A DNA stretch of 64,000 nucleotides from assembly GCA_020832305.1 (NCBI GenBank), contig JAFIEV010000046.1:1-64000 (forward strand), in the 5' to 3' direction. This stretch comes from Cyclobacteriaceae bacterium (GTDB lineage Bacteria; Bacteroidota; Bacteroidia; Cytophagales; Cyclobacteriaceae). The notes beneath the pieces are model-generated. The model was not told the DNA's origin. It was given only the letters and a program-made list of their open reading frames with translations, and searched no databases. Position 1 is the first letter of the stretch; every line of letters starts with the position of its first letter. This document shows positions 1-64,000 of the stretch, piece by piece. Position numbers and translations under genes: made by a program.

Positions 1-126
1 CTTAAGTTCATAGTCCCAGCCTTTTCCCTTTACTGATTGTTCCTGTATGGGATAGGTGGAGTAGAAAATGCTTCTGTCTTTGAGCCATCGCTGTGAGGCG
101 TTTTGCAATTCTATGATGAAGTCGTG
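1..126 (-). pseudogene. Rpn/PD-(D/E)XK_2 family nuclease, internal fragment
   Basis: Read on the minus strand, this stretch encodes HDFIIELQNASQRWLKDRSI and then FYSTYPIQEQSVKGKGWDYE up to the window edge. It resembles the conserved core of Rpn/YhgA-like (PDDEXK_2) transposase-nucleases, where the E-x-Q of IELQNA is part of the nuclease active site. There is no start codon. The matching N-terminal part lies about 0.5 kb away at 669-866 in the same orientation, so this looks like the distal half of one broken gene. The C-terminus lies outside the window, so its integrity cannot be judged. Family call fairly sure; no function expected. Confidence 0.6.
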
Positions 127-213
127 TCTTTATTCTTAAATCGGTGAGCAGCGGATTTAATTATTTTCTTTTCTTTTAAGGAATGGATTGTATTTTTTAT
201 AGGTTAACTTTAT

Positions 214-245
214 GTTACTTTTTTGCTACAGGTCAAAAAAGTAAC
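214..245. repeat. Inverted repeat, 12-bp perfect arms
   Basis: GTTACTTTTTTG (214-225) and CAAAAAAGTAAC (234-245) are exact reverse complements around an 8-nt loop. It lies inside the roughly 540-bp stretch that separates the two Rpn fragments. That stretch has no convincing coding sequence and reads like repeat-rich intergenic DNA. Confidence 0.6.
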
Positions 246-668
246 CAAAAAACCCCGCCGCTTTACAGCCCTGACCTAAAATAAAGGCTCCGCCCGCCGA
301 AAACAAAACTCGCTACGCTCAAACATTGTTTTCATCAGATGATCGATTGATTTTTAAAGGCCTGATGTAACCTCGCTTTTTAGCTTTTAATACTGAGGCT
401 GGCTACTATGATGCTCGGTTTCTTCCTTCCCAGCCCTTCGCCTTCATTTTTTAACGGTCAGTTCTGCAAGGCAACACCCCCCCTTTCCCCCCTCAATGGG
501 GGATTTCATCCTTCTAACGACAAGCTTTCCTGGCATCCTGCTTGAAATCGGCCTCAGAACTCTCTGAATTTAACTTTTCCATTTGTAAATAAATATTAAT
601 GTTTTTTCCAAGACTTGGTTCGCCTTGAATTGGGTAAAATATGATTTTTTTAGACAATGATCGTTATA

Positions 669-866
669 TTAGATATCGAAAATAGAATTCCGGTCATTTT
701 TGGAATTGCCGAGTTTTTCGAGGTTGTTGTAGGTAAGATCCTGGATTTTTTCTTGACCACCGAGTACCTGGTTGAGGAAATCGATGAGGATATCTTTGGC
801 ATTAGCTGAGCTAAAAATTTTTTTAAAGCCAAAATCGGTATAAGGGTTGATATATCTGGGTTGCAT
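669..866 (-). pseudogene. Rpn/PD-(D/E)XK_2 family nuclease, N-terminal fragment
   Basis: This 65-codon piece begins MQPRYINPYTDFGFKKIF, the typical N-terminus of Rpn-type recombination-promoting nucleases, and continues through ILIDFLNQVLGG to NSIFDI, where family homology stops. In intact homologues the sequence continues directly into the IELQNA nuclease core, which here lies at 1-126. The gene therefore appears interrupted after NSIFDI by about 540 bp. Full-length members have roughly 280-310 residues, so this product would be inactive. Confidence 0.6.
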
Positions 867-1011
867 AAAATGTATTGCGATATAAGTGTATATGCAACTA
901 AAGAATTATCATTGAATTTTACAAGTTAATTTTTGATGAGAATAGTTATAGCTCGGAGCGTTGGCAAAAGGGTATTCTAAGCGGAAAAGGCAATATCATT
1001 CAAGCATGTAG

Positions 1012-1054
1012 CCCGCTCAATAGCCCTGGGTTTCAACCCCGGGTATTGAGTGGG
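1012..1054. repeat. Long imperfect hairpin with GGGTTTCAACCC-type core
   Basis: CCCGCTCAATA (1012-1022) pairs with TATTGAGTGGG (1044-1054) with one mismatch, and inner CCCTGGG/CCCCGGG segments extend the stem. Nearby are related short palindromes: TCAGGTTTTCAAAACCTGA (1143-1161, perfect) and GGGTTTAAAACCC (near 1264-1276). The stretch 867-1337 has no convincing gene and appears to consist mainly of such elements. Confidence 0.55.
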
Positions 1055-1142
1055 ATTACGGAGTATATTTCCATTATCTGTTTAGGAGTTATGTAGACCG
1101 GGCTTCAAACCCTGTTTGTTTTCATTGGTAGGTAAATACATA

Positions 1143-1161
1143 TCAGGTTTTCAAAACCTGA
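1143..1161. repeat. Perfect 19-nt palindrome
   Basis: TCAGGTTTTCAAAACCTGA has perfect 9-bp arms around a central C and is followed by CAGG, echoing the arm. It is one of several repeat hairpins in 867-1337. A related but divergent copy with TGTCAGGTTTTCAACAC lies near 31231. Confidence 0.5.
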
Positions 1162-1337
1162 CAGGTCTTTATAAATATAAGCTATTGATAACTTAAGACT
1201 TATAATAAATTGACTGAGATATGAACTATGACGGTGATGAATAATTTCCTCTTCCGTCATGACTGGGTTTAAAACCCTGCTTTTCATTGGGTATGGGTGT
1301 ATGCGTAATGCCTAAACCATCCATCTTTTACCGTGAT

Positions 1338-2495
1338 TCAGGAAAGCCGGTTCTTAAAATCTTCATAACCAAAACTGCGCACCAGCCTGAAGCTGTCGTC
1401 TTCCTGCCATATGCCAATGTGTGGGTGGTTTACACCGTTAAAAGTAGTGGTTTTTACCATGGTATAATGAATCATATCATCTATGATGAGACGATCTCCT
1501 GCCTTGAGTTCTTTATCAAAATAAAAATCGCCATAAAAATCGCCCGACAAACAGGTAGGTCCACCCATACGATAGCTGTACAAGCCAGACCGATGCTCAT
1601 CATAACTGCCCCAGATGTAGGGCTTATAAGGCATTTCGAGGCAATCGGGCATATGTGCTGAAAAGGAAACATCGAGCATGGCGGTTTTATATCCGTTGGC
1701 TTCAATAATATCCTGCACGGTACTGACAAGGTAACCTGTTTGCCAGCCAACTGCCTCACCAGGCTCGAGAATAACATGTAGATTATATTTTTCGCGAAAT
1801 GCCCTGATGGTTTTAATCAAAAGTTCAACATCGTAATCTGCCCTTGTAATATGGTGCCCGCCACCCATATTCAACCATTGAATCTGATGCAGGAATGGTC
1901 CAAAATCTTCTTCTACTTTTTTGAGCACATTTACCAGGGAATCGGCATTTTGCTCACAAAGCGCATGAAAGTGCAGGCCGGAAAGGCCTTCAGGTAAAAC
2001 ATCGCCGAATTGCTCTCGCGTTACACCCAATCGACTTCCAGGCATACACGGATTGTACATGGCAGTACCTACCTCAGAATATTGAGGATTGATGCGAATG
2101 GCCATTTCAAGACCATATTGAAGGGCCCTCTCCCTGAATTTATGATATTGCGCCAGTGAATTAAAGGTAATATGCGAGCTGATTTCTGCAATCTGGTCAA
2201 ACTCGTGATCAAAGTATACCGGACAGCACAAGTGTGCTTTAGATCCCATCTCTTCAAAACATAGCATGGCTTCGTGCAGTGAACTGGCTGTAGCACCTGA
2301 GAGGTATTGCTTAAGCATGGGAAAAGTCGACCACATAGAATAACCTTTGAGTGCACAAAGGATTTCTGCGCCACTTTGATCGCTTACATATTTGAGTAAT
2401 TCAAGGTTTTTCCTGAGTAATTTTTCCTCCAGTACAAAACAGGGAGAGGGGATTTGACTGAGTTCAATCCCCGGTTTCCTTGCGCTTTTATTCAT
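1338..2495 (-). CDS. nspC: Carboxynorspermidine decarboxylase
   Basis: A PLP-dependent fold-III (alanine-racemase-like) decarboxylase that converts carboxyspermidine or carboxynorspermidine to spermidine or norspermidine in the cytoplasm. The PLP lysine is in CALKGYSMW (about residue 50). The HFHALCEQN and MGGGHHI segments match the family, and LEPGEAVGW is the PLP-phosphate/substrate region. The length (385 aa) is normal. The open frame reaches back to 2519, but the ATG at 2495 is preferred because it leaves only an 8-bp overlap with the upstream synthase gene and the extra eight residues are not conserved-looking. It is probably translationally coupled to that gene, forming a two-gene spermidine operon. 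Function quite sure. Confidence 0.9.
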   Translation of the reverse strand: MNKSARKPGIELSQIPSPCFVLEEKLLRKNLELLKYVSDQSGAEILCALKGYSMWSTFPMLKQYLSGATASSLHEAMLCFEEMGSKAHLCCPVYFDHEFDQIAEISSHITFNSLAQYHKFRERALQYGLEMAIRINPQYSEVGTAMYNPCMPGSRLGVTREQFGDVLPEGLSGLHFHALCEQNADSLVNVLKKVEEDFGPFLHQIQWLNMGGGHHITRADYDVELLIKTIRAFREKYNLHVILEPGEAVGWQTGYLVSTVQDIIEANGYKTAMLDVSFSAHMPDCLEMPYKPYIWGSYDEHRSGLYSYRMGGPTCLSGDFYGDFYFDKELKAGDRLIIDDMIHYTMVKTTTFNGVNHPHIGIWQEDDSFRLVRSFGYEDFKNRLS

Positions 2496-3693
2496 AATCG
2501 TTGAAGGCGAGTTTTGCATCTACTTTTTCATGCCATGGCAATCCGTAATGACCGAGTTCAGCCAGAAACGGATCGGGATCAAAATCTTCAACGTTCCACA
2601 CACCCGGTTTCATCCATTTTCCTGTCAACATCATTTTGGCGCCCAGCATGGCAGGGACCCCTGTGGTGTAGGCAATCCCCTGTCCTTGCACATCGTTCCA
2701 GGCATCCTGATGCTTGCAGTTGTTCCAGATGAAATATGTGCGCTCTTTGCCGTCTTTAATACCCTTGATCTGGCAACCTATGGAGGTTTCTCCGCTGTAA
2801 TTTTCACCCAAAGAGGAGGGTTCCGGAAGAAGCGCTTTTAAAAATTCGAGGGGGACAATATCGACACCTTTGAATTGTATAGGTTCTATGCTTGTCATAC
2901 CCACATTTTGCAATACCTGCAAATGCGTGATATAACTCTGCCCAAAGGTCATCCAAAACCTGGCTCTTTTGATGGTAGGTATGTTTTTTACCAGTGATTC
3001 CAGCTCTTCGTGATAGAGCAGGTAGGATTCTTTGGGGCCGATACCCGGGTAATCAATGGGCTGGTGTACAGACATTGGTTCTATTTCAACCCATTGGCCA
3101 TTATGATAATATTTTCCTTTCTGTGTGATTTCACGGATATTGATTTCAGGGTTGAAGTTGGTGGCAAAAGCTTTTCCATGATCGCCGGCATTACAGTCTA
3201 CAATGTCGAGATAATGAATTTCATCAAAATGATGTTTCAGTGCATAAGCGGTAAAAATTCCTGTTACTCCCGGGTCGAAACCACATCCCAACAAGGCCAT
3301 GATGCCTGCTTTTTCAAATTTATCTTTATAAGCCCATTGCCAGCTGTATTCAAATTTAGCTACATCTTTAGGCTCATAATTGGCAGTGTCGAGATAGTGG
3401 ACACCCGTTTCAAGACAAGCGTCCATAATGGGTAGATCCTGATAGGGGAGTGCGACATTGATGACCATTTCCGGCTGAAATTCACGGATAAGCGCCGACA
3501 CTTCTGAGGCATTGTCTGCATCTACCTGAGCCGTTTTTACATGATCAGAACCGGTCTCCTGTGCAATTTTATCACATTTTGATTTGGTGCGACTGGCTAA
3601 CAAAATTTCAGAGAATACCTCGGGTTCGCGGGCGCATTTTTTTACAACCACATTGCCCACACCTCCAGCGCCAATAATCAAAACTTTACTCAT
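2488..3693 (-). CDS. Carboxynorspermidine synthase (saccharopine dehydrogenase family)
   Basis: This 401-aa protein starts MSKVLIIGAGGVGNVVVKK, a classic Rossmann G-x-G-x-x-G motif, and has the saccharopine dehydrogenase fold throughout (LLGCGFDPGVTGIFTAYALK; EINIREI; YHEELESLV). Proteins of this subgroup next to nspC act as carboxy(nor)spermidine dehydrogenase, condensing putrescine or diaminopropane with aspartate semialdehyde using NADPH. The 8-bp overlap with nspC supports this role over lysine metabolism. The next gene upstream (4013-5611) is separated by its own terminator. Misannotation as saccharopine dehydrogenase is common for this family. Confidence 0.88.
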   Translation of the reverse strand: MSKVLIIGAGGVGNVVVKKCAREPEVFSEILLASRTKSKCDKIAQETGSDHVKTAQVDADNASEVSALIREFQPEMVINVALPYQDLPIMDACLETGVHYLDTANYEPKDVAKFEYSWQWAYKDKFEKAGIMALLGCGFDPGVTGIFTAYALKHHFDEIHYLDIVDCNAGDHGKAFATNFNPEINIREITQKGKYYHNGQWVEIEPMSVHQPIDYPGIGPKESYLLYHEELESLVKNIPTIKRARFWMTFGQSYITHLQVLQNVGMTSIEPIQFKGVDIVPLEFLKALLPEPSSLGENYSGETSIGCQIKGIKDGKERTYFIWNNCKHQDAWNDVQGQGIAYTTGVPAMLGAKMMLTGKWMKPGVWNVEDFDPDPFLAELGHYGLPWHEKVDAKLAFNDYE

Positions 3694-3975
3694 GTCGAAA
3701 TATCTTTTGGTTTTAAGGTCGCAAGTTACAAGAATTCATTTTTTTTTAAGGGGCTTTCATTAAAAAGAAAATTCTATTTTGCGACTGCAGTCTTAGCCCT
3801 TTATGGTCTCTTGCGTAAACAAGCATGATTGATTCCGTAATTTTAACCATTCAGGGATAAAAATAGCAGCTTTACTCCCTGAAATCTTAATTATTGCATA
3901 CTTATAAACCGCTCTATCGTATGTAAAAATAATTGACTGCACCAGCACGATCGCAAATTTTGCTACAGGTAAAAC

Positions 3976-4002
3976 AATCGCCCGGTACATTGCCGGGCGA
4001 TT
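3976..4002 (-). terminator. Rho-independent terminator of the DUF5060 hydrolase gene
   Basis: AATCGCCCGG (3976-3985) and CCGGGCGATT (3993-4002) are perfect 10-bp arms with a 7-nt loop. Read on the minus strand, the hairpin starts 11 bp after the stop codon of the gene ending at 4013 and is followed by TGTTTTACC, a weak T tract. The rest of 3694-3975 shows no gene. Confidence 0.7.
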
Positions 4003-4012
4003 TAATTATAAG

Positions 4013-5611
4013 TTATTTTTTGGCTGTAATACGCAGGGCGGTGTATGGAATTTGGGTAGTGTATTCCAATCGGCCAGCGGGTATTTCTCGGCTTTCTATG
4101 ATTTCCATACTCCAGGTATCCATTACATCCATCACATAGGGTTGGTTGCCGGATAGTTCGATAATCAGGTTTTGTTTCGGATCAGCAACATAAGCCAGGT
4201 AAACTTCTCCTTCTTTGAAAAAATAGTATTGATTGTTACTTAATTTTTCCGGGGCATCCGAAGAAATCAGTTCCGGCTGCATTTCGTGTACAGGCAATTC
4301 TTCCATGATGGAGCGAAACCAGGCTATTCTGGGCGGACTTGTGCCCATAAGGGTGCCACCTTTAGCCCACCAGCGGACTTCATTTTCGCCATCAGAATCA
4401 TTGGCATAGGTATCGCCATGGGTGGGATAACCACCACTCAGCCCTGCCATCCAGAAATAGCTGGCCATTTCTTCTCCACTGAGATTGCCCCATCCGCTGG
4501 GTACATCCCCTTCATAGCGCATTTCATCAAATAAAAGCGGTTTTTGATACATTTTTCTCCAGCGAATGGCATTGTAAAATTGGGAGGTCTGCGTACAGGT
4601 ATGGGTTATCCATTTTTCACTGTGATCGTAAAAATGGTCTTCTGAACCATACCAATTGTGTATGCCTCGCAGTCTTTGGTGTGGATCTTCATTTTGAAGT
4701 AGGTTGCCTATGCCAGGCCAGTCTATGGCTACTTTAATCTCCGGGATATCCCATTCATTGGCCAGAGACCACCACACATTGCGGTAGGCAGAAATGCGGG
4801 CAATCATATAGCGCACATAGCGTTCGTTAAGATCCCTGCCCATTTTAAAATAACCCCAATCTTTATCGTAAGGATGGAACAGGATTACATCGGCCTGAAT
4901 ACCCATGTCATTGAGCTGAGATACCCTCAGATCAAAATTTTGCCAGTATGCATAATTAGGCTGGGTATAATCGCTTTCATCGTTTTCCCGGAGGTATGGG
5001 TGAGCCCATGGCTCTGTTTCGTTGCCATAAATGTAATGCTTTGGGAATACACACATTCTTATTTTATTGAAAGGAGAGGAGCTAAGGGTTTGAAGTGTTT
5101 TTTCCTGAATGCTTTGTTTTACACTGGTCCACTGATAAGCCGTAGTACCAATGCCAAACCATGGACTGCCATCAGCGTATTGCAGGTAATAGGTATTAGT
5201 GATTTGCAAAGGGCCGTGATTGTTTCCGGTCGGTTTTACTGCCTTGATTTTGCCTTTTTTGGCATTGAGGCTATTGGCATTGCTTTGGGTTTCAAATTGC
5301 CATTCACCTTGTAGGGGAGGCGAAAAGCGAATTTTGTAAACACCCTCTCCATCATAAAAACCAGGGACTTTTAAGGATTTTCCTTCATACATAAACAATG
5401 CGGTCAGGTCGACCTCCATATAGGGGTCACCTTCAGCAGGACCATTTAAAACCAGTTCGAAAACATCCCATTGTTCAATTTCAACAGGAGGTGCCGGCTT
5501 TTGACAGGATGTTATGCCTATCAGTATGGCAAACATTCCCAAAGAGTAAAGCCATGTAGTTTTGTGCTTTTGAAAAGCCTGAAAACGTAAATAGAAAAAA
5601 CGTGCTTGCAT
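4013..5611 (-). CDS. DUF5060-containing glycoside hydrolase lipoprotein (DUF4038/DUF5605-like)
   Basis: The 532-aa protein has a hydrophobic stretch ending in GITSC (about residues 25-37), a lipobox, so it is probably an exported lipoprotein. Residues ~40-125 look like the DUF5060 beta-domain (WDVFELVLNGPAEGDPY; FYDGEGVYKIRFSPPLQGEW). Next comes a TIM barrel with WWSLANEWDIP (Glu286) and LLFDEMRYEGDVP (Glu363), placed like the acid/base and nucleophile of clan-A hydrolases. The tail resembles DUF5605. The substrate is unknown; relatives attack plant cell-wall glycosides. It appears monocistronic, with its own terminator. The domain pattern is shared with the hydrolase at 50709-52358, but the sequence is clearly different. 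Confidence 0.8.
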   Translation of the reverse strand: MQARFFYLRFQAFQKHKTTWLYSLGMFAILIGITSCQKPAPPVEIEQWDVFELVLNGPAEGDPYMEVDLTALFMYEGKSLKVPGFYDGEGVYKIRFSPPLQGEWQFETQSNANSLNAKKGKIKAVKPTGNNHGPLQITNTYYLQYADGSPWFGIGTTAYQWTSVKQSIQEKTLQTLSSSPFNKIRMCVFPKHYIYGNETEPWAHPYLRENDESDYTQPNYAYWQNFDLRVSQLNDMGIQADVILFHPYDKDWGYFKMGRDLNERYVRYMIARISAYRNVWWSLANEWDIPEIKVAIDWPGIGNLLQNEDPHQRLRGIHNWYGSEDHFYDHSEKWITHTCTQTSQFYNAIRWRKMYQKPLLFDEMRYEGDVPSGWGNLSGEEMASYFWMAGLSGGYPTHGDTYANDSDGENEVRWWAKGGTLMGTSPPRIAWFRSIMEELPVHEMQPELISSDAPEKLSNNQYYFFKEGEVYLAYVADPKQNLIIELSGNQPYVMDVMDTWSMEIIESREIPAGRLEYTTQIPYTALRITAKK

Positions 5612-5820
5612 AAATTTTATATTTTCGGGTTGGCTTTAAATATAGTGCGAAACGATATTATTCGCAAATAAAAGTAATCAAAAGAAAATTTTTAAGGAAT
5701 AATGAATTGGCAGGGGATGCTAAATGCATCTCAATTATTTTTTTTCAAACGGGGCATGATTCGCAGATTTTCGCTAATGTATGAAATGTAAGATCTTTTG
5801 ACCTGCTATTTTGATTTAGC

Positions 5821-7377
5821 TTACAGTGCTTGATGAATCAAATACCCGATCAGGCGGTAGCCCTCCGCGTTAAAATGAACCCCATCTTCACTTAAGGTAT
5901 CTAACAATGGCCAGAGCGGTGTTTGGATATCAATATATTTCAAAGTTTCTTGTGCGGCTAACTTTTTAAAAGCAGCATTGAGTTTTTTAACCCGCTCTGC
6001 CGCACCATGGTATTTGTCTGCCAATTGATGATCCTGTCCATAAGGAGGTGGGGATATTACAACCAATTCCGGAGTATGCTGACCCCCGTAGTATTTTTTA
6101 ATTTCCTGCAATAGCCTGCGATAGTTTTCGCTTACCTCTTTCTGCCTTTTGTGAAATTCGGCCTTACAATCATTGGTGCCCAGCAATATGAGTATCTGAT
6201 CAATCCTGTTTTTCCCGGCATCATGTTCCTGTAAAATTTTATTGACGTTTTTCAATGTGTTTTTCGATGCCTGTCCGAGGTTGTCAAAACCAATGGTATT
6301 TCCAGAAACAGAGGTATTAATAAAGTGATTATTGAATTGAAGGGACTGTAACTGATCTACCCATCCCCCTGGATTTGCCCCATTGGAATCGCCAATCGCC
6401 AAAATGGTTTTGGCAGGGATATGATGCAGGGCAGCATCCACCAGCATTTCATGACCTCCTTCGAACAACAGAATTTGAACTTTGTCTTCAAAATTTCGCT
6501 GTAAATGAATCTGCCGGGCTGCAATGGTAGTTTGTGGGGCAGTGGGATTATATCGACTGGCCAGCAATTGCTGAATGAGGTTTTCAGATATAAGCGCTTC
6601 ACCATTAGCTGGCCTGTAATCGCTTACCACTTTATTATACATTTGCAGCGAATGGGTGATGGGCACAGAACCGGTATATCCATCGTGAATACCGGTATAG
6701 ATGTATAATTTGCTATTTACTCTTCTTTCCACCGGGGTCTGCATGTGGAGCGGTGATCTTTTTAGGGCTTCCTGAGGATCAAAGCGGTTTTCATCACCTG
6801 TAGTAGCCAGGGCGATATGTGAGGCATACCTGGCATTTCGCCCTTTGGATTCGTAATACCATTGCGCTATATCAGAGATTGGCACCCAGGCAGAAAAGCT
6901 ACGGATATCGTGTCTGGATTGCATGTAGGTAATCAGTGTGGCGTGACCACCTCCGCTGGTGCCGATGATGTGAATATTGTGAGGGTCTACCATGGCATTT
7001 TGTATGGCAAAATCAATGGCATCATCTATATCGGTAGCTACGAGCGGACTGCCACAGGCTTCGGGAGTATTATTTGGACCCCGAAAATCAGGCCTGATAT
7101 AGTGGTAATCCCGTTCAAGGATTTCTTTGATCAGCGGATCGGCTTGCTGGTAATTATTGCTCCAGGTATGCAGACTTACCACAAGTGGCCTGGGATTGAC
7201 GCTTTTGGAGGCATAAAAATAGGCTTTTTGAATTTTACCATCGACAGAAGATACAATTTCGATATCCTTAAAGGTCTCAGGCCAGGCTTTTCGGGAGGTA
7301 TCATCCCAGGCGGGGTCCTGTGATTGCAGAGAGAGGATTGGATAAAGGAATAAAAGTAGTAAGCTTAATCGTAACAT
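5821..7377 (-). CDS. Two-domain secreted esterase: alpha/beta hydrolase fused to SGNH/GDSL hydrolase
   Basis: The frame is open to 7506, but the ATG at 7377 is preferred because it gives MLRLSLLLLFLYPILSLQSQ, a clean signal peptide. Residues ~20-330 form a prolyl-oligopeptidase-type alpha/beta hydrolase (nucleophile in GTSGGGH; acid region in YTGIHDGYTGSVP; histidine in FEGGHEM). Residues ~345-518 form an SGNH hydrolase with AIGDSNG (block I), NTSVSGNT (block II), ILLGTNDC (block III) and EDGVHFNAEGY (block V). Both catalytic sets appear intact. This suggests one exported protein with two esterase activities, perhaps removing different acyl groups from a polysaccharide. Substrate unknown. Domain calls are firm; cooperation is inferred. 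Confidence 0.82.
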   Translation of the reverse strand: MLRLSLLLLFLYPILSLQSQDPAWDDTSRKAWPETFKDIEIVSSVDGKIQKAYFYASKSVNPRPLVVSLHTWSNNYQQADPLIKEILERDYHYIRPDFRGPNNTPEACGSPLVATDIDDAIDFAIQNAMVDPHNIHIIGTSGGGHATLITYMQSRHDIRSFSAWVPISDIAQWYYESKGRNARYASHIALATTGDENRFDPQEALKRSPLHMQTPVERRVNSKLYIYTGIHDGYTGSVPITHSLQMYNKVVSDYRPANGEALISENLIQQLLASRYNPTAPQTTIAARQIHLQRNFEDKVQILLFEGGHEMLVDAALHHIPAKTILAIGDSNGANPGGWVDQLQSLQFNNHFINTSVSGNTIGFDNLGQASKNTLKNVNKILQEHDAGKNRIDQILILLGTNDCKAEFHKRQKEVSENYRRLLQEIKKYYGGQHTPELVVISPPPYGQDHQLADKYHGAAERVKKLNAAFKKLAAQETLKYIDIQTPLWPLLDTLSEDGVHFNAEGYRLIGYLIHQAL

Positions 7378-7544
7378 CAGATAAGTTTTTTTCCGGTTAA
7401 AGTTAGAAATAATCTGGTAAGCAAAGGTAAAAACAGAAGGCATAATGCGGTTGTATTTTTGTCCTGTCAGGCATTCCTTTTCTGGTATAACATGGTTATG
7501 AATCATACATTGTGGGTGAATTGAAAAGGATCTGGATAGAGAAT

Positions 7545-7577
7545 AAACCTATAAGGTTTTTAAAACCTTATAGGTTT
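7545..7577. repeat. Perfect 33-nt palindrome
   Basis: AAACCTATAAGGTTTT (7545-7560) and its exact reverse complement AAAACCTTATAGGTTT (7562-7577) flank a single T. It lies between the divergent esterase genes, whose starts are at 7377 and 7790. A degenerate relative with CCTATAAGG/CCTTATAGG arms is at about 21064-21099, so this is a dispersed repeat and not a private operator. Confidence 0.65.
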
Positions 7578-7789
7578 GCTGCCGATGTATCATCATGGTA
7601 ATACAGTAGTGGCAATCTCCAAATATCAAAAAAATACCTTTATAACCTTTGTGTCCTGGTGTCTTTGTGGCTCCTATATTTTTTACCACACATGCATATG
7701 CACACCTGCGCCAGCGCATGTAGAGATGTGCCATCATATCTGAAACAGTGTATGTATATAAAACACAAAAATTATATTATATTGAGGTC

Positions 7790-8602
7790 ATGAAACGAAC
7801 AATGCTCATTTGGTTGTTTACCGGCATAAGCTATGGAATGCTCATTGCCGGGAATTTCACGAGCCATATCTACAAAAAAGTCGATACCCTTTCCCTTTCT
7901 ATGCAGGTAATACTCCCGGAGTCTTCTACAGCAAAGAGTCCCGCGATGGTTTTCTTTTTCGGAGGAGGCTGGAACCAGGGTTCAACCCAGCAGTTTGAAC
8001 CCCATGCCATTCATTTTGCCAGACAGGGCATTGCCTGTTTTCTGGTAGAATACCGGGTAAAAACCCGGCATCAAACCACACCTTTCGATGCGCTTAAGGA
8101 TGCTAAATCAGCCATTCGGTTTATCCGGAAAAACGCTGAAGAATTTGGCATAGATCCTGCTCGTCTGATTGCTGCCGGCGGCTCGGCAGGAGGGCATTTG
8201 GCTGCCGCTACTGCATTGATCGAAGGATACAATGATCCTTCCGACGACTTGAGCATCAGTTCCGTACCCAATGCACTGGTATTATTTAATCCGGTTATTG
8301 ACAACGGTCCGGCGGGCTATGGTTATGAAAGAATCAGCGAGGCATATTTGTCATTTTCGCCCTTGCACAACATACGAAAAGGAGCGCCCCCTACGATAAT
8401 TTTTTTGGGAACCAAAGATCGCCTTATTCCGGTAGAGACGATGAAGTATTACCAAATGGCAATGCAAAAAGTGGAAAGTCGCTGCGACTTGTTTTTGTAT
8501 GAGGGAGAGGATCATGGTTTTTTTAATCATGGCCGTGGCAAACATTATGACATTACAATACAGGAGACTGAGAAATTTTTAATGGAGCTGGGATATTTGT
8601 AG
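7790..8602 (+). CDS. Alpha/beta hydrolase, acetyl-esterase/carboxylesterase type
   Basis: A 270-aa secreted esterase of the BD-FAE/hormone-sensitive-lipase type. The ATG at 7790 is chosen over 7748 because it gives a signal peptide (MKRTMLIWLFTGISYGMLIAG). Motifs are FFFGGGW, the oxyanion-hole segment equivalent to HGGG; GGSAGGH with nucleophile Ser132; TKDRLIP with the acid Asp; and EDHGFFN with the catalytic His. Homologues remove acetyl or feruloyl groups from plant polysaccharides, but nothing here fixes the substrate. It is divergent from the two-domain esterase gene. Confidence 0.82.
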   Translation: MKRTMLIWLFTGISYGMLIAGNFTSHIYKKVDTLSLSMQVILPESSTAKSPAMVFFFGGGWNQGSTQQFEPHAIHFARQGIACFLVEYRVKTRHQTTPFDALKDAKSAIRFIRKNAEEFGIDPARLIAAGGSAGGHLAAATALIEGYNDPSDDLSISSVPNALVLFNPVIDNGPAGYGYERISEAYLSFSPLHNIRKGAPPTIIFLGTKDRLIPVETMKYYQMAMQKVESRCDLFLYEGEDHGFFNHGRGKHYDITIQETEKFLMELGYL

Positions 8603-8677
8603 CAGGGAAGTGGTTTTCCATTATGCAAGTGAATTGTCGCGAAACTGATTACCAGTCATACATTTCCATCTTCTTGA

Positions 8678-8862
8678 TCAAAAAAAATCGGATTGCACAT
8701 TTTCCTCTTTAAAAAACTGCTTTGGTGTCATGCCACTCAATGTTTTAAAGGCATTGATGCAATGTGCCTGATCGTAGTAGCCGCATTCCAGCGCCAGCGC
8801 GGTGAGATCGTATTCTTTATACCGGGCAAATAAATCGATGGCAGATTGTAAAACTGCACAGC
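8678..8862 (-). pseudogene. AraC-family regulator, C-terminal HTH remnant
   Basis: On the minus strand one frame reads VLQSAIDLFARY, DLTALALECGYYDQAH, CINAFKTLSGMTPKQFF and ends at a TGA at 8678-8680. This is the second helix-turn-helix of an AraC/XylS regulator with its typical G-M-T-P-x-x-F end. There is no start, no sensor domain and no first HTH. The fragment joins, out of frame, the N-terminus of a VOC-family gene at about 8845-8865, so a deletion has removed most of both genes. Confidence 0.65.
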
Positions 8863-8913
8863 GCGTGTGAAATCAAGGCTGGGAATTTCTACCCAGGAAA
8901 TAAATTTTGTCAT
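8845..8913 (-). pseudogene. VOC (glyoxalase-like) family protein, N-terminal remnant
   Basis: The ATG at 8913 starts MTKFISWVEIPSLDFTRAVQ followed by FYN, the characteristic beginning of small VOC-superfamily proteins of about 120-130 aa. After FYN the frame runs into the AraC remnant in a different frame and stops near 8737. VOC genes of this type are often neighbours of AraC regulators in Bacteroidota, which fits an internal deletion within such a pair. Confidence 0.6.
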
Positions 8914-9047
8914 GATTTTTAATCGTTTAGTGGAAAATAATGAAATCATGATGCAAAACTATTTGCCGGGGAGGCCTGATAATTGGAAAAAAGAGACATT
9001 CTCACATAAATATATGAGAGATCAATGGGCTGCAGCTATCAAATACC

Positions 9048-12000
9048 TCAGGCTATTTGCTTTAATTCAACCAAAATAAGAGCCCACTCGTTTTTTACCT
9101 CCTCCATAACCGATTGAATAGCAAATTCACAATCATTTTTGGCATTTTCTTCAATCCTGGCACATAGTTCTGCCATGGGATGAAACATCATATTGAGTGC
9201 CTGACCTTTTACTGTATGGGCTGTTAATTTAATTTTTTGGCAATCACCTTCATCAATAGCTCTTTCAAGAGCATTTAATTTTGGAGGGATGTCTTGCAGG
9301 CACAACTTGGCTAAATTGGTAAGCAATACCTGATTATTATTAAATTTCTTTAAAAAGGCAGCCTTGTCAAAATGCAATGTTCCCTTTTGAATTCCATTTT
9401 TAGTGCTGATTTTTTTTTGATGATTATCCACGACCAGATATTTAATAAAGACTTCCTGCAGTTTATCAGCTTCGAGGGGTTTGGTAAGAAACTCGTCCAT
9501 CCCGCATTCTAAGGCCTTATCCCGCTCTTCTTTTAGCGCTCCTGCGGTGAGTGCTACAATGGGTATGCGTGAACCTTGTTGCAACTCCAATTCCCTGATT
9601 TTACGTGTGGCCGCATAGCCATCCATTTCCGGCATTTGAATGTCCATAAGTATGAGGTCAACTTGATGATTCTGCACAACTGTAATGGCTTCAAGACCAT
9701 TGGAAGCTTCGTAAATGGCAGCATTTGGTAAAAATTCCTCTACCAATGTTTTCACCAGGATCATGTTCATAGGCACATCCTCAGCAATTAAAAGAGAGTA
9801 ATCGGTGTTTTTATTTAGCGGTTGATCGACAGTAAATAATTCAATACTATCATCTGTCAATTCGATGGAAACAGGCATGTTTACCATCCGTGTGAGTTTA
9901 TTGATGGAAATAGGTTTTACACATTGATGCTCAATCCCCAGTTGATTACAGATTTCTTCATCTACCAAACCTTTAGAAGGATTGATGAGTAACCAGGCAG
10001 GAATCAACTGATCATTTGAAGTACTTTCTGTTCTCAATTTTTGTAAGGTATCTAAACCATCGATATAGGGCATGTCCTGGTCTACAACAATCAGATCGAA
10101 GCTTTCCTTTTTGGCAATTTTTAATGCGGAGATACCATTGTCTACCCATACGCACTTAGCGCCGAAGGTATTGAATATCTGACTTGCTATTTCACCGGCC
10201 CTTTCATTATCATCAATAATCAAAATTTTATTAAAGCTCAATGGCGGAGGTTGAAGCTCTTTGATTTCCCGGATATATTCTGTCTGTATATGCAGAGTAA
10301 AAACAGACCCTCTGCCTTCCTCACTTTCGATGGTAATATTTCCTTCCATTTTTTCAGCCAGGAGATTAGAAATAATCAAACCAAGTCCGGTTCCTCCAAA
10401 TTTTCTTGAAGTTGAGCTATCTGCCTGGCTGAAGGCTTTAAATAATTTCTTTTGTTTTTCTTCGGATATTCCAATACCTGTATCGCGTATAGAAAACTGC
10501 AAATCACATCTGCTTTCACAAAGAGTTGAAATAGTGACGGTAAACTCTACTTCACCCTTCTCAGTAAATTTAATGGCATTATTGAGCAAATTGATCAAGA
10601 TCTGTTTTAGTCTGACAGGGTCACATACAATGTATTCTGGCAAATCAGGAGGAAAATTAAGTATTAATTCAATGTCTCTTATACCTGCCTGATACTTTAT
10701 GATGTCTGATGTTTCATCTAGAAGTTTGTTCAATTGAAACCTTTGTTTTTCCAATTCCAGTTTACCGGCTTCTATTTTGGAAAAGTCAAGGATGTCATTG
10801 ATAATCCCAAGCAGCGCTTTACCTGCGGTATTGGCATTTTCTGCATATTGTTTTTGTCTTTCTTCCAGCCCAGACTTTATGAGTAAATCGGTAAAACCTA
10901 TTACACCATTGAGTGGTGTTCTTATTTCATGGCTCATATTTGCCAGAAACTCTGACTTTGCTTTGTTGGCGGCATCAGATCTGTCCTTTTCCTCGATCAG
11001 GCTTTCATGCAGTTGCTGCCGATTTACCAGGTTTACATAAATTTCAGTAAAAATGCGAAGCAGATTCATTTCCTCTTCGAGGCACTTTTGGACTTTATGT
11101 CTGCTGTCAAAGCCAATAAAACCTGTACATAGTCCATTGTCGACAATTGGGATATTTATTATACTACAGACATTTTGGTGCTCCAGGTGTTTCCTGAAAG
11201 GTTCTGATTCAGGCAGTTGAGAAACATCAGAAATTATAACAGGCTCATGCCTACTGTGAACTTCGGGCAATATGTACATTTTATCAAATGTAATATCTTG
11301 TAATTCATTAATAAATGAAGTAACTCCGGGTGCGCACCATTCATATATATTGCAGCTGGATTTGCCTTCCCAATCGTATTTAAAAATGTAAGATCGGTCT
11401 GCCGAGACAAATTGACCCAGCTTTTCAAGAGCGAGATTAATGGCCTGCTCGATTTGTTCTGGTTTCAAATTGATGAATTCCGTAGCCAGATTCATAAGCA
11501 GGGTTTGCAATTTGGCGAGCCTTTTGATTTTTAACTCAGAGTGTTTTCTTTCAGAGATATCCCGTCCATAAAAACATGCACCGGTTATTTTCTCATCAAT
11601 GATTATGGGATTTGCAGCCACTTCTATGAATACCGTATTTCCATCGTGAATGAATAAATCTTCCATTAAAAATTTCTCGCCTTTAAATAAGCGACGGTAC
11701 CTTTCCTCCCAAAGGGGGATTATTGATTCGGGCAAATGGTCCAGTACCTTTTGTCCTTTCTGTAATTTTACACCGAAAACAGCTTCAAAAGATTTTAAAT
11801 GATTCTCGTTGATATATGTGAGTTCTCCTTTTGTATTAACTGACCAGATACTTTCAAATGGATTTTCGATCATTACCTGAAGATGTACCTCACGTTCTTT
11901 CAAAACGTCTTCCAGTTTTTTTCTTGCAGATATATCCCGCGAGCTGAAGAGGAGGTTTTTGATTCTGCCATTATCATCTTTTAAGGCTTTGCCTATGGTT

Positions 12001-14561
12001 TCAATCCATAAATATGAACCATCTGCACAGCGATACCTGTATACAGCAGAAGATTCTGAACCTTTTAAGATGGCTTTGTAAAAAGGTAAGCCAACGGTTT
12101 CATGGTCCTCCGGATGTACCAGCCTAAACACATTGAGTTCTTTTAATTCATTTGGTGAATAGCCAAATATTTCATGGGATTTGTTAAAATACACCATATT
12201 TCCATGAAAATCTGTCAGGCTTACCAGATCAAACATATTACTCGTTATGTTCTCCAGCAATTCGGTTTTTTCTGCCAGCTCTTTTTCTGCTTTTTTCCGG
12301 TCAGTAATATCTGCGATATAGCAGCCTATTCCCGTATTTCCGTCTGAAAGTTGCACAGGGAATTTATGTGTTTCAAGATACTTGTTGCCAACCAATTCTA
12401 CTGAGGTGATGGATGATTTTGATTTTATCGTTTCAATGTCATTTTGAGAACAAGTTTCTGCAGCCTCAGCCGGCATCAAGTCGTAATCACTTTTTCCGAG
12501 AATATGTTCTTTGGGCAGGTTAAAGAACCTTTCCAGCGCAGGGTTAGAATAAATGTATTTAAGGTCTGCATTTTTTACAAATACAATTTCTTCCATGGCA
12601 TTGATCAAGGCATTAAAGCGGTTATCGCTTTCTTTTAATGCCTCATCTTTTTTGTTTTGTTCAGTATTATCGTAAATGTAACCATGCCATAAGACGCTAC
12701 CATCATCCATTAGTTGGGGTTGGGCAATTCCTTTTAACACTCTTTCGCCCTTTGTGGGAAGTATAACACGATATTCATCCTCCCAGAGGGTCATATTGTT
12801 GGCCGATTCAACAATTTTATCAACTACCCGCCGATGATCATCCGGATGAAGCCTTTGCAATACTTTTGTTGAATCTTCCTTAACCTCTTCAGGTCTCAAT
12901 TCATAAATTTCTCTTATGTTATCAGAAGAAAACTGGAAGCAAGCCCTCCCATTTGGATATAGTCTGTATTGATAGATCATTCCTGGAATCTGCTTCGAAA
13001 GGTTTTTGAGCAGATGATCGCTTTCTCTTAGTTTTGCTTCATACTCTTTTCGTTCTGTAATATCTGATGCATTGCCGATATAGCCTGTCAGATTATCTTC
13101 AACATCTATAATTGGGGCAGCTGAAGTGGTATGCCAGCGCCAATCTCCATTCTTTTTCTGAACTCTGTATTCAATGCCTCTTAACATCTTACCGGTTTCA
13201 AAGGCTTCCTTTAAAAAGCCCATGCAAAGACTTACGTCATCCGGATGAACAAAAGGCACAAAAGAATGACCTTCTATCTCGTGAATTGCATGCCCAAGTG
13301 TTTTAGTCCAGGAGGGAGAGACATAGGTGAAGATGCCTTCACTGTTCATGTTGAAGATGATGTCGTGACTGGTTTCAATGATTTGTCTGAATTTTTTTTC
13401 ACTTTCCAACAGCGATTTTTCGGCTGCTTTTTTATCAGAGATGTCCCGCAAAACACCCACAAATCCTATTGCATTGCCTTCTTCATCCCGCAAAAAAGAA
13501 ATATTTTCTGAGACCATAATGGTGGTGCCATCACTCCGATAGTGTTCGCTTTCAATATATCTCGACCGGTTTTTATTGGCATTCGGGTCTTTTTCTTTTT
13601 CCATTTCGTCCTGAAGAATGGCGTATAAGTTTTCGAGACTTTCAGGAGTATATTTTTGTTCTATGGACTTTTGGGAATGTTCTTCAGGACTTTCAAGTAG
13701 AATTCTCTGTATAGAAGGACTCACATAGGTGGTATTCATTTCCAAATCTGAGGTCCAGATAACATCGGTCATATTATCGGTAATCCTGCTGAATAAAATA
13801 TCTCTTTCTCTGTGTTTTATGGCATCTCTTTTTTGTGTGGTGAGATCTCGTACAGCGACTACCCTTCGTTCCTGATTTTCCCACATAAAATTTTTTGCTT
13901 CAACCTCCATATATCGCAAGCTGCCGTCTTTATGAAATATTCTTAATTCATAAGGTTCGGTACTTTTATTGGTCATATAATAAGACGCTTTATCCCTGTC
14001 TTCTCGGTGGATGAAGGCAAACATATTTTTACCAATGACTTCATTTTTATTGTATCCCAGAGTTTTGAGCAGCGATAAATTGGCGAAGTCAATGAAACCA
14101 TGGCTATGTATTACAATACCTTCAATTGTCAAATCGCTCAAAATCTTATGTTGCTCGTAATCGTGTAATACATCCTGGTATTGTCTTATTTCAGCAGTAC
14201 AGTCTATAAACTGAACCATGAAATAATTATTTTTATTTCTGAAAGCAGTGACTTTATAACTGTTTAAAGTTTTCTCACAGTCAAAAGTGAAAGCCAGGCC
14301 GGGTTGGTTCAGCGACTTTTGAATGGCTGAAAAGCAATTGAATTCCGGTTTTGTTTTCGTTGTGTTTTTTTTGGGTATAGTCTTACCCTTCAGTCTTTCC
14401 CATGGCAAGGGCAATATTTTTTTTGCAGAACGGCAACATTCCAGAAAGTGATATTCCGGATGCCCTCCGGTATCCTTGCCATTCTGAACTTCTTCAAAAA
14501 TAACATAGACAAAATTCTCGTCGGATATGAAATCTGATAATCTGGAGACCATGGTGTTCAA
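9048..14561 (-). CDS. Hybrid sensor histidine kinase with about seven PAS domains, GAF, two receivers and Hpt
   Basis: At 1837 aa this is a complete phosphorelay in one chain. About seven PAS/PAC units span residues ~135-1020, each ending in a recognisable D-I-(T/S)-x-x-K/R linker, after a less clear N-terminal PAS-like segment. A GAF domain (~1030-1190) follows, then HisKA with NMSHEIRTPLNGVIGF (His1211) and HATPase_c with DTGIGI and GGTGLGL boxes. Receiver 1 follows (Asp1494 in VVDQDMPYIDG), then receiver 2 (Asp1640 in LILMDIQMPEMDG; conserved TAG and K) and an Hpt domain (His1782 in AHTVKGQA). No transmembrane helix is evident, so it is probably cytoplasmic and sensing several signals. It stands alone, with no separate output regulator beside it. 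Signal and output are unknown. Confidence 0.92.
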   Translation of the reverse strand: MNTMVSRLSDFISDENFVYVIFEEVQNGKDTGGHPEYHFLECCRSAKKILPLPWERLKGKTIPKKNTTKTKPEFNCFSAIQKSLNQPGLAFTFDCEKTLNSYKVTAFRNKNNYFMVQFIDCTAEIRQYQDVLHDYEQHKILSDLTIEGIVIHSHGFIDFANLSLLKTLGYNKNEVIGKNMFAFIHREDRDKASYYMTNKSTEPYELRIFHKDGSLRYMEVEAKNFMWENQERRVVAVRDLTTQKRDAIKHRERDILFSRITDNMTDVIWTSDLEMNTTYVSPSIQRILLESPEEHSQKSIEQKYTPESLENLYAILQDEMEKEKDPNANKNRSRYIESEHYRSDGTTIMVSENISFLRDEEGNAIGFVGVLRDISDKKAAEKSLLESEKKFRQIIETSHDIIFNMNSEGIFTYVSPSWTKTLGHAIHEIEGHSFVPFVHPDDVSLCMGFLKEAFETGKMLRGIEYRVQKKNGDWRWHTTSAAPIIDVEDNLTGYIGNASDITERKEYEAKLRESDHLLKNLSKQIPGMIYQYRLYPNGRACFQFSSDNIREIYELRPEEVKEDSTKVLQRLHPDDHRRVVDKIVESANNMTLWEDEYRVILPTKGERVLKGIAQPQLMDDGSVLWHGYIYDNTEQNKKDEALKESDNRFNALINAMEEIVFVKNADLKYIYSNPALERFFNLPKEHILGKSDYDLMPAEAAETCSQNDIETIKSKSSITSVELVGNKYLETHKFPVQLSDGNTGIGCYIADITDRKKAEKELAEKTELLENITSNMFDLVSLTDFHGNMVYFNKSHEIFGYSPNELKELNVFRLVHPEDHETVGLPFYKAILKGSESSAVYRYRCADGSYLWIETIGKALKDDNGRIKNLLFSSRDISARKKLEDVLKEREVHLQVMIENPFESIWSVNTKGELTYINENHLKSFEAVFGVKLQKGQKVLDHLPESIIPLWEERYRRLFKGEKFLMEDLFIHDGNTVFIEVAANPIIIDEKITGACFYGRDISERKHSELKIKRLAKLQTLLMNLATEFINLKPEQIEQAINLALEKLGQFVSADRSYIFKYDWEGKSSCNIYEWCAPGVTSFINELQDITFDKMYILPEVHSRHEPVIISDVSQLPESEPFRKHLEHQNVCSIINIPIVDNGLCTGFIGFDSRHKVQKCLEEEMNLLRIFTEIYVNLVNRQQLHESLIEEKDRSDAANKAKSEFLANMSHEIRTPLNGVIGFTDLLIKSGLEERQKQYAENANTAGKALLGIINDILDFSKIEAGKLELEKQRFQLNKLLDETSDIIKYQAGIRDIELILNFPPDLPEYIVCDPVRLKQILINLLNNAIKFTEKGEVEFTVTISTLCESRCDLQFSIRDTGIGISEEKQKKLFKAFSQADSSTSRKFGGTGLGLIISNLLAEKMEGNITIESEEGRGSVFTLHIQTEYIREIKELQPPPLSFNKILIIDDNERAGEIASQIFNTFGAKCVWVDNGISALKIAKKESFDLIVVDQDMPYIDGLDTLQKLRTESTSNDQLIPAWLLINPSKGLVDEEICNQLGIEHQCVKPISINKLTRMVNMPVSIELTDDSIELFTVDQPLNKNTDYSLLIAEDVPMNMILVKTLVEEFLPNAAIYEASNGLEAITVVQNHQVDLILMDIQMPEMDGYAATRKIRELELQQGSRIPIVALTAGALKEERDKALECGMDEFLTKPLEADKLQEVFIKYLVVDNHQKKISTKNGIQKGTLHFDKAAFLKKFNNNQVLLTNLAKLCLQDIPPKLNALERAIDEGDCQKIKLTAHTVKGQALNMMFHPMAELCARIEENAKNDCEFAIQSVMEEVKNEWALILVELKQIA

Positions 14562-14988
14562 AAAATTTAATTACACATTAACAGCGATCCATCTAATACA
14601 AACCTGGATTCATCGCCTGCTAACGGATTACACAAAACAGCAACTTTCAAATAATAAAGTAACCGATCTTTCTTCACAGGCGACTCAAATCTTATTTTGT
14701 TCGCAACTTCCCTTCTTTCGGCTGTAACATTATTATTGCCGGGCCCTTTTGCCAAAACACCGATATTTATACAGCACAAAAAATAAAATTTATGGAATGA
14801 GTGTAAGCCATTCAATACATTCCATCAATAAGCAATCCCCGACAAAATTATCCTGAAGACAAGATCAGGAAAAGGCATTCATGCCATATACATCTCTAAT
14901 GTAATATTATGGAGACAATTTTAATCTGGAGTGCATTCGCTTTTCATTTTTTAATTATATTTAAACCTTGTTGTAAAAATCAGATTCG
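14562..14988. other. Intergenic stretch without a recognisable gene
   Basis: The 427 bp between the divergent sensor-kinase and sulfatase genes hold only short, unconvincing frames. It presumably contains both promoters, but I could not support a specific site. Confidence 0.4.
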
Positions 14989-16626
14989 ATGAATTGTAAA
15001 AAGTGTTTCTTTAATATTCTTTTAACAGCGCAGCTGGGGTTCTTTTTAGTCTTATTTTTTGCCTGTACGCAAAAACCTGCTGTCGAGAAGGATAGGCCCA
15101 ATATCCTTTTTATTATGTCTGATGACCATGCTTATCAGGCCATCAGTGCCTATTCTGATCATTTGATAAAAACGCCATCCATAGATAGACTTGCCCAGGA
15201 AGGAATGATCTTTACCAATGCCTGTGTAACCAACTCTATCTGTGCACCTTCGCGTGCCGTTATCCTCACCGGAAAGCACAGCCATATAAATGGAAAAATT
15301 GATAATCATTTCCCTTTTGATACCACCAATATTACTTTTCCGCAGATTTTGCACAAAAATGGATACCAAACCGCCATGTTTGGGAAGCTTCATTTTGGCA
15401 ATAACCCCAAAGGTTTTGATCAGTTTAAAATACTGCCTGGCCAGGGAAAGTATTACAATCCTGATTTTATTACCAAAAATGAAGGCAACATACAGGTAGA
15501 GGGCTATACAACAGACATTATTACCGATATGACGCTCGATTGGTTGGAAAATGAGCGTGAGTCTGACAAGCCTTTTTTGCTTATGTACCTGCACAAAGCG
15601 CCACATCGTGAGTGGTTGCCGGCGGAAAGACATTTTAAAGAATATCTGAGTAAAACTTTTCCTGAGCCAGAGACCTTGTTTGATGACTATGCAGGACGGG
15701 GTACCGCAGCCAAAACCGCAGAGATGAATCTTCTTACCCATATGAACTGGGCAGGGGATTCTAAAATTTATCCTGAGGTAATGGATGAATTGGGAATCCC
15801 GGAAACATCAAACTGGGATAAAGCAGCACTGCATGGTGAACTCGGGCGAAAAACGCCCGAACAGCGTGCGGCCTGGGATGCAGCCTATGGCCCCATGAAT
15901 GAGGAATTTAAAAAAAACTATCCCAATATGTCGAAGGAAGACCTTATGCGCTGGCGTTATCAGCGATATATGCAGGATTATCTGGGATCTATTGCATCTG
16001 TAGATGAAGGGGTAGGAAAAATATTGGATTATCTGGATCAGAATGGTTTGGCTGATAATACCATTGTGGTATACACTTCAGATCAGGGTTTTTACCTGGG
16101 AGAGCACGGATGGTACGATAAGCGCTTTATCTATGATGAATCTTTTAAAACACCCTTACTGGTGCGCTGGCCGGGTATGATCAATCCCGGTAGTGTAAAT
16201 ACACAAATGGTGCAAAACCTCGATTTTGCTCAAACCTTTCTGGAAGCAGCTGGCATCACCCCTCCCAATGACATGCAAGGAGAGAGCCTAATACCGCTTC
16301 TGCAGGGAAAAAATGAAGATTTCAGGGAGGCGGTTTATTATCATTACTATGAATACCCTTCGGTACATATGGTCAAAAGGCACTATGGCATCGTTACAGA
16401 AGATTACAAACTGGCTCATTTTTACTATGATGTAGATGAATGGGAGCTCTACGACCGTAAAAATGATATTCATGAGCTAAAGAATCAGTATCATAATCCT
16501 GATTATGCTGATGTAGTAAAAGAATTGAAAATTAAACTTGCCGGCTTACGTGAAAAGTACGGGGATTCAGATGCTTTGAATCAGCATTTTATTGATTTAT
16601 ATCGGGAGGCTGGCAGGATTCAGTGA
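14989..16626 (+). CDS. Sulfatase (family S1) lipoprotein
   Basis: This 545-aa protein has a signal sequence ending LVLFFAC, a lipobox, so the enzyme is probably membrane-anchored in the periplasm or on the surface. RPNILFIMSDDHAY gives the first metal-binding Asp pair. CAPSR (Cys85) is the sulfatase signature, whose Cys is converted to formylglycine by a maturase. VVYTSDQGFYLGEHGWYDKR carries the second metal set and a catalytic Lys/His region. It hydrolyses a sulfate ester, probably on a carbohydrate; the exact substrate is not visible. It starts a run of co-oriented genes (DUF1080, DUF2911, second sulfatase). No dedicated formylglycine-generating enzyme is in the window. Confidence 0.9.
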   Translation: MNCKKCFFNILLTAQLGFFLVLFFACTQKPAVEKDRPNILFIMSDDHAYQAISAYSDHLIKTPSIDRLAQEGMIFTNACVTNSICAPSRAVILTGKHSHINGKIDNHFPFDTTNITFPQILHKNGYQTAMFGKLHFGNNPKGFDQFKILPGQGKYYNPDFITKNEGNIQVEGYTTDIITDMTLDWLENERESDKPFLLMYLHKAPHREWLPAERHFKEYLSKTFPEPETLFDDYAGRGTAAKTAEMNLLTHMNWAGDSKIYPEVMDELGIPETSNWDKAALHGELGRKTPEQRAAWDAAYGPMNEEFKKNYPNMSKEDLMRWRYQRYMQDYLGSIASVDEGVGKILDYLDQNGLADNTIVVYTSDQGFYLGEHGWYDKRFIYDESFKTPLLVRWPGMINPGSVNTQMVQNLDFAQTFLEAAGITPPNDMQGESLIPLLQGKNEDFREAVYYHYYEYPSVHMVKRHYGIVTEDYKLAHFYYDVDEWELYDRKNDIHELKNQYHNPDYADVVKELKIKLAGLREKYGDSDALNQHFIDLYREAGRIQ

Positions 16627-16775
16627 AAATATAGCGTGGATAGAGGTAATTTGCAGTGTTGGAGATTCATTAAACACTGTGCTGATTGGAAAGAGCTTTA
16701 TTGCGTAATTATATTTTTCAAGTAGCCCTATATAGCCTGATTTAAGTAAATGTAGATATTTTAAAATGTTAAACC

Positions 16776-17489
16776 ATGCATAGACTATCCCTATTTGTAG
16801 GATTATTCCTGATTCTCATTTTACAGGTTAAGCCATATCTGAAGGCAGATGCTTTTGCTCTTATCGAAGAAACACCTAGGCTTGACATCACCAAAACACT
16901 GCAAGATGAGGGTTTTGTGGCCCTTTTTAATGGTGAAGACCTTAGCGGATGGATTGGGGATACTAAAAACCATAAAGCCAAAGATGGCATGTTGATTTGT
17001 ACCACTAAAGGGGGCAACATTTATACCAAGGATGAATATAGTGATTTTATCATCCGATTTGAGTTTTTACTCTCACCGGGATCTAACAATGGCTTGGGCA
17101 TACGCATGCCGTTAAAGGGCAATCCCTCCTACGATGGAACAGAAATTCAGATCCTGGATAATACTGCTGAAAAATACAGTCAGCTGAGAGACTATCAGTA
17201 CCATGGATCGGTCTATGGCGTTATTCCGGCAAAACGGGGTTTTTTAAATCCTGTTGGGGAGTGGAATTTCCAGGAGGTGCATGTAACTGGAAGCAAGGTA
17301 AAAGTGATTCTGAATGGTGAAATCATCGTAGATGGTGACCTTGCCGAGGCCAGTAACAATTATACCGAGACCATAGATAAGCGGTCTCATCCTGGGATTG
17401 AAAGGGAAAAAGGTCACATCGGTTTTCTCGGCCATGGTTCTGAAGTTAAATTCAGAAATATTTATCTAAAAGATCTCAGTAAACCATAG
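16776..17489 (+). CDS. DUF1080 (3-keto-disaccharide hydrolase-like) secreted protein
   Basis: This 237-aa protein has a hydrophobic N-terminus (LFVGLFLILILQVKPYLKADA), then a concanavalin-like fold of the DUF1080 family: ALFNGEDLSGWIG, a YSDFIIRFEFLLSPGSNNGL core, GTEIQILDN, and a C-terminal GHIGFLGHGSEVKFRNIYLK. Some family members hydrolyse 3-keto-glycosides; others are thought to be carbohydrate-binding. It is downstream of the sulfatase and plausibly in the same transcription unit (149-bp gap). Substrate unknown. Confidence 0.85.
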   Translation: MHRLSLFVGLFLILILQVKPYLKADAFALIEETPRLDITKTLQDEGFVALFNGEDLSGWIGDTKNHKAKDGMLICTTKGGNIYTKDEYSDFIIRFEFLLSPGSNNGLGIRMPLKGNPSYDGTEIQILDNTAEKYSQLRDYQYHGSVYGVIPAKRGFLNPVGEWNFQEVHVTGSKVKVILNGEIIVDGDLAEASNNYTETIDKRSHPGIEREKGHIGFLGHGSEVKFRNIYLKDLSKP

Positions 17490-17651
17490 ACTCCTGGAAA
17501 ACGGATAAAATCAGTTTGACGATATTGTAGAAATTTGTTTTTAAAAATTATGAAAACAGTGAATATAGTTCATTATAGGCATTTATGCAGGAATGCTCAT
17601 TCTATAACCCTTTCTCTTTTAGAAGGGAAAGGTTAGATTTATAAAAGTTTC

Positions 17652-17682
17652 TTGTAAATATTCAAACCCTTATAGTATCTTC
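17652..17682 (+). promoter_or_regulatory. Possible Bacteroidota-type promoter of the DUF2911 gene
   Basis: TTG at 17652-17654 and TATCTTC at 17676-17682 resemble the -33 TTTG and -7 TAnnTTTG elements of the Bacteroidota primary sigma factor, at roughly suitable spacing and about 30 bp upstream of the ATG. Weak by eye. Confidence 0.3.
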
Positions 17683-17713
17683 ACCGTTCAAAAACCCAAA
17701 ATTTATTACACTC

Positions 17714-18322
17714 ATGAAAAACGCAAAATACTATGTAATGGCCCTGTGTGGCCTCCTGATGTTAGCCATTTCAGATATGGCTTATGCACAATTGCAAAGC
17801 CCGGCTCCAAGTCCGGCTGCTTTTGTATCTCAAAATGTCGGTTTTACTAAAATCAGCATCGATTACTCTTCCCCTGGCGTGAAAGGAAGAAAAATTTTTG
17901 GCGATGTGGTTAAATATGGTGAAAGCTGGAGAGCCGGAGCCAATGCGCCTACCATAATCGAGTTTAGCACCGCCGTAAACATCGGTGGCACCAACCTGAG
18001 AGCAGGTAAGTATTCTATTTTTATCACTCCGCAGCAAAGCGGTGACTGGACCATCCACTTTAACAGTAAGGCAAATTCTATTTATGCTTACATGAAAGAT
18101 GGAAAAGTAGATGAAGAAGCCCTGGCCAAAGACAATGCCGCGGCAATCAAGGTAAAACCGGCAATGGCCAATGATGTACATGAAAGACTGGTCTACACCA
18201 TTTCAGCTGGAGATAACAAAGTAGCCAAAGTTGGTTTCGCATGGGACAAAGTGAGACTATCATTTGATATAGATACCCAGGCAGATCAAAAAATGGAGGC
18301 TTTTAAAAATGCTATAAAATAG
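17714..18322 (+). CDS. DUF2911 domain secreted protein
   Basis: This 202-aa protein has a signal peptide (YVMALCGLLMLAISDMAYAQ). The mature part begins LQSPAPSPAAFVSQNVGFTK and contains ISIDYSSPGVKGRKIFG, SWRAGANAPTIIEFS and LRAGKYSIFITP, all hallmarks of DUF2911, a small beta-rich family common in Bacteroidota with no known biochemical role. The gene is followed by a strong terminator at 18360 and probably has its own promoter, so it seems transcribed independently of the flanking sulfatases. Confidence 0.88.
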   Translation: MKNAKYYVMALCGLLMLAISDMAYAQLQSPAPSPAAFVSQNVGFTKISIDYSSPGVKGRKIFGDVVKYGESWRAGANAPTIIEFSTAVNIGGTNLRAGKYSIFITPQQSGDWTIHFNSKANSIYAYMKDGKVDEEALAKDNAAAIKVKPAMANDVHERLVYTISAGDNKVAKVGFAWDKVRLSFDIDTQADQKMEAFKNAIK

Positions 18323-18359
18323 CGGGTGCTATCATTTGAATGCAAAAGAAATTGAAACG

Positions 18360-18387
18360 GGCTGCCAGCAATGGCAGCCTTTTTTTT
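18360..18387 (+). terminator. Rho-independent terminator after the DUF2911 gene
   Basis: GGCTGCCA (18360-18367), loop GCAA, TGGCAGCC (18372-18379), then eight T residues (18380-18387). It lies 38 bp after the DUF2911 stop. It also falls inside the longest possible frame of the next sulfatase and so argues against that gene starting at 18340. Confidence 0.88.
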
Positions 18388-18447
18388 ATTGTGGATAAAA
18401 AAGAAATTGCTACATTGATGAATGATTTGTACGTCAAAAGACCGATT

Positions 18448-20211
18448 ATGAGAAACTTGCCCTTTTCGTTGTTAATGTTATTGCCATTCACAACTACTTT
18501 TTTCCAAAGCTGCACTTCACCTGAACCTGACAGACCCAATGTTATTTTGATTATAACTGATGACCAGGGATATGGAGATTTGGGTTTTACAGGAAACCCT
18601 CATGTCAAAACACCGGTGCTGGACGAAATGGCGCAAAGGAGTATCCGGCTCAATCGGTTTTATGTATCTCCGGTATGCGCACCTACCCGTTCTTCACTGA
18701 TGACCGGAAGATATTCTTTAAGAACCGGCGTACGTGATACCTACAACGGTGGCGCTACTATGGCTACTGAAGAGATAACCATAGCCGAAATGCTCAAAGG
18801 AGCAGGCTATACCACAGGGATGTTTGGCAAATGGCACCTCGGTGATAATTATCCCTTCCGTCCGGGGGACCAGGGATTTGATGAATCGCTTATACATCTG
18901 GCAGGAGGCATGGGTCAACCCGGTGACTTCACTACTTTCTTCAGAAACGACAGCAGTTATTTCGATCCCATACTTTGGTATAACGGAGATCAGAAAGAAT
19001 ACACGGGCTATTGTTCGGATATTTTCACAGATGAGGCCATTCGCTTTATAGGGGAGAACCATAAACAGCCATTTTTTTGCTATCTGTCTTTTAACGCACC
19101 ACATACACCTTTACAGCTGCCACAGCAATATTATGATATGTACCGCGATATCGACCCTTCAGCGGGATTTAATGCAGATGGACGACCTTTTCCTGAAATG
19201 AACGAAAATGATAAAGAAGATGCCCGTAAAGTCTATGGAATGGTAAGCAATATCGATGACAATGTGGGCCGGATTTATCAAAAGCTGGATGAACTGGGCA
19301 TACGGGATAATACGATACTCATTTTTATGACAGATAATGGGCCGCAACAGAGAAGGTACAATGGCGGTATGCGGGGTTTGAAAGGGACGGTTTTTAAAGG
19401 AGGAATCAGGGTGCCCTTTTTTCTGCATTATCCTAACATGCAACTTGAAAACAAGGATATTGATGTACCTGCCGCCCATATTGATATATTGCCTACCCTG
19501 GCTGATATTTGTAATGCAACCCTACCCGCTGACCGGAAAATAGACGGCAAAAGTCTGTTGCCGGTTTTTCAGGGCAACGAATCGGATGACTGGAATCAGA
19601 GATCTTTGTTTTTTTACTGGACCCGTCGTTTTCCGGAGTTGTACAACAATATAGCGGTTCAGAAAGGGTCCCATAAACTGGTAGGTCAAACCCATGCAGG
19701 TGCCATGATAGAAAATTTTCAGCTGTATGATATTCAGGAAGATCCTTATGAGCAAATCAATCTGGTCGCCCAAAAGCAAGGGTTAGCATCAGACCTGAAA
19801 AAGGAAATGGATGATATCTTTTATGAGCTCATTCAATCAGAGCATCTTCTTGGGTCTCAGCATATCATTATTGGCAGTGAATTTGAAAATCCTGTGTACC
19901 TTAACCGCAACGATGCCGGGGGTGACCGCGGTGTCTGGAGACAGGAAGAAGTATATGGTAAGTGGGATGTTGAAATAAGGGAAGGGCGATATGATGTGCA
20001 ACTTAAGTTTATAAATCCTTTACAAACAAGGGGCAGAATTATGCTGGAATGCAATGGGTTGATTCAGCAAGTGCCAAACGAGATAACAGATACGGATTTA
20101 CTGGAAATGAAAAATATGTATTTCCCGGATTTGCAAGGTCCGTTGGTGCCATTTTACGAAACCGAAGGCCGGAGAATATTGCCACTTTGGGTCGGGTTCA
20201 GAAGGCTGTAA
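18448..20211 (+). CDS. Sulfatase (family S1, arylsulfatase-like) lipoprotein
   Basis: The frame is open from 18340, but 18360-18387 is a terminator. The ATG at 18448 gives MRNLPFSLLMLLPFTTTFFQ followed by SC, a lipoprotein signal, and a 587-aa protein. RPNVILIITDDQGYGDLGF holds the metal-binding Asp pair, CAPTR (Cys77) the formylglycine site, GKWHLG the conserved Lys/His, and FMTDNGPQ the distal Asp/Asn metal ligands. An extra C-terminal beta-rich domain of about 110 residues follows the usual sulfatase end. It probably desulfates a carbohydrate together with the sulfatase at 14989. Substrate not inferable. Confidence 0.9.
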   Translation: MRNLPFSLLMLLPFTTTFFQSCTSPEPDRPNVILIITDDQGYGDLGFTGNPHVKTPVLDEMAQRSIRLNRFYVSPVCAPTRSSLMTGRYSLRTGVRDTYNGGATMATEEITIAEMLKGAGYTTGMFGKWHLGDNYPFRPGDQGFDESLIHLAGGMGQPGDFTTFFRNDSSYFDPILWYNGDQKEYTGYCSDIFTDEAIRFIGENHKQPFFCYLSFNAPHTPLQLPQQYYDMYRDIDPSAGFNADGRPFPEMNENDKEDARKVYGMVSNIDDNVGRIYQKLDELGIRDNTILIFMTDNGPQQRRYNGGMRGLKGTVFKGGIRVPFFLHYPNMQLENKDIDVPAAHIDILPTLADICNATLPADRKIDGKSLLPVFQGNESDDWNQRSLFFYWTRRFPELYNNIAVQKGSHKLVGQTHAGAMIENFQLYDIQEDPYEQINLVAQKQGLASDLKKEMDDIFYELIQSEHLLGSQHIIIGSEFENPVYLNRNDAGGDRGVWRQEEVYGKWDVEIREGRYDVQLKFINPLQTRGRIMLECNGLIQQVPNEITDTDLLEMKNMYFPDLQGPLVPFYETEGRRILPLWVGFRRL

Positions 20212-20354
20212 GCCCATTGGGATCGGTGTGCAGGTAAGATTCATTGGCATTAGAACAGTCATCACCTCCAATTATAAAAAGCAGGGCTTGAAACCCGATC
20301 CAAAATCAAGTACCGTTAGCGCACTTGTGCCTTCATTACTTAAAAATCAAATAT

Positions 20355-20378
20355 CGTCCTCGTTTTAAAACGAGGACG
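20355..20378. repeat. Perfect 24-nt palindrome
   Basis: CGTCCTCGTTTT followed by its exact reverse complement AAAACGAGGACG. A close relative with CGCCCTCGTTT arms is at 21750-21772, so the two form a repeat pair flanking this gene-poor region. Confidence 0.6.
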
Positions 20379-20912
20379 CAAGCCAATACAATAAACATGA
20401 AATTGTTTTTTCAATGCTGTTAAGCAGCGTTTATAACGCGGTCAGTCACCACGAAAACCTTCTCTAATGTATGATTAAGACGCTTTGAGCTACGAATCCC
20501 TTTTTGCTATGCTCACGGGAAGCTACGACCTTTTGTTATGGGGGCGGTCGGTACATAAGTCACGCATGAGCTGGCATAGGTTATGTATTGCTTTTTTAAA
20601 AATGGCAAACCGGTCCAACAGGCTTTCTTTAGACAGATGCCGGAATCCGTAGGATTCCCATTTCTATAGCAGATAAGTCGATATATATCGACCCTGAAGT
20701 GGTTGCTTTTCAAAACGGTGCGGGGACATATTTACCAAAAATTTTAACGGTTACGATTACAATGTTTCATCCTGATTTATATAACATCGAATCCTCCCTT
20801 GTTAAATGACTATTCGACCCTGTCGGGGTCGATTACTCCTTAATAACATTCTTCTATAGACATATGATCCCTTCGGGATCGGGGATACAGGCATCTTTGA
20901 AATACCTCCCAA

Positions 20913-21012
20913 GCTAGCGCACGCGTGCCGTGTGTGCTTTATTCGCTACAAACACATTGAATATCAACGACATAAAACATAAAGTGTACAGTGTCACATG
21001 GGACACGTGCCA
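20913..21012. repeat. Dispersed ~100-bp repeat, copy 1
   Basis: Starts GCTAGCGCACGCGTGCCG, continues TGTGTGCTTTATT and TGAATATCAACGACATA, and ends near GGACACGTGCC. The same order of blocks recurs at 31612-31710 with substitutions and a small indel. Isolated GCACGCGTGCC cores also occur at 31307-31322 and 31581-31592. No open frame is shared, suggesting a noncoding mobile or structural element. Confidence 0.6.
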
Positions 21013-21217
21013 AGTGTTAACCTTTCACCACATTCGGCCTCAGCGAAACAAAAAGCCATTTCAATTACGTCGTCCTATAAGGTTTCAAAAATCCTTATAG
21101 GTCTTTAGCGTTACCCACCATCCTTCCCCCTTATTGGTTTTTTTCCACCAACAATCTTAGAGAGGAAGAATCTGAAAAATAACCGACAGGGTTTGAAGTT
21201 TATACTTTTTACCATCT

Positions 21218-21390
21218 AAGCGCTGTAGGCGCGGCATCTTTGTAGAAAAAAAGTCATTTACAGGGATGAGCGCCGTAGGTGCGAAACTATGTTTTTTATT
21301 AGTAGTCATGTAAAAGGTGTCGCCCCTACGGGACTCAACATACTGCTTATCAGATATTTCTACAAAGATTTCATCCCTACGGGATCGGGG
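21218..21390. repeat. Nested inverted-repeat element with CCCTACGGG / CCGTAGG motifs
   Basis: An outer pair (GCGCTGTAGGCGCGGCATC...TTTGTAGAAA near 21218-21249 against TTTCTACAAAG...CCCTACGGGA near 21356-21384) encloses an inner pair (GCGCCGTAGGTGCG near 21270 against GTCGCCCCTACGGGAC near 21318). This reads as two related repeat units in opposite orientation. It is noncoding. Confidence 0.5.
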
Positions 21391-21749
21391 TTACAGGCAC
21401 TAAAGTAATCCTTCTGATTTAAAGTCAACAGAAACATAATATTAGACGCATTTCAAGACTTATCGCATTTTGATAAAGCCAGATTGGTGGAGTGATATTA
21501 GCACAACAAGTAATTTTGTCTCATTTAAGGCGCATCTTCGCGTACGCTCTGCCATTTGTAATTTTAGTTTTACCTCAATTTGCTGCATGATCATGGAGTT
21601 TTTTTCAAAGACGACCCCATGAGAATACCTGGCGGGGATATCATCAAAGGCTTTAAATAATGAAATGCGGCATTGTTGTTTATGGTTCCCGTGATAAACG
21701 CTTTTTATCATTTTTCACAAAAGACTTATTGTATATACATGCTGGCCTC

Positions 21750-21772
21750 CGCCCTCGTTTCAAACGAGGGCG
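21750..21772. repeat. Perfect 23-nt palindrome
   Basis: CGCCCTCGTTT, a central C, then AAACGAGGGCG. It belongs to the same family as 20355-20378 and lies about 135 bp beyond the stop of the minus-strand gene ending at 21908. Confidence 0.6.
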
Positions 21773-21907
21773 ATTTTGGGACGATTTTGCCCGTCGGGTC
21801 GAGCAATTTTGAGTTAGTGACAGCTTGAGGTATATTGTATGCAACCGATAGCTATTAATATGCTTTGCCACCTTGTCTCTGTCACAACTGAGGCATTTTC
21901 ACCAGGC

Positions 21908-24577
21908 CTACTTATACACCTCATGCTCCGGATTGCCACCGGAAATCAGGTAGGCCATCAAATCTTTTAACTCTTCGGGGTTAAGTGGATTGATCAATCC
22001 GGGCATCATCAGAGATATTTCGGAGAGACTTCTGCCTTGCACATCTTTTTTGGAAACGGCCCTGAGGGTGAGTGGGTCAAATGGATTTTGTGATATATAA
22101 TAGCTGGATTTGTCTTCATGACTTAGTTTTCCAATCACCGAAGAACCGTCTTTCATTCTGAATATGGTTGCAGCATATTGATCGCTGATGGCTTTGTTGG
22201 GTTCAATGATGGCTTCCAGGATATCGGTAACGGAGAACCTGTTGCCCAGCTGCGATAAATCAGGGCCCACTATGCCTCCATTGCCCTGCATGATATGGCA
22301 AGACAAGCAATGCGTCGCGGCATACATGGCCTTGCCTTTGATCAGGTTTCTGCCTTTTAAATTTTCCAGTAGCGGAAGTGCATCTTCCACTTTCCAGTTT
22401 CTGGCCGGTCCCTGAGGTTTCATGATGGAAGTTTTCAGTTCATTACCTGTATTGCTTAATCGTTCAGCGCCAGAAAGGAGATTGTAGCGTTCGAATTCAT
22501 TTGGATCTACCTTTTCGAGGGCCATTTTACGTGCTTTGTCGACAAAGCCAATGTAACTGCGCCCGCCTTTGTATTCAAATGCACGATCAAACCATTTGAA
22601 ATAGTTTTCTCTCAGCGTTTCTGTCCATCCAGATGCTGACCTCGCCAGCACAGTAGCCAGAAAAGTTTGCTGCAAAGGCGGAACCTTATTGAGCATGCCT
22701 GCAAGATCAAGACCATATTCCGGATTGCGAAAGATTAAATCCGAAGATGAGATCAGTGATTTTTGATAATCAGGATCATCTGAAGCGCTTTGCAGCAAGT
22801 GGATGGTTTTTTCAACAGCTTCAGGGGCTTCAATATACACGAGAACTTTACTTAAAAGACGGTCTAAGCTCTGATTTTCTGAAGGGTAATGGGGATTCAG
22901 ATAAGTGGCCAGCCTGCCGGAGATTTCGCCTTTTGGCGCCCCATGCCGAAAAAGATTAACTTCTATGGACCTTACCAGGTTGTTCTGTTCTGTAATGCTC
23001 AGTTTTGAAAAGTCTGTAGCCATTAATGCCTCTAAAATGCTGTGTTGATGATCGGGCTTAGCATGCCTCGAAAGTGCCAGCATGGCCTGTATTCTTGTTA
23101 CATCATCCGTTTCATCCAAACCTCTTTTTAGCCAAAGCTCAAAAGGCAGATGTTCCAGTGCCACCCTGGCTGCATATCGTACATAGCGGTCATGGCTGTT
23201 GAGGTGCGACCAGATAAAATCAAGGGATTCGGCTTTTGACTTTCCATTGTGCAAGGCTTCAAGTTCTCTGCGAATTTGATGCTCACGAGGTAATACAGGA
23301 GGGGATGGTTTTTCGATTAATTTTGATTTTTTCTCTTTGCCGCCATAATATATTCTGTAGACATCAGAAACCAGGTTCCTTCCTCCGGTAACAAAATACA
23401 TAGCACCATCGGGCCCTATGGCGCCATCGGTTAATGGCAGTGGGGAACCCGAAAGAAATTCCTCAGCAGTGGCAGCATATGAGGCACCTGAGGCCTCCAG
23501 GAAAACCGAATAGATGATGCCAAAGCTCCAGTCAAAGGCAAACATAGCCTGGCGGTATTTTTCCGGGAAATTAGTTTCGGTTCCAAACATAACATTGGTG
23601 GGTGAACCCGGACCTATGTTCAATATTGCCGGCAGGTTATCGCTGTATTCAGGTGACCATTTTTGATTTCCCGTTCTCCACCCAAATTCACTGCCGCTGG
23701 TTACATGGCAGATTCGGGTAGGGCGGTACCAGGGTGTACCTATGTCCCATTCCATATCTGAGTCATAGGTAAACAAATCTCCGGCTTCATTAAAGGCGAT
23801 GTCAAAAGCATTGCGAAAGCCTGCGCTGACGAGTTCCCAGTGTTTGCCTTCAGGGTCTGTTCTGGCGATCCAGCCTCCAGGAGGTAAGCGGTCAGTGGCA
23901 TGGCCGCGGGGGTCCTTGATGTCAGGCAGCAGGTTATCTTCAGCCCAGACCTTGGGTAAGCGGTAGACATCCATTTCAGGGACATCTACATAATTGCCTG
24001 CCACCATGTACATCCATTGTTTATCCGGCGAAAGCACTATGCTGTGCGGACCATGTTCTCCATTTCCTCCATCAAAAGCGCGTATCAGGGTCACTTTGTC
24101 ATATTGATCATCGCCATTGCTGTCCTCGATGCGGTAGAGTCCGTTGCTTTTGTCAAAATATTGTCTTCCATGGTGGTTGACCATCACATACAGGCTGTTG
24201 AACGCATATAAAAGACCCTGGGCAAAACCCATACCGAGTTTATCCTCTTCAGGGTTTCCCACTTTTAGTTTTTCAACTGCAGGGTTGAGATCTTCTGATC
24301 CAATGGGCGGGACATCAAGGCGGTATAGTGCGCCAAACTGATCAGAGGCAATCATTCGACCTTTATCATCAAAGGTAATGGCGACCCATGAACCATGGCC
24401 ATTATCGCGGGGGCTGTAAAGGTGTTCCACTGTAAAGCCGGGCGGAATGTTAAGCTTTGCGATTTTTGGATTGAGGTTATTATTTTTTTCTGTAGCCGAG
24501 GTACAGGACTGAATATAGAGTAAGGCCGTGGCAATGAAGATTGCATTAAAAGACCTGAGAATATTTTTCAATGGCAT
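21908..24577 (-). CDS. Beta-propeller (sorbosone-dehydrogenase-like), HEAT and heme-binding lipoprotein, planctomycete type
   Basis: This 889-aa protein has a signal sequence ending ALLYIQSC (lipobox). Residues ~40-410 form a glucose/sorbosone-dehydrogenase-type beta-propeller (FTVEHLYSPRDNGHGSW; NGLYRIEDSNGDDQYD; GEHGPHSI). A helical HEAT-like middle follows. The C-terminal domain carries one c-type heme site, CLSCH (Cys757-His761), inside the pattern GKAMYAATHCLSCH...GGIVGPDLSQ...NKAISDQYA that defines the planctomycete-type heme-binding domain. It probably oxidises a sugar-like substrate and passes electrons through the heme. The DUF1501 and DUF1553 genes upstream on the same strand are commonly linked to such proteins. 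Confidence 0.85.
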   Translation of the reverse strand: MPLKNILRSFNAIFIATALLYIQSCTSATEKNNNLNPKIAKLNIPPGFTVEHLYSPRDNGHGSWVAITFDDKGRMIASDQFGALYRLDVPPIGSEDLNPAVEKLKVGNPEEDKLGMGFAQGLLYAFNSLYVMVNHHGRQYFDKSNGLYRIEDSNGDDQYDKVTLIRAFDGGNGEHGPHSIVLSPDKQWMYMVAGNYVDVPEMDVYRLPKVWAEDNLLPDIKDPRGHATDRLPPGGWIARTDPEGKHWELVSAGFRNAFDIAFNEAGDLFTYDSDMEWDIGTPWYRPTRICHVTSGSEFGWRTGNQKWSPEYSDNLPAILNIGPGSPTNVMFGTETNFPEKYRQAMFAFDWSFGIIYSVFLEASGASYAATAEEFLSGSPLPLTDGAIGPDGAMYFVTGGRNLVSDVYRIYYGGKEKKSKLIEKPSPPVLPREHQIRRELEALHNGKSKAESLDFIWSHLNSHDRYVRYAARVALEHLPFELWLKRGLDETDDVTRIQAMLALSRHAKPDHQHSILEALMATDFSKLSITEQNNLVRSIEVNLFRHGAPKGEISGRLATYLNPHYPSENQSLDRLLSKVLVYIEAPEAVEKTIHLLQSASDDPDYQKSLISSSDLIFRNPEYGLDLAGMLNKVPPLQQTFLATVLARSASGWTETLRENYFKWFDRAFEYKGGRSYIGFVDKARKMALEKVDPNEFERYNLLSGAERLSNTGNELKTSIMKPQGPARNWKVEDALPLLENLKGRNLIKGKAMYAATHCLSCHIMQGNGGIVGPDLSQLGNRFSVTDILEAIIEPNKAISDQYAATIFRMKDGSSVIGKLSHEDKSSYYISQNPFDPLTLRAVSKKDVQGRSLSEISLMMPGLINPLNPEELKDLMAYLISGGNPEHEVYK

Positions 24578-25166
24578 ATGGTAATGCGGTATATTTTTTT
24601 ACTAGCTATGACCTTTTTGTTTGAAATTAACCCAAGAGGGTTTGTCAGCCTCAAAGGGTTTTATTTCTTTTTAAATAAGACATTTAGACTGTTGCACATA
24701 ATACGTTATAAGTATTGAAATGACTAGTGGCAGGGCTGAATATGTGTGGTGATTATCGAAAATTTTTATTCAAACTTTGTAGATACTATTCAATAGGATG
24801 AGGTGAGGAATGTCGGGTAGCTTGAAACAAAACAAAATGATGGATAGCTAATTTTTCCAGCGTTCTGCACTTTTGGAAAGGTTACAATATTAAGAGGCAT
24901 GAAAAACCAGCCTTTTTATGAAAGAGGGCTGGACTTAACTGTCTTCCCTCCCTTTTAAGTGGGGACCTGTCCCGTCCAAAGGGATTGCCACAAAAATCGC
25001 TGTTTATTATTTTAGGTAAAGGAAAATTGAACGGTGCGATTTTTTCGCGATGACGGCACAATAAGATCGTAGCAGGGACGCAAGAGAACAAATCCCGTTT
25101 CGCTACACTTACAGGAAGCTCAACAACTCATCATTCATATCTACCCACGCCTTCTTTACCCTTCCC

Positions 25167-25192
25167 CTTGTTGGTGTTTTTCCACCAACAAG
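25167..25192. repeat. TTGTTGGTG-type hairpin
   Basis: CTTGTTGGTG (25167-25176) and CACCAACAAG (25183-25192) are perfect 10-bp arms around TTTTTC. The same element in reverse orientation is at 31780-31797, and a decayed copy is at 21131-21154. Confidence 0.6.
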
Positions 25193-25203
25193 CATATATA
25201 TGT

Positions 25204-25389
25204 CCTTCTAGCTTCGAACTTCAAGCTTCGAACTCAATACATGGGGGCTGTTGTCGGAGAAAACTCCTCCAACAGGGAGGGAAAGGAATAATCTTTTCAT
25301 ACCCCAAGAGCAATCCTTCTAGCTTCCAGCTTCGCGCTTCGAACTCAATATATGGGGGCGATTGTCGGAGAAAACTCCTCCAACAGGGA
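25204..25389. repeat. Imperfect 75-bp direct repeat pair
   Basis: Units at 25204-25278 and 25315-25389 share CCTTCTAGCTTC, CTTCGAACTCAATA, ATGGGGGC and TTGTCGGAGAAAACTCCTCC then AACAGGGA, with a 111-bp period. The shared TTGTCGGAGAAAACTCC part is a relative of the GTTGTTGGAG hairpin at 31063. Confidence 0.65.
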
Positions 25390-25400
25390 AGTACACCGGG

Positions 25401-25430
25401 CTACGAGCTCTCAGCTACGAGCTACGAGCT
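25401..25430. repeat. CTACGAGCT microrepeat at the DUF1501 3' end
   Basis: CTACGAGCT occurs three times with small changes (25401-25409, 25415-25423, 25422-25430). The last codons and stop of the DUF1501 gene (TAG ending at 25422) lie within it, so the present C-terminus was partly shaped by the repeat. Confidence 0.5.
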
Positions 25431-26867
25431 AAAATGACTCAACAACTCCAATTCCGCTACACCCTTACCATCAGGGGTTGTATAAAATGGCCTTTTTTCA
25501 ATGTCATAATGTGTTTCGGGATCGATGCCCAGGGCATGATAAATGGTTTGGTGTATACTGTCTATTTTAATGGGCTTTTCTATGGTTTTGCAAGGCCTTT
25601 CATCTGCAGTCTTGCCATATACATATCCTCTTTTTATCCCACCGCCAAACATCAGTATAGAGCAACCATCGGTAAAATGACGGTGCATGCCATAGTGCTT
25701 CATATCATCAATGATATCAGGCACCTCCACCTGGTCCTTTACTTTCAATTCGGGTCTGCCTTCGGTGAGCATATCCCGGCTAAACTCAGAGGCCACAATT
25801 ACCATGGTTCTGTCGAGCCGCCCGCTCTGATCCAGGTCTTTGATCAATTGCGCAATCGGTGCATCGATGAGCTTTTTCATGTCCACCAGCCGGGTATGAC
25901 CATTTTCATGGGTGTCCCAACCCATAAAAGGCTCATATTCTGTGGTAACCGTGATGAATCTGGCTCCCTGTTCTGTAAGCCTTTTGGCCAACAGGCAGCC
26001 AAGACCGAATTTGCCGGTATTATAGATATTATAGCTTTCTTCCGGTTCGAGGCTCAGGTCAAAAGCTTTGGCCTCGGGTGAGTTGAGCAAAATATAAGCC
26101 TGCTCCATTGATCTCTTGAGCGATTCCTTTTGATAATCACTGCCAAATTCACCCATAGCGCTTTCACTAATAAGTTGCTCATACAGCTTATTTCTGGCTT
26201 CGAATCGCTGTGGCGTCATTCCTTTGGGGGGTCTCACGCTATCGAGGCCTGTAGTGGGATCAGGGATCAGAAAAGGACCATATTCACTGCCTAGAAAACC
26301 AGCGCTGTGAAATGCCTTCAACTCTTCACCTTCACCAACAGAAAAGCGCTGACCTATATTGATAAAAGCGGGAATGGCCGGATTCAGTTGTCCGAGTTCT
26401 TTGGCAATCCACGACCCGATATGCGGCACCAAAACCGATTGTGGCGGTTCATAACAGGTATGCCAGTGATACTGGTGACGGGTGTGCAGAATGTGACCCA
26501 GGTCAGCGGCAACATAAGACCGGATAAGGGTGCCCTTGTCCATAATTTGGCCAATGGCTTCCAGTCCTTCCGAAAAATATATACCATCGAGCGCGGTCGG
26601 CACGGAAGGAAAGGTGCTCAGTACCTCTGCCGACTCCATCCCTTTGCGATAGGGAGTGTACTTTTTGGGGTCAAAGGTTTCTGTATGTGCCATCCCCCCT
26701 GCCATATAAAGCAATATCACCGTATCTGCCGAAGAGCTATTGGTTTTTCCACGCTGACAGGAAGTCAAAAGACCCGTCGTAGGTCCGCCAAGCGCCATGG
26801 TTGCGGCCACCGCTGCTCCGGTTTTTTTTATAAAGTCTCTTCTTTTGATATTGTAGTTCATCATCAA
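25422..26867 (-). CDS. DUF1501 domain protein (sulfatase-like fold, Tat signal)
   Basis: This 481-aa protein has a twin-arginine signal (IKRRDFIKKTGAAVAATMAL, then a cysteine in TSCQ), so it is exported folded and possibly lipidated. The body matches DUF1501 (DTVILLYMAGGMAHTETFDPK; HQYHWHTC; ITVTTEYEPFMGWDTHENG; IVASEFSRD; HFTDGCSILMFGGGIKRG), a family related to alkaline phosphatase/sulfatase folds. Its biochemical role is not settled. Its start lies 12 bp downstream of the DUF1553 gene's stop, so the two are almost certainly co-transcribed. Confidence 0.88.
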   Translation of the reverse strand: MMMNYNIKRRDFIKKTGAAVAATMALGGPTTGLLTSCQRGKTNSSSADTVILLYMAGGMAHTETFDPKKYTPYRKGMESAEVLSTFPSVPTALDGIYFSEGLEAIGQIMDKGTLIRSYVAADLGHILHTRHQYHWHTCYEPPQSVLVPHIGSWIAKELGQLNPAIPAFINIGQRFSVGEGEELKAFHSAGFLGSEYGPFLIPDPTTGLDSVRPPKGMTPQRFEARNKLYEQLISESAMGEFGSDYQKESLKRSMEQAYILLNSPEAKAFDLSLEPEESYNIYNTGKFGLGCLLAKRLTEQGARFITVTTEYEPFMGWDTHENGHTRLVDMKKLIDAPIAQLIKDLDQSGRLDRTMVIVASEFSRDMLTEGRPELKVKDQVEVPDIIDDMKHYGMHRHFTDGCSILMFGGGIKRGYVYGKTADERPCKTIEKPIKIDSIHQTIYHALGIDPETHYDIEKRPFYTTPDGKGVAELELLSHFSS

Positions 26868-26878
26868 AATATCAAATG

Positions 26879-29263
26879 TTAATAGATTAACTGGAATTCG
26901 GGCATCAATAGTACAGCCCAGAAAAAATCCTGTATTTGTTCTGCTTCAGGGCTTTCGCCCAGCGCCTGTTTGGCGATAAGCAACTCTTTCTCCATGGGCT
27001 TGCGGAACAAAGCTTTCCTGTAAAATTCTTGAATAATTGCATCTCCATTCGAATATTGCTGTTGCCAGGCTTCTGCCCCCTTTTCCAAAACGGAAAATAA
27101 GCGCTCGCCATTGGTGAGTTCCAGCGATTGCAGTAAACTGGCCTGGGTATCGCGGGAGGTAGAAACGATTTCGCGGTTGGGTCGACCAAGCGCGGTGAGA
27201 AAACCATTGTTCGCCACCAATGAAGCGCGGGCAAATGAATGATCGCTACTTTCGGCTACATGGGAAAAGGGATTGTATTTTAGTTCTTCCGTTTCAAAAA
27301 CCGGAGTGACCAACTGACTTACTGCATCTGAAAACTGCTCGGCGGTCAGCCTTCTGCGCACCACACCACGAAAGATATAATCTTCTGCCATCAGTTCGTC
27401 CGGATTCTGTACGGTAACCGATGCCGACTGATAAATTTGCGAAGTGCCAATCCAGTACATCAGTTCTTTCATATCATAACCTTTCTCTGCGAATTCAGAA
27501 GCAAGCCAGTCGAGCAGATCCTGGCTCCAGGGTTCATTATCCATTTCATCCACCGGTTCTACGATGCCTCTGCCCATCATTTGCTTCCAAATTCGATTCA
27601 CAAGCGTGCGGGAGAGACGCCCATTGGCCGGTTGCACCAGGGCATCGGCCAGTTGCCGGAGCTTTTCAGCCCTGTTGGCGGCGCTGTCTATATCTCCGAG
27701 TTCCTCCCAGAGGATTTTGGTGCTGGCCATTACACCGGTCGGTTTGTCACAACGATGGATTTCCAAAACGCTGTCAGCAAAAATATTCGCAAATGCGTAG
27801 GCCTGATCGAGTTTCCAGTCAGAGATAAAGCTGTCATGGCAGGAGGCACATTTCAGGTTGAGTCCCAGTAATACCTGACCCACATTTTGCGCTGCCTGCA
27901 TTTCTGTACTTTGGCTGGAATTAACAGAACCCCGCCATTGTATTCCGGCGATAAATCCTTTTGAGCTATTGTCGGGGTTTAAAAGTTCCTTTACAAAGGT
28001 TTCATAAGGTTTATTGGTTTTCAGGGACTGATACAACCAGTCAGTGATATTAAAACGTCCTCTTGTTATATATCCAGTGCCTGTATAATCATTTCTCAGG
28101 GCATCGTTCCAGAAGGTAAGCCAATGCATGGCATAGTCATCATTTCTGTCTAAGAGTGCCCTCAACCATATTGACTTTTTGTCGGGTCGCGTATCCTGAA
28201 TAAAGGAATCCATCTCCTCGGGGCTAGGCATTAAACCGATGATATCCAGATAAATGCGGCGGAGATAGGTTTTATCATCGACCAATTGCTGCCAGGGTAT
28301 GTTTTTTTGCTGAAAATAATCATCAACCAAGCGGTCGATGGGATGTGAAATGTTATTCTTTGCTAAAGGCAATTCTGGTCGTCTCGGTTCCAGTTGCGCC
28401 ACCCGATATACGCTGTGTTGCTCCGCGCCCTCAGGCCACAGGGCGCCTTTTTCTATCCAAAGTCGAATGACCGCAATTTCCTTTTCATGGAGCAACTCCC
28501 CTTTGGAGGGCATCACTTCCTTATGATTTTTGGGAAGGGTAATTCTTCTGATGATTTCACTCTTGTCCGGGGCCCCCGGATGAATGATCTGTCCGGAGCT
28601 TCCGCCGGCAAAAATATGGTCTTTGGCATCTAAACGAAGCTCACCTTCAATTTTGGCACCACTATGACATTTATAACAGTTATGCGCCAGTATCGCCCTG
28701 ACCTGGCCTAACAATTTCAATTCCTGCGCTGCGTTTAGTGTACCGCTACCTGTTTCATATATTTCCACATCGAAATCCCCGGTAAAATCGTCGGATCGAA
28801 CGTTCCAGGGTAGTGTACTGCTCAGGTAATCCTCGCCATGGGTAAGGGAAGCCCCCATATGCCCGGCAATGGTAAGCACCAGTAGGGTTACAAATAAGCT
28901 TATTCGATATGTAATAATGCTGCGCGCGGTTTTATGTGTACTGATGCGGTATTGAGTGCCAATGACGACAAGGCTTAAAACAGCCGTAGCCAATCCTGTG
29001 ATTTTATGAAGGTCGAGAAGGTCACCAGAACTGCCCTGATTTTCAGCCAGTAAAATGCCTGCTATGGCAGCAAATACCGCACTCAATCCACCTGCCCAAA
29101 CCATCGCCTGAATACCCGGCCTCCATTTGCTGTCATATTTGCGAATCGATAGCAATTCCATAAGGCCGGCGAAGACCAGTAAGGCTACCGGAAAATGCAC
29201 AATAAGGGGGTGCAGTCTCCCCAGAAACTGCCAGAGCCAAAAACCATTGAAGTCCATGGTCAA
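26879..29263 (-). CDS. DUF2231-cytochrome-DUF1549-DUF1553 fusion protein (planctomycete cytochrome type)
   Basis: In this 794-aa protein, residues ~1-150 form a DUF2231-like membrane domain with four hydrophobic helices and the N-terminal GRLHPLIVHFP motif. A planctomycete cytochrome C domain follows, with CYKCH (Cys196-His200) in ILAHNCYKCHSGAKIEGELR. Then come DUF1549 (RRIYLDIIGLMPSPEEMDSF) with a second heme motif CASCH (Cys472-His476), and DUF1553 (LSRTLVNRIWKQMMGRGIVE; WLASEFAEKGYDMKELM). It is probably a membrane-anchored electron-transfer component for the partner DUF1501 and propeller proteins. The family function is unproven. Confidence 0.87.
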   Translation of the reverse strand: MTMDFNGFWLWQFLGRLHPLIVHFPVALLVFAGLMELLSIRKYDSKWRPGIQAMVWAGGLSAVFAAIAGILLAENQGSSGDLLDLHKITGLATAVLSLVVIGTQYRISTHKTARSIITYRISLFVTLLVLTIAGHMGASLTHGEDYLSSTLPWNVRSDDFTGDFDVEIYETGSGTLNAAQELKLLGQVRAILAHNCYKCHSGAKIEGELRLDAKDHIFAGGSSGQIIHPGAPDKSEIIRRITLPKNHKEVMPSKGELLHEKEIAVIRLWIEKGALWPEGAEQHSVYRVAQLEPRRPELPLAKNNISHPIDRLVDDYFQQKNIPWQQLVDDKTYLRRIYLDIIGLMPSPEEMDSFIQDTRPDKKSIWLRALLDRNDDYAMHWLTFWNDALRNDYTGTGYITRGRFNITDWLYQSLKTNKPYETFVKELLNPDNSSKGFIAGIQWRGSVNSSQSTEMQAAQNVGQVLLGLNLKCASCHDSFISDWKLDQAYAFANIFADSVLEIHRCDKPTGVMASTKILWEELGDIDSAANRAEKLRQLADALVQPANGRLSRTLVNRIWKQMMGRGIVEPVDEMDNEPWSQDLLDWLASEFAEKGYDMKELMYWIGTSQIYQSASVTVQNPDELMAEDYIFRGVVRRRLTAEQFSDAVSQLVTPVFETEELKYNPFSHVAESSDHSFARASLVANNGFLTALGRPNREIVSTSRDTQASLLQSLELTNGERLFSVLEKGAEAWQQQYSNGDAIIQEFYRKALFRKPMEKELLIAKQALGESPEAEQIQDFFWAVLLMPEFQLIY

Positions 29264-29424
29264 ACTTAATGGAAAGCTTTTAAAATTGAAATTGAGAAGG
29301 CAAATATTATTTGGGGCTATCGAAAAATAAGAATATGTTTAGCCTTTTAAGCCATCGAATTTCACATTTTTATATGATTTAATGGTCTTATGATGATTTT
29401 TAAAGGTATTTATATAAAAAAGCC

Positions 29425-30759
29425 ATGTTGATATTTAACAACCCCTGGAAATTAATCGGCCTTTTTGTTCTGGCCCTGTTTTTTATATCGGCGATTCCTG
29501 CCGGAGTTCAGGAAGTGACCGGCCAAACCGACAGCAGTGAACCCTCGGGCTTATTTTTGACATGGCAGCGCGATCCCACCACTACGATGACCATCGACTG
29601 GCATACGCGGCCTGAAGATCAGGTAATTAAATTGTTGCAATACAGGGAGCTCGATACAAAAGAATGGAAGAAAATGACCCCAACCTCCCATCCATTTCCC
29701 TATTCTGACCGGATGATACATCGCGTTGAAATTACAGGATTGAAGAAGGCCACCTATTATGAATTCAAAGTAGGCGCTTTTGAAAGGATTTACAAATTCC
29801 GCACGATGCCCGGACATATTTATGAACCCCTGCGGTTTGCTGCCGGAGGGGATACAGCCAGCGGCGATTTATTCAGACAAATGAATGAAACGGTAATGAA
29901 ATACGAATTGGATTTTATTGTCTGGGGTGGTGACCTGGCCTATGCCAACGGACTGGCGGAAAACCTGCACCTCTGGATTCGTTGGTTTGAACGCATCAGG
30001 GAAGACCTTATTACAGATGACGGTAGGGTGGTGCCCATTATCGTGGCATTAGGCAACCACGATGTGGTGGACCATCATTATCCCGGTTCTGAAAAGATGA
30101 TTGAAGAAAACTGGAGTCAGCATGAATTTATCGCGAAAGTAAAAAAGGGTGAAATGGAAGAGGCCACCGATGAGTCACGGGCGAAAAAAGGGCCGTATTT
30201 CTACAAATTGTTTGCTTTCCCCGGACAGCCGGGTTATGGGGTTTTGGATTTTGGCTCCTATTTGAGTTTATTTTGTCTCGACAGTTCACACAGTAACCTG
30301 ATCAGTGGAAATCAAACGGCCTGGCTAAAAGAAGTATTGGAGGCCAGGGTTGGCAGGCCGCATCTGATACCTTTTTATCACAAGCCTGCTTATCCTTCGA
30401 TGCGCGTACAGCCTGGGGGTGTGCGTAATCAGTTTTGGTCTGAGCAGGTATTGCAGCATTGGGTGCCTTTGTTCGAGAAGTACGGTGTAAGGGTAGCCCT
30501 GGAAAACGATGACCACACCTACAAGCGTACCTATCCTTTACGCGGCGATATGGTCGATCCAACGGGTATTGTATATATTGGCGATGGATCCTGGGGGGTT
30601 AGAAAACGGGTGCCCAAAACACCGGAGGAAGTATGGTATTTGCAGCGATCGGCGCAGGAGAACTCCGCCATAATCGTTACCCTTCATGGACCACATCAAC
30701 ATTTTCTGATGATCAATGAAGAAGGAAAAATTTTAGATGAATATCCGGCGACAAGGTGA
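29425..30759 (+). CDS. Secreted purple-acid-phosphatase-like metallophosphoesterase
   Basis: This 444-aa protein has a signal peptide (LIGLFVLALFFISAIPAGV). Residues ~40-135 look like the N-terminal fibronectin-type domain of purple acid phosphatases (GLFLTWQRDPTTTMTIDWHT; HRVEITGLKKATYYEFKVG). The catalytic domain has GGDTA, WGGDLAYANG, ALGNHD, PFYHKPAY and EDDH-like NDDHTYKRT segments, which supply the two-metal ligands. It probably dephosphorylates organic phosphates outside the cytoplasm. It stands alone, divergent from the DUF1553 gene. Confidence 0.87.
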   Translation: MLIFNNPWKLIGLFVLALFFISAIPAGVQEVTGQTDSSEPSGLFLTWQRDPTTTMTIDWHTRPEDQVIKLLQYRELDTKEWKKMTPTSHPFPYSDRMIHRVEITGLKKATYYEFKVGAFERIYKFRTMPGHIYEPLRFAAGGDTASGDLFRQMNETVMKYELDFIVWGGDLAYANGLAENLHLWIRWFERIREDLITDDGRVVPIIVALGNHDVVDHHYPGSEKMIEENWSQHEFIAKVKKGEMEEATDESRAKKGPYFYKLFAFPGQPGYGVLDFGSYLSLFCLDSSHSNLISGNQTAWLKEVLEARVGRPHLIPFYHKPAYPSMRVQPGGVRNQFWSEQVLQHWVPLFEKYGVRVALENDDHTYKRTYPLRGDMVDPTGIVYIGDGSWGVRKRVPKTPEEVWYLQRSAQENSAIIVTLHGPHQHFLMINEEGKILDEYPATR

Positions 30760-30810
30760 AATTGAGTCGAAGGTGAAATCCCAAAAACGCAGTGTATTGG
30801 GAGTGAAACG

Positions 30811-30880
30811 GGATGCGTGATGCGTAATCCGTGATGCGTAATCCGTGATGCGTGATCCGTAATGCGTAATCCGTGATGCG
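30811..30880. repeat. Low-complexity tandem of GATGCGTAATCC units
   Basis: Alternating GTGATGCG and GTAATCC(G) words repeat about six times. The tail CGAGATGGGTGG recurs at about 32528-32540, and a decayed version is near 31862-31873. Confidence 0.6.
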
Positions 30881-31062
30881 AGATGGGTGGTTGGTTGAGT
30901 TGTTTAGGTGTTGAGTTGATTAGATGTTTAGATGTTGAGTTGTTTAGCTCGTAGATCATTATTGGTTAAACATGTTCACCTGTCGCAAGTTTACAACTTG
31001 TAATTTTATCAATGAAAAGCAGGGTTTAAAACCTAGAAATACTGATATTTTTTACCGTCCCT

Positions 31063-31086
31063 GTTGTTGGAGTTTTCTCCAACAAC
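31063..31086. repeat. GTTGTTGGAG hairpin
   Basis: GTTGTTGGAG (31063-31072), loop TTTT, CTCCAACAAC (31077-31086): perfect 10-bp arms. The motif also forms part of both units of the direct repeat at 25204-25389. Confidence 0.6.
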
Positions 31087-31227
31087 CACCCCCATTCATG
31101 AACGTGATGTGTGACAGTGTTAAATGTTAAATATTCGGTACTCGAGGTTGGATGCAAACAACAACTTTTAAATTTTCCACATATTCGAATATTTTTAGTA
31201 AAAACGCCCATTAAAAAGCCGGAAGCA

Positions 31228-31256
31228 ACATGTCAGGTTTTCAACACATGACATGT
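31228..31256. repeat. ACATGTCA inverted repeat
   Basis: ACATGTCA (31228-31235) and TGACATGT (31249-31256) are perfect 8-bp arms. The interior GGTTTTCAACAC resembles the palindrome at 1143-1161. Confidence 0.45.
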
Positions 31257-31611
31257 CTTTACACTTGAATGACAGACACTCGGTACACCCAACGCTGGCC
31301 AAGGCTGGCGCACGCGTGCCGCTATTATATATCCGAAAATCAAATGATTACAAACATTTTCAGCCTGTCCCGAACAGCACCAGATACGATTATTAAGGTA
31401 CGTGGATGGCTGTGGTTTCCATTCCTCGTCGCAGATTGAGGCTAAAGATCGGCGTTTTGACAGTGCCTCCATGTATAACCAGAAAGCCCTGAATCCGAAG
31501 GATTCTAATGTCTATAGCACAAATGTACATGCTATGCAATCGACCCCGGAGGGTGTCGCATCTATATAAAAACCAGTCAGGGCACGCGTGCCGCATGTGC
31601 TTTCTTGCATC

Positions 31612-31710
31612 GCTAGCGCACGCGTGCCGCGTGTGCTTTATTTATTAAATACATGAATATCAATAACATATATTACAAAGCAATCAGTATCACGCGGGGA
31701 CAGGTGCCAC
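31612..31710. repeat. Dispersed ~100-bp repeat, copy 2
   Basis: Same orientation and block order as copy 1 at 20913-21012: GCTAGCGCACGCGTGCCG, GTGTGCTTTATT, TGAATATCAA, ATCACGCGGGGACAGGTGCC. A truncated core (GGCACGCGTGCCGCATGTGC) lies 30 bp upstream at 31581. Confidence 0.6.
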
Positions 31711-31779
31711 AGCGGAAGTGGATTAAAAATTTGTGGGTGAAACATTATCCAAAGTTAGGTGTAAGGGTTTCAGTGCTTA

Positions 31780-31797
31780 TTGGTGGAAAAACACCAA
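31780..31797. repeat. TTGGTG/CACCAA hairpin (inverted copy)
   Basis: TTGGTG, loop GAAAAA, CACCAA, followed by CAAGAGGGAGGG. It is the reverse-complement orientation of the element at 25167-25192. Confidence 0.5.
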
Positions 31798-31960
31798 CAA
31801 GAGGGAGGGTTTAGATGAACCATGATTTTTTCTACACTTTCCGACCGGGGGCGTGATGTATTACGAGATGGGTGTTTAGTTGGTTAGGTGTTCAACTTAA
31901 TGACTCATTAGCCCCGGTTATTGATTGTGAAAGTCTTGCGCCATTACCTCAACCAACATA

Positions 31961-32248
31961 TCATGGCTTCAAGAGCCTTGAAGAATGGTGAATGGTTAAA
32001 ATTTCGATTTTGTCAGGATCTTTTATTTCGTATATTAACCGATAATTGCCTTCAATCAACTCTCTGATTTTAGTGTTGTTGATTTCTGGCACATTTCTTC
32101 CAATTTCAGGATAATCTTTTAATTTTTCGGTTTTAGCAAATATTCGGTCGACTGTAAGATCGGCATATTTAGGACTATCTTTAGCGATATATTCTGCAAT
32201 TTCATTTAAATCCTAAATGACTCTCTTAATCCAAATTATTTCGACCAT
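31961..32248 (-). pseudogene. ParE/RelE-type toxin gene with an in-frame amber codon
   Basis: From ATG 32248 the minus strand reads MVEIIWIKRVI, then TAG at 32213-32215. The same frame continues DLNEIAEYIAKDSPKYADLT, IFAKTEKLKDYPEIGRNVPE, IRELIEGNYRLIYEI and ILTIHHSSRLL to TGA at 31961. This is a complete 95-codon ParE/RelE-family toxin with a single nonsense codon at position 12 and no frameshift. The start overlaps the antitoxin stop by 13 bp, the normal arrangement for such pairs. As written the toxin would not be made, unless translation restarts internally or the stop is read through. Confidence 0.72.
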
Positions 32249-32418
32249 TTCACAATCATATTCTTAGGATCATTTTCAGCATATTTCAACCCTTCACTGG
32301 ATTGTTTCTGTGCTTCTTCTACCTTTTGAATAATGATTAGCCGATCAACCAGATCGTCGATGGAGAACTCTTCTGGTAAATCGCCAAGGGTTTCAATAAG
32401 TTTTGATTTTCTAATCAT
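32236..32418 (-). CDS. Small antitoxin of a ParE/RelE-type pair
   Basis: This 60-aa protein (MIRKSKLIETLGDLPEEFSI, then DDLVDRLIIIQKVEEAQKQS) is mostly helical and charged, like antitoxins found directly upstream of ParE-type toxins in Bacteroidota. It overlaps the disrupted toxin gene by 13 bp. It is the only intact part of the module. The identity rests mostly on context. Confidence 0.65.
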   Translation of the reverse strand: MIRKSKLIETLGDLPEEFSIDDLVDRLIIIQKVEEAQKQSSEGLKYAENDPKNMIVKWSK

Positions 32419-32802
32419 GCTTTTTAAATCTTTCGTTTAAATAACGTAAAAAGCCGGCAAAAAGCCACTAAATAATTGTTCTTTTTTTATCTCTGAGCAT
32501 TGTTTTGCGAATACGTGATGCGGAATGCGAGATGGGTGGTGAGTTGTCCAGGGGTATGGGGTAATGGTAAGTTGGTAAGTTGTTTATTTGTTTATTCATT
32601 TAGGGGTGAGGTGAAAGCTCAAAGGTGAAAGGATAACATGTGTTTAATTGCTGAGCAAAGATTTATCCCTTTAACAATCAAAATTAAAAATATTGAATTT
32701 TGCGGCCTGAAATAGAAGTTATTTTTCATTGGCGTCAAAAATTATTCATATTACTTGTGGATTATAAATTATTTTTTCACCTTTAAATTTCAAGTCAGAT
32801 CC

Positions 32803-33444
32803 ATGGAGCAAAAGTCTTCCTCTTTTTTGGGTAAAAATCCTTTAAAATTTCCACCAGATCAATCTGTGGGTTCGGATATACGTGACCTTGATGTCTGGAA
32901 AGCCTTTAAGGAGGGAGATGAATCAGCCTTTATTAAGATTTACAAGCTACACACGCAATCCTTGTTTAACTATGGTTGTCAGTTTACCGGTGACAGAGAA
33001 TTGATCAAGGATTGCCTGCAGGACTTTTTTATAGATCTTAGAAGAAGAAGGGAGCATTTGTCAGATACAGATAATATAAGGTTTTACCTGATGAAAGGTT
33101 TTCGTCGACGTCTGGTGCATGATTATGAAAAGCAACTCAAAGAAAAAGTAAAATCAGGTGATTTGATAGGCACTATGTTTGAGGTTGAGCTTTCCCATGA
33201 ATTGAAATTGATCGAAAGTCAGATGGAAGCTCAGCAGCTCATTCGTTTAAATAAAGCATTGGAAAAATTACCTTCCAGGGAGCGCGAAGCCATTTTTTAT
33301 TTTTATTATGAGAATCTGAGTTATCAGCAAATCGCAGAATTGCTACAGATGGATCACGTATCCTCTGCCCGCCGCATCATCTACAGAGCCCTGGCCAAAA
33401 TGAGAGAGATCATAATAGGCTTGTTTATTTTTATCCTTTTTTGA
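32803..33444 (+). CDS. ECF-type RNA polymerase sigma-70 factor
   Basis: The ATG at 32803 is preferred to 32755: the extra 16 residues (MWIINYFFTFKFQVRS) are unlike sigma factors. The 213-aa product has sigma region 2 (AFIKIYKLHTQSLFNYGCQF; LIKDCLQDFFIDLRRRR; FYLMKGFRRRL) and region 4 (ALEKLPSREREAIFYFYYEN; LSYQQIAELLQMDHVSSARR). It belongs to the FecI-like sigmas that are paired with FecR in Bacteroidota and held inactive until the outer-membrane transporter signals. fecR is 406 bp downstream, an unusually wide gap that contains a MITE-like insertion. Confidence 0.9.
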   Translation: MEQKSSSFLGKNPLKFPPDQSVGSDIRDLDVWKAFKEGDESAFIKIYKLHTQSLFNYGCQFTGDRELIKDCLQDFFIDLRRRREHLSDTDNIRFYLMKGFRRRLVHDYEKQLKEKVKSGDLIGTMFEVELSHELKLIESQMEAQQLIRLNKALEKLPSREREAIFYFYYENLSYQQIAELLQMDHVSSARRIIYRALAKMREIIIGLFIFILF

Positions 33445-33529
33445 AAATGGATACTGGTTCATATTAGTGCCCAAAGTGATCATTGAAACACTAAATAACC
33501 CACGTTTCGTACCACAAGAATATTTGTCA

Positions 33530-33616
33530 AAAATGGAAAAATAAAGTACCAAAACTCCTCCCTTGAGGGAGGTGAAGGAGGGTGTTATTCATAAAAAAAC
33601 TTTATTTTTCCATTTT
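33530..33616. mobile_element. MITE-like element, copy 1 (between sigma and fecR)
   Basis: An 87-bp element with perfect 18-bp terminal inverted repeats: AAAATGGAAAAATAAAGT (33530-33547) and ACTTTATTTTTCCATTTT (33599-33616). The interior CTCCCTTGAGGGAGGTGAAG then GAGGGTGTT is shared with a second copy at 52494-52569. It encodes nothing. A transposase with matching ends is not present in the window. Confidence 0.72.
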
Positions 33617-33850
33617 CTTCAAACAGAAAGCTATTTGTTTGCAAAAATCGATGAAAGTTTTTATGAGACACTGTTCGGACCTTAAAAAATCGATCAAAGG
33701 TAAATATATTTCAAATAACCAATTGATTTGTTGCAAAAAGCGCAACAATTTGCTCAAATCATTGTATGCATTGTAAATATTTAATTTTTTTGAAAAATCC
33801 CGGTATCATTTACCATTAGTGCACCTTTTATTATTAGAAAGTTAAGAAGA

Positions 33851-34918
33851 ATGAAAGGAGAAGATTCCGATTTAATGGTTCGATTGATTTCGGACAAGGC
33901 ATTTATTAACTGGGTTATTCGCCCTGATAAGGACAGTACCTTGTATTGGGAGAAATGGCAGGAGTCCAGACCAGATCACAGTGAAACGCTTGCAAAAGCC
34001 AGAGAGTTTGTATTGCGTATTAAGTTTAAAGAGTACAGGTTAAGTGAAAGTGAAAATAGTACCTTGCTCAGTAATATTATTTCATCTGAAGAACCTGGAC
34101 GCTTTAAGAAACTCACCGGGACCAAACCAACGCATAGTAATGACTATCCATACATTAGAACCCTGCTCAGATATGCTGCCATGGTATCAATATTTATACT
34201 GGCAGCTTATGCCTACCGTTATATGCAAGATGATGTAAAAAGACTCACCCCGCAGCCTGAGCCGGTTACGTTTAGTAAAACCAATCCCAAAATCCACAAG
34301 TCGCGGTTTTCATTGCCTGATGGCAGTATAGTAAGTTTAAATGCAGAGAGCAGTATTGATTATATATTTGATTTCCAGAAAGGAGAAAGGGAAGTTTTCT
34401 TAAAAGGAGAAGCTTTTTTTGAAGTAAAGAAGAATGAAAAGTATCCCTTTATTGTTCACGCCGGGGGAATAGCAACCCGGGCATTGGGAACTTCCTTTAA
34501 CATCAGATATTTTGAGAATGAACCCAGTGTAAACATTGCATTGCTATCAGGCAGGGTCGGAATGGAGCTTGAAAAAGGGAAACTCGATGCAGAAAATACG
34601 TTTCTATTGCCGGGAGAAAAGTTGATTTACCAACGGGAAAACGGCATCAATGAGAAGGTAAAATTTGAGCCAATGGATGATCTGGCATGGAAAGATGGCG
34701 TTTTAGTGTTTAAAAATGCCGATTTCGATGAATTTGTCCGCAGGCTTGAGCATTGGTTTGGGGTAGACTTTTCCATTGAAGGCACACCGAAGGAAGTTTG
34801 GAATGTGAATGGACGTTTTACCACGGAAACGCTACGAGAAATACTGGTTGGGGTTAATTTTACTTATGATATAGAATATAGCATAAAAGGTGAAGATGTT
34901 ATACTAAAGCTAAAATAA
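33851..34918 (+). CDS. FecR-family anti-sigma factor
   Basis: In this 355-aa protein, an N-terminal cytoplasmic helical part (~1-100) is followed by one transmembrane helix (YAAMVSIFILAAYAYRY, ~110-125), a periplasmic FecR domain (RFSLPDGSIVSLNAESSIDY; VFLKGEAFFEVKKNEKYPFI; ALGTSFNIR; LLPGEKLIY) and a C-terminal DUF4974 (FKNADFDEFVRRLEHWFGVD; NVNGRFTTETLREIL). It should sequester the upstream sigma factor and release it when the SusC-type transporter with an STN domain (35079) signals substrate. Confidence 0.93.
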   Translation: MKGEDSDLMVRLISDKAFINWVIRPDKDSTLYWEKWQESRPDHSETLAKAREFVLRIKFKEYRLSESENSTLLSNIISSEEPGRFKKLTGTKPTHSNDYPYIRTLLRYAAMVSIFILAAYAYRYMQDDVKRLTPQPEPVTFSKTNPKIHKSRFSLPDGSIVSLNAESSIDYIFDFQKGEREVFLKGEAFFEVKKNEKYPFIVHAGGIATRALGTSFNIRYFENEPSVNIALLSGRVGMELEKGKLDAENTFLLPGEKLIYQRENGINEKVKFEPMDDLAWKDGVLVFKNADFDEFVRRLEHWFGVDFSIEGTPKEVWNVNGRFTTETLREILVGVNFTYDIEYSIKGEDVILKLK

Positions 34919-34950
34919 ACACCTATGAGGAAGTATTATAAAAACACATA

Positions 34951-34986
34951 AAAAAACGGCTGCTTACCAGGTAAGCCACCGTTTTT
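34951..34986 (+). terminator. Hairpin with T run between fecR and susC
   Basis: ACGG...GCTTACC (up to 34968) pairs with GGTAAGC...CCGT, flanked by AAAAAA on the left and TTTTT (34982-34986) on the right. It lies 32 bp after the fecR stop and 93 bp before susC. It could terminate the fecR transcript or attenuate read-through so that susC needs its own promoter. Confidence 0.65.
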
Positions 34987-35078
34987 AGTTTAGCTCTCAT
35001 AATTTGCATTACAGTTTGGGGAAACGATTCTGCCTAAATGAGAGCCCGTTGCTCATATATTAAACAACATTTAAAGTT

Positions 35079-38000
35079 ATGAAAAAAACATTACAATTCA
35101 TCAAACTGATGTCGAGATTGGTATTCTATGGCATGATTTTCCAGATAATATGCTTTAGCATGTTATTGGCTAACAAGGGGGATGCACAAGTCAACCTTTC
35201 CGCAAATTCTATTTCCATGGATTTGCGGCAGGTAAATTTGAACATCAAAACTGGTTCATATAATCTTCAAGAGATATTTGAACTTATCGAGCAAAATACA
35301 GATTTTAAGTTTTTTTACGACAAAAAAACATTGCGACAGAGCAATGCCATTCAATTGGAAGCTGGTAATTCATCGTTATATCAGATATTACTTGAGATTT
35401 CCCGACAGTCATCCTTGCATTTTAAGCAGGTTAACAAAAACATCAATGTAAAGATTATTGAAAAAGCAAAGGATGATGTTGATTGGATAGAAATATCTAA
35501 GCTTGAACAAGCTATAACCATTACCGGACGTGTCACATCCTCCGACAGCCCTGAAGGTTTGCCAGGCGTTAATGTAATCGTAAAAGGTACCAGCCAGGGA
35601 ACGGTAACGGATATTCAGGGAAGGTATTCACTGGAAATCCCTGCAAATGGTACTGTATTGGTTTTTAGTTCAGTAGGCTACATATTAGAGGAAGTGGAAG
35701 TAGGAAGCAGAAGCGTGATCGACATTACACTAACTGCTGATATTACTTCACTTGATGAAATTGTGGTGGTGGGCTTTGGAACTCAAAATAGGCGAGATCT
35801 GACCGGGTCTGTGTCATCGGCAGATCTTGACGCATTTAAAGAAGCTCCAAATGTAAATTTACTTCAGTCCCTACAAGGGGCTGTTCCCGGTATTCAAATA
35901 GGACAGGTTAATCAAGCAGGTCAAGAGCCGTCTCTCAGTGTAAGAGGGGAAACTACGTTAAGTGGAAATAGAAATGCCGTAATAGTGGTTGATGGAATTA
36001 TATATCGAGGTAGAATCGGTGATATAAATCCAAATGATGTCAAATCTGTTGATATTTTGAAAGATGCCAGCAGTACAGCCGTCTATGGCGCCCAAGCGGC
36101 AAACGGAGTGATTTTAATTACCACAAAATCCGGTAGATCAGCAAGGAAGCCCTCGATAACCTACAATAGTTACGTGTCAACTAGTTCACCGACTGTGGAT
36201 GCAGGGCTTTTGGGCAGGGAAGGGAATTTGCAAAAAGTTCGTGATGTTGAATTTCGAAATGCATATTTAGCGCCGGATTATACAGTGCCGAATCCCGATT
36301 GGGATTTTAACAATAGCGAATTAAACCCCCCACATATGCAAGGTGTTGCTAATGGCACCGATTACGATTGGTGGAGTGAATTGACCTCACCGGGTTATAT
36401 TAATGACCATAATTTGGGTATATCTGGAGGGTCAGAAAATAGCAGTTATTTTTTGTCTGGTGGATATACAGACCAAACCGGCTTTATTACAAATGATAAA
36501 TATAAGAGAGCTACTGTTAGAATTAACTTAGAAACAGATGTCAACCAATGGTTAACACTGGGAACCAATTCATTTGGTTCATTCACTGATTTTTCGGGAA
36601 ATACTCCCAATTTCAGATCTGTTGCATTTATGTCACCACTAATTGTACCGAGAGATGAAAATGGTGAATTTATAATTAATCCAGCTGGGAATAATGATGT
36701 TAATCCATTTCTGGCACCATCTGCTGATGACAGTAATTTGTCCAGTAATATTTCATCGATTTTATACGGAATAGTGAAAGTACCCGGGATAAATGGCCTT
36801 ACATATAGGATAAACTTTAGTAACAATATAAGATCAACTAATCATTCATACAGTAATGTTTATGATGCAGGATTGACCGGGGTAGCTTTTAAGAATCTAA
36901 GCAGCACCAGAGATCAAATGTTGGATAACATAGTAAACTATGAAAATAAATTTGGCGATCATAGTCTTAATTTGACCCTTCTTTCAGGATTTAATAAAGT
37001 TCAATTCGAACGCACAAATGCTCGAAGCCAAAACTTCTCCAATTTGAATTTGTCCTACAATAGTTTGCAGCAAGGGACTATTCCTTTGGTTAGTTCAGGT
37101 GCATACGACGAAACATTAATTTACCAAATGGGTAGGGTTAATTATAATTATTTAAGCCGTTACCTAATCACGGCTACCCTAAGAAGAGATGGCTATAGTG
37201 GATTTTCGAGAAACAACAAAACTGCTCTATTTCCCTCCATTGGATTAGGATGGGTCATGTCAGAAGAATCCTTCTTCTCAACAGGACTTGTTGATTTTCT
37301 AAAAATACGGGCGTCGTATGGAAAAAATGGAAACCAAACCTCACGATATAGTTCACTTGCTCGAGTTAGATCAGGGGAAGACTTAAGATATGTTTTTGGT
37401 GATGGTGCTCCCACAATTCAGGGGCAAGCAATAAGTTCTCTTGCAAACAACGATTTAAGGTGGGAGACTACGCTCGGACTTAATTTGGGTATGGATTTCG
37501 ATTTACTTAAAGGGCGTATTAATGGTAGCATGGAGTTTTATCATACAAAAACAAGTGATCTCCTTTGGGCAAAGGTTTTACCCAGAGTTTCTGGTTTTAA
37601 CACTATCCAAACCAATCTGGGAGAACTCGAAAACACTGGGTTTGAATTGAACATTGGTGCTTCTCCAATTAAAACGAATGATTTGCAATGGAATTTTAAT
37701 TTTGTTTTTTCCACTAATGATAATAGGATTGTAACATTGCTAGGAGAGGATTCGGATGGTGATGGCAAGGAAGATGATCTGGTTGCAAGTGGATTATTTA
37801 TTGGTAAATCTATAGGAACAATCTATAATTATGAATTAGATGGTATATGGCAGCTAAATGATGAGGTTCCAAATGGGTTTTTCCCAGGAACATATAGGAT
37901 CGTAGATCAAAACGGAGATGGACAAATTACTCCTGAAGATGACAGAGTATTTCTAGGAAGAAGAGAGCCTGCCTATCGATTTGGAATACAGAATACTGTA

Positions 38001-38447
38001 TTATATAAGAATTTTTCGCTTAGGTTTTTTATAAATTCTATTCAGGGAGGTAAAGATGGATATAAATCTGAAAACCACCCTACTGGAGTGGCTCAATCAC
38101 CTGGTGCGGCTTCAAACTCAAATTTTTTCGGATTTTATGACTATTGGTCTACTGTGAACCCGAATGGTAGTTACCCGCAAACTTGGCTGACGCCCCTAGT
38201 TTCACCTGTTAATTTTGTGCAGCGTAATTTTATCAGATTGCAAGACATCTCTATTGGGTACGATTTCGGCTCTAGATTCAAAGAGAAATTGCAAATTGAT
38301 GGAATGAGGGTTTTTATAAGTGGTAAAAACCTTTTGACTTTAACTGACTGGGATGGCTGGGATCCTGAGACCGGACAAGGTATAGGCATTGCAAATGCCT
38401 TTCCTGTAATGAAAACCTATACTGCAGGCTTTGAAATTACATTTTAA
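35079..38447 (+). CDS. SusC/RagA-family TonB-dependent outer-membrane transporter with STN domain
   Basis: This 1122-aa protein has a signal-sequence region (~20-38, ending DAQ) and an STN signalling domain (~45-118: LQEIFELIEQNTDFKFFYDK). A carboxypeptidase-regulatory-like beta-sandwich follows (~147-228: ITGRVTSSDSPEGLPGVNVI), then the SusC hinge (SLDEIVVVGFGTQNRRDLTG), a plug (VRGETTLSGNRNAVIVVDGI; VDILKDASSTAVYGAQAANG) and a 22-strand barrel ending in aromatic FEITF. It imports glycan fragments across the outer membrane together with the SusD partner. The STN domain means it also signals to the FecR/sigma pair upstream. Confidence 0.95.
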   Translation: MKKTLQFIKLMSRLVFYGMIFQIICFSMLLANKGDAQVNLSANSISMDLRQVNLNIKTGSYNLQEIFELIEQNTDFKFFYDKKTLRQSNAIQLEAGNSSLYQILLEISRQSSLHFKQVNKNINVKIIEKAKDDVDWIEISKLEQAITITGRVTSSDSPEGLPGVNVIVKGTSQGTVTDIQGRYSLEIPANGTVLVFSSVGYILEEVEVGSRSVIDITLTADITSLDEIVVVGFGTQNRRDLTGSVSSADLDAFKEAPNVNLLQSLQGAVPGIQIGQVNQAGQEPSLSVRGETTLSGNRNAVIVVDGIIYRGRIGDINPNDVKSVDILKDASSTAVYGAQAANGVILITTKSGRSARKPSITYNSYVSTSSPTVDAGLLGREGNLQKVRDVEFRNAYLAPDYTVPNPDWDFNNSELNPPHMQGVANGTDYDWWSELTSPGYINDHNLGISGGSENSSYFLSGGYTDQTGFITNDKYKRATVRINLETDVNQWLTLGTNSFGSFTDFSGNTPNFRSVAFMSPLIVPRDENGEFIINPAGNNDVNPFLAPSADDSNLSSNISSILYGIVKVPGINGLTYRINFSNNIRSTNHSYSNVYDAGLTGVAFKNLSSTRDQMLDNIVNYENKFGDHSLNLTLLSGFNKVQFERTNARSQNFSNLNLSYNSLQQGTIPLVSSGAYDETLIYQMGRVNYNYLSRYLITATLRRDGYSGFSRNNKTALFPSIGLGWVMSEESFFSTGLVDFLKIRASYGKNGNQTSRYSSLARVRSGEDLRYVFGDGAPTIQGQAISSLANNDLRWETTLGLNLGMDFDLLKGRINGSMEFYHTKTSDLLWAKVLPRVSGFNTIQTNLGELENTGFELNIGASPIKTNDLQWNFNFVFSTNDNRIVTLLGEDSDGDGKEDDLVASGLFIGKSIGTIYNYELDGIWQLNDEVPNGFFPGTYRIVDQNGDGQITPEDDRVFLGRREPAYRFGIQNTVLYKNFSLRFFINSIQGGKDGYKSENHPTGVAQSPGAASNSNFFGFYDYWSTVNPNGSYPQTWLTPLVSPVNFVQRNFIRLQDISIGYDFGSRFKEKLQIDGMRVFISGKNLLTLTDWDGWDPETGQGIGIANAFPVMKTYTAGFEITF

Positions 38448-38464
38448 CCATAAAATAGAATAAG

Positions 38465-40165
38465 ATGAAAAATATACATATAAATTTGCTCATTCTCTTC
38501 TTTATTACATTGTCATTCTTGATGTATTCATGTAATGATGATTTATTAGAAGAGGTACCTTTAGATTTTTTTACACCCGAAAACTCATATCAAACCTTTG
38601 CTAATTTCCAGAGTGCTATAACTGGATTATATGCCATTACGCGGTCAAATATGTATGAAGAGGAAAATATAAGTGCCCCAAGTGCTTTTGGGTATATGTC
38701 TGGTACGGACATAATAATGAACGCCAGGGGTGATAGTAGAAGAATGGGAGATTATGCCTTATGGATGCAACCATTAAATAACGACCTAATCCGACGGCAT
38801 TGGTCAAACTGGTTTATATTAATATCCAATAGCAATACAATACTTTCCCGTGTTACTCAGTCACAAATGACAAATGAGCAGATTGTGCTCGTCTCAGCAG
38901 AAGCTAGATTTTTTCGAGCCTTGGCCTATCGTTATTTGGTTTATTTGTATGGGGGAGTTCCCATATTACTTGAAGAACTAACATCTCCCCGTTCTGATTT
39001 TGCTAGAGCTTCTAGAGATGAGGTGTTGAATCAAATTCAAATCGACTTAGAGTATGCGGCGGAAAATTTACCTGACATAAATTTGGTGGAAGACGGAAGA
39101 GTTTCGAAATTGGTAGCAAATCATTTTTTAGCTGAAACATATATTTCATTAGGGCAATATAATCAAGCCATTTTAGCTGCATCGGTGGTTATTGATAATC
39201 CTAATACCGCATTGATGACTTCAAGATTCGGAAGACGTTCGACAGTTTCACCAGGCGATGTGTATTGGGATCTCTTTCAAAGAGGAAATCAAAATCGAAG
39301 ATCAGCAAACAATCAGGAAGCACTTTGGGTGGCTCAGTTTGAGACGGACGTTCCGGGAGGCGCACATAGCTCAGGTTCTGTATCTAATCTTTTCCATTTA
39401 GAAAGGGCAGCAGGGCCAACAACTTTTGCAACTTTCAGGGATCCGGATGGCGTAGAAGGAGCACTTGGGGTTCCGCTTTCTGATTATAATTCTGGTGGCC
39501 GTGGTTCATCCTTTCTCATGAATACAGATTTTTATCTTTATGACTTATGGGAAGGTAACTGGGACAATGATATTCGGAATGCCCCACACAATATTGTTAG
39601 GGATTTTTTTTACAATAATCCAAATTCAGTTTATTATGATTCAAGTTCTGTTAAATACCCAAGTCCAACAAGAATTGCACAAAGTTGGCGGTGGTATCCA
39701 TGGCCTACGAAGATAACTACACCGGGAGACCATCCAGATGACGTTTACGCTGATAAAGAAAATCAAATTTTAAAAAACTCAGCTGGATCAACATATAGGG
39801 ATGATTACTATCTCAGGTTGGCTGAAACATACCTTCTTCGTGCAGAGGCATATTTACTAAATGGAAATAGTACTAGTGCGGCAATGGATATTAATACAGT
39901 AAGGTTACGAGTGAATGCAAATCCAGTCGATGCTGGAGAGGTTACCTTGGATTACATTCTCGACGAAAGAGCTAGAGAACTTGTTTATGAAGAAGATAGA
40001 GCAATTACTTTGAGAAGAACGGGAACCCTACTGGAGCGAGTTCGTAAACATAATCCGTTAAATGCTAATAATATAATGGATCACCACGTACTTTGGCCGA
40101 TTCCATTTTCAGAAATTGAAGCCAATACAGATGCAGTTATGGTACAAAATCCAGGTTATAATTAA
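38465..40165 (+). CDS. SusD/RagB-family surface glycan-binding lipoprotein
   Basis: This 566-aa protein has a lipoprotein signal (LFFITLSFLMYSCNDD). The SusD start (LLEEVPLDFFTPENSYQTFA), the TPR-like helices (AEARFFRALAYRYLVYLYGG) and the C-terminal RAEAYLLNG and ERARELVYEEDRAITLRR segments are all typical. It caps the SusC transporter and binds oligosaccharide at the surface. It starts 18 bp after susC, so the two are co-transcribed, and a strong terminator follows. Confidence 0.95.
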   Translation: MKNIHINLLILFFITLSFLMYSCNDDLLEEVPLDFFTPENSYQTFANFQSAITGLYAITRSNMYEEENISAPSAFGYMSGTDIIMNARGDSRRMGDYALWMQPLNNDLIRRHWSNWFILISNSNTILSRVTQSQMTNEQIVLVSAEARFFRALAYRYLVYLYGGVPILLEELTSPRSDFARASRDEVLNQIQIDLEYAAENLPDINLVEDGRVSKLVANHFLAETYISLGQYNQAILAASVVIDNPNTALMTSRFGRRSTVSPGDVYWDLFQRGNQNRRSANNQEALWVAQFETDVPGGAHSSGSVSNLFHLERAAGPTTFATFRDPDGVEGALGVPLSDYNSGGRGSSFLMNTDFYLYDLWEGNWDNDIRNAPHNIVRDFFYNNPNSVYYDSSSVKYPSPTRIAQSWRWYPWPTKITTPGDHPDDVYADKENQILKNSAGSTYRDDYYLRLAETYLLRAEAYLLNGNSTSAAMDINTVRLRVNANPVDAGEVTLDYILDERARELVYEEDRAITLRRTGTLLERVRKHNPLNANNIMDHHVLWPIPFSEIEANTDAVMVQNPGYN

Positions 40166-40172
40166 AACAGTG

Positions 40173-40209
40173 ATATCGGAGACCATTTTTATGGTCTCCG
40201 ATATTTTTT
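40173..40209 (+). terminator. Rho-independent terminator after susD
   Basis: ATATCGGAGACCAT (40173-40186), loop TTTT, ATGGTCTCCGATAT (40191-40204): perfect 14-bp arms leading into TTTTTT (to 40209). It begins 8 bp after the susD stop and separates susCD from the downstream enzyme genes, so those may have a separate promoter or depend on partial read-through. Confidence 0.9.
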
Positions 40210-40243
40210 CCGCCATAATATTATGATGATAAAACTATAACTA

Positions 40244-41860
40244 ATGTTTAGAGAAATTCTTTTTATAGCCATAGTAAGCGTTTATACTTCCATTTGTTTT
40301 GCTCAAACTGAAGCCTCAATTTTCGATCCCTTTGAATATGGGGCGAAGGGAGATGGAATAACATTGGACACGGAAGCCATTCAAGCAGCAATCGATGGCT
40401 GTCACAGTGCTGGAGGTGGAAAAGTATATCTTCACGGAGGTCGGTTTATTTCAGGGACGCTTTATATGAAGGATCATGTATCCCTTTATATTGAATCAGG
40501 AGCTGTTTTAAAAGCGAGCAATGATTTGGATCATTTCCCAAGCATTTCATCCGCACATTCATCTTACCAAAAGACAATGGAAACGAATAAGATGTTGATT
40601 TATGCCGAAGGGGCAAAGCACATTTCCATAACGGGTAGGGGTACAATAGACGGGAACGGGGATTTTTGGGTTGACGGACCATTTGGATCCCCCTCATTTA
40701 GCAAACGGCCCCGCATCATCCATTTTAGAAACAGCCACAATATATTAATTCGCGATGTTACACTATACAATTCGGCCTCATGGGTGCAATCCTACCAGTC
40801 TTGTTCAAACCTAGTTATCGACGGAATTACAGTTGATAGCCGTGAAAATAAAGATATTGAGAAACCCAGATTTGCTGATGTGCCTCACAGAAATACTGAT
40901 GGACTGGATTTAATTGACTGTCAGCAGGTTCGGGTATCTAATTGTTTCATCAATGCGGGGGATGATGGGATATGTATCAAAAGTTTATCTCCTGACGAAG
41001 CCAGTCGGGATATAACCATATCCAATTGTGTAATAAGCACAAATGCTTCAGGTATAAAAATCGGTACGGAAACAGCGGGTAAAATAGAAGATATAACAAT
41101 TCAAAACTGCGTAGTATACGATACCCGCGTCGACGCCATTAGTTTAATGTCCGTGGACGGAAGTCAATTAGAAAGGGTTAATATTTCGGATATTACCTGC
41201 CGAAATATTAAAGGTTCAACTATTTTTATTAGGTTGGGAAGTAGGTTTCGTACCTACCGGGAAAATGCGAAAATCAACACTCCTCATTTAAGGGATGTAA
41301 TTATTGAGAATATTCAGGGGGTGCGTATAGGGAAAAGTGGCATTATTGCGGGAGTTAATGCTGCACCGCTTGAAAATATCTTTTTAAGAAATATCAATCT
41401 TGAATTTGAAGGAGGGGCAAAATCGGAGCAGTCTTATCTAGCGGTCCCACAGAGGGAAGACGCTTATCCCAATAGTTTAATTTTCGGCGACCTGCCATCC
41501 TATGGATTTTATATCAGGTATGCAAAAAACATCATATTGGAAAATATTCAGCTACGTTTCAAAAATGAAGATGAACGTCCGGCAATTTATGTTGATAGAG
41601 TTGAGCAGATTGAAATAAAAGGCCTGAAGGCAGAGGCTTCTTCCAATGCCCCGGAGCTGATCCGATTGATAAATTCAAGGGAAGCAATAATCTCCCAAAG
41701 CCGCTCAATCACTCCTATACCAGTCTTTCTTTCAATCTATGGTCAAAAATCTGGTAATATTATTTTGCAGAGTAACCCCTTTTCAAACGCTATAGATATG
41801 GCCATTTTTAAAGATGGTGCTGATAAGAAATCGTTAAAAATTGAAAAGGGTTATAAGTAA
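40244..41860 (+). CDS. GH28-like (polygalacturonase-family) secreted glycoside hydrolase
   Basis: This 538-aa protein has a signal peptide ending ICFAQ. DPFEYGAKGDGITLDTEAIQ is the classic start of a pectin-lyase-fold GH28 enzyme. NTDGLDL and NAGDDGICIK hold the catalytic Asp residues. The usual G-H-G and R-I-K motifs are replaced by NASGIKIG and VDAISLMS, so it belongs to a divergent GH28 subgroup and may not act on plain polygalacturonan. Parallel beta-helix repeats run through ~650-1400 bp of the gene. It is the first enzyme gene after susCD and probably cleaves the imported or surface-bound glycan. Confidence 0.87.
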   Translation: MFREILFIAIVSVYTSICFAQTEASIFDPFEYGAKGDGITLDTEAIQAAIDGCHSAGGGKVYLHGGRFISGTLYMKDHVSLYIESGAVLKASNDLDHFPSISSAHSSYQKTMETNKMLIYAEGAKHISITGRGTIDGNGDFWVDGPFGSPSFSKRPRIIHFRNSHNILIRDVTLYNSASWVQSYQSCSNLVIDGITVDSRENKDIEKPRFADVPHRNTDGLDLIDCQQVRVSNCFINAGDDGICIKSLSPDEASRDITISNCVISTNASGIKIGTETAGKIEDITIQNCVVYDTRVDAISLMSVDGSQLERVNISDITCRNIKGSTIFIRLGSRFRTYRENAKINTPHLRDVIIENIQGVRIGKSGIIAGVNAAPLENIFLRNINLEFEGGAKSEQSYLAVPQREDAYPNSLIFGDLPSYGFYIRYAKNIILENIQLRFKNEDERPAIYVDRVEQIEIKGLKAEASSNAPELIRLINSREAIISQSRSITPIPVFLSIYGQKSGNIILQSNPFSNAIDMAIFKDGADKKSLKIEKGYK

Positions 41861-42017
41861 GAGTCGTTCCTGGCAGAAATGCCGTCTATTCAAAATCACT
41901 ATACCCTAGATCAATGTGGCAAAATCCAGATATTAATTACTAACTGCCTGAAGGGGATGTTTTGGGCTTGATCAAGATGAACAAAATAGGTGGCAATAAC
42001 GACCAGGCTGAAATGAT

Positions 42018-43277
42018 ATGAGCAATTTATTAACCGTTCCAAAAGCACATAAATTTAACTGGGAAACTATTTCGCTGCTTTGGTTTGCGTTTTTCTTTAA
42101 CCAGGCTGACCGGCAGATTTTTAATGTAGTACTTCCTCTTATTAAGGAGGATTTACAACTTAGTGATGGGCAATTGGGGATTATTGCTTCGGTATTTATC
42201 TGGTCCATAGGACTTTTTGTGCCAATAGCAGGATATATAGGCGATATTTTCAGCAAAAAAAAAGTCATTATGTTTAGCCTTTTAATATGGAGTTCTGCTA
42301 CATTTTTCACAGGATTTAGCACAGGTTTAGTCTCGTTGATAATTCTTAGGGCTATTGTAGGCAGCAGTGAAGCTTTTTACGCTCCTGCTGCAAACACACT
42401 AATTGGGGAAAGATATAAAAACCAAAGAGGCCTGGCATTATCCATTCATCAAACTTCCCTATATGCGGGTGTGATCATGAGTGGGTTACTTGGGGCCTAC
42501 ATCGCCGAGCTTTTTGGATGGAGGGCAGCTTTTTACCTTTTTGGTGGAATAGGAATTTTGCTGTTTGTCATAATAGCATTGAGACTTAACGAGGGGGAAA
42601 TCCGGATTACCTCAACAAATAGGATCAGTTTTCTAACCGGAATTAAAGGTTTAATTAACAGTCCCACTGCAATGCTGTTAACAATCGCATTTTCCTGTAT
42701 GATTTTTGTAAATGTCGGATATTTAACTTGGGCTCCTACTTTTCTGCATGAGAAATTTAATCTTTCCCTTGTTAATGCTGGATTTTCGGCAATGTTTTAC
42801 CATCATATTTTTGCTTTTCTTGGTGTTCTTGTAGGAGGGAAGTATTCCGATAAATTAGCAGTTAGGAACATTGGTTACAGATTAGGTATTCAAGCCATTG
42901 GTCTTTTATTTGGAGCCCCTTTTATCTGTCTCCTTGGTTTTACTGAGCAACTAATTTGGGTTTATGTTGGAATGTCACTTTTTGGGTTTTTTAGAGGAAT
43001 ATATGATTCCAATATTTATGCATCCTTATTCTGCGTGATAGCCCCGATGATCAGGTCTTCTGTTTCTGGTGCAATGATAATGTTTGCCTTTCTTACTGGG
43101 GCTTTTTCCCCGGCAATTCTTGGAATACTTAAACCTACTTTGGGCTTGTCCTTTGGATTATATTCATTATCAGTAGTCTACTTGATAGGAGCCATCGCTA
43201 TATTTTTAGCATTGCTATTCACATTTAAAAAAGAATTGGTGCGGGGAGAGGAAGTTTTTGTTATTTCAAATGAATGA
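42018..43277 (+). CDS. MFS transporter, sugar-acid (hexuronate/ACS-like) family
   Basis: This 419-aa protein has 12 predicted hydrophobic helices. The signature near the N-terminus (FFFNQADRQIFNVVLPLIKE, then DLQLSDGQLGIIAS) and the loop GYIGDIFSKKKVIM (MFS motif A equivalent) match the anion:cation symporter-type hexuronate/galactonate permeases. It is probably the inner-membrane importer for the monosaccharide or sugar acid released by the GH28-like and DUF6259-like enzymes. Substrate inferred only from context. Confidence 0.88.
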   Translation: MSNLLTVPKAHKFNWETISLLWFAFFFNQADRQIFNVVLPLIKEDLQLSDGQLGIIASVFIWSIGLFVPIAGYIGDIFSKKKVIMFSLLIWSSATFFTGFSTGLVSLIILRAIVGSSEAFYAPAANTLIGERYKNQRGLALSIHQTSLYAGVIMSGLLGAYIAELFGWRAAFYLFGGIGILLFVIIALRLNEGEIRITSTNRISFLTGIKGLINSPTAMLLTIAFSCMIFVNVGYLTWAPTFLHEKFNLSLVNAGFSAMFYHHIFAFLGVLVGGKYSDKLAVRNIGYRLGIQAIGLLFGAPFICLLGFTEQLIWVYVGMSLFGFFRGIYDSNIYASLFCVIAPMIRSSVSGAMIMFAFLTGAFSPAILGILKPTLGLSFGLYSLSVVYLIGAIAIFLALLFTFKKELVRGEEVFVISNE

Positions 43278-43309
43278 ACTTAAGTAGATTTAAGAAAAAT
43301 AAATAAAAT

Positions 43310-44062
43310 ATGTTTAAACTAACAGATAAAGTCGCATTGATCACCGGAGCCGCCCAAGGAGTGGGAAAAGGCATCGCATTGTCACTAGCAAAAGCAGGTG
43401 CAACCGTCATTCTCAATGATCGCAATATAGGTGAGAAGACCGACATGTTGGCATTTGAAATCAAGGAGATTGGGGGTAATTCATTAATTGTAGGTGGGGA
43501 TGTTGGTAAGGAAAACGAGGTTGTTGAGTTATTTGAGGCTGTAGACGATAAGTTTGGAAGAATCGATATTCTGGTAAACAACGCTGGGACGTCAAGGGCT
43601 CAAGACATTTTTGAAATGAATTTTACGGATTGGAAACAACTAATTAGCAACAATCTTGACAGCTGCTTTTTATGCTCCAGGGAGGCATCGATTAGAATGA
43701 GGAAAATGGGTCAGGGGAGGATAGTTAACATCAGTTCCGTAGTAGGTTTACAGGGAGCCCTATATGGACACGTACATTATGCTGCTTCAAAAAGTGGAAT
43801 GCTGGGTTTTACCAAAACTCTTTCCCGTACCCTTGCCCAATATGGGACTACAGTAAATGCGGTAGCTCCGGGAATTATAAAAACGGAATTATTGGAAATG
43901 ACATATGGATTGGATGGTATAAAATCTCTAATGAAAAGTGTACCATTGGGACTGGGAATGCCTGAAGATGTGGGGAATGCAGTGCTGTTTTTATGCAGTT
44001 CAGAAGCCAGGTACATTACTGGGGCAACGATCGATGTCAACGGTGGAATGTACATGCATTAA
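43310..44062 (+). CDS. SDR-family NAD(P)-dependent oxidoreductase
   Basis: A 250-aa classical short-chain dehydrogenase. It has ALITGAAQGVGKGIA (cofactor motif TGxxxGxG), ILVNNAGTS (NNAG), NISSVVG (catalytic Ser), YAASKSG (catalytic Tyr and Lys) and the C-terminal ITGATIDVNGGMYMH. Because it lies between a sugar-acid-type transporter and a sugar-acid dehydratase, it probably oxidises a sugar to a lactone or interconverts a keto/hydroxy acid. FabG-like activity is less likely in this context. Confidence 0.9.
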   Translation: MFKLTDKVALITGAAQGVGKGIALSLAKAGATVILNDRNIGEKTDMLAFEIKEIGGNSLIVGGDVGKENEVVELFEAVDDKFGRIDILVNNAGTSRAQDIFEMNFTDWKQLISNNLDSCFLCSREASIRMRKMGQGRIVNISSVVGLQGALYGHVHYAASKSGMLGFTKTLSRTLAQYGTTVNAVAPGIIKTELLEMTYGLDGIKSLMKSVPLGLGMPEDVGNAVLFLCSSEARYITGATIDVNGGMYMH

Positions 44063-44126
44063 TTTATAAAGATTAAAATTATAAGGTTAATAAACTTAAT
44101 ATTTCTCATTTATAAAGGTTAAAAAT

Positions 44127-46352
44127 ATGAGGTTAATAGAATCAATATTTCTCAGCAAGGTCATCAGTTATAACTGGGTTTTGCTTTTAGTAGGCTTGCT
44201 ATATTTTAATTATCCGGTTACGGGGCAGACTCAATCACCTAATGGATTCTCCTTGTCCACAGAACTTTCATCTCTAGAAATTAACAATGACGGTCGTATG
44301 GAATTAGTCACAAAGGCGGAGGGCTATTTTTCCATTTGGTCTGACAACGGAAACTGGTGGTCTCTAAAACTTTGGAAACCTTCTTCCATGGAGCAACTTG
44401 GCAAAACAGTTGAAGTATATTCTTCTGACCAAAAACCCATAATTCAATTTGCTAATAATTCGGGAACATTAAGGTATGAAAAAATCTTCGTAGGTCAAGA
44501 GAAACTAGACATTGACCTTTCAGTGACCGTAAGTGTGGAAGGTAATGCCTATCTTTTTATTGCAAAAATAGAAAATCTTGAAACTGAATGGGTAGTGAGG
44601 GAGATTAAAGTCCCTGATTTAAATAATATTTCTGATTCTGAAAATCCGCTAACAGTTTACTGGCCAAATGGTTTGGGAGAGAGATTTGAGGATGCTTTGG
44701 ACTTTGGAAGCAGGTCATTTACCTATCCCAGCGGTAGTGCCACTATGCCTTGGTTTGCCTTAGCCAATAGCGAGGGGGGGATCTACATAGGCGCACATGA
44801 TGTTGACAGGAATTCGAAAAGATTTCATGCTTCCTATAATGAAGAGTCCGGAAATTTTAAATTTGACGTAACACAATTTCCTTTTGCCAATGGAAAAATA
44901 GAATTGCCACCTATAATTTTGCAACCATATAGAGGTTCTTGGCATACTGCATCGAAAATATACCGTGAATGGTTTGACATGGCTATCCCCCTTTACCCAA
45001 GTCCGGAGTGGGTGCGTCACGGATCTGGATGGCTGCTTACCATTTTAAAACAACAAAATGGTGAGGTGATGTGGGAATATGGGCAAATGGATGAGCTATG
45101 TGACGTTGCGGATGAATGGAATCTGGATGTAATCGGACTATTTGGATGGGCCCATGGGGGACATGACTATCTATATCCGGATTATTATCCGGACCCTTTA
45201 ATGGGCGGAACCCAGAAACTTAAGGAAGCCCTGAAGCTTGCCAAGGAAAGGGGAAAGAGAACTATTCTATATGCGAATGGTCAGCTAATTGATACATCTA
45301 CTGATTATTACCGTTATAATGGCAATGATGTAATTGCTGTTGATGAAAGAAGATTGCCCTACGTGTTTCCTATCAGAAAATTCAACAGTGCTACTCCAAT
45401 GGTGTTTTCTAAGGCATGTATGGGGGCTGAAAGGTGGAGACAACGAATGATGGAATTGGCTATACAGGCATATGAGTTGGGTGCTGATGGGATCTTGTAC
45501 GACCAAGTTGGCGTCATAGGTCCTTCACTGTGTTTTAGTGAGGGGCATCTGCATGAAACGCCTGCTACAGCCTACACCACCTCGAGGTATGAAATGCTCA
45601 AACAAATAGCGGAACATATGAGGAAAATAGATCCTGAATTTATCATAATGTCTGAAGGAGTAATCGATTCATTTTTGGAAAGCGTCGCCTACAGTCATGG
45701 TTGGGGTGAAGGCTTCAATTTATCAAACCCTTTTATTTTGGCAGGAGTGGAAGACTTAAAAACTCAGAATGACCTAATAATGGACCAAAGCAATTCATTT
45801 CCAGAGCTTTTTCGATTCACATTTCCAGAGCATGTCATGACGCAAAGGCATGCTACACCCATGCAGGATAGGAAATATGCCAACTATGCCTGTCTATACG
45901 GTTTAAGACACGAATTGGAAAGTAGGTATAAGGCGGATGTGAAATACCTTACTGAAAATATCATTCCTGATCATCAATCCTATGCAGACCCTGCTTACTA
46001 TACACCTGATGTTGATTTGATGAATAGTATTAGCCCCGAAGAAGCTAAAAGTTATATGCACACCCTAATTGAGTTTCAACGTGCATTTAAAAATATTCTT
46101 TGGGATGGGAAATTTATTGATAATCAAGGATTAAGGGTGCATGGCAGAGGAGCGAAAGCAAAAGCATATAAATCAGAAAATTTTGTGGGAGTTTTAATAT
46201 GGAATTATAGCAATTCCGCTCAAACTATAAGTGTTGAAATGGACGGTTATACTTATTTGGAAGCCCATGAGCCAGATATGATGGACGTAGATGTTCAGAC
46301 TCCACTGGCTCCCCAGTCTATTCGATTATTGATTTGGGGAAAAACCCCTTGA
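44127..46352 (+). CDS. DUF6259-like secreted glycoside hydrolase (TIM barrel)
   Basis: This 741-aa protein has a signal peptide (LLLVGLLYFNYPVTGQ). An N-terminal beta-sandwich (~30-290) precedes a TIM barrel containing DVIGLFGWAHGGHDYLYPDY, KERGKRTILYANGQLID, GADGILYDQVGV (likely nucleophile Asp) and FIIMSEGVID (likely acid/base Glu). This arrangement is as in alpha-galactosidase-like clan-D enzymes, and a small C-terminal beta domain follows. I match it to DUF6259 from memory of the family pattern. The substrate is unknown; with GH28 and a sugar-acid dehydratase nearby, a side-chain or exo-acting role on a pectin-like glycan is plausible. Confidence 0.72.
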   Translation: MRLIESIFLSKVISYNWVLLLVGLLYFNYPVTGQTQSPNGFSLSTELSSLEINNDGRMELVTKAEGYFSIWSDNGNWWSLKLWKPSSMEQLGKTVEVYSSDQKPIIQFANNSGTLRYEKIFVGQEKLDIDLSVTVSVEGNAYLFIAKIENLETEWVVREIKVPDLNNISDSENPLTVYWPNGLGERFEDALDFGSRSFTYPSGSATMPWFALANSEGGIYIGAHDVDRNSKRFHASYNEESGNFKFDVTQFPFANGKIELPPIILQPYRGSWHTASKIYREWFDMAIPLYPSPEWVRHGSGWLLTILKQQNGEVMWEYGQMDELCDVADEWNLDVIGLFGWAHGGHDYLYPDYYPDPLMGGTQKLKEALKLAKERGKRTILYANGQLIDTSTDYYRYNGNDVIAVDERRLPYVFPIRKFNSATPMVFSKACMGAERWRQRMMELAIQAYELGADGILYDQVGVIGPSLCFSEGHLHETPATAYTTSRYEMLKQIAEHMRKIDPEFIIMSEGVIDSFLESVAYSHGWGEGFNLSNPFILAGVEDLKTQNDLIMDQSNSFPELFRFTFPEHVMTQRHATPMQDRKYANYACLYGLRHELESRYKADVKYLTENIIPDHQSYADPAYYTPDVDLMNSISPEEAKSYMHTLIEFQRAFKNILWDGKFIDNQGLRVHGRGAKAKAYKSENFVGVLIWNYSNSAQTISVEMDGYTYLEAHEPDMMDVDVQTPLAPQSIRLLIWGKTP

Positions 46353-46420
46353 ATTTCATATTCTAATCCGTTGTAAATATTGCTTTATAAAAAAGAATAT
46401 AGCAGTTTAAAATGTAACTA

Positions 46421-47590
46421 ATGAAAGTAACTTCAATTAAAACATATATCTGTCATGCGTACAGGACCAATTGGGTTTTCATAAAAGTATTTACGGATAC
46501 TGAACTTTTCGGTGTTGGTGAAGCCACTTTGGAAATGAGAGAGTTGACGGTTGCTGAAGCAGTCAAGGAATTGGAAAGAAGCCTAGTTGGTAAAGATCCA
46601 AGAAATATTGAAGCTTTTTGGCATGATACATACAGGAATGCCTATTGGCGTGGTGGACCGGTCCTGATGAGCGCACTTGCAGCTGTGGACATGGCACTTT
46701 GGGATATCAAAGGCAAGGATTTGGGAGTTCCCGTTTATCAGCTTTTGGGGGGATTGGTACGGGACAGAGTTCCTTGCTATGCAAATGGGTGGTTTGCCCC
46801 TGCCAAAAAACCTGAGGAATTCGCCGAAAAAGCTATTGAAGCAGTTAAAAAGGGGTTTAAAGGGCTAAAATGGGATCCATTTGGTTCGTCGTATATGAAT
46901 ATTACACGCCAAGAGTTAAAGCAGGCCTTGGATTGTGTTGTCGCAGTTGTCGAGGCAGTAGGGGATAGGGCTGAAATTTTGATTGAAGGCCATGGACGTT
47001 TTAACATTCCAACGGCAATTCAAATTGGTCATGCTTTAGAAGATTTTAATATTTTATGGTTTGAAGAACCTATTCCTCCTGACAATAAGGAAGGACTTGC
47101 TTATGTAAGAAGAAAAGTAAAGATACCAATTGCTGCCGGTGAACGATTGTATAGCCGTTGGGACTACCGGGATTTCTTCAAGTTGGAATGTGCTGATTAT
47201 ATTCAACCTGATGTGAGTCATGCTGGTGGATTATCTGAAATTAGAAAGATTGCTGCTATGGCCGAGTGTTACCATATTCCTATCTGCGCTCATAACCCAA
47301 GTGGGCCAATAGCTAATGCAGCAACTTTGCATTTGTCTGCATGCACTCCTAATTTTTATCTACTTGAAACCATGAGCAGTGATGTTCCTTATAGAAATAC
47401 AATTAGTACCGAAAAAGTGAAATTGGAGAATGGAATGATGCATATTAATAACGCTCCAGGCTTGGGAATTGACATTAATTTAGATGCGATACTTGGACAT
47501 CCATACTTACCCGCTGATTTGAGGCATTACAATGGGAATCTGACGCAAATAAGGGATGAAAATTCAAAGAGTTACTTTATTGGATCTTAA
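46421..47590 (+). CDS. Enolase-superfamily sugar-acid dehydratase (mandelate racemase / galactonate dehydratase-like)
   Basis: This 389-aa protein has an N-terminal capping domain (VTSIKTYICHAYRTNWVFIK) and a barrel with metal ligands in LIEGHGRF (Glu), WFEEPIPPD (Glu) and AAGERLYSRWD (Glu). The acid/base His is in CAHNPSGP, as in D-galactonate dehydratase. The HGR histidine after the first ligand is also kept. The first ligand is Glu where the E. coli galactonate enzyme has Asp, so the exact substrate (galactonate, gluconate or another aldonate) is open. The expected product is a 2-keto-3-deoxy acid, but no kinase or aldolase for it is in the locus. Last gene of the polysaccharide locus. Confidence 0.87.
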   Translation: MKVTSIKTYICHAYRTNWVFIKVFTDTELFGVGEATLEMRELTVAEAVKELERSLVGKDPRNIEAFWHDTYRNAYWRGGPVLMSALAAVDMALWDIKGKDLGVPVYQLLGGLVRDRVPCYANGWFAPAKKPEEFAEKAIEAVKKGFKGLKWDPFGSSYMNITRQELKQALDCVVAVVEAVGDRAEILIEGHGRFNIPTAIQIGHALEDFNILWFEEPIPPDNKEGLAYVRRKVKIPIAAGERLYSRWDYRDFFKLECADYIQPDVSHAGGLSEIRKIAAMAECYHIPICAHNPSGPIANAATLHLSACTPNFYLLETMSSDVPYRNTISTEKVKLENGMMHINNAPGLGIDINLDAILGHPYLPADLRHYNGNLTQIRDENSKSYFIGS

Positions 47591-47770
47591 AGCAATATTC
47601 GATAACCTACTTCATTTAATTACTGAAGTATCATGAACTATCTCATTCATATAAGCCATTAGCTTACTTTTAATCTATAACATGAGTAAAGAAGTCATTA
47701 AAATTTGTTGAATTTGGCATTTAAATAATATGATTAAATCACCTATATTGAGCTTTTGAAGCAATAAAAT

Positions 47771-48661
47771 ATGGAAAGTAGGTATAGGAGTTTGTCATTA
47801 TTCGAATTTCAGGAGCGTTTTCTTACCTCTGATAAATGTTAAGAATATCTTTCGGAACTGAAATGGAGCAAGGGACACAAATGTTAAAAATGTAATCATG
47901 AACATTATTATCAAGTCCACAATAAATACGACAGCCAATGCTCACGATGCAGACACATAGAGTCACCAACTTCTGGCAACCTCTTTCATAAGCTAAAATT
48001 TCCAATATTAAAGGCTTTCTATACAGTATACTATGTTTCTACCTCCAAAAGTGGCATTAGTTCTATAGAATTAAGTCGCAAATTAGAGTTAAGACAGAAA
48101 ACATGTCGGATTTTTAAGCAAAAGGTTGTGAAAGCCATGGAAAGCAGCAAGACAAACTTAATGATAAGTAAAGTAGATGTAGATGAAACCTGCGTTGGCA
48201 GCCAGGATGATAGCTCTATTGATCGTAAAGAAGGTAAGAAAAGGATTATGGTGGTGGCCGTTGAGCGGAAAGGTAAATGGGTTTCAAAGGTTTACGGAAA
48301 AGTCATAAAAATAGCTTCCAGGAAGAATTTGCAAAATTTTATTCAGGAACATATTTGTAACAAGGCAGAGATAAGAACCGAAGGCTGGAAGGGTTACCTG
48401 GGATTGGAAGAAGAATTTTGCAATCTGGCAAAAGAAAAATCAGGCAAGAAAGGCGAAAACTTTCCATAATTGCATCGGGTAATAATGATGTTCAAAGCAT
48501 AGTTGAGGAGTATTCATCACTCAGTAAAACATTTACAGGTTTATATTAATGAATATACATATCGCTAGAACAGACATAAAATGAAAGAAGGCATCTTCGA
48601 AAATCTGATTGATAGAATGATTGACCGACCTCCCTATACATATGAAATGATAATAAGTTAA
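47771..48661 (+). pseudogene. IS1595-family (ISXO2-like) transposase, decayed
   Basis: One frame from ATG 47771 to TAA 48659-48661 (about 296 codons) reads as an IS1595-type transposase. It has FEFQERFLTSDKC and LSELKWSKGHKC with a degenerate zinc-finger region, the catalytic start VDVDETCVG, RTEGWKGYLGLEEEF, LRSIHHSVKHLQVYINEYTY and ENLIDRMIDRPPY. Five in-frame stops interrupt it (after SDKC, after GHKC, after GENFP, after MMFKA and after EYTYR) but there is no frameshift. The longest intact piece is 113 codons at 48128-48469. It marks the end of the polysaccharide locus and is inactive as read. Confidence 0.75.
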
Positions 48662-49245
48662 TAGCCTGGTTCAATTATATTATTAACTTCTGACTAATAC
48701 CTTAATGTAAAGTAAATATAAAAAAATTATTCAATTTAATTCGATTATTAAAATACTTTTCTTTAAAATAAAATTTAAAGGATTATAAATATTACAAAGA
48801 TACGATATAAAATATGCCAAAAAGTTTTTAAAATTAGTTCAATTGGTATTATGAAAAGGATATATATGTTTTTAACTGCTTACTTTTAGGAAAAGTAGTG
48901 TAGTTAAACATTCAGTTAATTGTCTTAGAATTGAAGTTAATGACTGAAATAAATTGAAACTCATACCCTCATATAATGAGACGCGATAGTGTAATTAATA
49001 TTCAGATGGCATGTTTGTAAGCTCTGTCCGGGCTTAACGATAGTAAAACTATTTCCAATTGCCCAATCTGGTAGTGCTGAAAATTAGTAAGGCACAAAAA
49101 ATAATCTCCCCCCCCGTAATCGATTACGTAAATTATTCTGTAAACCAAAAGGAAAATAGGGCTTGCGTTTATTAATTTAGTGTATCGCTAAGCAGACTTT
49201 GCTTCGCGCATTGCTACTAAATCCAAAACCTGTAAACCCTGATTG
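48662..49245. other. AT-rich noncoding stretch upstream of the apiosidase-type genes
   Basis: No credible gene. The stretch 48662-48980 is very AT-rich. The last part holds the LacI-type operator at 49115-49128, preceded by a run of C residues, and should contain the promoter for the hydrolase pair. Confidence 0.5.
49115..49128. promoter_or_regulatory. LacI-type operator, site 1
   Basis: CGTAATCGATTACG is a perfect 14-bp palindrome with the central CG typical of LacI/GalR operators. It lies 118 bp upstream of ATG 49246. The identical 14-mer occurs at 55640-55653 beside the lacI-type gene, strongly suggesting one regulon. Confidence 0.78.
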
Positions 49246-50712
49246 ATGAAACAACCTGCCCTTTCAATACTTGCCACCTTTATGTACGCATGCAGCTTCT
49301 CGCTGTTTATTTCCTGCGAAAGTAAAAAGCCTGAAGTTCCTTCCACAACCTATATTGATGTGGATGAACGATCTCCATGGTATTGGAATTACAAAGGGAA
49401 AACCCTGGTTCTGCTGGGGGGAAGCTGGCAGGACAATATGTTTAACCACCCTACCGGCCTTAAAGACCACCTCGATGTAATGCTTTCCGTGGGCGCCAAC
49501 TACATCCGCAATACCATGAGCCATAGAAATGTAGGCAATGTATTTGCCTATGAAAAAAATACCGATGGCCTTTTCGATCTCAATCACTTCAACAAAGAAT
49601 ACTGGCAGCGATATTCAAATTTCCTCGAACTTACCTACCAGCGCGATATTATTGTTCAACTCGAAATATGGGACCCGTGGGATATGTATGAAGACCATCA
49701 GTCCTTTGGAGGATGGTCGCATCATCCACTCAACCCGGCCAATAATGTAAATTATTCCACAGCATCTTCGGGCCTTCCTGAAATCATCGATTATCCACCC
49801 GTAGGCAGGCCAACCGGGCATCCCTTCTTCAAAACTTTACCCGAAATGGATAATAATGAAATACTGCTTTCGCATCAAAAGGCTTATATGGACACACTTT
49901 TATCCATCTCGCTTAATTATCCGCATATTTTATATTGTGTGCATAATGAAACGGGAGAAAATGTAGCATTTGGTGACTTTTGGGCAGATTTTATCCGTCA
50001 AAAGGCAAATGAGAAAGGGGTTAAAGTGCATGTAACAGATATGCGCCGCAATGAAAATGTACGCAGTGAAGACCAGAACCACCTGTACAACCAACCCGAT
50101 CGCTATTCTTTTATCGACATCTCTCAGAATAATGCCTGGGAGGGGCTGGGCCAGAAGCATTATGACAATATTTTATATGTAAAGGATCGTATTTCTTCAC
50201 ATCCCCGCCCTATTAATCACAACAAAAACTATGGCGCTGTACGGCATGGTGAAGAGGAATCGGTGGCCCGGATGGGCAGAATGATATTTGCCGGAGCTGC
50301 AAGCGCCCGTTTTCACCGGCCACATCCAATGGAAGATCCGGCATTTATGTACGAAAAGACAGAATTTGGACTGGGCCTGAGTCCCCGGGCACAAAAGATC
50401 ATAACATCTCTCCGGATGGTGACGGATGAACTGGATTTGGCCCTGGTATCACCACAAAATGAGCTCCTGGTAGACAGGGATGAAAATGAAGCCTATCTAC
50501 TGGCTGAACCTGATAAACAATACGCAATATACTTTCCGGACGGTGGCTCGGTAAGCCTCGAATTATCCAAAGATAAAAATGATTGGATGCTGCGATGGAT
50601 CAACCTGGATGAAGCCGCTTGGAAAGAAGCGATTCTGCTGGAATCACAAAATTTTACCGAAATCACGACTCCCGCACAAGGGCATTGGATAGCATTAATA
50701 CGTAAAAAATGA
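49246..50712 (+). CDS. Putative glycoside hydrolase lipoprotein (TIM barrel with collagen-binding-like C-terminus)
   Basis: Translation is taken from ATG 49246 (a TTG precedes it in frame). The 488-aa product has a lipoprotein signal (FMYACSFSLFISCESK). The barrel includes VLLGGSWQDNMFN, GANYIRNTM, IIVQLEIWDPWDMYEDH and ILYCVHNETGEN, whose Glu sits like an acid/base. The C-terminal YAIYFPDGGSVSLELSKDK segment resembles the putative collagen-binding domain found at the end of DUF4038 proteins. I do not recognise the exact family. It overlaps the next hydrolase by 4 bp (ATGA) and lies behind a LacI-type operator, so a role in releasing apiose-containing oligosaccharides is inferred. Confidence 0.78.
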   Translation: MKQPALSILATFMYACSFSLFISCESKKPEVPSTTYIDVDERSPWYWNYKGKTLVLLGGSWQDNMFNHPTGLKDHLDVMLSVGANYIRNTMSHRNVGNVFAYEKNTDGLFDLNHFNKEYWQRYSNFLELTYQRDIIVQLEIWDPWDMYEDHQSFGGWSHHPLNPANNVNYSTASSGLPEIIDYPPVGRPTGHPFFKTLPEMDNNEILLSHQKAYMDTLLSISLNYPHILYCVHNETGENVAFGDFWADFIRQKANEKGVKVHVTDMRRNENVRSEDQNHLYNQPDRYSFIDISQNNAWEGLGQKHYDNILYVKDRISSHPRPINHNKNYGAVRHGEEESVARMGRMIFAGAASARFHRPHPMEDPAFMYEKTEFGLGLSPRAQKIITSLRMVTDELDLALVSPQNELLVDRDENEAYLLAEPDKQYAIYFPDGGSVSLELSKDKNDWMLRWINLDEAAWKEAILLESQNFTEITTPAQGHWIALIRKK

Positions 50713-52358
50713 AAAAGCATTGGTTTTTATTTATCACAGCGCTTATCGTTACAGGCGCTTGTACCCGCGGAACGGAAAAGGATGCCGTAGTCGCCGAACA
50801 ATGGTCTGAAATCAGCATCGAATTGCTGTCTGAAATGGATTATGCCAATCCCTATACCGATGTTGAGGTGTACGCCTTATTTACCCATGAATCGCATGGA
50901 AAAATCCGCAGACCAGCCTTCTGGGATGGAGGTAATTCCTGGAAGGTGCGGTTTGCTTCTCCGGTAAGTGAAGGCAGCTGGCAATGGGAAAGTTTTAGCA
51001 GCGAAGCCAGCGATAAAGGATTGCATGGCCGCAAAGGGAAGCTCGAATCTGCTGCTTATTCCGGAGACAACCACTTGATAGCAAATGGGCTGCTACGCAT
51101 GTCCCCTGGCAAACGCAATGCGGTGCATGCCAATGGCAAACCTTTTTTCGTAATTGGCGATACCCCATGGGCATTGCCATGGAGGGCTACCCATGAGGAT
51201 GTCAAAGTATATGCAGCAGACAGACAGTCAAAGGGTTTTAATGCCGCCTTGCTTATGTCTTTTTGTCCGGATACAGAAGCACAGGGACCTGATGCCAGGG
51301 CAACCTTACAGGGTTTTGCCAGGGCTTTTGAAGATATTGAAGAAGGGCATATCAATAAACCTGTCATTTCTTATTTTCAATATTTTGACCAACTGGTTGA
51401 TGTGCTGATTGCGCATGGCATAGTACCGGTATACCAGCCCATTTTTCACGGGTATGGATGGAAGGGGCTGAAAGTGCTTGGCTGGGATACCCAACCTGAA
51501 GAATACGAACGATACATGAAATATCTGATTGCCCGCTATGGAGCCCGTCCTGCCTTTTGGCTTGTTGGTGGGGATGGAGATGGCAGGTCTGCCGGGATAA
51601 TGGAAGCAGGTAAAATAACCCAACAGTGGGACGATTATCAGCAACCCACCGGAATACATTATAACCCTTTTGATACTCCGTCTGAAGGACATCCCAATAG
51701 ATATCCACATGAAAATAAAACGTATCAGGATGAGACATGGCTGGATTTTCAATGGTGCCAGACGGGGCATGGCGGAGAACACCAGTTTTACAAAGTAGAA
51801 AAAATGTACGACAACCTGCCTGTAAAAGCAGTGGCCAATGGTGAGCCTACCTACGAAGGCATTCGGGATCCTGAAAACGGTGCAGGTTGGTGGCAGGGAC
51901 ACGAAGCATGGGGACAGTTTACCAGTGGAGGTACTATGGGTGTGGTTTATGGTGCCGGTGGCATCTGGCAGTGGAAAATAAGTGCCGAGGAAGAAGGATG
52001 GCCTGCCTGGGCCAATTCGGAGATCTCCTGGAGGGATGCCCTGCATCTCGAAGGAAGTACTTATGTGGGGTATATGAAAGAAGCATTGCACGGCCTCGAT
52101 ATTAAGGATATTGAAAAACGACATGACCTGGCCGGAGGCAAGCTCTGTCTGGCAAAAGCCGGTAAAACTTATCTGGTCTATCTCCCGGAAGGAGGCGAAG
52201 TGCAATTGCAGGACCTGGTCAACGGTCTGCCATTTGTCTGGTTTAATCCAAAAACGGCTGAATTTACCGAAAAGGGTTCTGTTGGTGCTTCATCTCAGAC
52301 CTTTACCGCACCAGACAAAGCACCCTGGGTGCTGATCATCGGATCGCGGGAATTGTAG
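50709..52358 (+). CDS. Apiosidase-like glycoside hydrolase lipoprotein (DUF5060-DUF4038)
   Basis: This 549-aa protein has a lipobox signal (LFITALIVTGACTRG). Residues ~30-120 are a DUF5060 beta-domain (NPYTDVEVYALFTHESHGKI). DUF4038 follows: HANGKPFFVIGDTPWALPWR, the AFWLVGGDGDGR segment (Asp289) and VANGEPTYEGI (Glu379/Glu383), which match the putative acid/base and nucleophile regions of GH140 apiosidase-type enzymes. A collagen-binding-like C-terminus ends the protein (KTYLVYLPEGGEVQLQ). Known GH140 members cut the galacturonic acid-apiose linkage in rhamnogalacturonan II. Co-regulation with a D-apiose catabolic operon (shared operator) makes this substrate likely here. GH140 membership itself is not proven. 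Confidence 0.83.
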   Translation: MKKHWFLFITALIVTGACTRGTEKDAVVAEQWSEISIELLSEMDYANPYTDVEVYALFTHESHGKIRRPAFWDGGNSWKVRFASPVSEGSWQWESFSSEASDKGLHGRKGKLESAAYSGDNHLIANGLLRMSPGKRNAVHANGKPFFVIGDTPWALPWRATHEDVKVYAADRQSKGFNAALLMSFCPDTEAQGPDARATLQGFARAFEDIEEGHINKPVISYFQYFDQLVDVLIAHGIVPVYQPIFHGYGWKGLKVLGWDTQPEEYERYMKYLIARYGARPAFWLVGGDGDGRSAGIMEAGKITQQWDDYQQPTGIHYNPFDTPSEGHPNRYPHENKTYQDETWLDFQWCQTGHGGEHQFYKVEKMYDNLPVKAVANGEPTYEGIRDPENGAGWWQGHEAWGQFTSGGTMGVVYGAGGIWQWKISAEEEGWPAWANSEISWRDALHLEGSTYVGYMKEALHGLDIKDIEKRHDLAGGKLCLAKAGKTYLVYLPEGGEVQLQDLVNGLPFVWFNPKTAEFTEKGSVGASSQTFTAPDKAPWVLIIGSREL

Positions 52359-52610
52359 ATTTTTGAAAAGTGTTCAAGTCAGCAGGCCCTGCTTAAGTTA
52401 CGCTACTTTCAAGAGGGTATTTGAGGATAATTTATTTTAATTTTTAAAATCGTGCATTGGCCTTTTGAAGAAAAATATTGTCGATTAAAATGGAAATGGA
52501 AAAATAAAGTCCTAAAACTCCTTGAGGGAGGTGAAGGAGGGTGTTTTTAATGAAACACTTTATTTTTCCTTGCTATCCAGTGTAATGTTAGCATCTATTC
52601 GGTGTAATCC
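52359..52610. other. Intergenic region containing the second MITE-like copy
   Basis: No gene is seen. Besides the MITE-like element at 52494-52569 there is no recognisable signal. Confidence 0.4.
52494..52569. mobile_element. MITE-like element, copy 2
   Basis: Left end AAATGGAAAAATAAAGT (52494-52510) and right end ACTTTATTTTTCC (52557-52569) leave 13 bp of perfect terminal inverted repeat. The interior CTCCTTGAGGGAGGTGAAGG then AGGGTGTT matches copy 1 at 33530-33616. It lies between the apiosidase-type gene and the toxin-antitoxin pair. Confidence 0.68.
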
Positions 52611-53702
52611 TTAATTAAACAAATCAATTTTTTGTCTGAAACCATTGCCAATATGAAATGGGATGAGTTTTAAATGTTGCAACCTGCCTATGATTACACC
52701 TGCCGGAGTTCTGAATTTATTGGCAAAATCATGTATCATTTCTTCATTGAACGGAGCTGCTTCTATGATTTGTTGCAATTCATTTTCTGTCAATAAAATT
52801 TTAGCTGCAAAAGCATTGGCTTCTTCTTCTTTCTCCTGGTTTATTTCAGTTCCTTCTACATTTTCTAAGAAAATGTCTTTTTTACCATGCAAAATGATGT
52901 GTGCTGCTTCGTGAAAAAAGGTAAACCAAAAATGGTCGTTGGTTCTAAATCTGCCTGAAAGTTGAATGATAGGTTTGTTATGAAACCAACGCGTGGCACC
53001 GCTAATTGGAGCTTTCGGCAGGTTCTGAGTAAACACTATTGCAACCCCACATTTAGCACAGATATTTTGCAATTGATGGGTGAAATCATCAGGCATCGTA
53101 AAAGCCAGATCCTTTATTTCTGTTAAGGCAACTTTGAATTTCTTTTTATCAAACTCCGCCATATCAATTTCTTTGGCTTGTATTTCCCCTTTTCGTAACC
53201 ATGCAGAAATGGCATGAGGACTTTTAGTATGAGCTAAAGAAACTCTAAACGCTACTGAAACTTCTTCGTCAATGTAAATGCGCTCCCATTCTTTTGTGTT
53301 TGCCACACAAAAGAATTTCAGCAAACTGTCCACCAAAACGTGTTTTTCTTTTGTGTTGGGCAGCCAACCCAATTTTCTCATTTCATTTACAGGAAAAGCT
53401 TTTAACCAATCTTGTTTCTTTTCAAGCTCCTCTTGTCGTTGAAGTTCATACAATTCCTTTCTGTAAGACTTTTCACTATTTAACCAAAAGCCAGATGGTA
53501 TCCCAAGTACATTTTCTAATTGAAAAGCTGTGGGTACAGTAATGGGTTCTCTGCCTTTTATCAAGTCGTTTATCTTTTCTTTGGGTCTTCCCATTCTTTC
53601 TGCAAGTTCAGCTTGGCTCATGCCAATAAAATCTATATGCTCCTGAATTGTATCTCCAGGAGGAGAGAGTAAAGATTTTGCTATTTCAAGTGTAGTTGCC
53701 AT
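52611..53702 (-). CDS. HigA-like antitoxin fused to ImmA/IrrE metallopeptidase domain
   Basis: In this 363-aa protein, residues ~18-75 are an XRE/HigA helix-turn-helix (MSQAELAERMGRPKEKINDL, IKGREPITVPTAFQLENVLG). Residues ~215-320 are an ImmA/IrrE zinc-peptidase domain with HEAAH (His264-His268) and a downstream Glu-rich helix (EEEANAFAAKILL). Normal HigA is about 90-110 aa, so this is the long fused form. It lies 22 bp downstream of a HigB/RelE-like toxin gene, the toxin-first order of higBA. Expected roles are repression of the operon and neutralisation of the toxin; the peptidase part might link it to damage or phage signals. Confidence 0.87.
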   Translation of the reverse strand: MATTLEIAKSLLSPPGDTIQEHIDFIGMSQAELAERMGRPKEKINDLIKGREPITVPTAFQLENVLGIPSGFWLNSEKSYRKELYELQRQEELEKKQDWLKAFPVNEMRKLGWLPNTKEKHVLVDSLLKFFCVANTKEWERIYIDEEVSVAFRVSLAHTKSPHAISAWLRKGEIQAKEIDMAEFDKKKFKVALTEIKDLAFTMPDDFTHQLQNICAKCGVAIVFTQNLPKAPISGATRWFHNKPIIQLSGRFRTNDHFWFTFFHEAAHIILHGKKDIFLENVEGTEINQEKEEEANAFAAKILLTENELQQIIEAAPFNEEMIHDFANKFRTPAGVIIGRLQHLKLIPFHIGNGFRQKIDLFN

Positions 53703-53724
53703 GTTGTAGGTTTTATTCTGTTAG

Positions 53725-54075
53725 TTAATGGTAGTCTTCAATTTCTTTAATTTGAATTTTGGTGACATCTTCCCAATTCAAACCACCATCGTCTTTTTTG
53801 GGTGTTGGGTCGTGGAGTGGCTCAAAAATCATTCGATAGTTGCCAGAAACATCTACTGCTAATTCACCTTTACGGTTGCCTGTCAGTTCGTGGCATCTCG
53901 CAGCCGGAATGGTTCTCATAATCGCTAAATTGTCTGCATCCTTAAGGTTTTTTAAGCGCATTTTTATCTTTACTGCCAACTGTCCAAAGGATTTTGCCAT
54001 CTCCTTTGGGTCGGTTAGTTGCTTTTCGAGTTTTCGGCTTTTGTAACTTACTTCCACTGCAAATATAAATAGCAT
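53725..54075 (-). CDS. HigB/RelE-family toxin
   Basis: A small basic protein with YKSRKLEKQLTDPKEMAKSF, ARCHELTGNRKGELAVDVSG and NYRMIFEPLHDP, as in the killer/RelE-like toxins that cleave mRNA on the ribosome. The longest frame starts at ATG 54075 (116 aa). A GTG at 54057 would give VEVSYKSRKLE, closer to the usual family N-terminus, and would place the inverted repeat at 54074-54092 just upstream of the start. The downstream partner is the HigA-ImmA/IrrE antitoxin. Intact by eye. Confidence 0.82.
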   Translation of the reverse strand: MLFIFAVEVSYKSRKLEKQLTDPKEMAKSFGQLAVKIKMRLKNLKDADNLAIMRTIPAARCHELTGNRKGELAVDVSGNYRMIFEPLHDPTPKKDDGGLNWEDVTKIQIKEIEDYH

Positions 54076-54092
54076 TAACGAAAAAGGTTAAT
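54074..54092. promoter_or_regulatory. Probable autoregulatory operator of the higBA-type pair
   Basis: ATTAAC (54074-54079) and GTTAAT (54087-54092) are perfect inverted half-sites separated by 7 nt, directly at the start of the toxin gene. HigA proteins typically bind such repeats at their own promoter. Binding is inferred. Confidence 0.5.
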
Positions 54093-54527
54093 AAAAATAG
54101 TAAGTATTTTTGGACTGTCAAATAAAGTGTTAAAAAAAACGACTCTTTTGGTTTTACTCAAGGCATAATTGTTTTTTAAATGGTGTTCGTGAATACTTTG
54201 CATTTGTGAAGGGTCGGTTTGTGGGTTGGGCAAAACCATATCCCGCCAAGGCGGGACAAGTTGTGCCTTTTTTGCGGCTGGTTAAAAGAAATTTTAAAAA
54301 ATGTGGAGGGCTAACTTTTTTTCTGTCACCTGTCTTAAAAGCAAAATACGGTCAGCAAAAATGTCTGTCGATGAGTTTAATACAGTTTGTATGTTCGTTC
54401 CATATTCAGTCATGGTCTTGTGTTGTTGTCTGTCTTAATAGCATTGGTGGTAATTATGACAAACTGTATACTGGTGGAAAACTTGAATCAAGTTTCCATA
54501 AAATAAGTAGCAATTTACATACCTTCT
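54093..54527. other. Intergenic region without a convincing gene
   Basis: A plus-strand frame at 54206-54538 shows no family features and runs into the lacI 3' end. The region contains a strong small hairpin, TCCCGCC-AA-GGCGGGA (54241-54256). No other signal is seen. Confidence 0.4.
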
Positions 54528-55544
54528 CTACCCTTTAACCAGTACAGGCAGTGTGCTTCCCCTTTCAACGATATGGGTTTCAAAAACGAATGACCGGCTT
54601 TGCATCTTCTGCCCCTTGATCAGTCCCAGCAATTGAAGGGCTGCTTCTCTGCCCATTTCAAAGGATGGTTGTGAAACCGAACTCAAAGACGGGTATAACC
54701 AGGGCGATATCGATTCATTGTTAAATCCCATCACGGCAATATCCTGTGGTACGCTTTTGCCTGCATCCCGAATGGCTGCCAGGGCCTCAATCGCGATCCG
54801 GTCATTAATGGAAAAAACAGCATCGATGGCAGGCTTTTCTTGAATGGTTTGCCTGAGTCTATGGTAGGGATCACCCGGCTTAAAATGGAAGTGAATTTTA
54901 AGCTGGGGATCTATGCTCGTTTCTGCCTCCTGATGCGCCCTGCAATAGCCACGGTAGCGCCTTTCCGCTATATCGAGCCCTTCGGGTCCGGCCAGCCAGG
55001 CAATGTGTTTTCTCCCCGATTGCAGTAAATGCTGCACGCCCTTGTAAGCTGCATCTTCATTGTCGATATGAATGCGAATGAAGCGGTCATCTATGGGTAC
55101 CCGGTCGATAAAAACCAGGGGCATTTGCAGGTCTTGAAAATGGTCCAGCTGAAGGGTTTCAGCCGATAATGAGGCAATCAGACCATCCACCCTTATGGAT
55201 ACCAGGTCTTTCAGGTTTTCAATCTCCCTGTCCAGCTTTTCATGGGTCTGGCATATGATGGTTCTGTAGCCTTGAGCACCCAGCACCTCTTCTATTCCGG
55301 CTATAGCACTTGAATTAAAGTGGTAGGCAATGTTGGGTACCAGTATGCCAATCATTTTATTTCTTTTACTTCTCAATCCGCTCGCCATGCGGTTGGGCTG
55401 ATAATTTAATTGCCGGGCAAGAGCCCTTACTTTTTCCTTGGTCGATTCGCTGATTTCATAAGAATCATTCAGTGCCCTGGAAACGGTTGCCGGTGTCAGG
55501 TCCAGGGCTTTGGCAATATCGTATATGGTAACCTTCTGCGCCAA
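54528..55544 (-). CDS. LacI-family transcriptional regulator
   Basis: This 338-aa protein has an N-terminal LacI helix-turn-helix (VTIYDIAKALDLTPATVSRA, LNDSYEISESTKEKVRALAR) with the hinge helix YQPNRMASGLR. A periplasmic-binding-protein-like effector domain follows (IGILVPNIAYHFNSSAIAGI; FIDRVPIDDRFIRIHIDNED; AWLAGPEGLDIAERRYRGY). It is transcribed divergently from the sugar-catabolic operon at 55779. A perfect LacI-type palindrome lies 96 bp upstream of its start and is repeated in front of the hydrolase pair at 49246. It probably represses both units until apiose or a pathway intermediate binds. Confidence 0.93.
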   Translation of the reverse strand: MAQKVTIYDIAKALDLTPATVSRALNDSYEISESTKEKVRALARQLNYQPNRMASGLRSKRNKMIGILVPNIAYHFNSSAIAGIEEVLGAQGYRTIICQTHEKLDREIENLKDLVSIRVDGLIASLSAETLQLDHFQDLQMPLVFIDRVPIDDRFIRIHIDNEDAAYKGVQHLLQSGRKHIAWLAGPEGLDIAERRYRGYCRAHQEAETSIDPQLKIHFHFKPGDPYHRLRQTIQEKPAIDAVFSINDRIAIEALAAIRDAGKSVPQDIAVMGFNNESISPWLYPSLSSVSQPSFEMGREAALQLLGLIKGQKMQSRSFVFETHIVERGSTLPVLVKG

Positions 55545-55639
55545 AATGTAATGCTTTAAACAGCATATTAATAAATTGAAAGGAGCTTTGAAAGCGTGTC
55601 AGCCCTTTTTCCCGGTTTTGATTTACAATTCCTGTTTCA

Positions 55640-55653
55640 CGTAATCGATTACG
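55640..55653. promoter_or_regulatory. LacI-type operator, site 2
   Basis: CGTAATCGATTACG, identical to site 1 at 49115-49128, lies between the divergent lacI-type gene (start 55544) and the oxidoreductase gene (start 55779). The position suits control of both directions, including autoregulation. Confidence 0.8.
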
Positions 55654-55778
55654 CAAATTTCGCAAAGGCTTTACGGGCATCGCGGTAAAAAATAATGTAA
55701 ATTTATTCATTGAAGGATGAAGGCTTCGGCCGGCATAAGAAACATCCTTTCAATCAACAACATGAAACCCTGTAATGT

Positions 55779-56807
55779 ATGAAAAAATTGAGATTTGCCG
55801 TGATGGGATGTGGCTTCTGGAGCAATTTTCAGATCCCTGGCTGGCTCGAATCTGATGAGGTGGAATTGGTGGCCTTGTACAACCGAACCCTTGCGAAAGC
55901 CGAAAAAGTGGGTGAAAGGTTCGGCGTTCAACGCATTTACGACGATCCGGAAGCCCTTATGGCTAATGAGGAGCTCGATTTTATCGATATCATCACCGAT
56001 GTAGATACCCACTTGAAGTTTACAGAAATGGCGGCACAGAAAGGCGTGCATGTCGTCTGTCAGAAGCCCATGGCCGCCAATTATGAAGATGCCCGAAAAC
56101 TGGTGGAAGTGTGCAAAAAACATCATGTGCAATTGTTTATCAATGAAAACTTCCGTTGGCAGGCACCCATCCGAAAATTAAAGCAATACATCGACAGCGG
56201 CGTGATTGGCCGACCCTTTAAGGGCAGGGTAAGCTTTTGTTCTGGTTTTCCCGTATTCGATAACCAGCCTTTTTTAAAGGAACTTGACCGCTTTATTCTT
56301 ACCGATGTGGGCTCCCATATTCTGGACATATGTCGCTTTCTTTTTGGCGAAGCGATCACCCTGCAGTGCCTTACCCAAAGGGTAAATCCCCAAATCAAAG
56401 GCGAAGATGTGGCAAATGTATTTATGCTGATGGAAAATGGTGTGCACTGCTATGCGGAGATGTCCTATGCCAGCATTCTGGAAAAAGAATTATTTCCGCA
56501 AACGCTGGTGCTTGTGGAAGGAGAGAAAGGAAGCATTCACCTTACGGCAGATTATGAAATAAGGATAAGCACCCGGGCGGGTACCCAAAGCGAAATCGTT
56601 AAGCCCGTGTTATATGACTGGATCGATCCTGAATATGCTGTTGTTCATAGCAGCATCGTAGGCGCTCAGATGGATATTTTGAAAGGATTGCAGGGAGGGC
56701 CCTGTGAAACCACAGGAGATGATAATTTCAACACGGTCAGACTGGTTTGGGCATCCTATTACAGTGCCGATCATAATTGTATGGTGAAAATGGAAGATTT
56801 TATATAG
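55779..56807 (+). CDS. apsD: Gfo/Idh/MocA oxidoreductase, probable D-apiose dehydrogenase
   Basis: In this 342-aa protein, the NAD-binding Rossmann part begins LRFAVMGCGFWSNFQIPGW. The Gfo/Idh catalytic lysine is in VVCQKPMA (equivalent of EKP). The segment NFRWQAPIRKLKQYIDSGVI, followed by FKGRVSF and FILTDVGSHILDICRFLFGE, resembles D-apiose dehydrogenases (ApsD) as I recall them. Those oxidise D-apiose to D-apionolactone with NAD. It heads an operon with the RuBisCO-like protein, kinase and oxidoisomerase homologues of the published D-apiose pathways (Carter and co-workers), which is the main reason for the specific call. The family is certain; the substrate is inferred. Confidence 0.72.
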   Translation: MKKLRFAVMGCGFWSNFQIPGWLESDEVELVALYNRTLAKAEKVGERFGVQRIYDDPEALMANEELDFIDIITDVDTHLKFTEMAAQKGVHVVCQKPMAANYEDARKLVEVCKKHHVQLFINENFRWQAPIRKLKQYIDSGVIGRPFKGRVSFCSGFPVFDNQPFLKELDRFILTDVGSHILDICRFLFGEAITLQCLTQRVNPQIKGEDVANVFMLMENGVHCYAEMSYASILEKELFPQTLVLVEGEKGSIHLTADYEIRISTRAGTQSEIVKPVLYDWIDPEYAVVHSSIVGAQMDILKGLQGGPCETTGDDNFNTVRLVWASYYSADHNCMVKMEDFI

Positions 56808-58064
56808 ATGGCAAGGAATTTAAAAGCAACATATCTTATAGAAACATCTATGCCTCCGGAAAAGGCAGCTGAAATTATGGCCGGGGAGCAATCCAGTGGC
56901 ACTTTTATCAAGGTGCCTGGCGAGACCGCCGAACTCAAGGAAAGGTCGGCGGCCCGAATAGAAAGCCTGCAAATTATTGGGGAAGTAGAAGCTCCATCAT
57001 TGCCCGGCGCTAAAAGAATTAAAGACCGACCCATTCAAAGGGCCCTGGTTACGTTGAACTGGCCTTTTGAAAATGTAGGAGCCAATCTGTCCAATCTTTG
57101 CGCTACCGTTGCCGGCAATTTGTACGAGCTAAGTCCTTTTTCAGGCTTAAAGCTCCTGGATATTGAAATTCCGCAAGAATTTGCATCTTTATATAAAGGT
57201 CCGAAGTTTGGCATCAGTGGTACGCGTTCATTGTGCAATGTGTATGAACGACCTGTCATTGGCACCATAATAAAGCCTTCTGTAGGTCTTAGCCCAAAGG
57301 ATACGGCACAGCAGGTTAAGACCTTAATCGAAGCAGGCCTCGATTTTATCAAAGATGATGAGCTTATGGGGGATCCGCCGCACTGTCCTTTTGATCAAAG
57401 GGTAGAAGAAGTCATGAAGGTAATCAACCGGCATGCCGACAAAACCGGAAAAAAGGTCATGTATGCCTTCAATATAAGCGGTGATCTTGATGATATGTTT
57501 CGACGACACGATTGGGTACTGAAACAGGGAGGAACATGTATTATGTTAAGCCTTAACTGGGTAGGCATTTCCGCAACGGCAAAGATATCTTCTCATACAC
57601 AGGTTCCCATACACGGTCACCGAAATGGATGGGGGGTTTTTAACCGGAGCGAAGTACTGGGGATGGAATTTTCTGCCTATCAGAAAATATGGAGACTGGC
57701 AGGGGCAGACCATTTGCATACCAATGGCATCCGTAATAAATTTTGTGAATCAGATGAATCGGTTATTCGCTCGGTAAAAGCATGCCTGGCGCCTATGTTT
57801 GGAGGTTACCAGGCGATGCCGGTGATTTCTTCCGGGCAATGGGCAGGTCAGGCGCCGGATACCTATAAGGCCATAGAAAGCACCGACCTAATGTATGTGT
57901 GCGGAGGAGGTATTGTAGCCCATCCGTCCGGCATTGCCGCCGGTGTTAGAAGTGTGCAACAAGCCTGGCAGGCAGCCATTGAAGGTAAAACCCTCGAGGA
58001 GTATGCGCTTCAGCATGCTGAATTAAAACAAGCACTCGATTTTTATGGCAAGGTCAATTCTTGA
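56808..58064 (+). CDS. RuBisCO-like protein, probable 3-oxo-isoapionate-4-phosphate decarboxylase or transcarboxylase/hydrolase
   Basis: This 418-aa RuBisCO large-subunit homologue follows the dehydrogenase with no gap. The catalytic KDDE block is intact: Lys182 (the carbamylated residue in RuBisCO), Asp184 and Glu185 (metal ligands). IKPSVGLS keeps the first active-site Lys but has Ser in place of the second. HGHRNGWG, DHLHTNGI, SSGQWAGQ and CGGGIVAHPSG correspond to the His294/327 and phosphate-binding regions. It is not a photosynthetic enzyme: loop-6 and N-terminal residues differ. D-apiose pathways use such proteins either to decarboxylate 3-oxo-isoapionate 4-phosphate (OiaX) or to split it to 3-phosphoglycerate and glycolate (OiaT). 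Which one applies cannot be read directly. Confidence 0.82.
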   Translation: MARNLKATYLIETSMPPEKAAEIMAGEQSSGTFIKVPGETAELKERSAARIESLQIIGEVEAPSLPGAKRIKDRPIQRALVTLNWPFENVGANLSNLCATVAGNLYELSPFSGLKLLDIEIPQEFASLYKGPKFGISGTRSLCNVYERPVIGTIIKPSVGLSPKDTAQQVKTLIEAGLDFIKDDELMGDPPHCPFDQRVEEVMKVINRHADKTGKKVMYAFNISGDLDDMFRRHDWVLKQGGTCIMLSLNWVGISATAKISSHTQVPIHGHRNGWGVFNRSEVLGMEFSAYQKIWRLAGADHLHTNGIRNKFCESDESVIRSVKACLAPMFGGYQAMPVISSGQWAGQAPDTYKAIESTDLMYVCGGGIVAHPSGIAAGVRSVQQAWQAAIEGKTLEEYALQHAELKQALDFYGKVNS

Positions 58065-59457
58065 ACAGGAAATATTGCTGAGCTATTATGGTGACGACTT
58101 TACCGGTTCTACCGATGTGATGGAGTCATTGACCATGAATGGCATTCCGGCCGCTATGTTCCTTCACCCGCCATCGAAGGAGGAAGTGATGGATTTTCGA
58201 CTGAAAAATCCTATGGGCCAGGAAAAAATAAAAGCATTTGGAGTGGCAGGCATCTCACGAAGCCTGAGCCCGTTAGCTATGGAAGAAGAACTGCCCGGCA
58301 TTTTTGAAGCCATCAGCCGGATTTCTGCCGATTTTTTTCAATACAAGGTCTGCTCAACCTTCGACAGTTCACCTGAAATTGGCAGCATTGGACTGGCATC
58401 GGAAATAGCCCTGAGGTATTTCCCGGCCGAATGTATACCACTTGTCATAGGATCTCCCTTTCTCAACCGCTTTGTGGCTTTCGGCAACCTTTTTGCCCGG
58501 GTAGCGCGAAAGACCTACCGGCTCGACAGGCACCCCACCATGAGTCGTCATCCGGTAACGCCTATGCGGGAAAGTGACCTTCGCCTCCATCTGGCACAGC
58601 AAACAAACCGCGATATCGCACTTATGGATATACACGCTTTGCAGGGAGAATACGGGCCTCCGACTGAGGTTTACCAAAGTCTGATTGAAAAACACAGCGG
58701 TTTTGTTTTGTTCGATACCCTGGATATCAATCATCTGCTAAGCATCGGTACATTGCTCATCGAGCATAAAAGGAAAGGCACGCAATTGTTGGTGGGCTCA
58801 TCTGGGGTAAACTATGCCCTCGCGTTTTATTTGCAAAAAATGGGTAAAATTCAGCCGCCAGAAGCCACAATGTCTCCTGGCAAGGCCCGAAAAATGGCTG
58901 TGATTGCCGGCAGCTGCTCACCTACAACCGCAGCACAAATTAATTATATGATAAAATCGGGCCATCAGGGCATACCCATCGATACCGAAAAGATCACCCA
59001 TCAGGAAGATAAGTCCTCCTATCAGATGACGCTGATACAAGAAGCCCAAAGGGCTATGGATGCCGGTAAAGTGCCCCTTTTTTACACGGCCCTTGGGCCG
59101 GAGGACCCTGTCATACAACAGACCCGTGAATCTCTGAAACGGCGGGGTTGGGGTGAAAAACGCATTGGTCAGGCCCTGGCAGAGGCTATGGGAAGTTTTG
59201 CCCTGAAGTTAATGGAAACCACCGGTCGCATACGCCTCGTGGTGGCTGGCGGTGATACCTCGGGATATGTTGCCAGGTCGCTTGGGATCAACGCACTTGA
59301 AATACTGTGCCCGATAGCGCCAGGCGCACCCCTCTGCCTGGCCCACTCGCATGACAGCCGCTTTGATGGTATGGAAATATCCCTGAAAGGGGGACAAAAC
59401 GGCAATGAGAAATATTTTGAATCGATTTTAGAAGGTAAGTTATTGAATGGACAATAA
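58045..59457 (+). CDS. oiaK: Four-carbon-acid sugar kinase family (DUF1537), probable 3-oxo-isoapionate kinase
   Basis: In this 470-aa protein, the N-terminal sugar-binding domain has YYGDDFTGSTDVMESL, the hallmark of the OtnK/DUF1537 family. The C-terminal nucleotide-binding domain has VIAGSCSPTTAAQI and RLVVAGGDTSGYVARSLGI. The start overlaps the RuBisCO-like gene by 20 bp, indicating translational coupling. In D-apiose pathways the homologue (OiaK) phosphorylates 3-oxo-isoapionate to give the substrate of the RuBisCO-like protein, exactly the pair found here. Other family members act on four-carbon sugar acids, so the specificity rests on context. Confidence 0.78.
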   Translation: MARSILEQEILLSYYGDDFTGSTDVMESLTMNGIPAAMFLHPPSKEEVMDFRLKNPMGQEKIKAFGVAGISRSLSPLAMEEELPGIFEAISRISADFFQYKVCSTFDSSPEIGSIGLASEIALRYFPAECIPLVIGSPFLNRFVAFGNLFARVARKTYRLDRHPTMSRHPVTPMRESDLRLHLAQQTNRDIALMDIHALQGEYGPPTEVYQSLIEKHSGFVLFDTLDINHLLSIGTLLIEHKRKGTQLLVGSSGVNYALAFYLQKMGKIQPPEATMSPGKARKMAVIAGSCSPTTAAQINYMIKSGHQGIPIDTEKITHQEDKSSYQMTLIQEAQRAMDAGKVPLFYTALGPEDPVIQQTRESLKRRGWGEKRIGQALAEAMGSFALKLMETTGRIRLVVAGGDTSGYVARSLGINALEILCPIAPGAPLCLAHSHDSRFDGMEISLKGGQNGNEKYFESILEGKLLNGQ

Positions 59458-59469
59458 AAATATTGAACT

Positions 59470-60297
59470 ATGGCAAAGGTAACCTTAATTGGCGCCGGTG
59501 GTAAAATGGGCGTCAGACTCACCAAAAATCTGAAAAATTCAGATTATGAAATGTACTACCTCGAAGTAAGCGAGGCCGGACTGGCCAGGATGAAAGAAGC
59601 CGGGGTGGAGGCATCTAAACCGGAAGATGTCATTCCCGTTTCTGATGCTGTGATTTTTGCCGTCCCCGATATTTATATCAAAAAAGTAGCGAATGAATAT
59701 GTGCCCATTATGAAAAAAGGCGCCATGGGGGTATGCCTCGATCCGGCGGCTCCGCTGGCAGGGGCATTGCCCGGGCGCGAAGATATTGCTTATTTCGCAA
59801 GTCACCCCTCACACCCTTCAGTTTTTAACTGGGAACCGGTAGAGGCCAATCATTTCGATTTTTTCGGAGGCATAGCGGCACGACAAACCATCGTTTGCGC
59901 CTTGATTCAGGGCGATGAAAAATACTACGATTTGGGTGAAAATCTCGCTAAAACCATGTATGCGCCCGTAACGGTATCACACCGCATTACGCTGCGGGAT
60001 ATGGGCATTCTCGAGCCCGCATTGTCAGAAACTTTTTGCGGTGCCCTCATCACCAAAATGAAAGAAGCTGTGGACATTGTGGTAGAAAAAGGCGTACCCA
60101 AAGAGGCTGCCTATGATTTTTTCCTGGGACATATCAACATCGAACTGGCACTGCTCTTTGGCAAATTGCCGGGCGGACAGTTTTCAGATGCCGCCAAAAA
60201 AGCCATAAAAATCGGTGAAGAGCTTATCTTCAAAGATACCTGGAAGGATATATTCGAAGACAAATCGGTAGAAGAACAAATCAGGGCGATTACTTAA
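59470..60297 (+). CDS. apnO: Phosphogluconate-dehydrogenase-like protein, probable D-apionate oxidoisomerase
   Basis: In this 275-aa protein, the N-terminus VTLIGAGGKMGVRLTKNLKN is an NAD-binding motif. VIFAVPDIYIKKVANEYVPI, LDPAAPLAGALPGREDI, FASHPSHPSVFNWE and FFGGIAARQTIVCAL follow, then a helical C-terminal domain (MYAPVTVSHRITLRDMGILE). This pattern matches D-apionate oxidoisomerase (ApnO) as I know it. That enzyme oxidises D-apionate and migrates a hydroxymethyl group to form 3-oxo-isoapionate. It starts 12 bp after the kinase gene, in the same operon. Confidence 0.76.
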   Translation: MAKVTLIGAGGKMGVRLTKNLKNSDYEMYYLEVSEAGLARMKEAGVEASKPEDVIPVSDAVIFAVPDIYIKKVANEYVPIMKKGAMGVCLDPAAPLAGALPGREDIAYFASHPSHPSVFNWEPVEANHFDFFGGIAARQTIVCALIQGDEKYYDLGENLAKTMYAPVTVSHRITLRDMGILEPALSETFCGALITKMKEAVDIVVEKGVPKEAAYDFFLGHINIELALLFGKLPGGQFSDAAKKAIKIGEELIFKDTWKDIFEDKSVEEQIRAIT

Positions 60298-60414
60298 TGA
60301 TTCTTTAGCAGAATTATTGTAAAGCATATAAGGAGAAGATTGGATATCAAAATTGCTTCTGTTAATTTAGGATCTTGTGAAGGTGTTGAAACAGAAATAA
60401 TTTAATAAGCTATA

Positions 60415-61827
60415 ATGAAATTCAAATATGTTATTTCATTTTGCATAATATGCACCTTGCTTAATGAGGGTGTCAGAGCTGAAAACAAACCCAGGATTAT
60501 TGTGCTTTCAGACATCAGCGGGCTGCAGGAGCCTGATGACACCCAGTCATTTATCAGGTTTCTCCTTTATTCTAACGAATTTGAGGTTGAAGGCATCGTA
60601 GGAACTGGTTCAAAATATGGACCGACCAGGGGTGATATTGCTTATTTTAAAAAAATAATTGATGCCTTTGGGCAGGTACGGAATAACCTGTTGCTGCATG
60701 CCGATGGATACCCTACCGCGGCGCATTTAACATCGGTATTGCGACACGGTCAGCGGAGCACAGTGGGTATGGAGGGAGTTGGCAATGGAAAAAATACAGA
60801 GGGATCTGATTTAATCATCGAAGCGCTTCGCAAAGACGATCCACGCCCTTTATGGCTATCAATCTGGGGCGCAACAGGCACCCTGGCTCAGGCACTTTGG
60901 GACATAAAGCATAATATGGGCCTGAAAGATGCTGAAATAGACCGACTGATCTCAAAAATAAGAGTTTACGATATTGCAGGCCAGGATGATGCCGGCGGAT
61001 GGATAGCAAAAAACTTTCCTGATATCTTTTACATCCGTTCATCGGTTCAGTTTCTTGGTTTTACCCAGGGTCATGTTGCTGCTTCACAGGGAGGAGACCT
61101 TTCGGTCGCCAATGATGAATGGTTCAACGAAAACATTATGGGCTATGGACCCCTGGGTGCTTTGTATCCAAAAAGGAAATGGATGTATGAAGGAGATACG
61201 CCTTCCTTTCTGTATCTGCTTTCCAACGGGCTTTCAGACCCTGAATGTGTGTATTGCGGTGGATGGGGAGGACGCTTCAGAAAAGATAAGGTTAAAAATG
61301 CCAATGAATTCAGCCATACCAAGGTTGATGAGTCGGCATATTATGATTTCTTCATCTATAATGATGCTTATGACAACTGGAACTATCAGGGGATAGAATA
61401 CAATGATGTTTACTGTCCATTGTTCAGGTGGAGGGAAGATTATCAAAATGACTTCCTTGCCCGATTGCATTGGACAATGCTGCCATTCAACAAGGCAAAC
61501 CACAATCCTGTTGCCATTGTAAACAACGATAAATCTAAAAATTTTATAATCAAACAAATTGCAGTTGGTGAGCAAGTTGCTCTGGATGCTTCAGGATCAT
61601 ACGATCCGGATGGTGACAACCTCTCATTCGAATGGTTTTATTACCCGGAAGCAGGCACATACAAAGGGGAGATACAGATAAAGGATGCTGATTCGCCAAA
61701 TGCACTTGTTCGGGTTCCAGATGATGCATCAGGGACCGAAATGCACATCATTCTCAGGGTAAAAGACTACGGCACGCCGGGTCTTTTCGCTTACCGGCGA
61801 ATAATTATTCAGGCAAAGGACAAGTAG
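60415..61827 (+). CDS. Secreted DUF1593 (Sde182-type nucleoside-hydrolase-like) protein
   Basis: This 470-aa protein has a signal peptide (ISFCIICTLLNEGVRAE). RIIVLSDISGLQEPDDTQSF and LLYSNEFEVEGIVGTGS are the start of the DUF1593 family, which has a nucleoside-hydrolase fold with an altered Asp cluster. The C-terminal ~80 residues form an Ig/PKD-like domain (LDASGSYDPDGDNLSFEWFY). Family members occur in cellulose- and pectin-degrading bacteria, and one was described as cellulose-binding, but the reaction is unknown. It lies 117 bp after apnO on the same strand and may be part of the apiose regulon, perhaps cutting an N- or O-glycosidic bond of an exported substrate. Confidence 0.78.
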   Translation: MKFKYVISFCIICTLLNEGVRAENKPRIIVLSDISGLQEPDDTQSFIRFLLYSNEFEVEGIVGTGSKYGPTRGDIAYFKKIIDAFGQVRNNLLLHADGYPTAAHLTSVLRHGQRSTVGMEGVGNGKNTEGSDLIIEALRKDDPRPLWLSIWGATGTLAQALWDIKHNMGLKDAEIDRLISKIRVYDIAGQDDAGGWIAKNFPDIFYIRSSVQFLGFTQGHVAASQGGDLSVANDEWFNENIMGYGPLGALYPKRKWMYEGDTPSFLYLLSNGLSDPECVYCGGWGGRFRKDKVKNANEFSHTKVDESAYYDFFIYNDAYDNWNYQGIEYNDVYCPLFRWREDYQNDFLARLHWTMLPFNKANHNPVAIVNNDKSKNFIIKQIAVGEQVALDASGSYDPDGDNLSFEWFYYPEAGTYKGEIQIKDADSPNALVRVPDDASGTEMHIILRVKDYGTPGLFAYRRIIIQAKDK

Positions 61828-61844
61828 TAATTGATAAATCATAT

Positions 61845-62549
61845 ATGAAAGTAGCGCTTTTTATACCTTGTTACATCAATCAGCTTTATCCGCAGGTAGG
61901 CATAGCCACCTATAGGCTCCTGCAACAGCTGGGTTTCGATGTGCATTATCCCATAGATCAAACCTGCTGTGGTCAGCCGTTGGGAAATTCAGGCTTCGAG
62001 ACTAACACCGGCAAAGCCTTACAGCATTTTGAAAAAGTTTTTAAGGGATATGACTGCATTGTGGCGCCATCAGCCAGTTGCGTTTTGTATGTAAAAGAGC
62101 ATCATGACAACCCGGGTAATGTACTTGAACTATCTGAATTTTTACTTAGGTATGTAGATTTGTCGACCCTGGAGCTTTCATATAAAGCAAGGGTAGGCAT
62201 CCTTTCCAGCTGCCATGGATTGAGAGGGCTTGAGCTGGCCAAGCCTTCTGAGTTGGTGCTGGAGCGGGTTTCAACACTTAAGTCCATTCTTTCACATATT
62301 CAACAACTTGAGCTCATTGAATTGGACCGACCAGATGATTGTTGTGGCTTTGGCGGCACCTTCAGTATCAAAGAACCGGAACTTTCGGTTAAAATGGGAT
62401 GCGACAGACTCGATGATTTTGTCAAAAACAAGGCTGAAATCATTACAGGTACGGATGTCTCTTGTCTGATGCACCTCGATGGGATCATTCGCCATCAAAA
62501 ATTGCCGCTTCAGGTTAAACATTTTGCAGAATTATTGAATCCGATATGA
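61845..62549 (+). CDS. lutA: LutA-type (Fe-S)-binding oxidase subunit
   Basis: This 234-aa protein has two CCG domains: DQTCCGQPLGNSG (Cys41-Cys42) and DDCCGFGGTFS (Cys166-Cys167), as in LutA/LldE. The N-terminal FIPCYINQLYPQVG is also conserved. With LutB and LutC it forms the iron-sulfur L-lactate dehydrogenase, and the CCG domain is shared with glycolate-oxidase and heterodisulfide-reductase subunits. It starts 17 bp after the DUF1593 gene and overlaps lutB by 4 bp. In this operon it could instead oxidise glycolate released from D-apiose degradation (see findings). Confidence 0.88.
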   Translation: MKVALFIPCYINQLYPQVGIATYRLLQQLGFDVHYPIDQTCCGQPLGNSGFETNTGKALQHFEKVFKGYDCIVAPSASCVLYVKEHHDNPGNVLELSEFLLRYVDLSTLELSYKARVGILSSCHGLRGLELAKPSELVLERVSTLKSILSHIQQLELIELDRPDDCCGFGGTFSIKEPELSVKMGCDRLDDFVKNKAEIITGTDVSCLMHLDGIIRHQKLPLQVKHFAELLNPI

Positions 62550-63892
62550 AGGGACATCCACAGCAGTCAATAGAATTTTTAAAAAATGAAGGCCGGGTCA
62601 ACTGGCATGACGAGACTTTGTGGTGGGTACGACAGCGTCGGGATAACGCTGCGCATGGTCTTACGGAGTGGGAACGTCTGCGTGAAAAAGCCTCGGAAAT
62701 CAAGGATTATACCCTGAGCCACCTCGATGAATTATTGCTTAACTTCGAAGAAAAAGCCATACAAAATGGCATTAGGGTGCATTGGGCAGGCGATGCAAAG
62801 GAACACAACCAGATAGTGCACCGCATACTGAAAGAAAAAAAGATAGACTTTGTGGTCAAAAGTAAGTCGATGCTCACCGAAGAATGCGGATTGAATCATT
62901 TTCTCGAAGAGCAAGGGATTGAAGTAATTGATACAGATTTGGGAGAACGCATTGTTCAGTGGATGCAACAGAAGCCCAGTCACATCGTTTTGCCAGCCAT
63001 TCATTTAAAGAAAGGGGATATTGGTGCGGTCTTTACAGAAAAGCTGGGCCTGCCCCAAACCAATGATGCCCAGGTACTAACTGAGGCAGCGCGACAGGAT
63101 ATGCGGAAATACTTCGTCGCTTCAAAAGTGGCTTTAACGGGCGTTAATTTTGGCCTGGCAAAAGAAGGAGCTTTTGTGGTCTGTACCAACGAGGGAAACG
63201 CAGATATGGGCGTTCATATTGCCGATGTACACATTGCCAGTATGGGAATAGAAAAACTAATCCCAAAGCAAGAGCATCTTGGCGTTTTTCTTCGACTCCT
63301 GGCGCGATCCGCTACCGGTCAGCCCATTACTACCTATTCTTCGCATTTCAGGTCACCCTCGCCGGGGAAGGAAATCCACCTGATTCTCGTGGATAATGGC
63401 CGTTCAGCCATCCTTGGTAAGCCCGATTTCAGGTCTTCATTAAAATGCATACGTTGCGGTGCATGTATGAATACCTGTCCGGTTTTCAGAAAAACAGGGG
63501 GCCATAGCTATGAATCGGTAATTCCCGGTCCGATTGGCGCCATTTTATCGCCCCATAAAGACCCGGTGAGATACAAAAGCCTTCCTTTTGCCTCCTCCCT
63601 CTGTGGTTCGTGCACCGCGGTATGTCCGGTGAAAATTGACATCGACAAGCAGTTGTATTTGTGGCGGCAGGAATTGTCGAAAAAGGACAACATGGGTCGC
63701 GCCGCCCATTTTCTGGCGGGAGAGATCCTGGCCAGTCCATCGTGGTTTAACTTTGGAAGCCGGAGCTTTTATTTCTTCCATAAAAAATTCCCTGCTTTGG
63801 TCAATCGGCTGCTCAAGCCCTTTACCGGGAAAAGACCCTTGCCGGAGGCAGCCCCGCAAACATTCAGAGAATGGTATAAGAAAAACGCATGA
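62546..63892 (+). CDS. lutB: LutB-type LUD-domain 4Fe-4S protein
   Basis: This 448-aa protein has a LUD domain (~70-290; SMLTEECGLNHFLEEQGIEV, ALTGVNFGLAKEGAFVVCTN, EGN) followed by two 4Fe-4S motifs. These are CIRCGACMNTCP (Cys301, 304, 307, 311) and CGSCTAVCP (Cys353, 356, 360), with a C-terminal DUF3390-like helix region (RQELSKKDNMGRAAHFL). It passes electrons from the 2-hydroxy-acid oxidising centre. It is coupled by ATGA overlaps to lutA before it and lutC after it. Confidence 0.9.
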   Translation: MKGHPQQSIEFLKNEGRVNWHDETLWWVRQRRDNAAHGLTEWERLREKASEIKDYTLSHLDELLLNFEEKAIQNGIRVHWAGDAKEHNQIVHRILKEKKIDFVVKSKSMLTEECGLNHFLEEQGIEVIDTDLGERIVQWMQQKPSHIVLPAIHLKKGDIGAVFTEKLGLPQTNDAQVLTEAARQDMRKYFVASKVALTGVNFGLAKEGAFVVCTNEGNADMGVHIADVHIASMGIEKLIPKQEHLGVFLRLLARSATGQPITTYSSHFRSPSPGKEIHLILVDNGRSAILGKPDFRSSLKCIRCGACMNTCPVFRKTGGHSYESVIPGPIGAILSPHKDPVRYKSLPFASSLCGSCTAVCPVKIDIDKQLYLWRQELSKKDNMGRAAHFLAGEILASPSWFNFGSRSFYFFHKKFPALVNRLLKPFTGKRPLPEAAPQTFREWYKKNA

Positions 63893-64000
63893 ACAGCAGA
63901 AAAGAAATATTATCCAGAATTCAGAAAAATAAACCGGAAGCCAAAGCTATGCCTGTCGGATTTACGGGTATGAGCTCCTATACCTTCAATGATTTTTTGC
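63889..64000 (+). CDS. lutC: LutC-type LUD-domain protein, partial at window end
   Basis: ATG at 63889 overlaps the lutB stop by 4 bp. The 37 visible codons (MNSRKEILSRIQKNKPEAKA, then MPVGFTGMSSYTFNDFL) fit the N-terminus of LutC/YkgG. The rest is outside the window. The call rests on gene order and this short sequence. Confidence 0.7.
   Translation, partial: MNSRKEILSRIQKNKPEAKAMPVGFTGMSSYTFNDFL

Follow-up and report, generated by a model that had tools for sequence, protein, structure and literature searches.

The 3′ end of the 64,000-nucleotide stretch of Cyclobacteriaceae DNA that we analysed (the window) appears to carry an operon for the breakdown of D-apiose, an uncommon sugar of plants, under a local LacI repressor, in which an OiaT-type RuBisCO-like protein (RLP) would be paired with a glycolate-oxidising LutABC; we give this reading a probability of roughly 0.6. 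The window lies on contig C1 of a genome (G000) that is 98.8% complete. Its gene content and single-strand layout were observed directly. All on the plus strand, the genes encode, in order, a Gfo/Idh/MocA oxidoreductase resembling D-apiose dehydrogenase (ApsD; 55779..56807; 42% identical to a Microvirga protein encoded beside ApnL), the RLP (56808..58064; PF00016, 253 bits), an OiaK-like four-carbon acid sugar kinase (58045..59457; 430 bits where 700 are needed), an ApnO-like apionate oxidoisomerase (59470..60297; PGDH_C, 195 bits; 44% identical to a Microvirga protein), a nucleoside-hydrolase-like DUF1593 protein (Pfam Sde182; 60415..61827) judged by eye to be secreted, LutA (61845..62549; two CCG domains), LutB (62546..63892; a LUD domain and a dicluster 4Fe-4S domain; TIGR00273, 403 bits against a cut-off of 444.8) and the start of LutC (63889..64000; a LUD domain), whose gene (L003:890-1471) ends at C1:64470. 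No equivalog model was among the matches of the ApnO-like or ApsD-like protein, and the set of ApsD-, ApnO- and OiaK-like neighbours is that found in Microvirga. Relatives of the DUF1593 protein were absent from the 112 other RLP loci compared. The first-pass annotation had placed lutA, lutB and the start of lutC downstream of the apiose genes on the same strand, with gaps of 117 bp (60298-60414) and 17 bp (61828-61844) on either side of the DUF1593 gene and 4-bp overlaps between lutA and lutB and between lutB and lutC, and the gene coordinates bear out every one of these statements. Just 5′ of the range that it cited, the ApsD-like gene and a divergent LacI-family regulator gene on the minus strand (54528..55544; Pfam LacI and Peripla_BP_3) also form part of the apiose unit.

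Between the regulator and the operon lies a perfect 14-bp palindrome, CGTAATCGATTACG (55640..55653), which is a candidate LacI operator. Searching the window with up to two mismatches returned two matches, both exact, against 0.02 expected; the second (49115..49128) is upstream of an apiosidase-like gene pair on the plus strand. The first gene of this pair (49243..50712) has a signal-like start, judged by eye, and DUF6298 and Collagen_bind_2 matches that are both below the Pfam cut-offs, and the second (50709..52358) encodes an apiosidase-like glycosidase (PF13204, 217 bits). The 12-bp core of the palindrome also occurs in the LacI/ApsD gap of another genome, G130 (L041:11308-11319). An apionate lactonase gene is absent from the operon, and an ApnL-like gene is found instead on contig C71, with no operator match nearby at up to three mismatches. 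Its product scores 300 bits with NF049900, below the cut-off of 750 (the Microvirga protein scores 899), so we suggest only that it may work like ApnL. We infer every reaction of the following scheme. Apiosidase-like enzymes, under the same candidate operator, would free apiose, which ApsD would oxidise and the separately encoded ApnL would delactonise; ApnO would then form 3-oxo-isoapionate, and OiaK would phosphorylate it. The RLP would split 3-oxo-isoapionate 4-phosphate in the manner of OiaT into 3-phosphoglycerate, which would enter lower glycolysis, and glycolate, which LutABC would oxidise to glyoxylate, passing electrons to the respiratory chain.

The RLP is proposed to be a 3-oxo-isoapionate-4-phosphate transcarboxylase/hydrolase, an activity described, in the available part of the source, from Xanthobacter autotrophicus (PMC6302742). 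Overall, OiaT-type chemistry is quite probable. In the RLP tree the protein groups with Microvirga and Ancylobacter (Xanthobacteraceae) proteins (SH-aLRT 98), on the side away from five OiaX-annotated proteins, and all 22 of its 22 diagnostic positions carry the non-OiaX residue, including H302 and H304, both of which are Q in OiaX. Hereafter, RLPs on this side of the tree, and the loci and genomes that encode them, are called window-side. In a sample of the phylum, 8 of 395 genomes had an RLP, counting the window's own, and the other seven RLPs were on the OiaX side. It is improbable, given the tree and these residues, that the RLP is an OiaX-type decarboxylase whose erythrulose 1-phosphate goes to unrecognised isomerases, with Lut unrelated to the pathway. 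The OiaX model (NF042437) is the top NCBIfam match of the RLP, but at 481 bits the match is far under the cut-off of 700, whereas a Rhizobium OiaX scores 785. The genome also speaks against this alternative. We found no RpiB gene (PF02502) anywhere in it, although the same family gives matches in half of the control genomes (7 of 14), and a single triose-phosphate isomerase (TPI) gene, so the known OiaX branch, with its TPI-type and RpiB-type partners, would have no visible exit. The first-pass annotation had seen no erythrulose-phosphate isomerase gene and had proposed looking beyond position 64,000; its observation extends to C1:82999, a region covered by a Pfam scan for five proteins and by eye for the remainder, in which no TPI or RpiB gene occurs. 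In favour of the OiaX reading, TPI and RpiB genes follow OiaK in just two of the five OiaX-annotated loci, the other three having no adjacent isomerases; at the named window-side loci they were absent from 80 of 80. Other isomerase folds do exist in the genome, such as a xylose-isomerase-like TIM barrel (AP_endonuc_2; C1:76479-77375) 12 kb past lutC, but that protein looks exported. In 4 of 126 loci the RLP gene has a pyruvate kinase gene in its neighbourhood, and one of these loci also has an enolase gene (the genes at locus L064 were confirmed), which fits 3-phosphoglycerate as a product. The earlier proposal that the operon uses OiaT chemistry thus gains support from clade, residues and the RpiB-less genome, all of it indirect.

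We infer that the apiose and lut genes share a transcript. The two halves are parted by the 117-bp gap and an unrelated protein, and the DUF1593 gene contains two promoter-like matches (10 of 12 positions; 61333-61399) and one terminator-like match (61786-61801), as might be expected if DUF1593-lutABC, or lutABC alone, were a separate transcription unit that sits behind the apiose genes by chance. Such sites are at chance level, however, with 23 promoter-like sites found against 20.0 expected and 15 terminator-like sites against 12.5, and the 117-bp gap has no terminator-like site on the plus strand. A probable second linkage in G085, from a second genus of the family, where lut genes of another lineage directly overlap ApnL, also speaks against separate transcription; overall, we regard it as unlikely, even though lut is found in no other readable apiose cluster.

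In G085, genes for an apionate-lactonase-like protein (ApnL), LutA and LutB follow one another with 4-bp overlaps, on a contig that looks like the continuation of an interrupted apiose operon. This genome probably has the same lut-apiose linkage, as read across a contig break in an assembly that is 87% complete and in about 560 contigs. A sister relationship between the LutAB pairs of the window and G085 was rejected (p-AU 6.6e-07) in a test chosen after the first tree was known and with the G085 Lut on a long branch. From these trees, the linkage probably arose twice. The two apiose-linked Luts have no common residue signature, with one shared departure in LutA and none in LutB or LutC. Within the other RLP loci themselves, lut was next to none (0 of 80 named, 0 of 25 from the family and 0 of 7 on plasmids). 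The 25 family loci comprise 15 window-side loci, 7 of a second RLP group and 3 distant RLPs. Four of the 15 end less than 1 kb past the last pathway gene, one of them being G085, which continues on the lut-bearing contig, and the 11 others, readable for at least 3.5 kb past that gene, contain no lut. A LutB match was present in 10 of 17 window-side apiose genomes of the family, a count that leaves out G101 (RLP fragments only), and in 71 of 179 others, which is no clear enrichment. Against a glycolate-oxidising Lut as the rule for such operons stands the absence of a LutB match from 7 of 17 genomes and of lut from all 11 readable clusters. We put at even odds the proposal that LutABC is a portable 2-hydroxy-acid oxidase recruited independently at least twice to the ends of apiose operons, where it would be the iron-sulfur glycolate dehydrogenase that completes the OiaT branch.

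To our knowledge, little is understood of how LutABC works as a catalyst or of the range of substrates that it accepts. The window's proteins have the architecture of LutABC/LldEFG (a protein with two CCG domains, one with LUD and 4Fe-4S domains and one with a LUD domain, from overlapping genes), and we favour glycolate as the substrate here. The genome has one lut cluster, and its only FAD-oxidase_C protein is YdiJ-like. A doubtful but credible alternative is that LutABC oxidises L-lactate from other sugars of the same plant polymer (rhamnose, fucose) and owes its place in the operon solely to their joint arrival with apiose, in which case the OiaT chemistry may still hold. In the accessible portions of the literature, Lut is an established L-lactate system (PMC4117512, PMC13411273, PMC9701030), a role that E. 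coli YkgEFG has been shown to play in vivo (PMC9701030), and glycolate is not named as a Lut substrate in the passages that pair it with lutABC or lldEFG. Those portions assign no fate to the glycolate of the OiaT branch, and we found no work joining apiose with Lut. Of 20 lut regions examined in relatives, five (L193, L195, L204, L209 and L210) have rhamnose genes nearby (RhaI-type isomerase, FGGY kinase and the aldolase RhaEW), and the lut genes of G130 come after a fuconolactonase-like gene and one resembling 2,4-didehydro-3-deoxy-rhamnonate hydrolase. In G000, lactate too would fall to the one lut cluster. A lactate source is harder to find in the apiose-linked genomes, where our search for L-lactate routes covered RhaEW. 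An ortholog with at least 61% identity was present in 17 of 21 genomes and absent from G000, G085, G130 and G158; the best match in G000 is 29% identical, lies in a separate gene cluster and scores 264 of the 568 bits needed for the NCBIfam model RhaD_aldol-ADH. Nor could a set of genes that would yield lactate be recognised in the operon itself. Around the 80 named RLP loci, glycolate and glyoxylate genes were sparse (GlcD 2, GlcE 1, GlcG 1, Hyi 4 and GlxR-family 10; GlcF, GlcB, GlcA and Gcl 0 each). The first-pass suggestion that Lut consumes glycolate, and not only lactate, is strengthened for this operon by the second, apparently independent linkage and by the missing RhaEW ortholog in both genomes. 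If glycolate oxidation by LutABC is correct, a widespread 'lactate' system would gain a second natural substrate, and glycolate oxidisers could be recognised among bacteria without GlcDEF.

Having lutABC at its end sets the operon apart from the D-apiose pathway with OiaT, which was reportedly described by Carter et al. in 2018 in Xanthobacter autotrophicus. It shares with that pathway the ApsD/ApnO/OiaK/RLP gene set, the lack of isomerase genes and an RLP on the side of the Xanthobacteraceae proteins, a family represented in the comparison by Ancylobacter; it differs further in having ApnL outside the operon and a LacI-type regulator. With the OiaX pathway of Rhizobium (NF042437) it has in common the upstream steps and an RLP that is 45% identical, but its sub-threshold score, non-OiaX residues and isomerase complement differ. 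In the parts of the source available, rhamnose regulons with lldEFG (PMC3870299) likewise join a Lut module to the breakdown of a sugar from which a 2-hydroxy acid is set free, there L-lactate formed via RhaEW, an enzyme without an ortholog in the window's genome. The domain plan of the three Lut proteins is the same as in LutABC, LldEFG and YkgEFG, as far as the available text of their descriptions goes (PMC4117512, PMC4481167, PMC9701030). Whereas those systems oxidise L-lactate, the operon context in the window points to glycolate as the expected 2-hydroxy acid.

On the + strand from position 55779, an ApsD-like Gfo/Idh dehydrogenase, a RuBisCO-like protein (RLP; 56808-58064), an OiaK-like kinase, an ApnO-like protein, a DUF1593/Sde182 nucleoside-hydrolase-like protein (60415-61827, +), LutA, LutB and LutC are encoded in succession, with a LacI-type repressor gene divergent from them. 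Re-reading the gene coordinates bore out the gaps and overlaps described for this row in the first-pass annotation, and with them its observation that lutABC stands behind the apiose genes on one strand. The end of lutC lies at C1:64470; directly behind it are an opposite-strand gene for an HbpS/GlcG-like protein (PF03928, 125 bits; C1:64755-65381, -; L003:1756-2382) and then a sulfatase gene. E. coli glcG sits in the glycolate operon. The genome (G000; 6.48 Mb, 89 contigs, 98.8% complete; the window is C1:1-64000) has a SusC/SusD pair and sulfatases among its gene types, which suggest a member of the Bacteroidota. The DUF1593/Sde182 protein, with no relative among 112 other RLP loci compared, may be an alternative enzyme for cleaving apiosides.

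The sequence CGTAATCGATTACG, a perfect palindrome of 14 bp, occupies 55640-55653 in the gap that separates ApsD from the LacI gene, and a second copy (49115-49128) lies upstream of an apiosidase-like pair (49243-52358). Allowing up to two mismatches, the window holds no other match (0.02 expected); the 12-bp core occurred in 6 of 274 loci compared, all copies of the window locus or the LacI/ApsD gap of a relative, G130. No copy was found ahead of DUF1593 or lutA, and no + strand terminator-like site in the 117-bp gap from ApnO to DUF1593. There is a terminator-like match close to the DUF1593 end (61786-61801) and two promoter-like matches at 61333-61399, such sites occurring in chance-level numbers across the region. 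The simplest reading of these sequence features is that ApsD to LutC would form one LacI-controlled unit. By eye, the stretch separating the apiosidase pair from the LacI gene holds a HigA/IrrE-like and HigB/RelE-like gene pair (52611-54075, -), and a short ORF resembling a transposase fragment (48128-48469, +) lies upstream of the apiosidase pair.

OiaT yields 3-phosphoglycerate and glycolate; the OiaX branch continues via two isomerases. A second-hand account in part of PMC6302742 describes OiaX as decarboxylating (Agrobacterium radiobacter K84) and OiaT as acting by transcarboxylation/hydrolysis (Xanthobacter autotrophicus). The window RLP scored 481 against an OiaX model with a cut-off of 700 (Rhizobium OiaX, 785; Microvirga RLP, 453), and shares 61% identity with the Microvirga RLP and 45% with Rhizobium OiaX. 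In a quick-method tree of 125 RLPs, one branch (SH-aLRT 98) has on one side the five sequences annotated as OiaX together with 19 from another Bacteroidota group, and on the other 101 rows that include those of the window, Microvirga and Ancylobacter. Twenty-two positions are uniform in the five OiaX sequences and show a single different residue in at least 90% of those 101 rows; the window RLP carries the non-OiaX residue at all 22, although with five OiaX sequences only these positions partly mark common descent. They include H302 and H304, where OiaX has glutamines; by eye, these two correspond to the pair of histidines that precedes loop 6 in RuBisCO.

Isomerase neighbours were sought at the loci of five of the 11 OiaX-annotated proteins among the matches listed: TPI and RpiB genes follow OiaK in two (L060, L159), and neither was found in the stretch read of the other three (L156-L158). 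No TPI or RpiB gene was found in 80 named loci (the best 80 of 538 for the query headed by the Microvirga RLP) or in 25 Cyclobacteriaceae loci, and the whole G000 genome has one TPI and no RpiB family gene. Four of 126 RLP loci (L061, L064, L112, L144) contain a pyruvate kinase gene, one of them together with an enolase gene, which fits a 3-phosphoglycerate product. Together, the RLP scores, tree, diagnostic residues, isomerase absences and these neighbours argue that the window RLP has OiaT-type chemistry, as first proposed, with a probability of about 0.78.

Locus L064, on a haloarchaeal plasmid, combines genes for an RLP, OiaK-like and ApnO-like proteins, pyruvate kinase and enolase; RLP sugar-acid pathways extend to archaea. 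A second Bacteroidota RLP group lies near OiaX in the tree (L034-L040; also L247-L258). L034-L040 have RLP and OiaK-like genes without ApnO or ApnL; the genes after them in L036 encode a protein with weak resemblance to Asp/Glu racemases (19 bits, cut-off 93) and a PanS-like transporter (198/400). This group perhaps represents a pathway for another branched acid.

The lut genes are the sole LUD-domain cluster of G000, and its sole FAD-oxidase_C protein resembles the D-2-hydroxyglutarate dehydrogenase YdiJ (623/1350 bits), so no separate GlcD is seen. A LutB match is present in 81 of the 196 genomes of the family. We read 20 lut regions, from 20 of the 80 other LutB-positive genomes, picked for high scores and to include the apiose genomes. 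In five, genes for a RhaI-type isomerase, an FGGY kinase and RhaEW, the rhamnose-pathway aldolase enzyme giving L-lactate (families identified on L195 proteins), are nearby: adjoining lut in two (L193, L195), one gene off in L210, and divergent with one intervening gene in L204 and L209. In rhamnose regulons, lldEFG takes L-lactate to pyruvate, according to a section of PMC3870299. In G130, lut follows fuconolactonase-like (262/400) and didehydro-deoxy-rhamnonate-hydrolase-like (367/500) genes, both under NCBIfam cut-offs and presumed to be an L-lactate source. In G158 (L191, G158:C46) lutABC, the window Lut's closest relative in trees, comes after genes for a UxaA-like dehydratase, an SDR and a binding protein of the DctP type; L197 has a GlcA-like permease and a GlcD-like gene near lut, and the remaining regions read had no clear partner genes.

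A second lut-apiose linkage was found in G085, from another genus of the family (87% complete). On C350 an ApnL-like gene (query residues 192-634) overlaps lutA by 4 bp, with lutB and lutC following; on C108 are ApsD, an apiosidase-like gene, RLP, OiaK, ApnO and the beginning of ApnL (residues 1-132), within which the contig breaks off. Because the ApnL fragments are complementary without overlap, the two contigs most likely represent one operon, ApsD...RLP-OiaK-ApnO-ApnL-LutABC, divided by an assembly gap. A combined tree of LutA and LutB from 21 loci joins the window to G158 (100/100) and G085 to G130 (86/81). A window+G085 clade was rejected (p-AU 6.6e-07; G085 is a long branch, and the clade was named after the LutB tree had been seen), which suggests that the linkage probably arose twice. 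Whole-genome searches of 21 genomes (those with RLPs on the window's side of the tree plus G101, G158, G098 and G110) found a RhaEW ortholog in 17, and none in G000, G085, G130 or G158. This pattern suggests that without RhaEW as a rhamnose source lut sits in another operon; in G000 and G085 that is the apiose operon, from which glycolate is the one 2-hydroxy acid to be expected.

Other results count against lut as part of the pathway. Seven of the 17 family genomes with a window-side RLP had no LutB match (G046, G188, G144 and G109, of one genus; G071, G124 and G175, of another), and LutB in 10 of these 17 versus 71 of 179 others is not a clear enrichment. No lut was found in 11 other family clusters readable for at least 3.5 kb past the last pathway gene, and no residue signature is common to the window and G085 Luts. 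A distant RhaEW-like protein (29% identity) on G000 C22, clustered with a kinase and dehydrogenases, means that G000 may still have a lactate source. The initial reading, OiaT chemistry with Lut oxidising glycolate, has nevertheless become more plausible than the window alone allowed, given the second linkage and the genome-wide absences.

Most relatives read keep ApnL inside the apiose operon, whereas G000 has an ApnL-like gene elsewhere (C71:67422-69380, -; L071:9423-11381), where the operator palindrome is absent. A further point against glycolate is that E. coli YkgEFG is an L-lactate dehydrogenase in vivo, according to part of PMC9701030. The portions of the Lut literature consulted hold no statement of glycolate as a LutABC substrate. 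We propose, from these gene contexts, that glycolate would be a natural LutABC substrate; the apiose-lut operon itself is a new combination of known parts.
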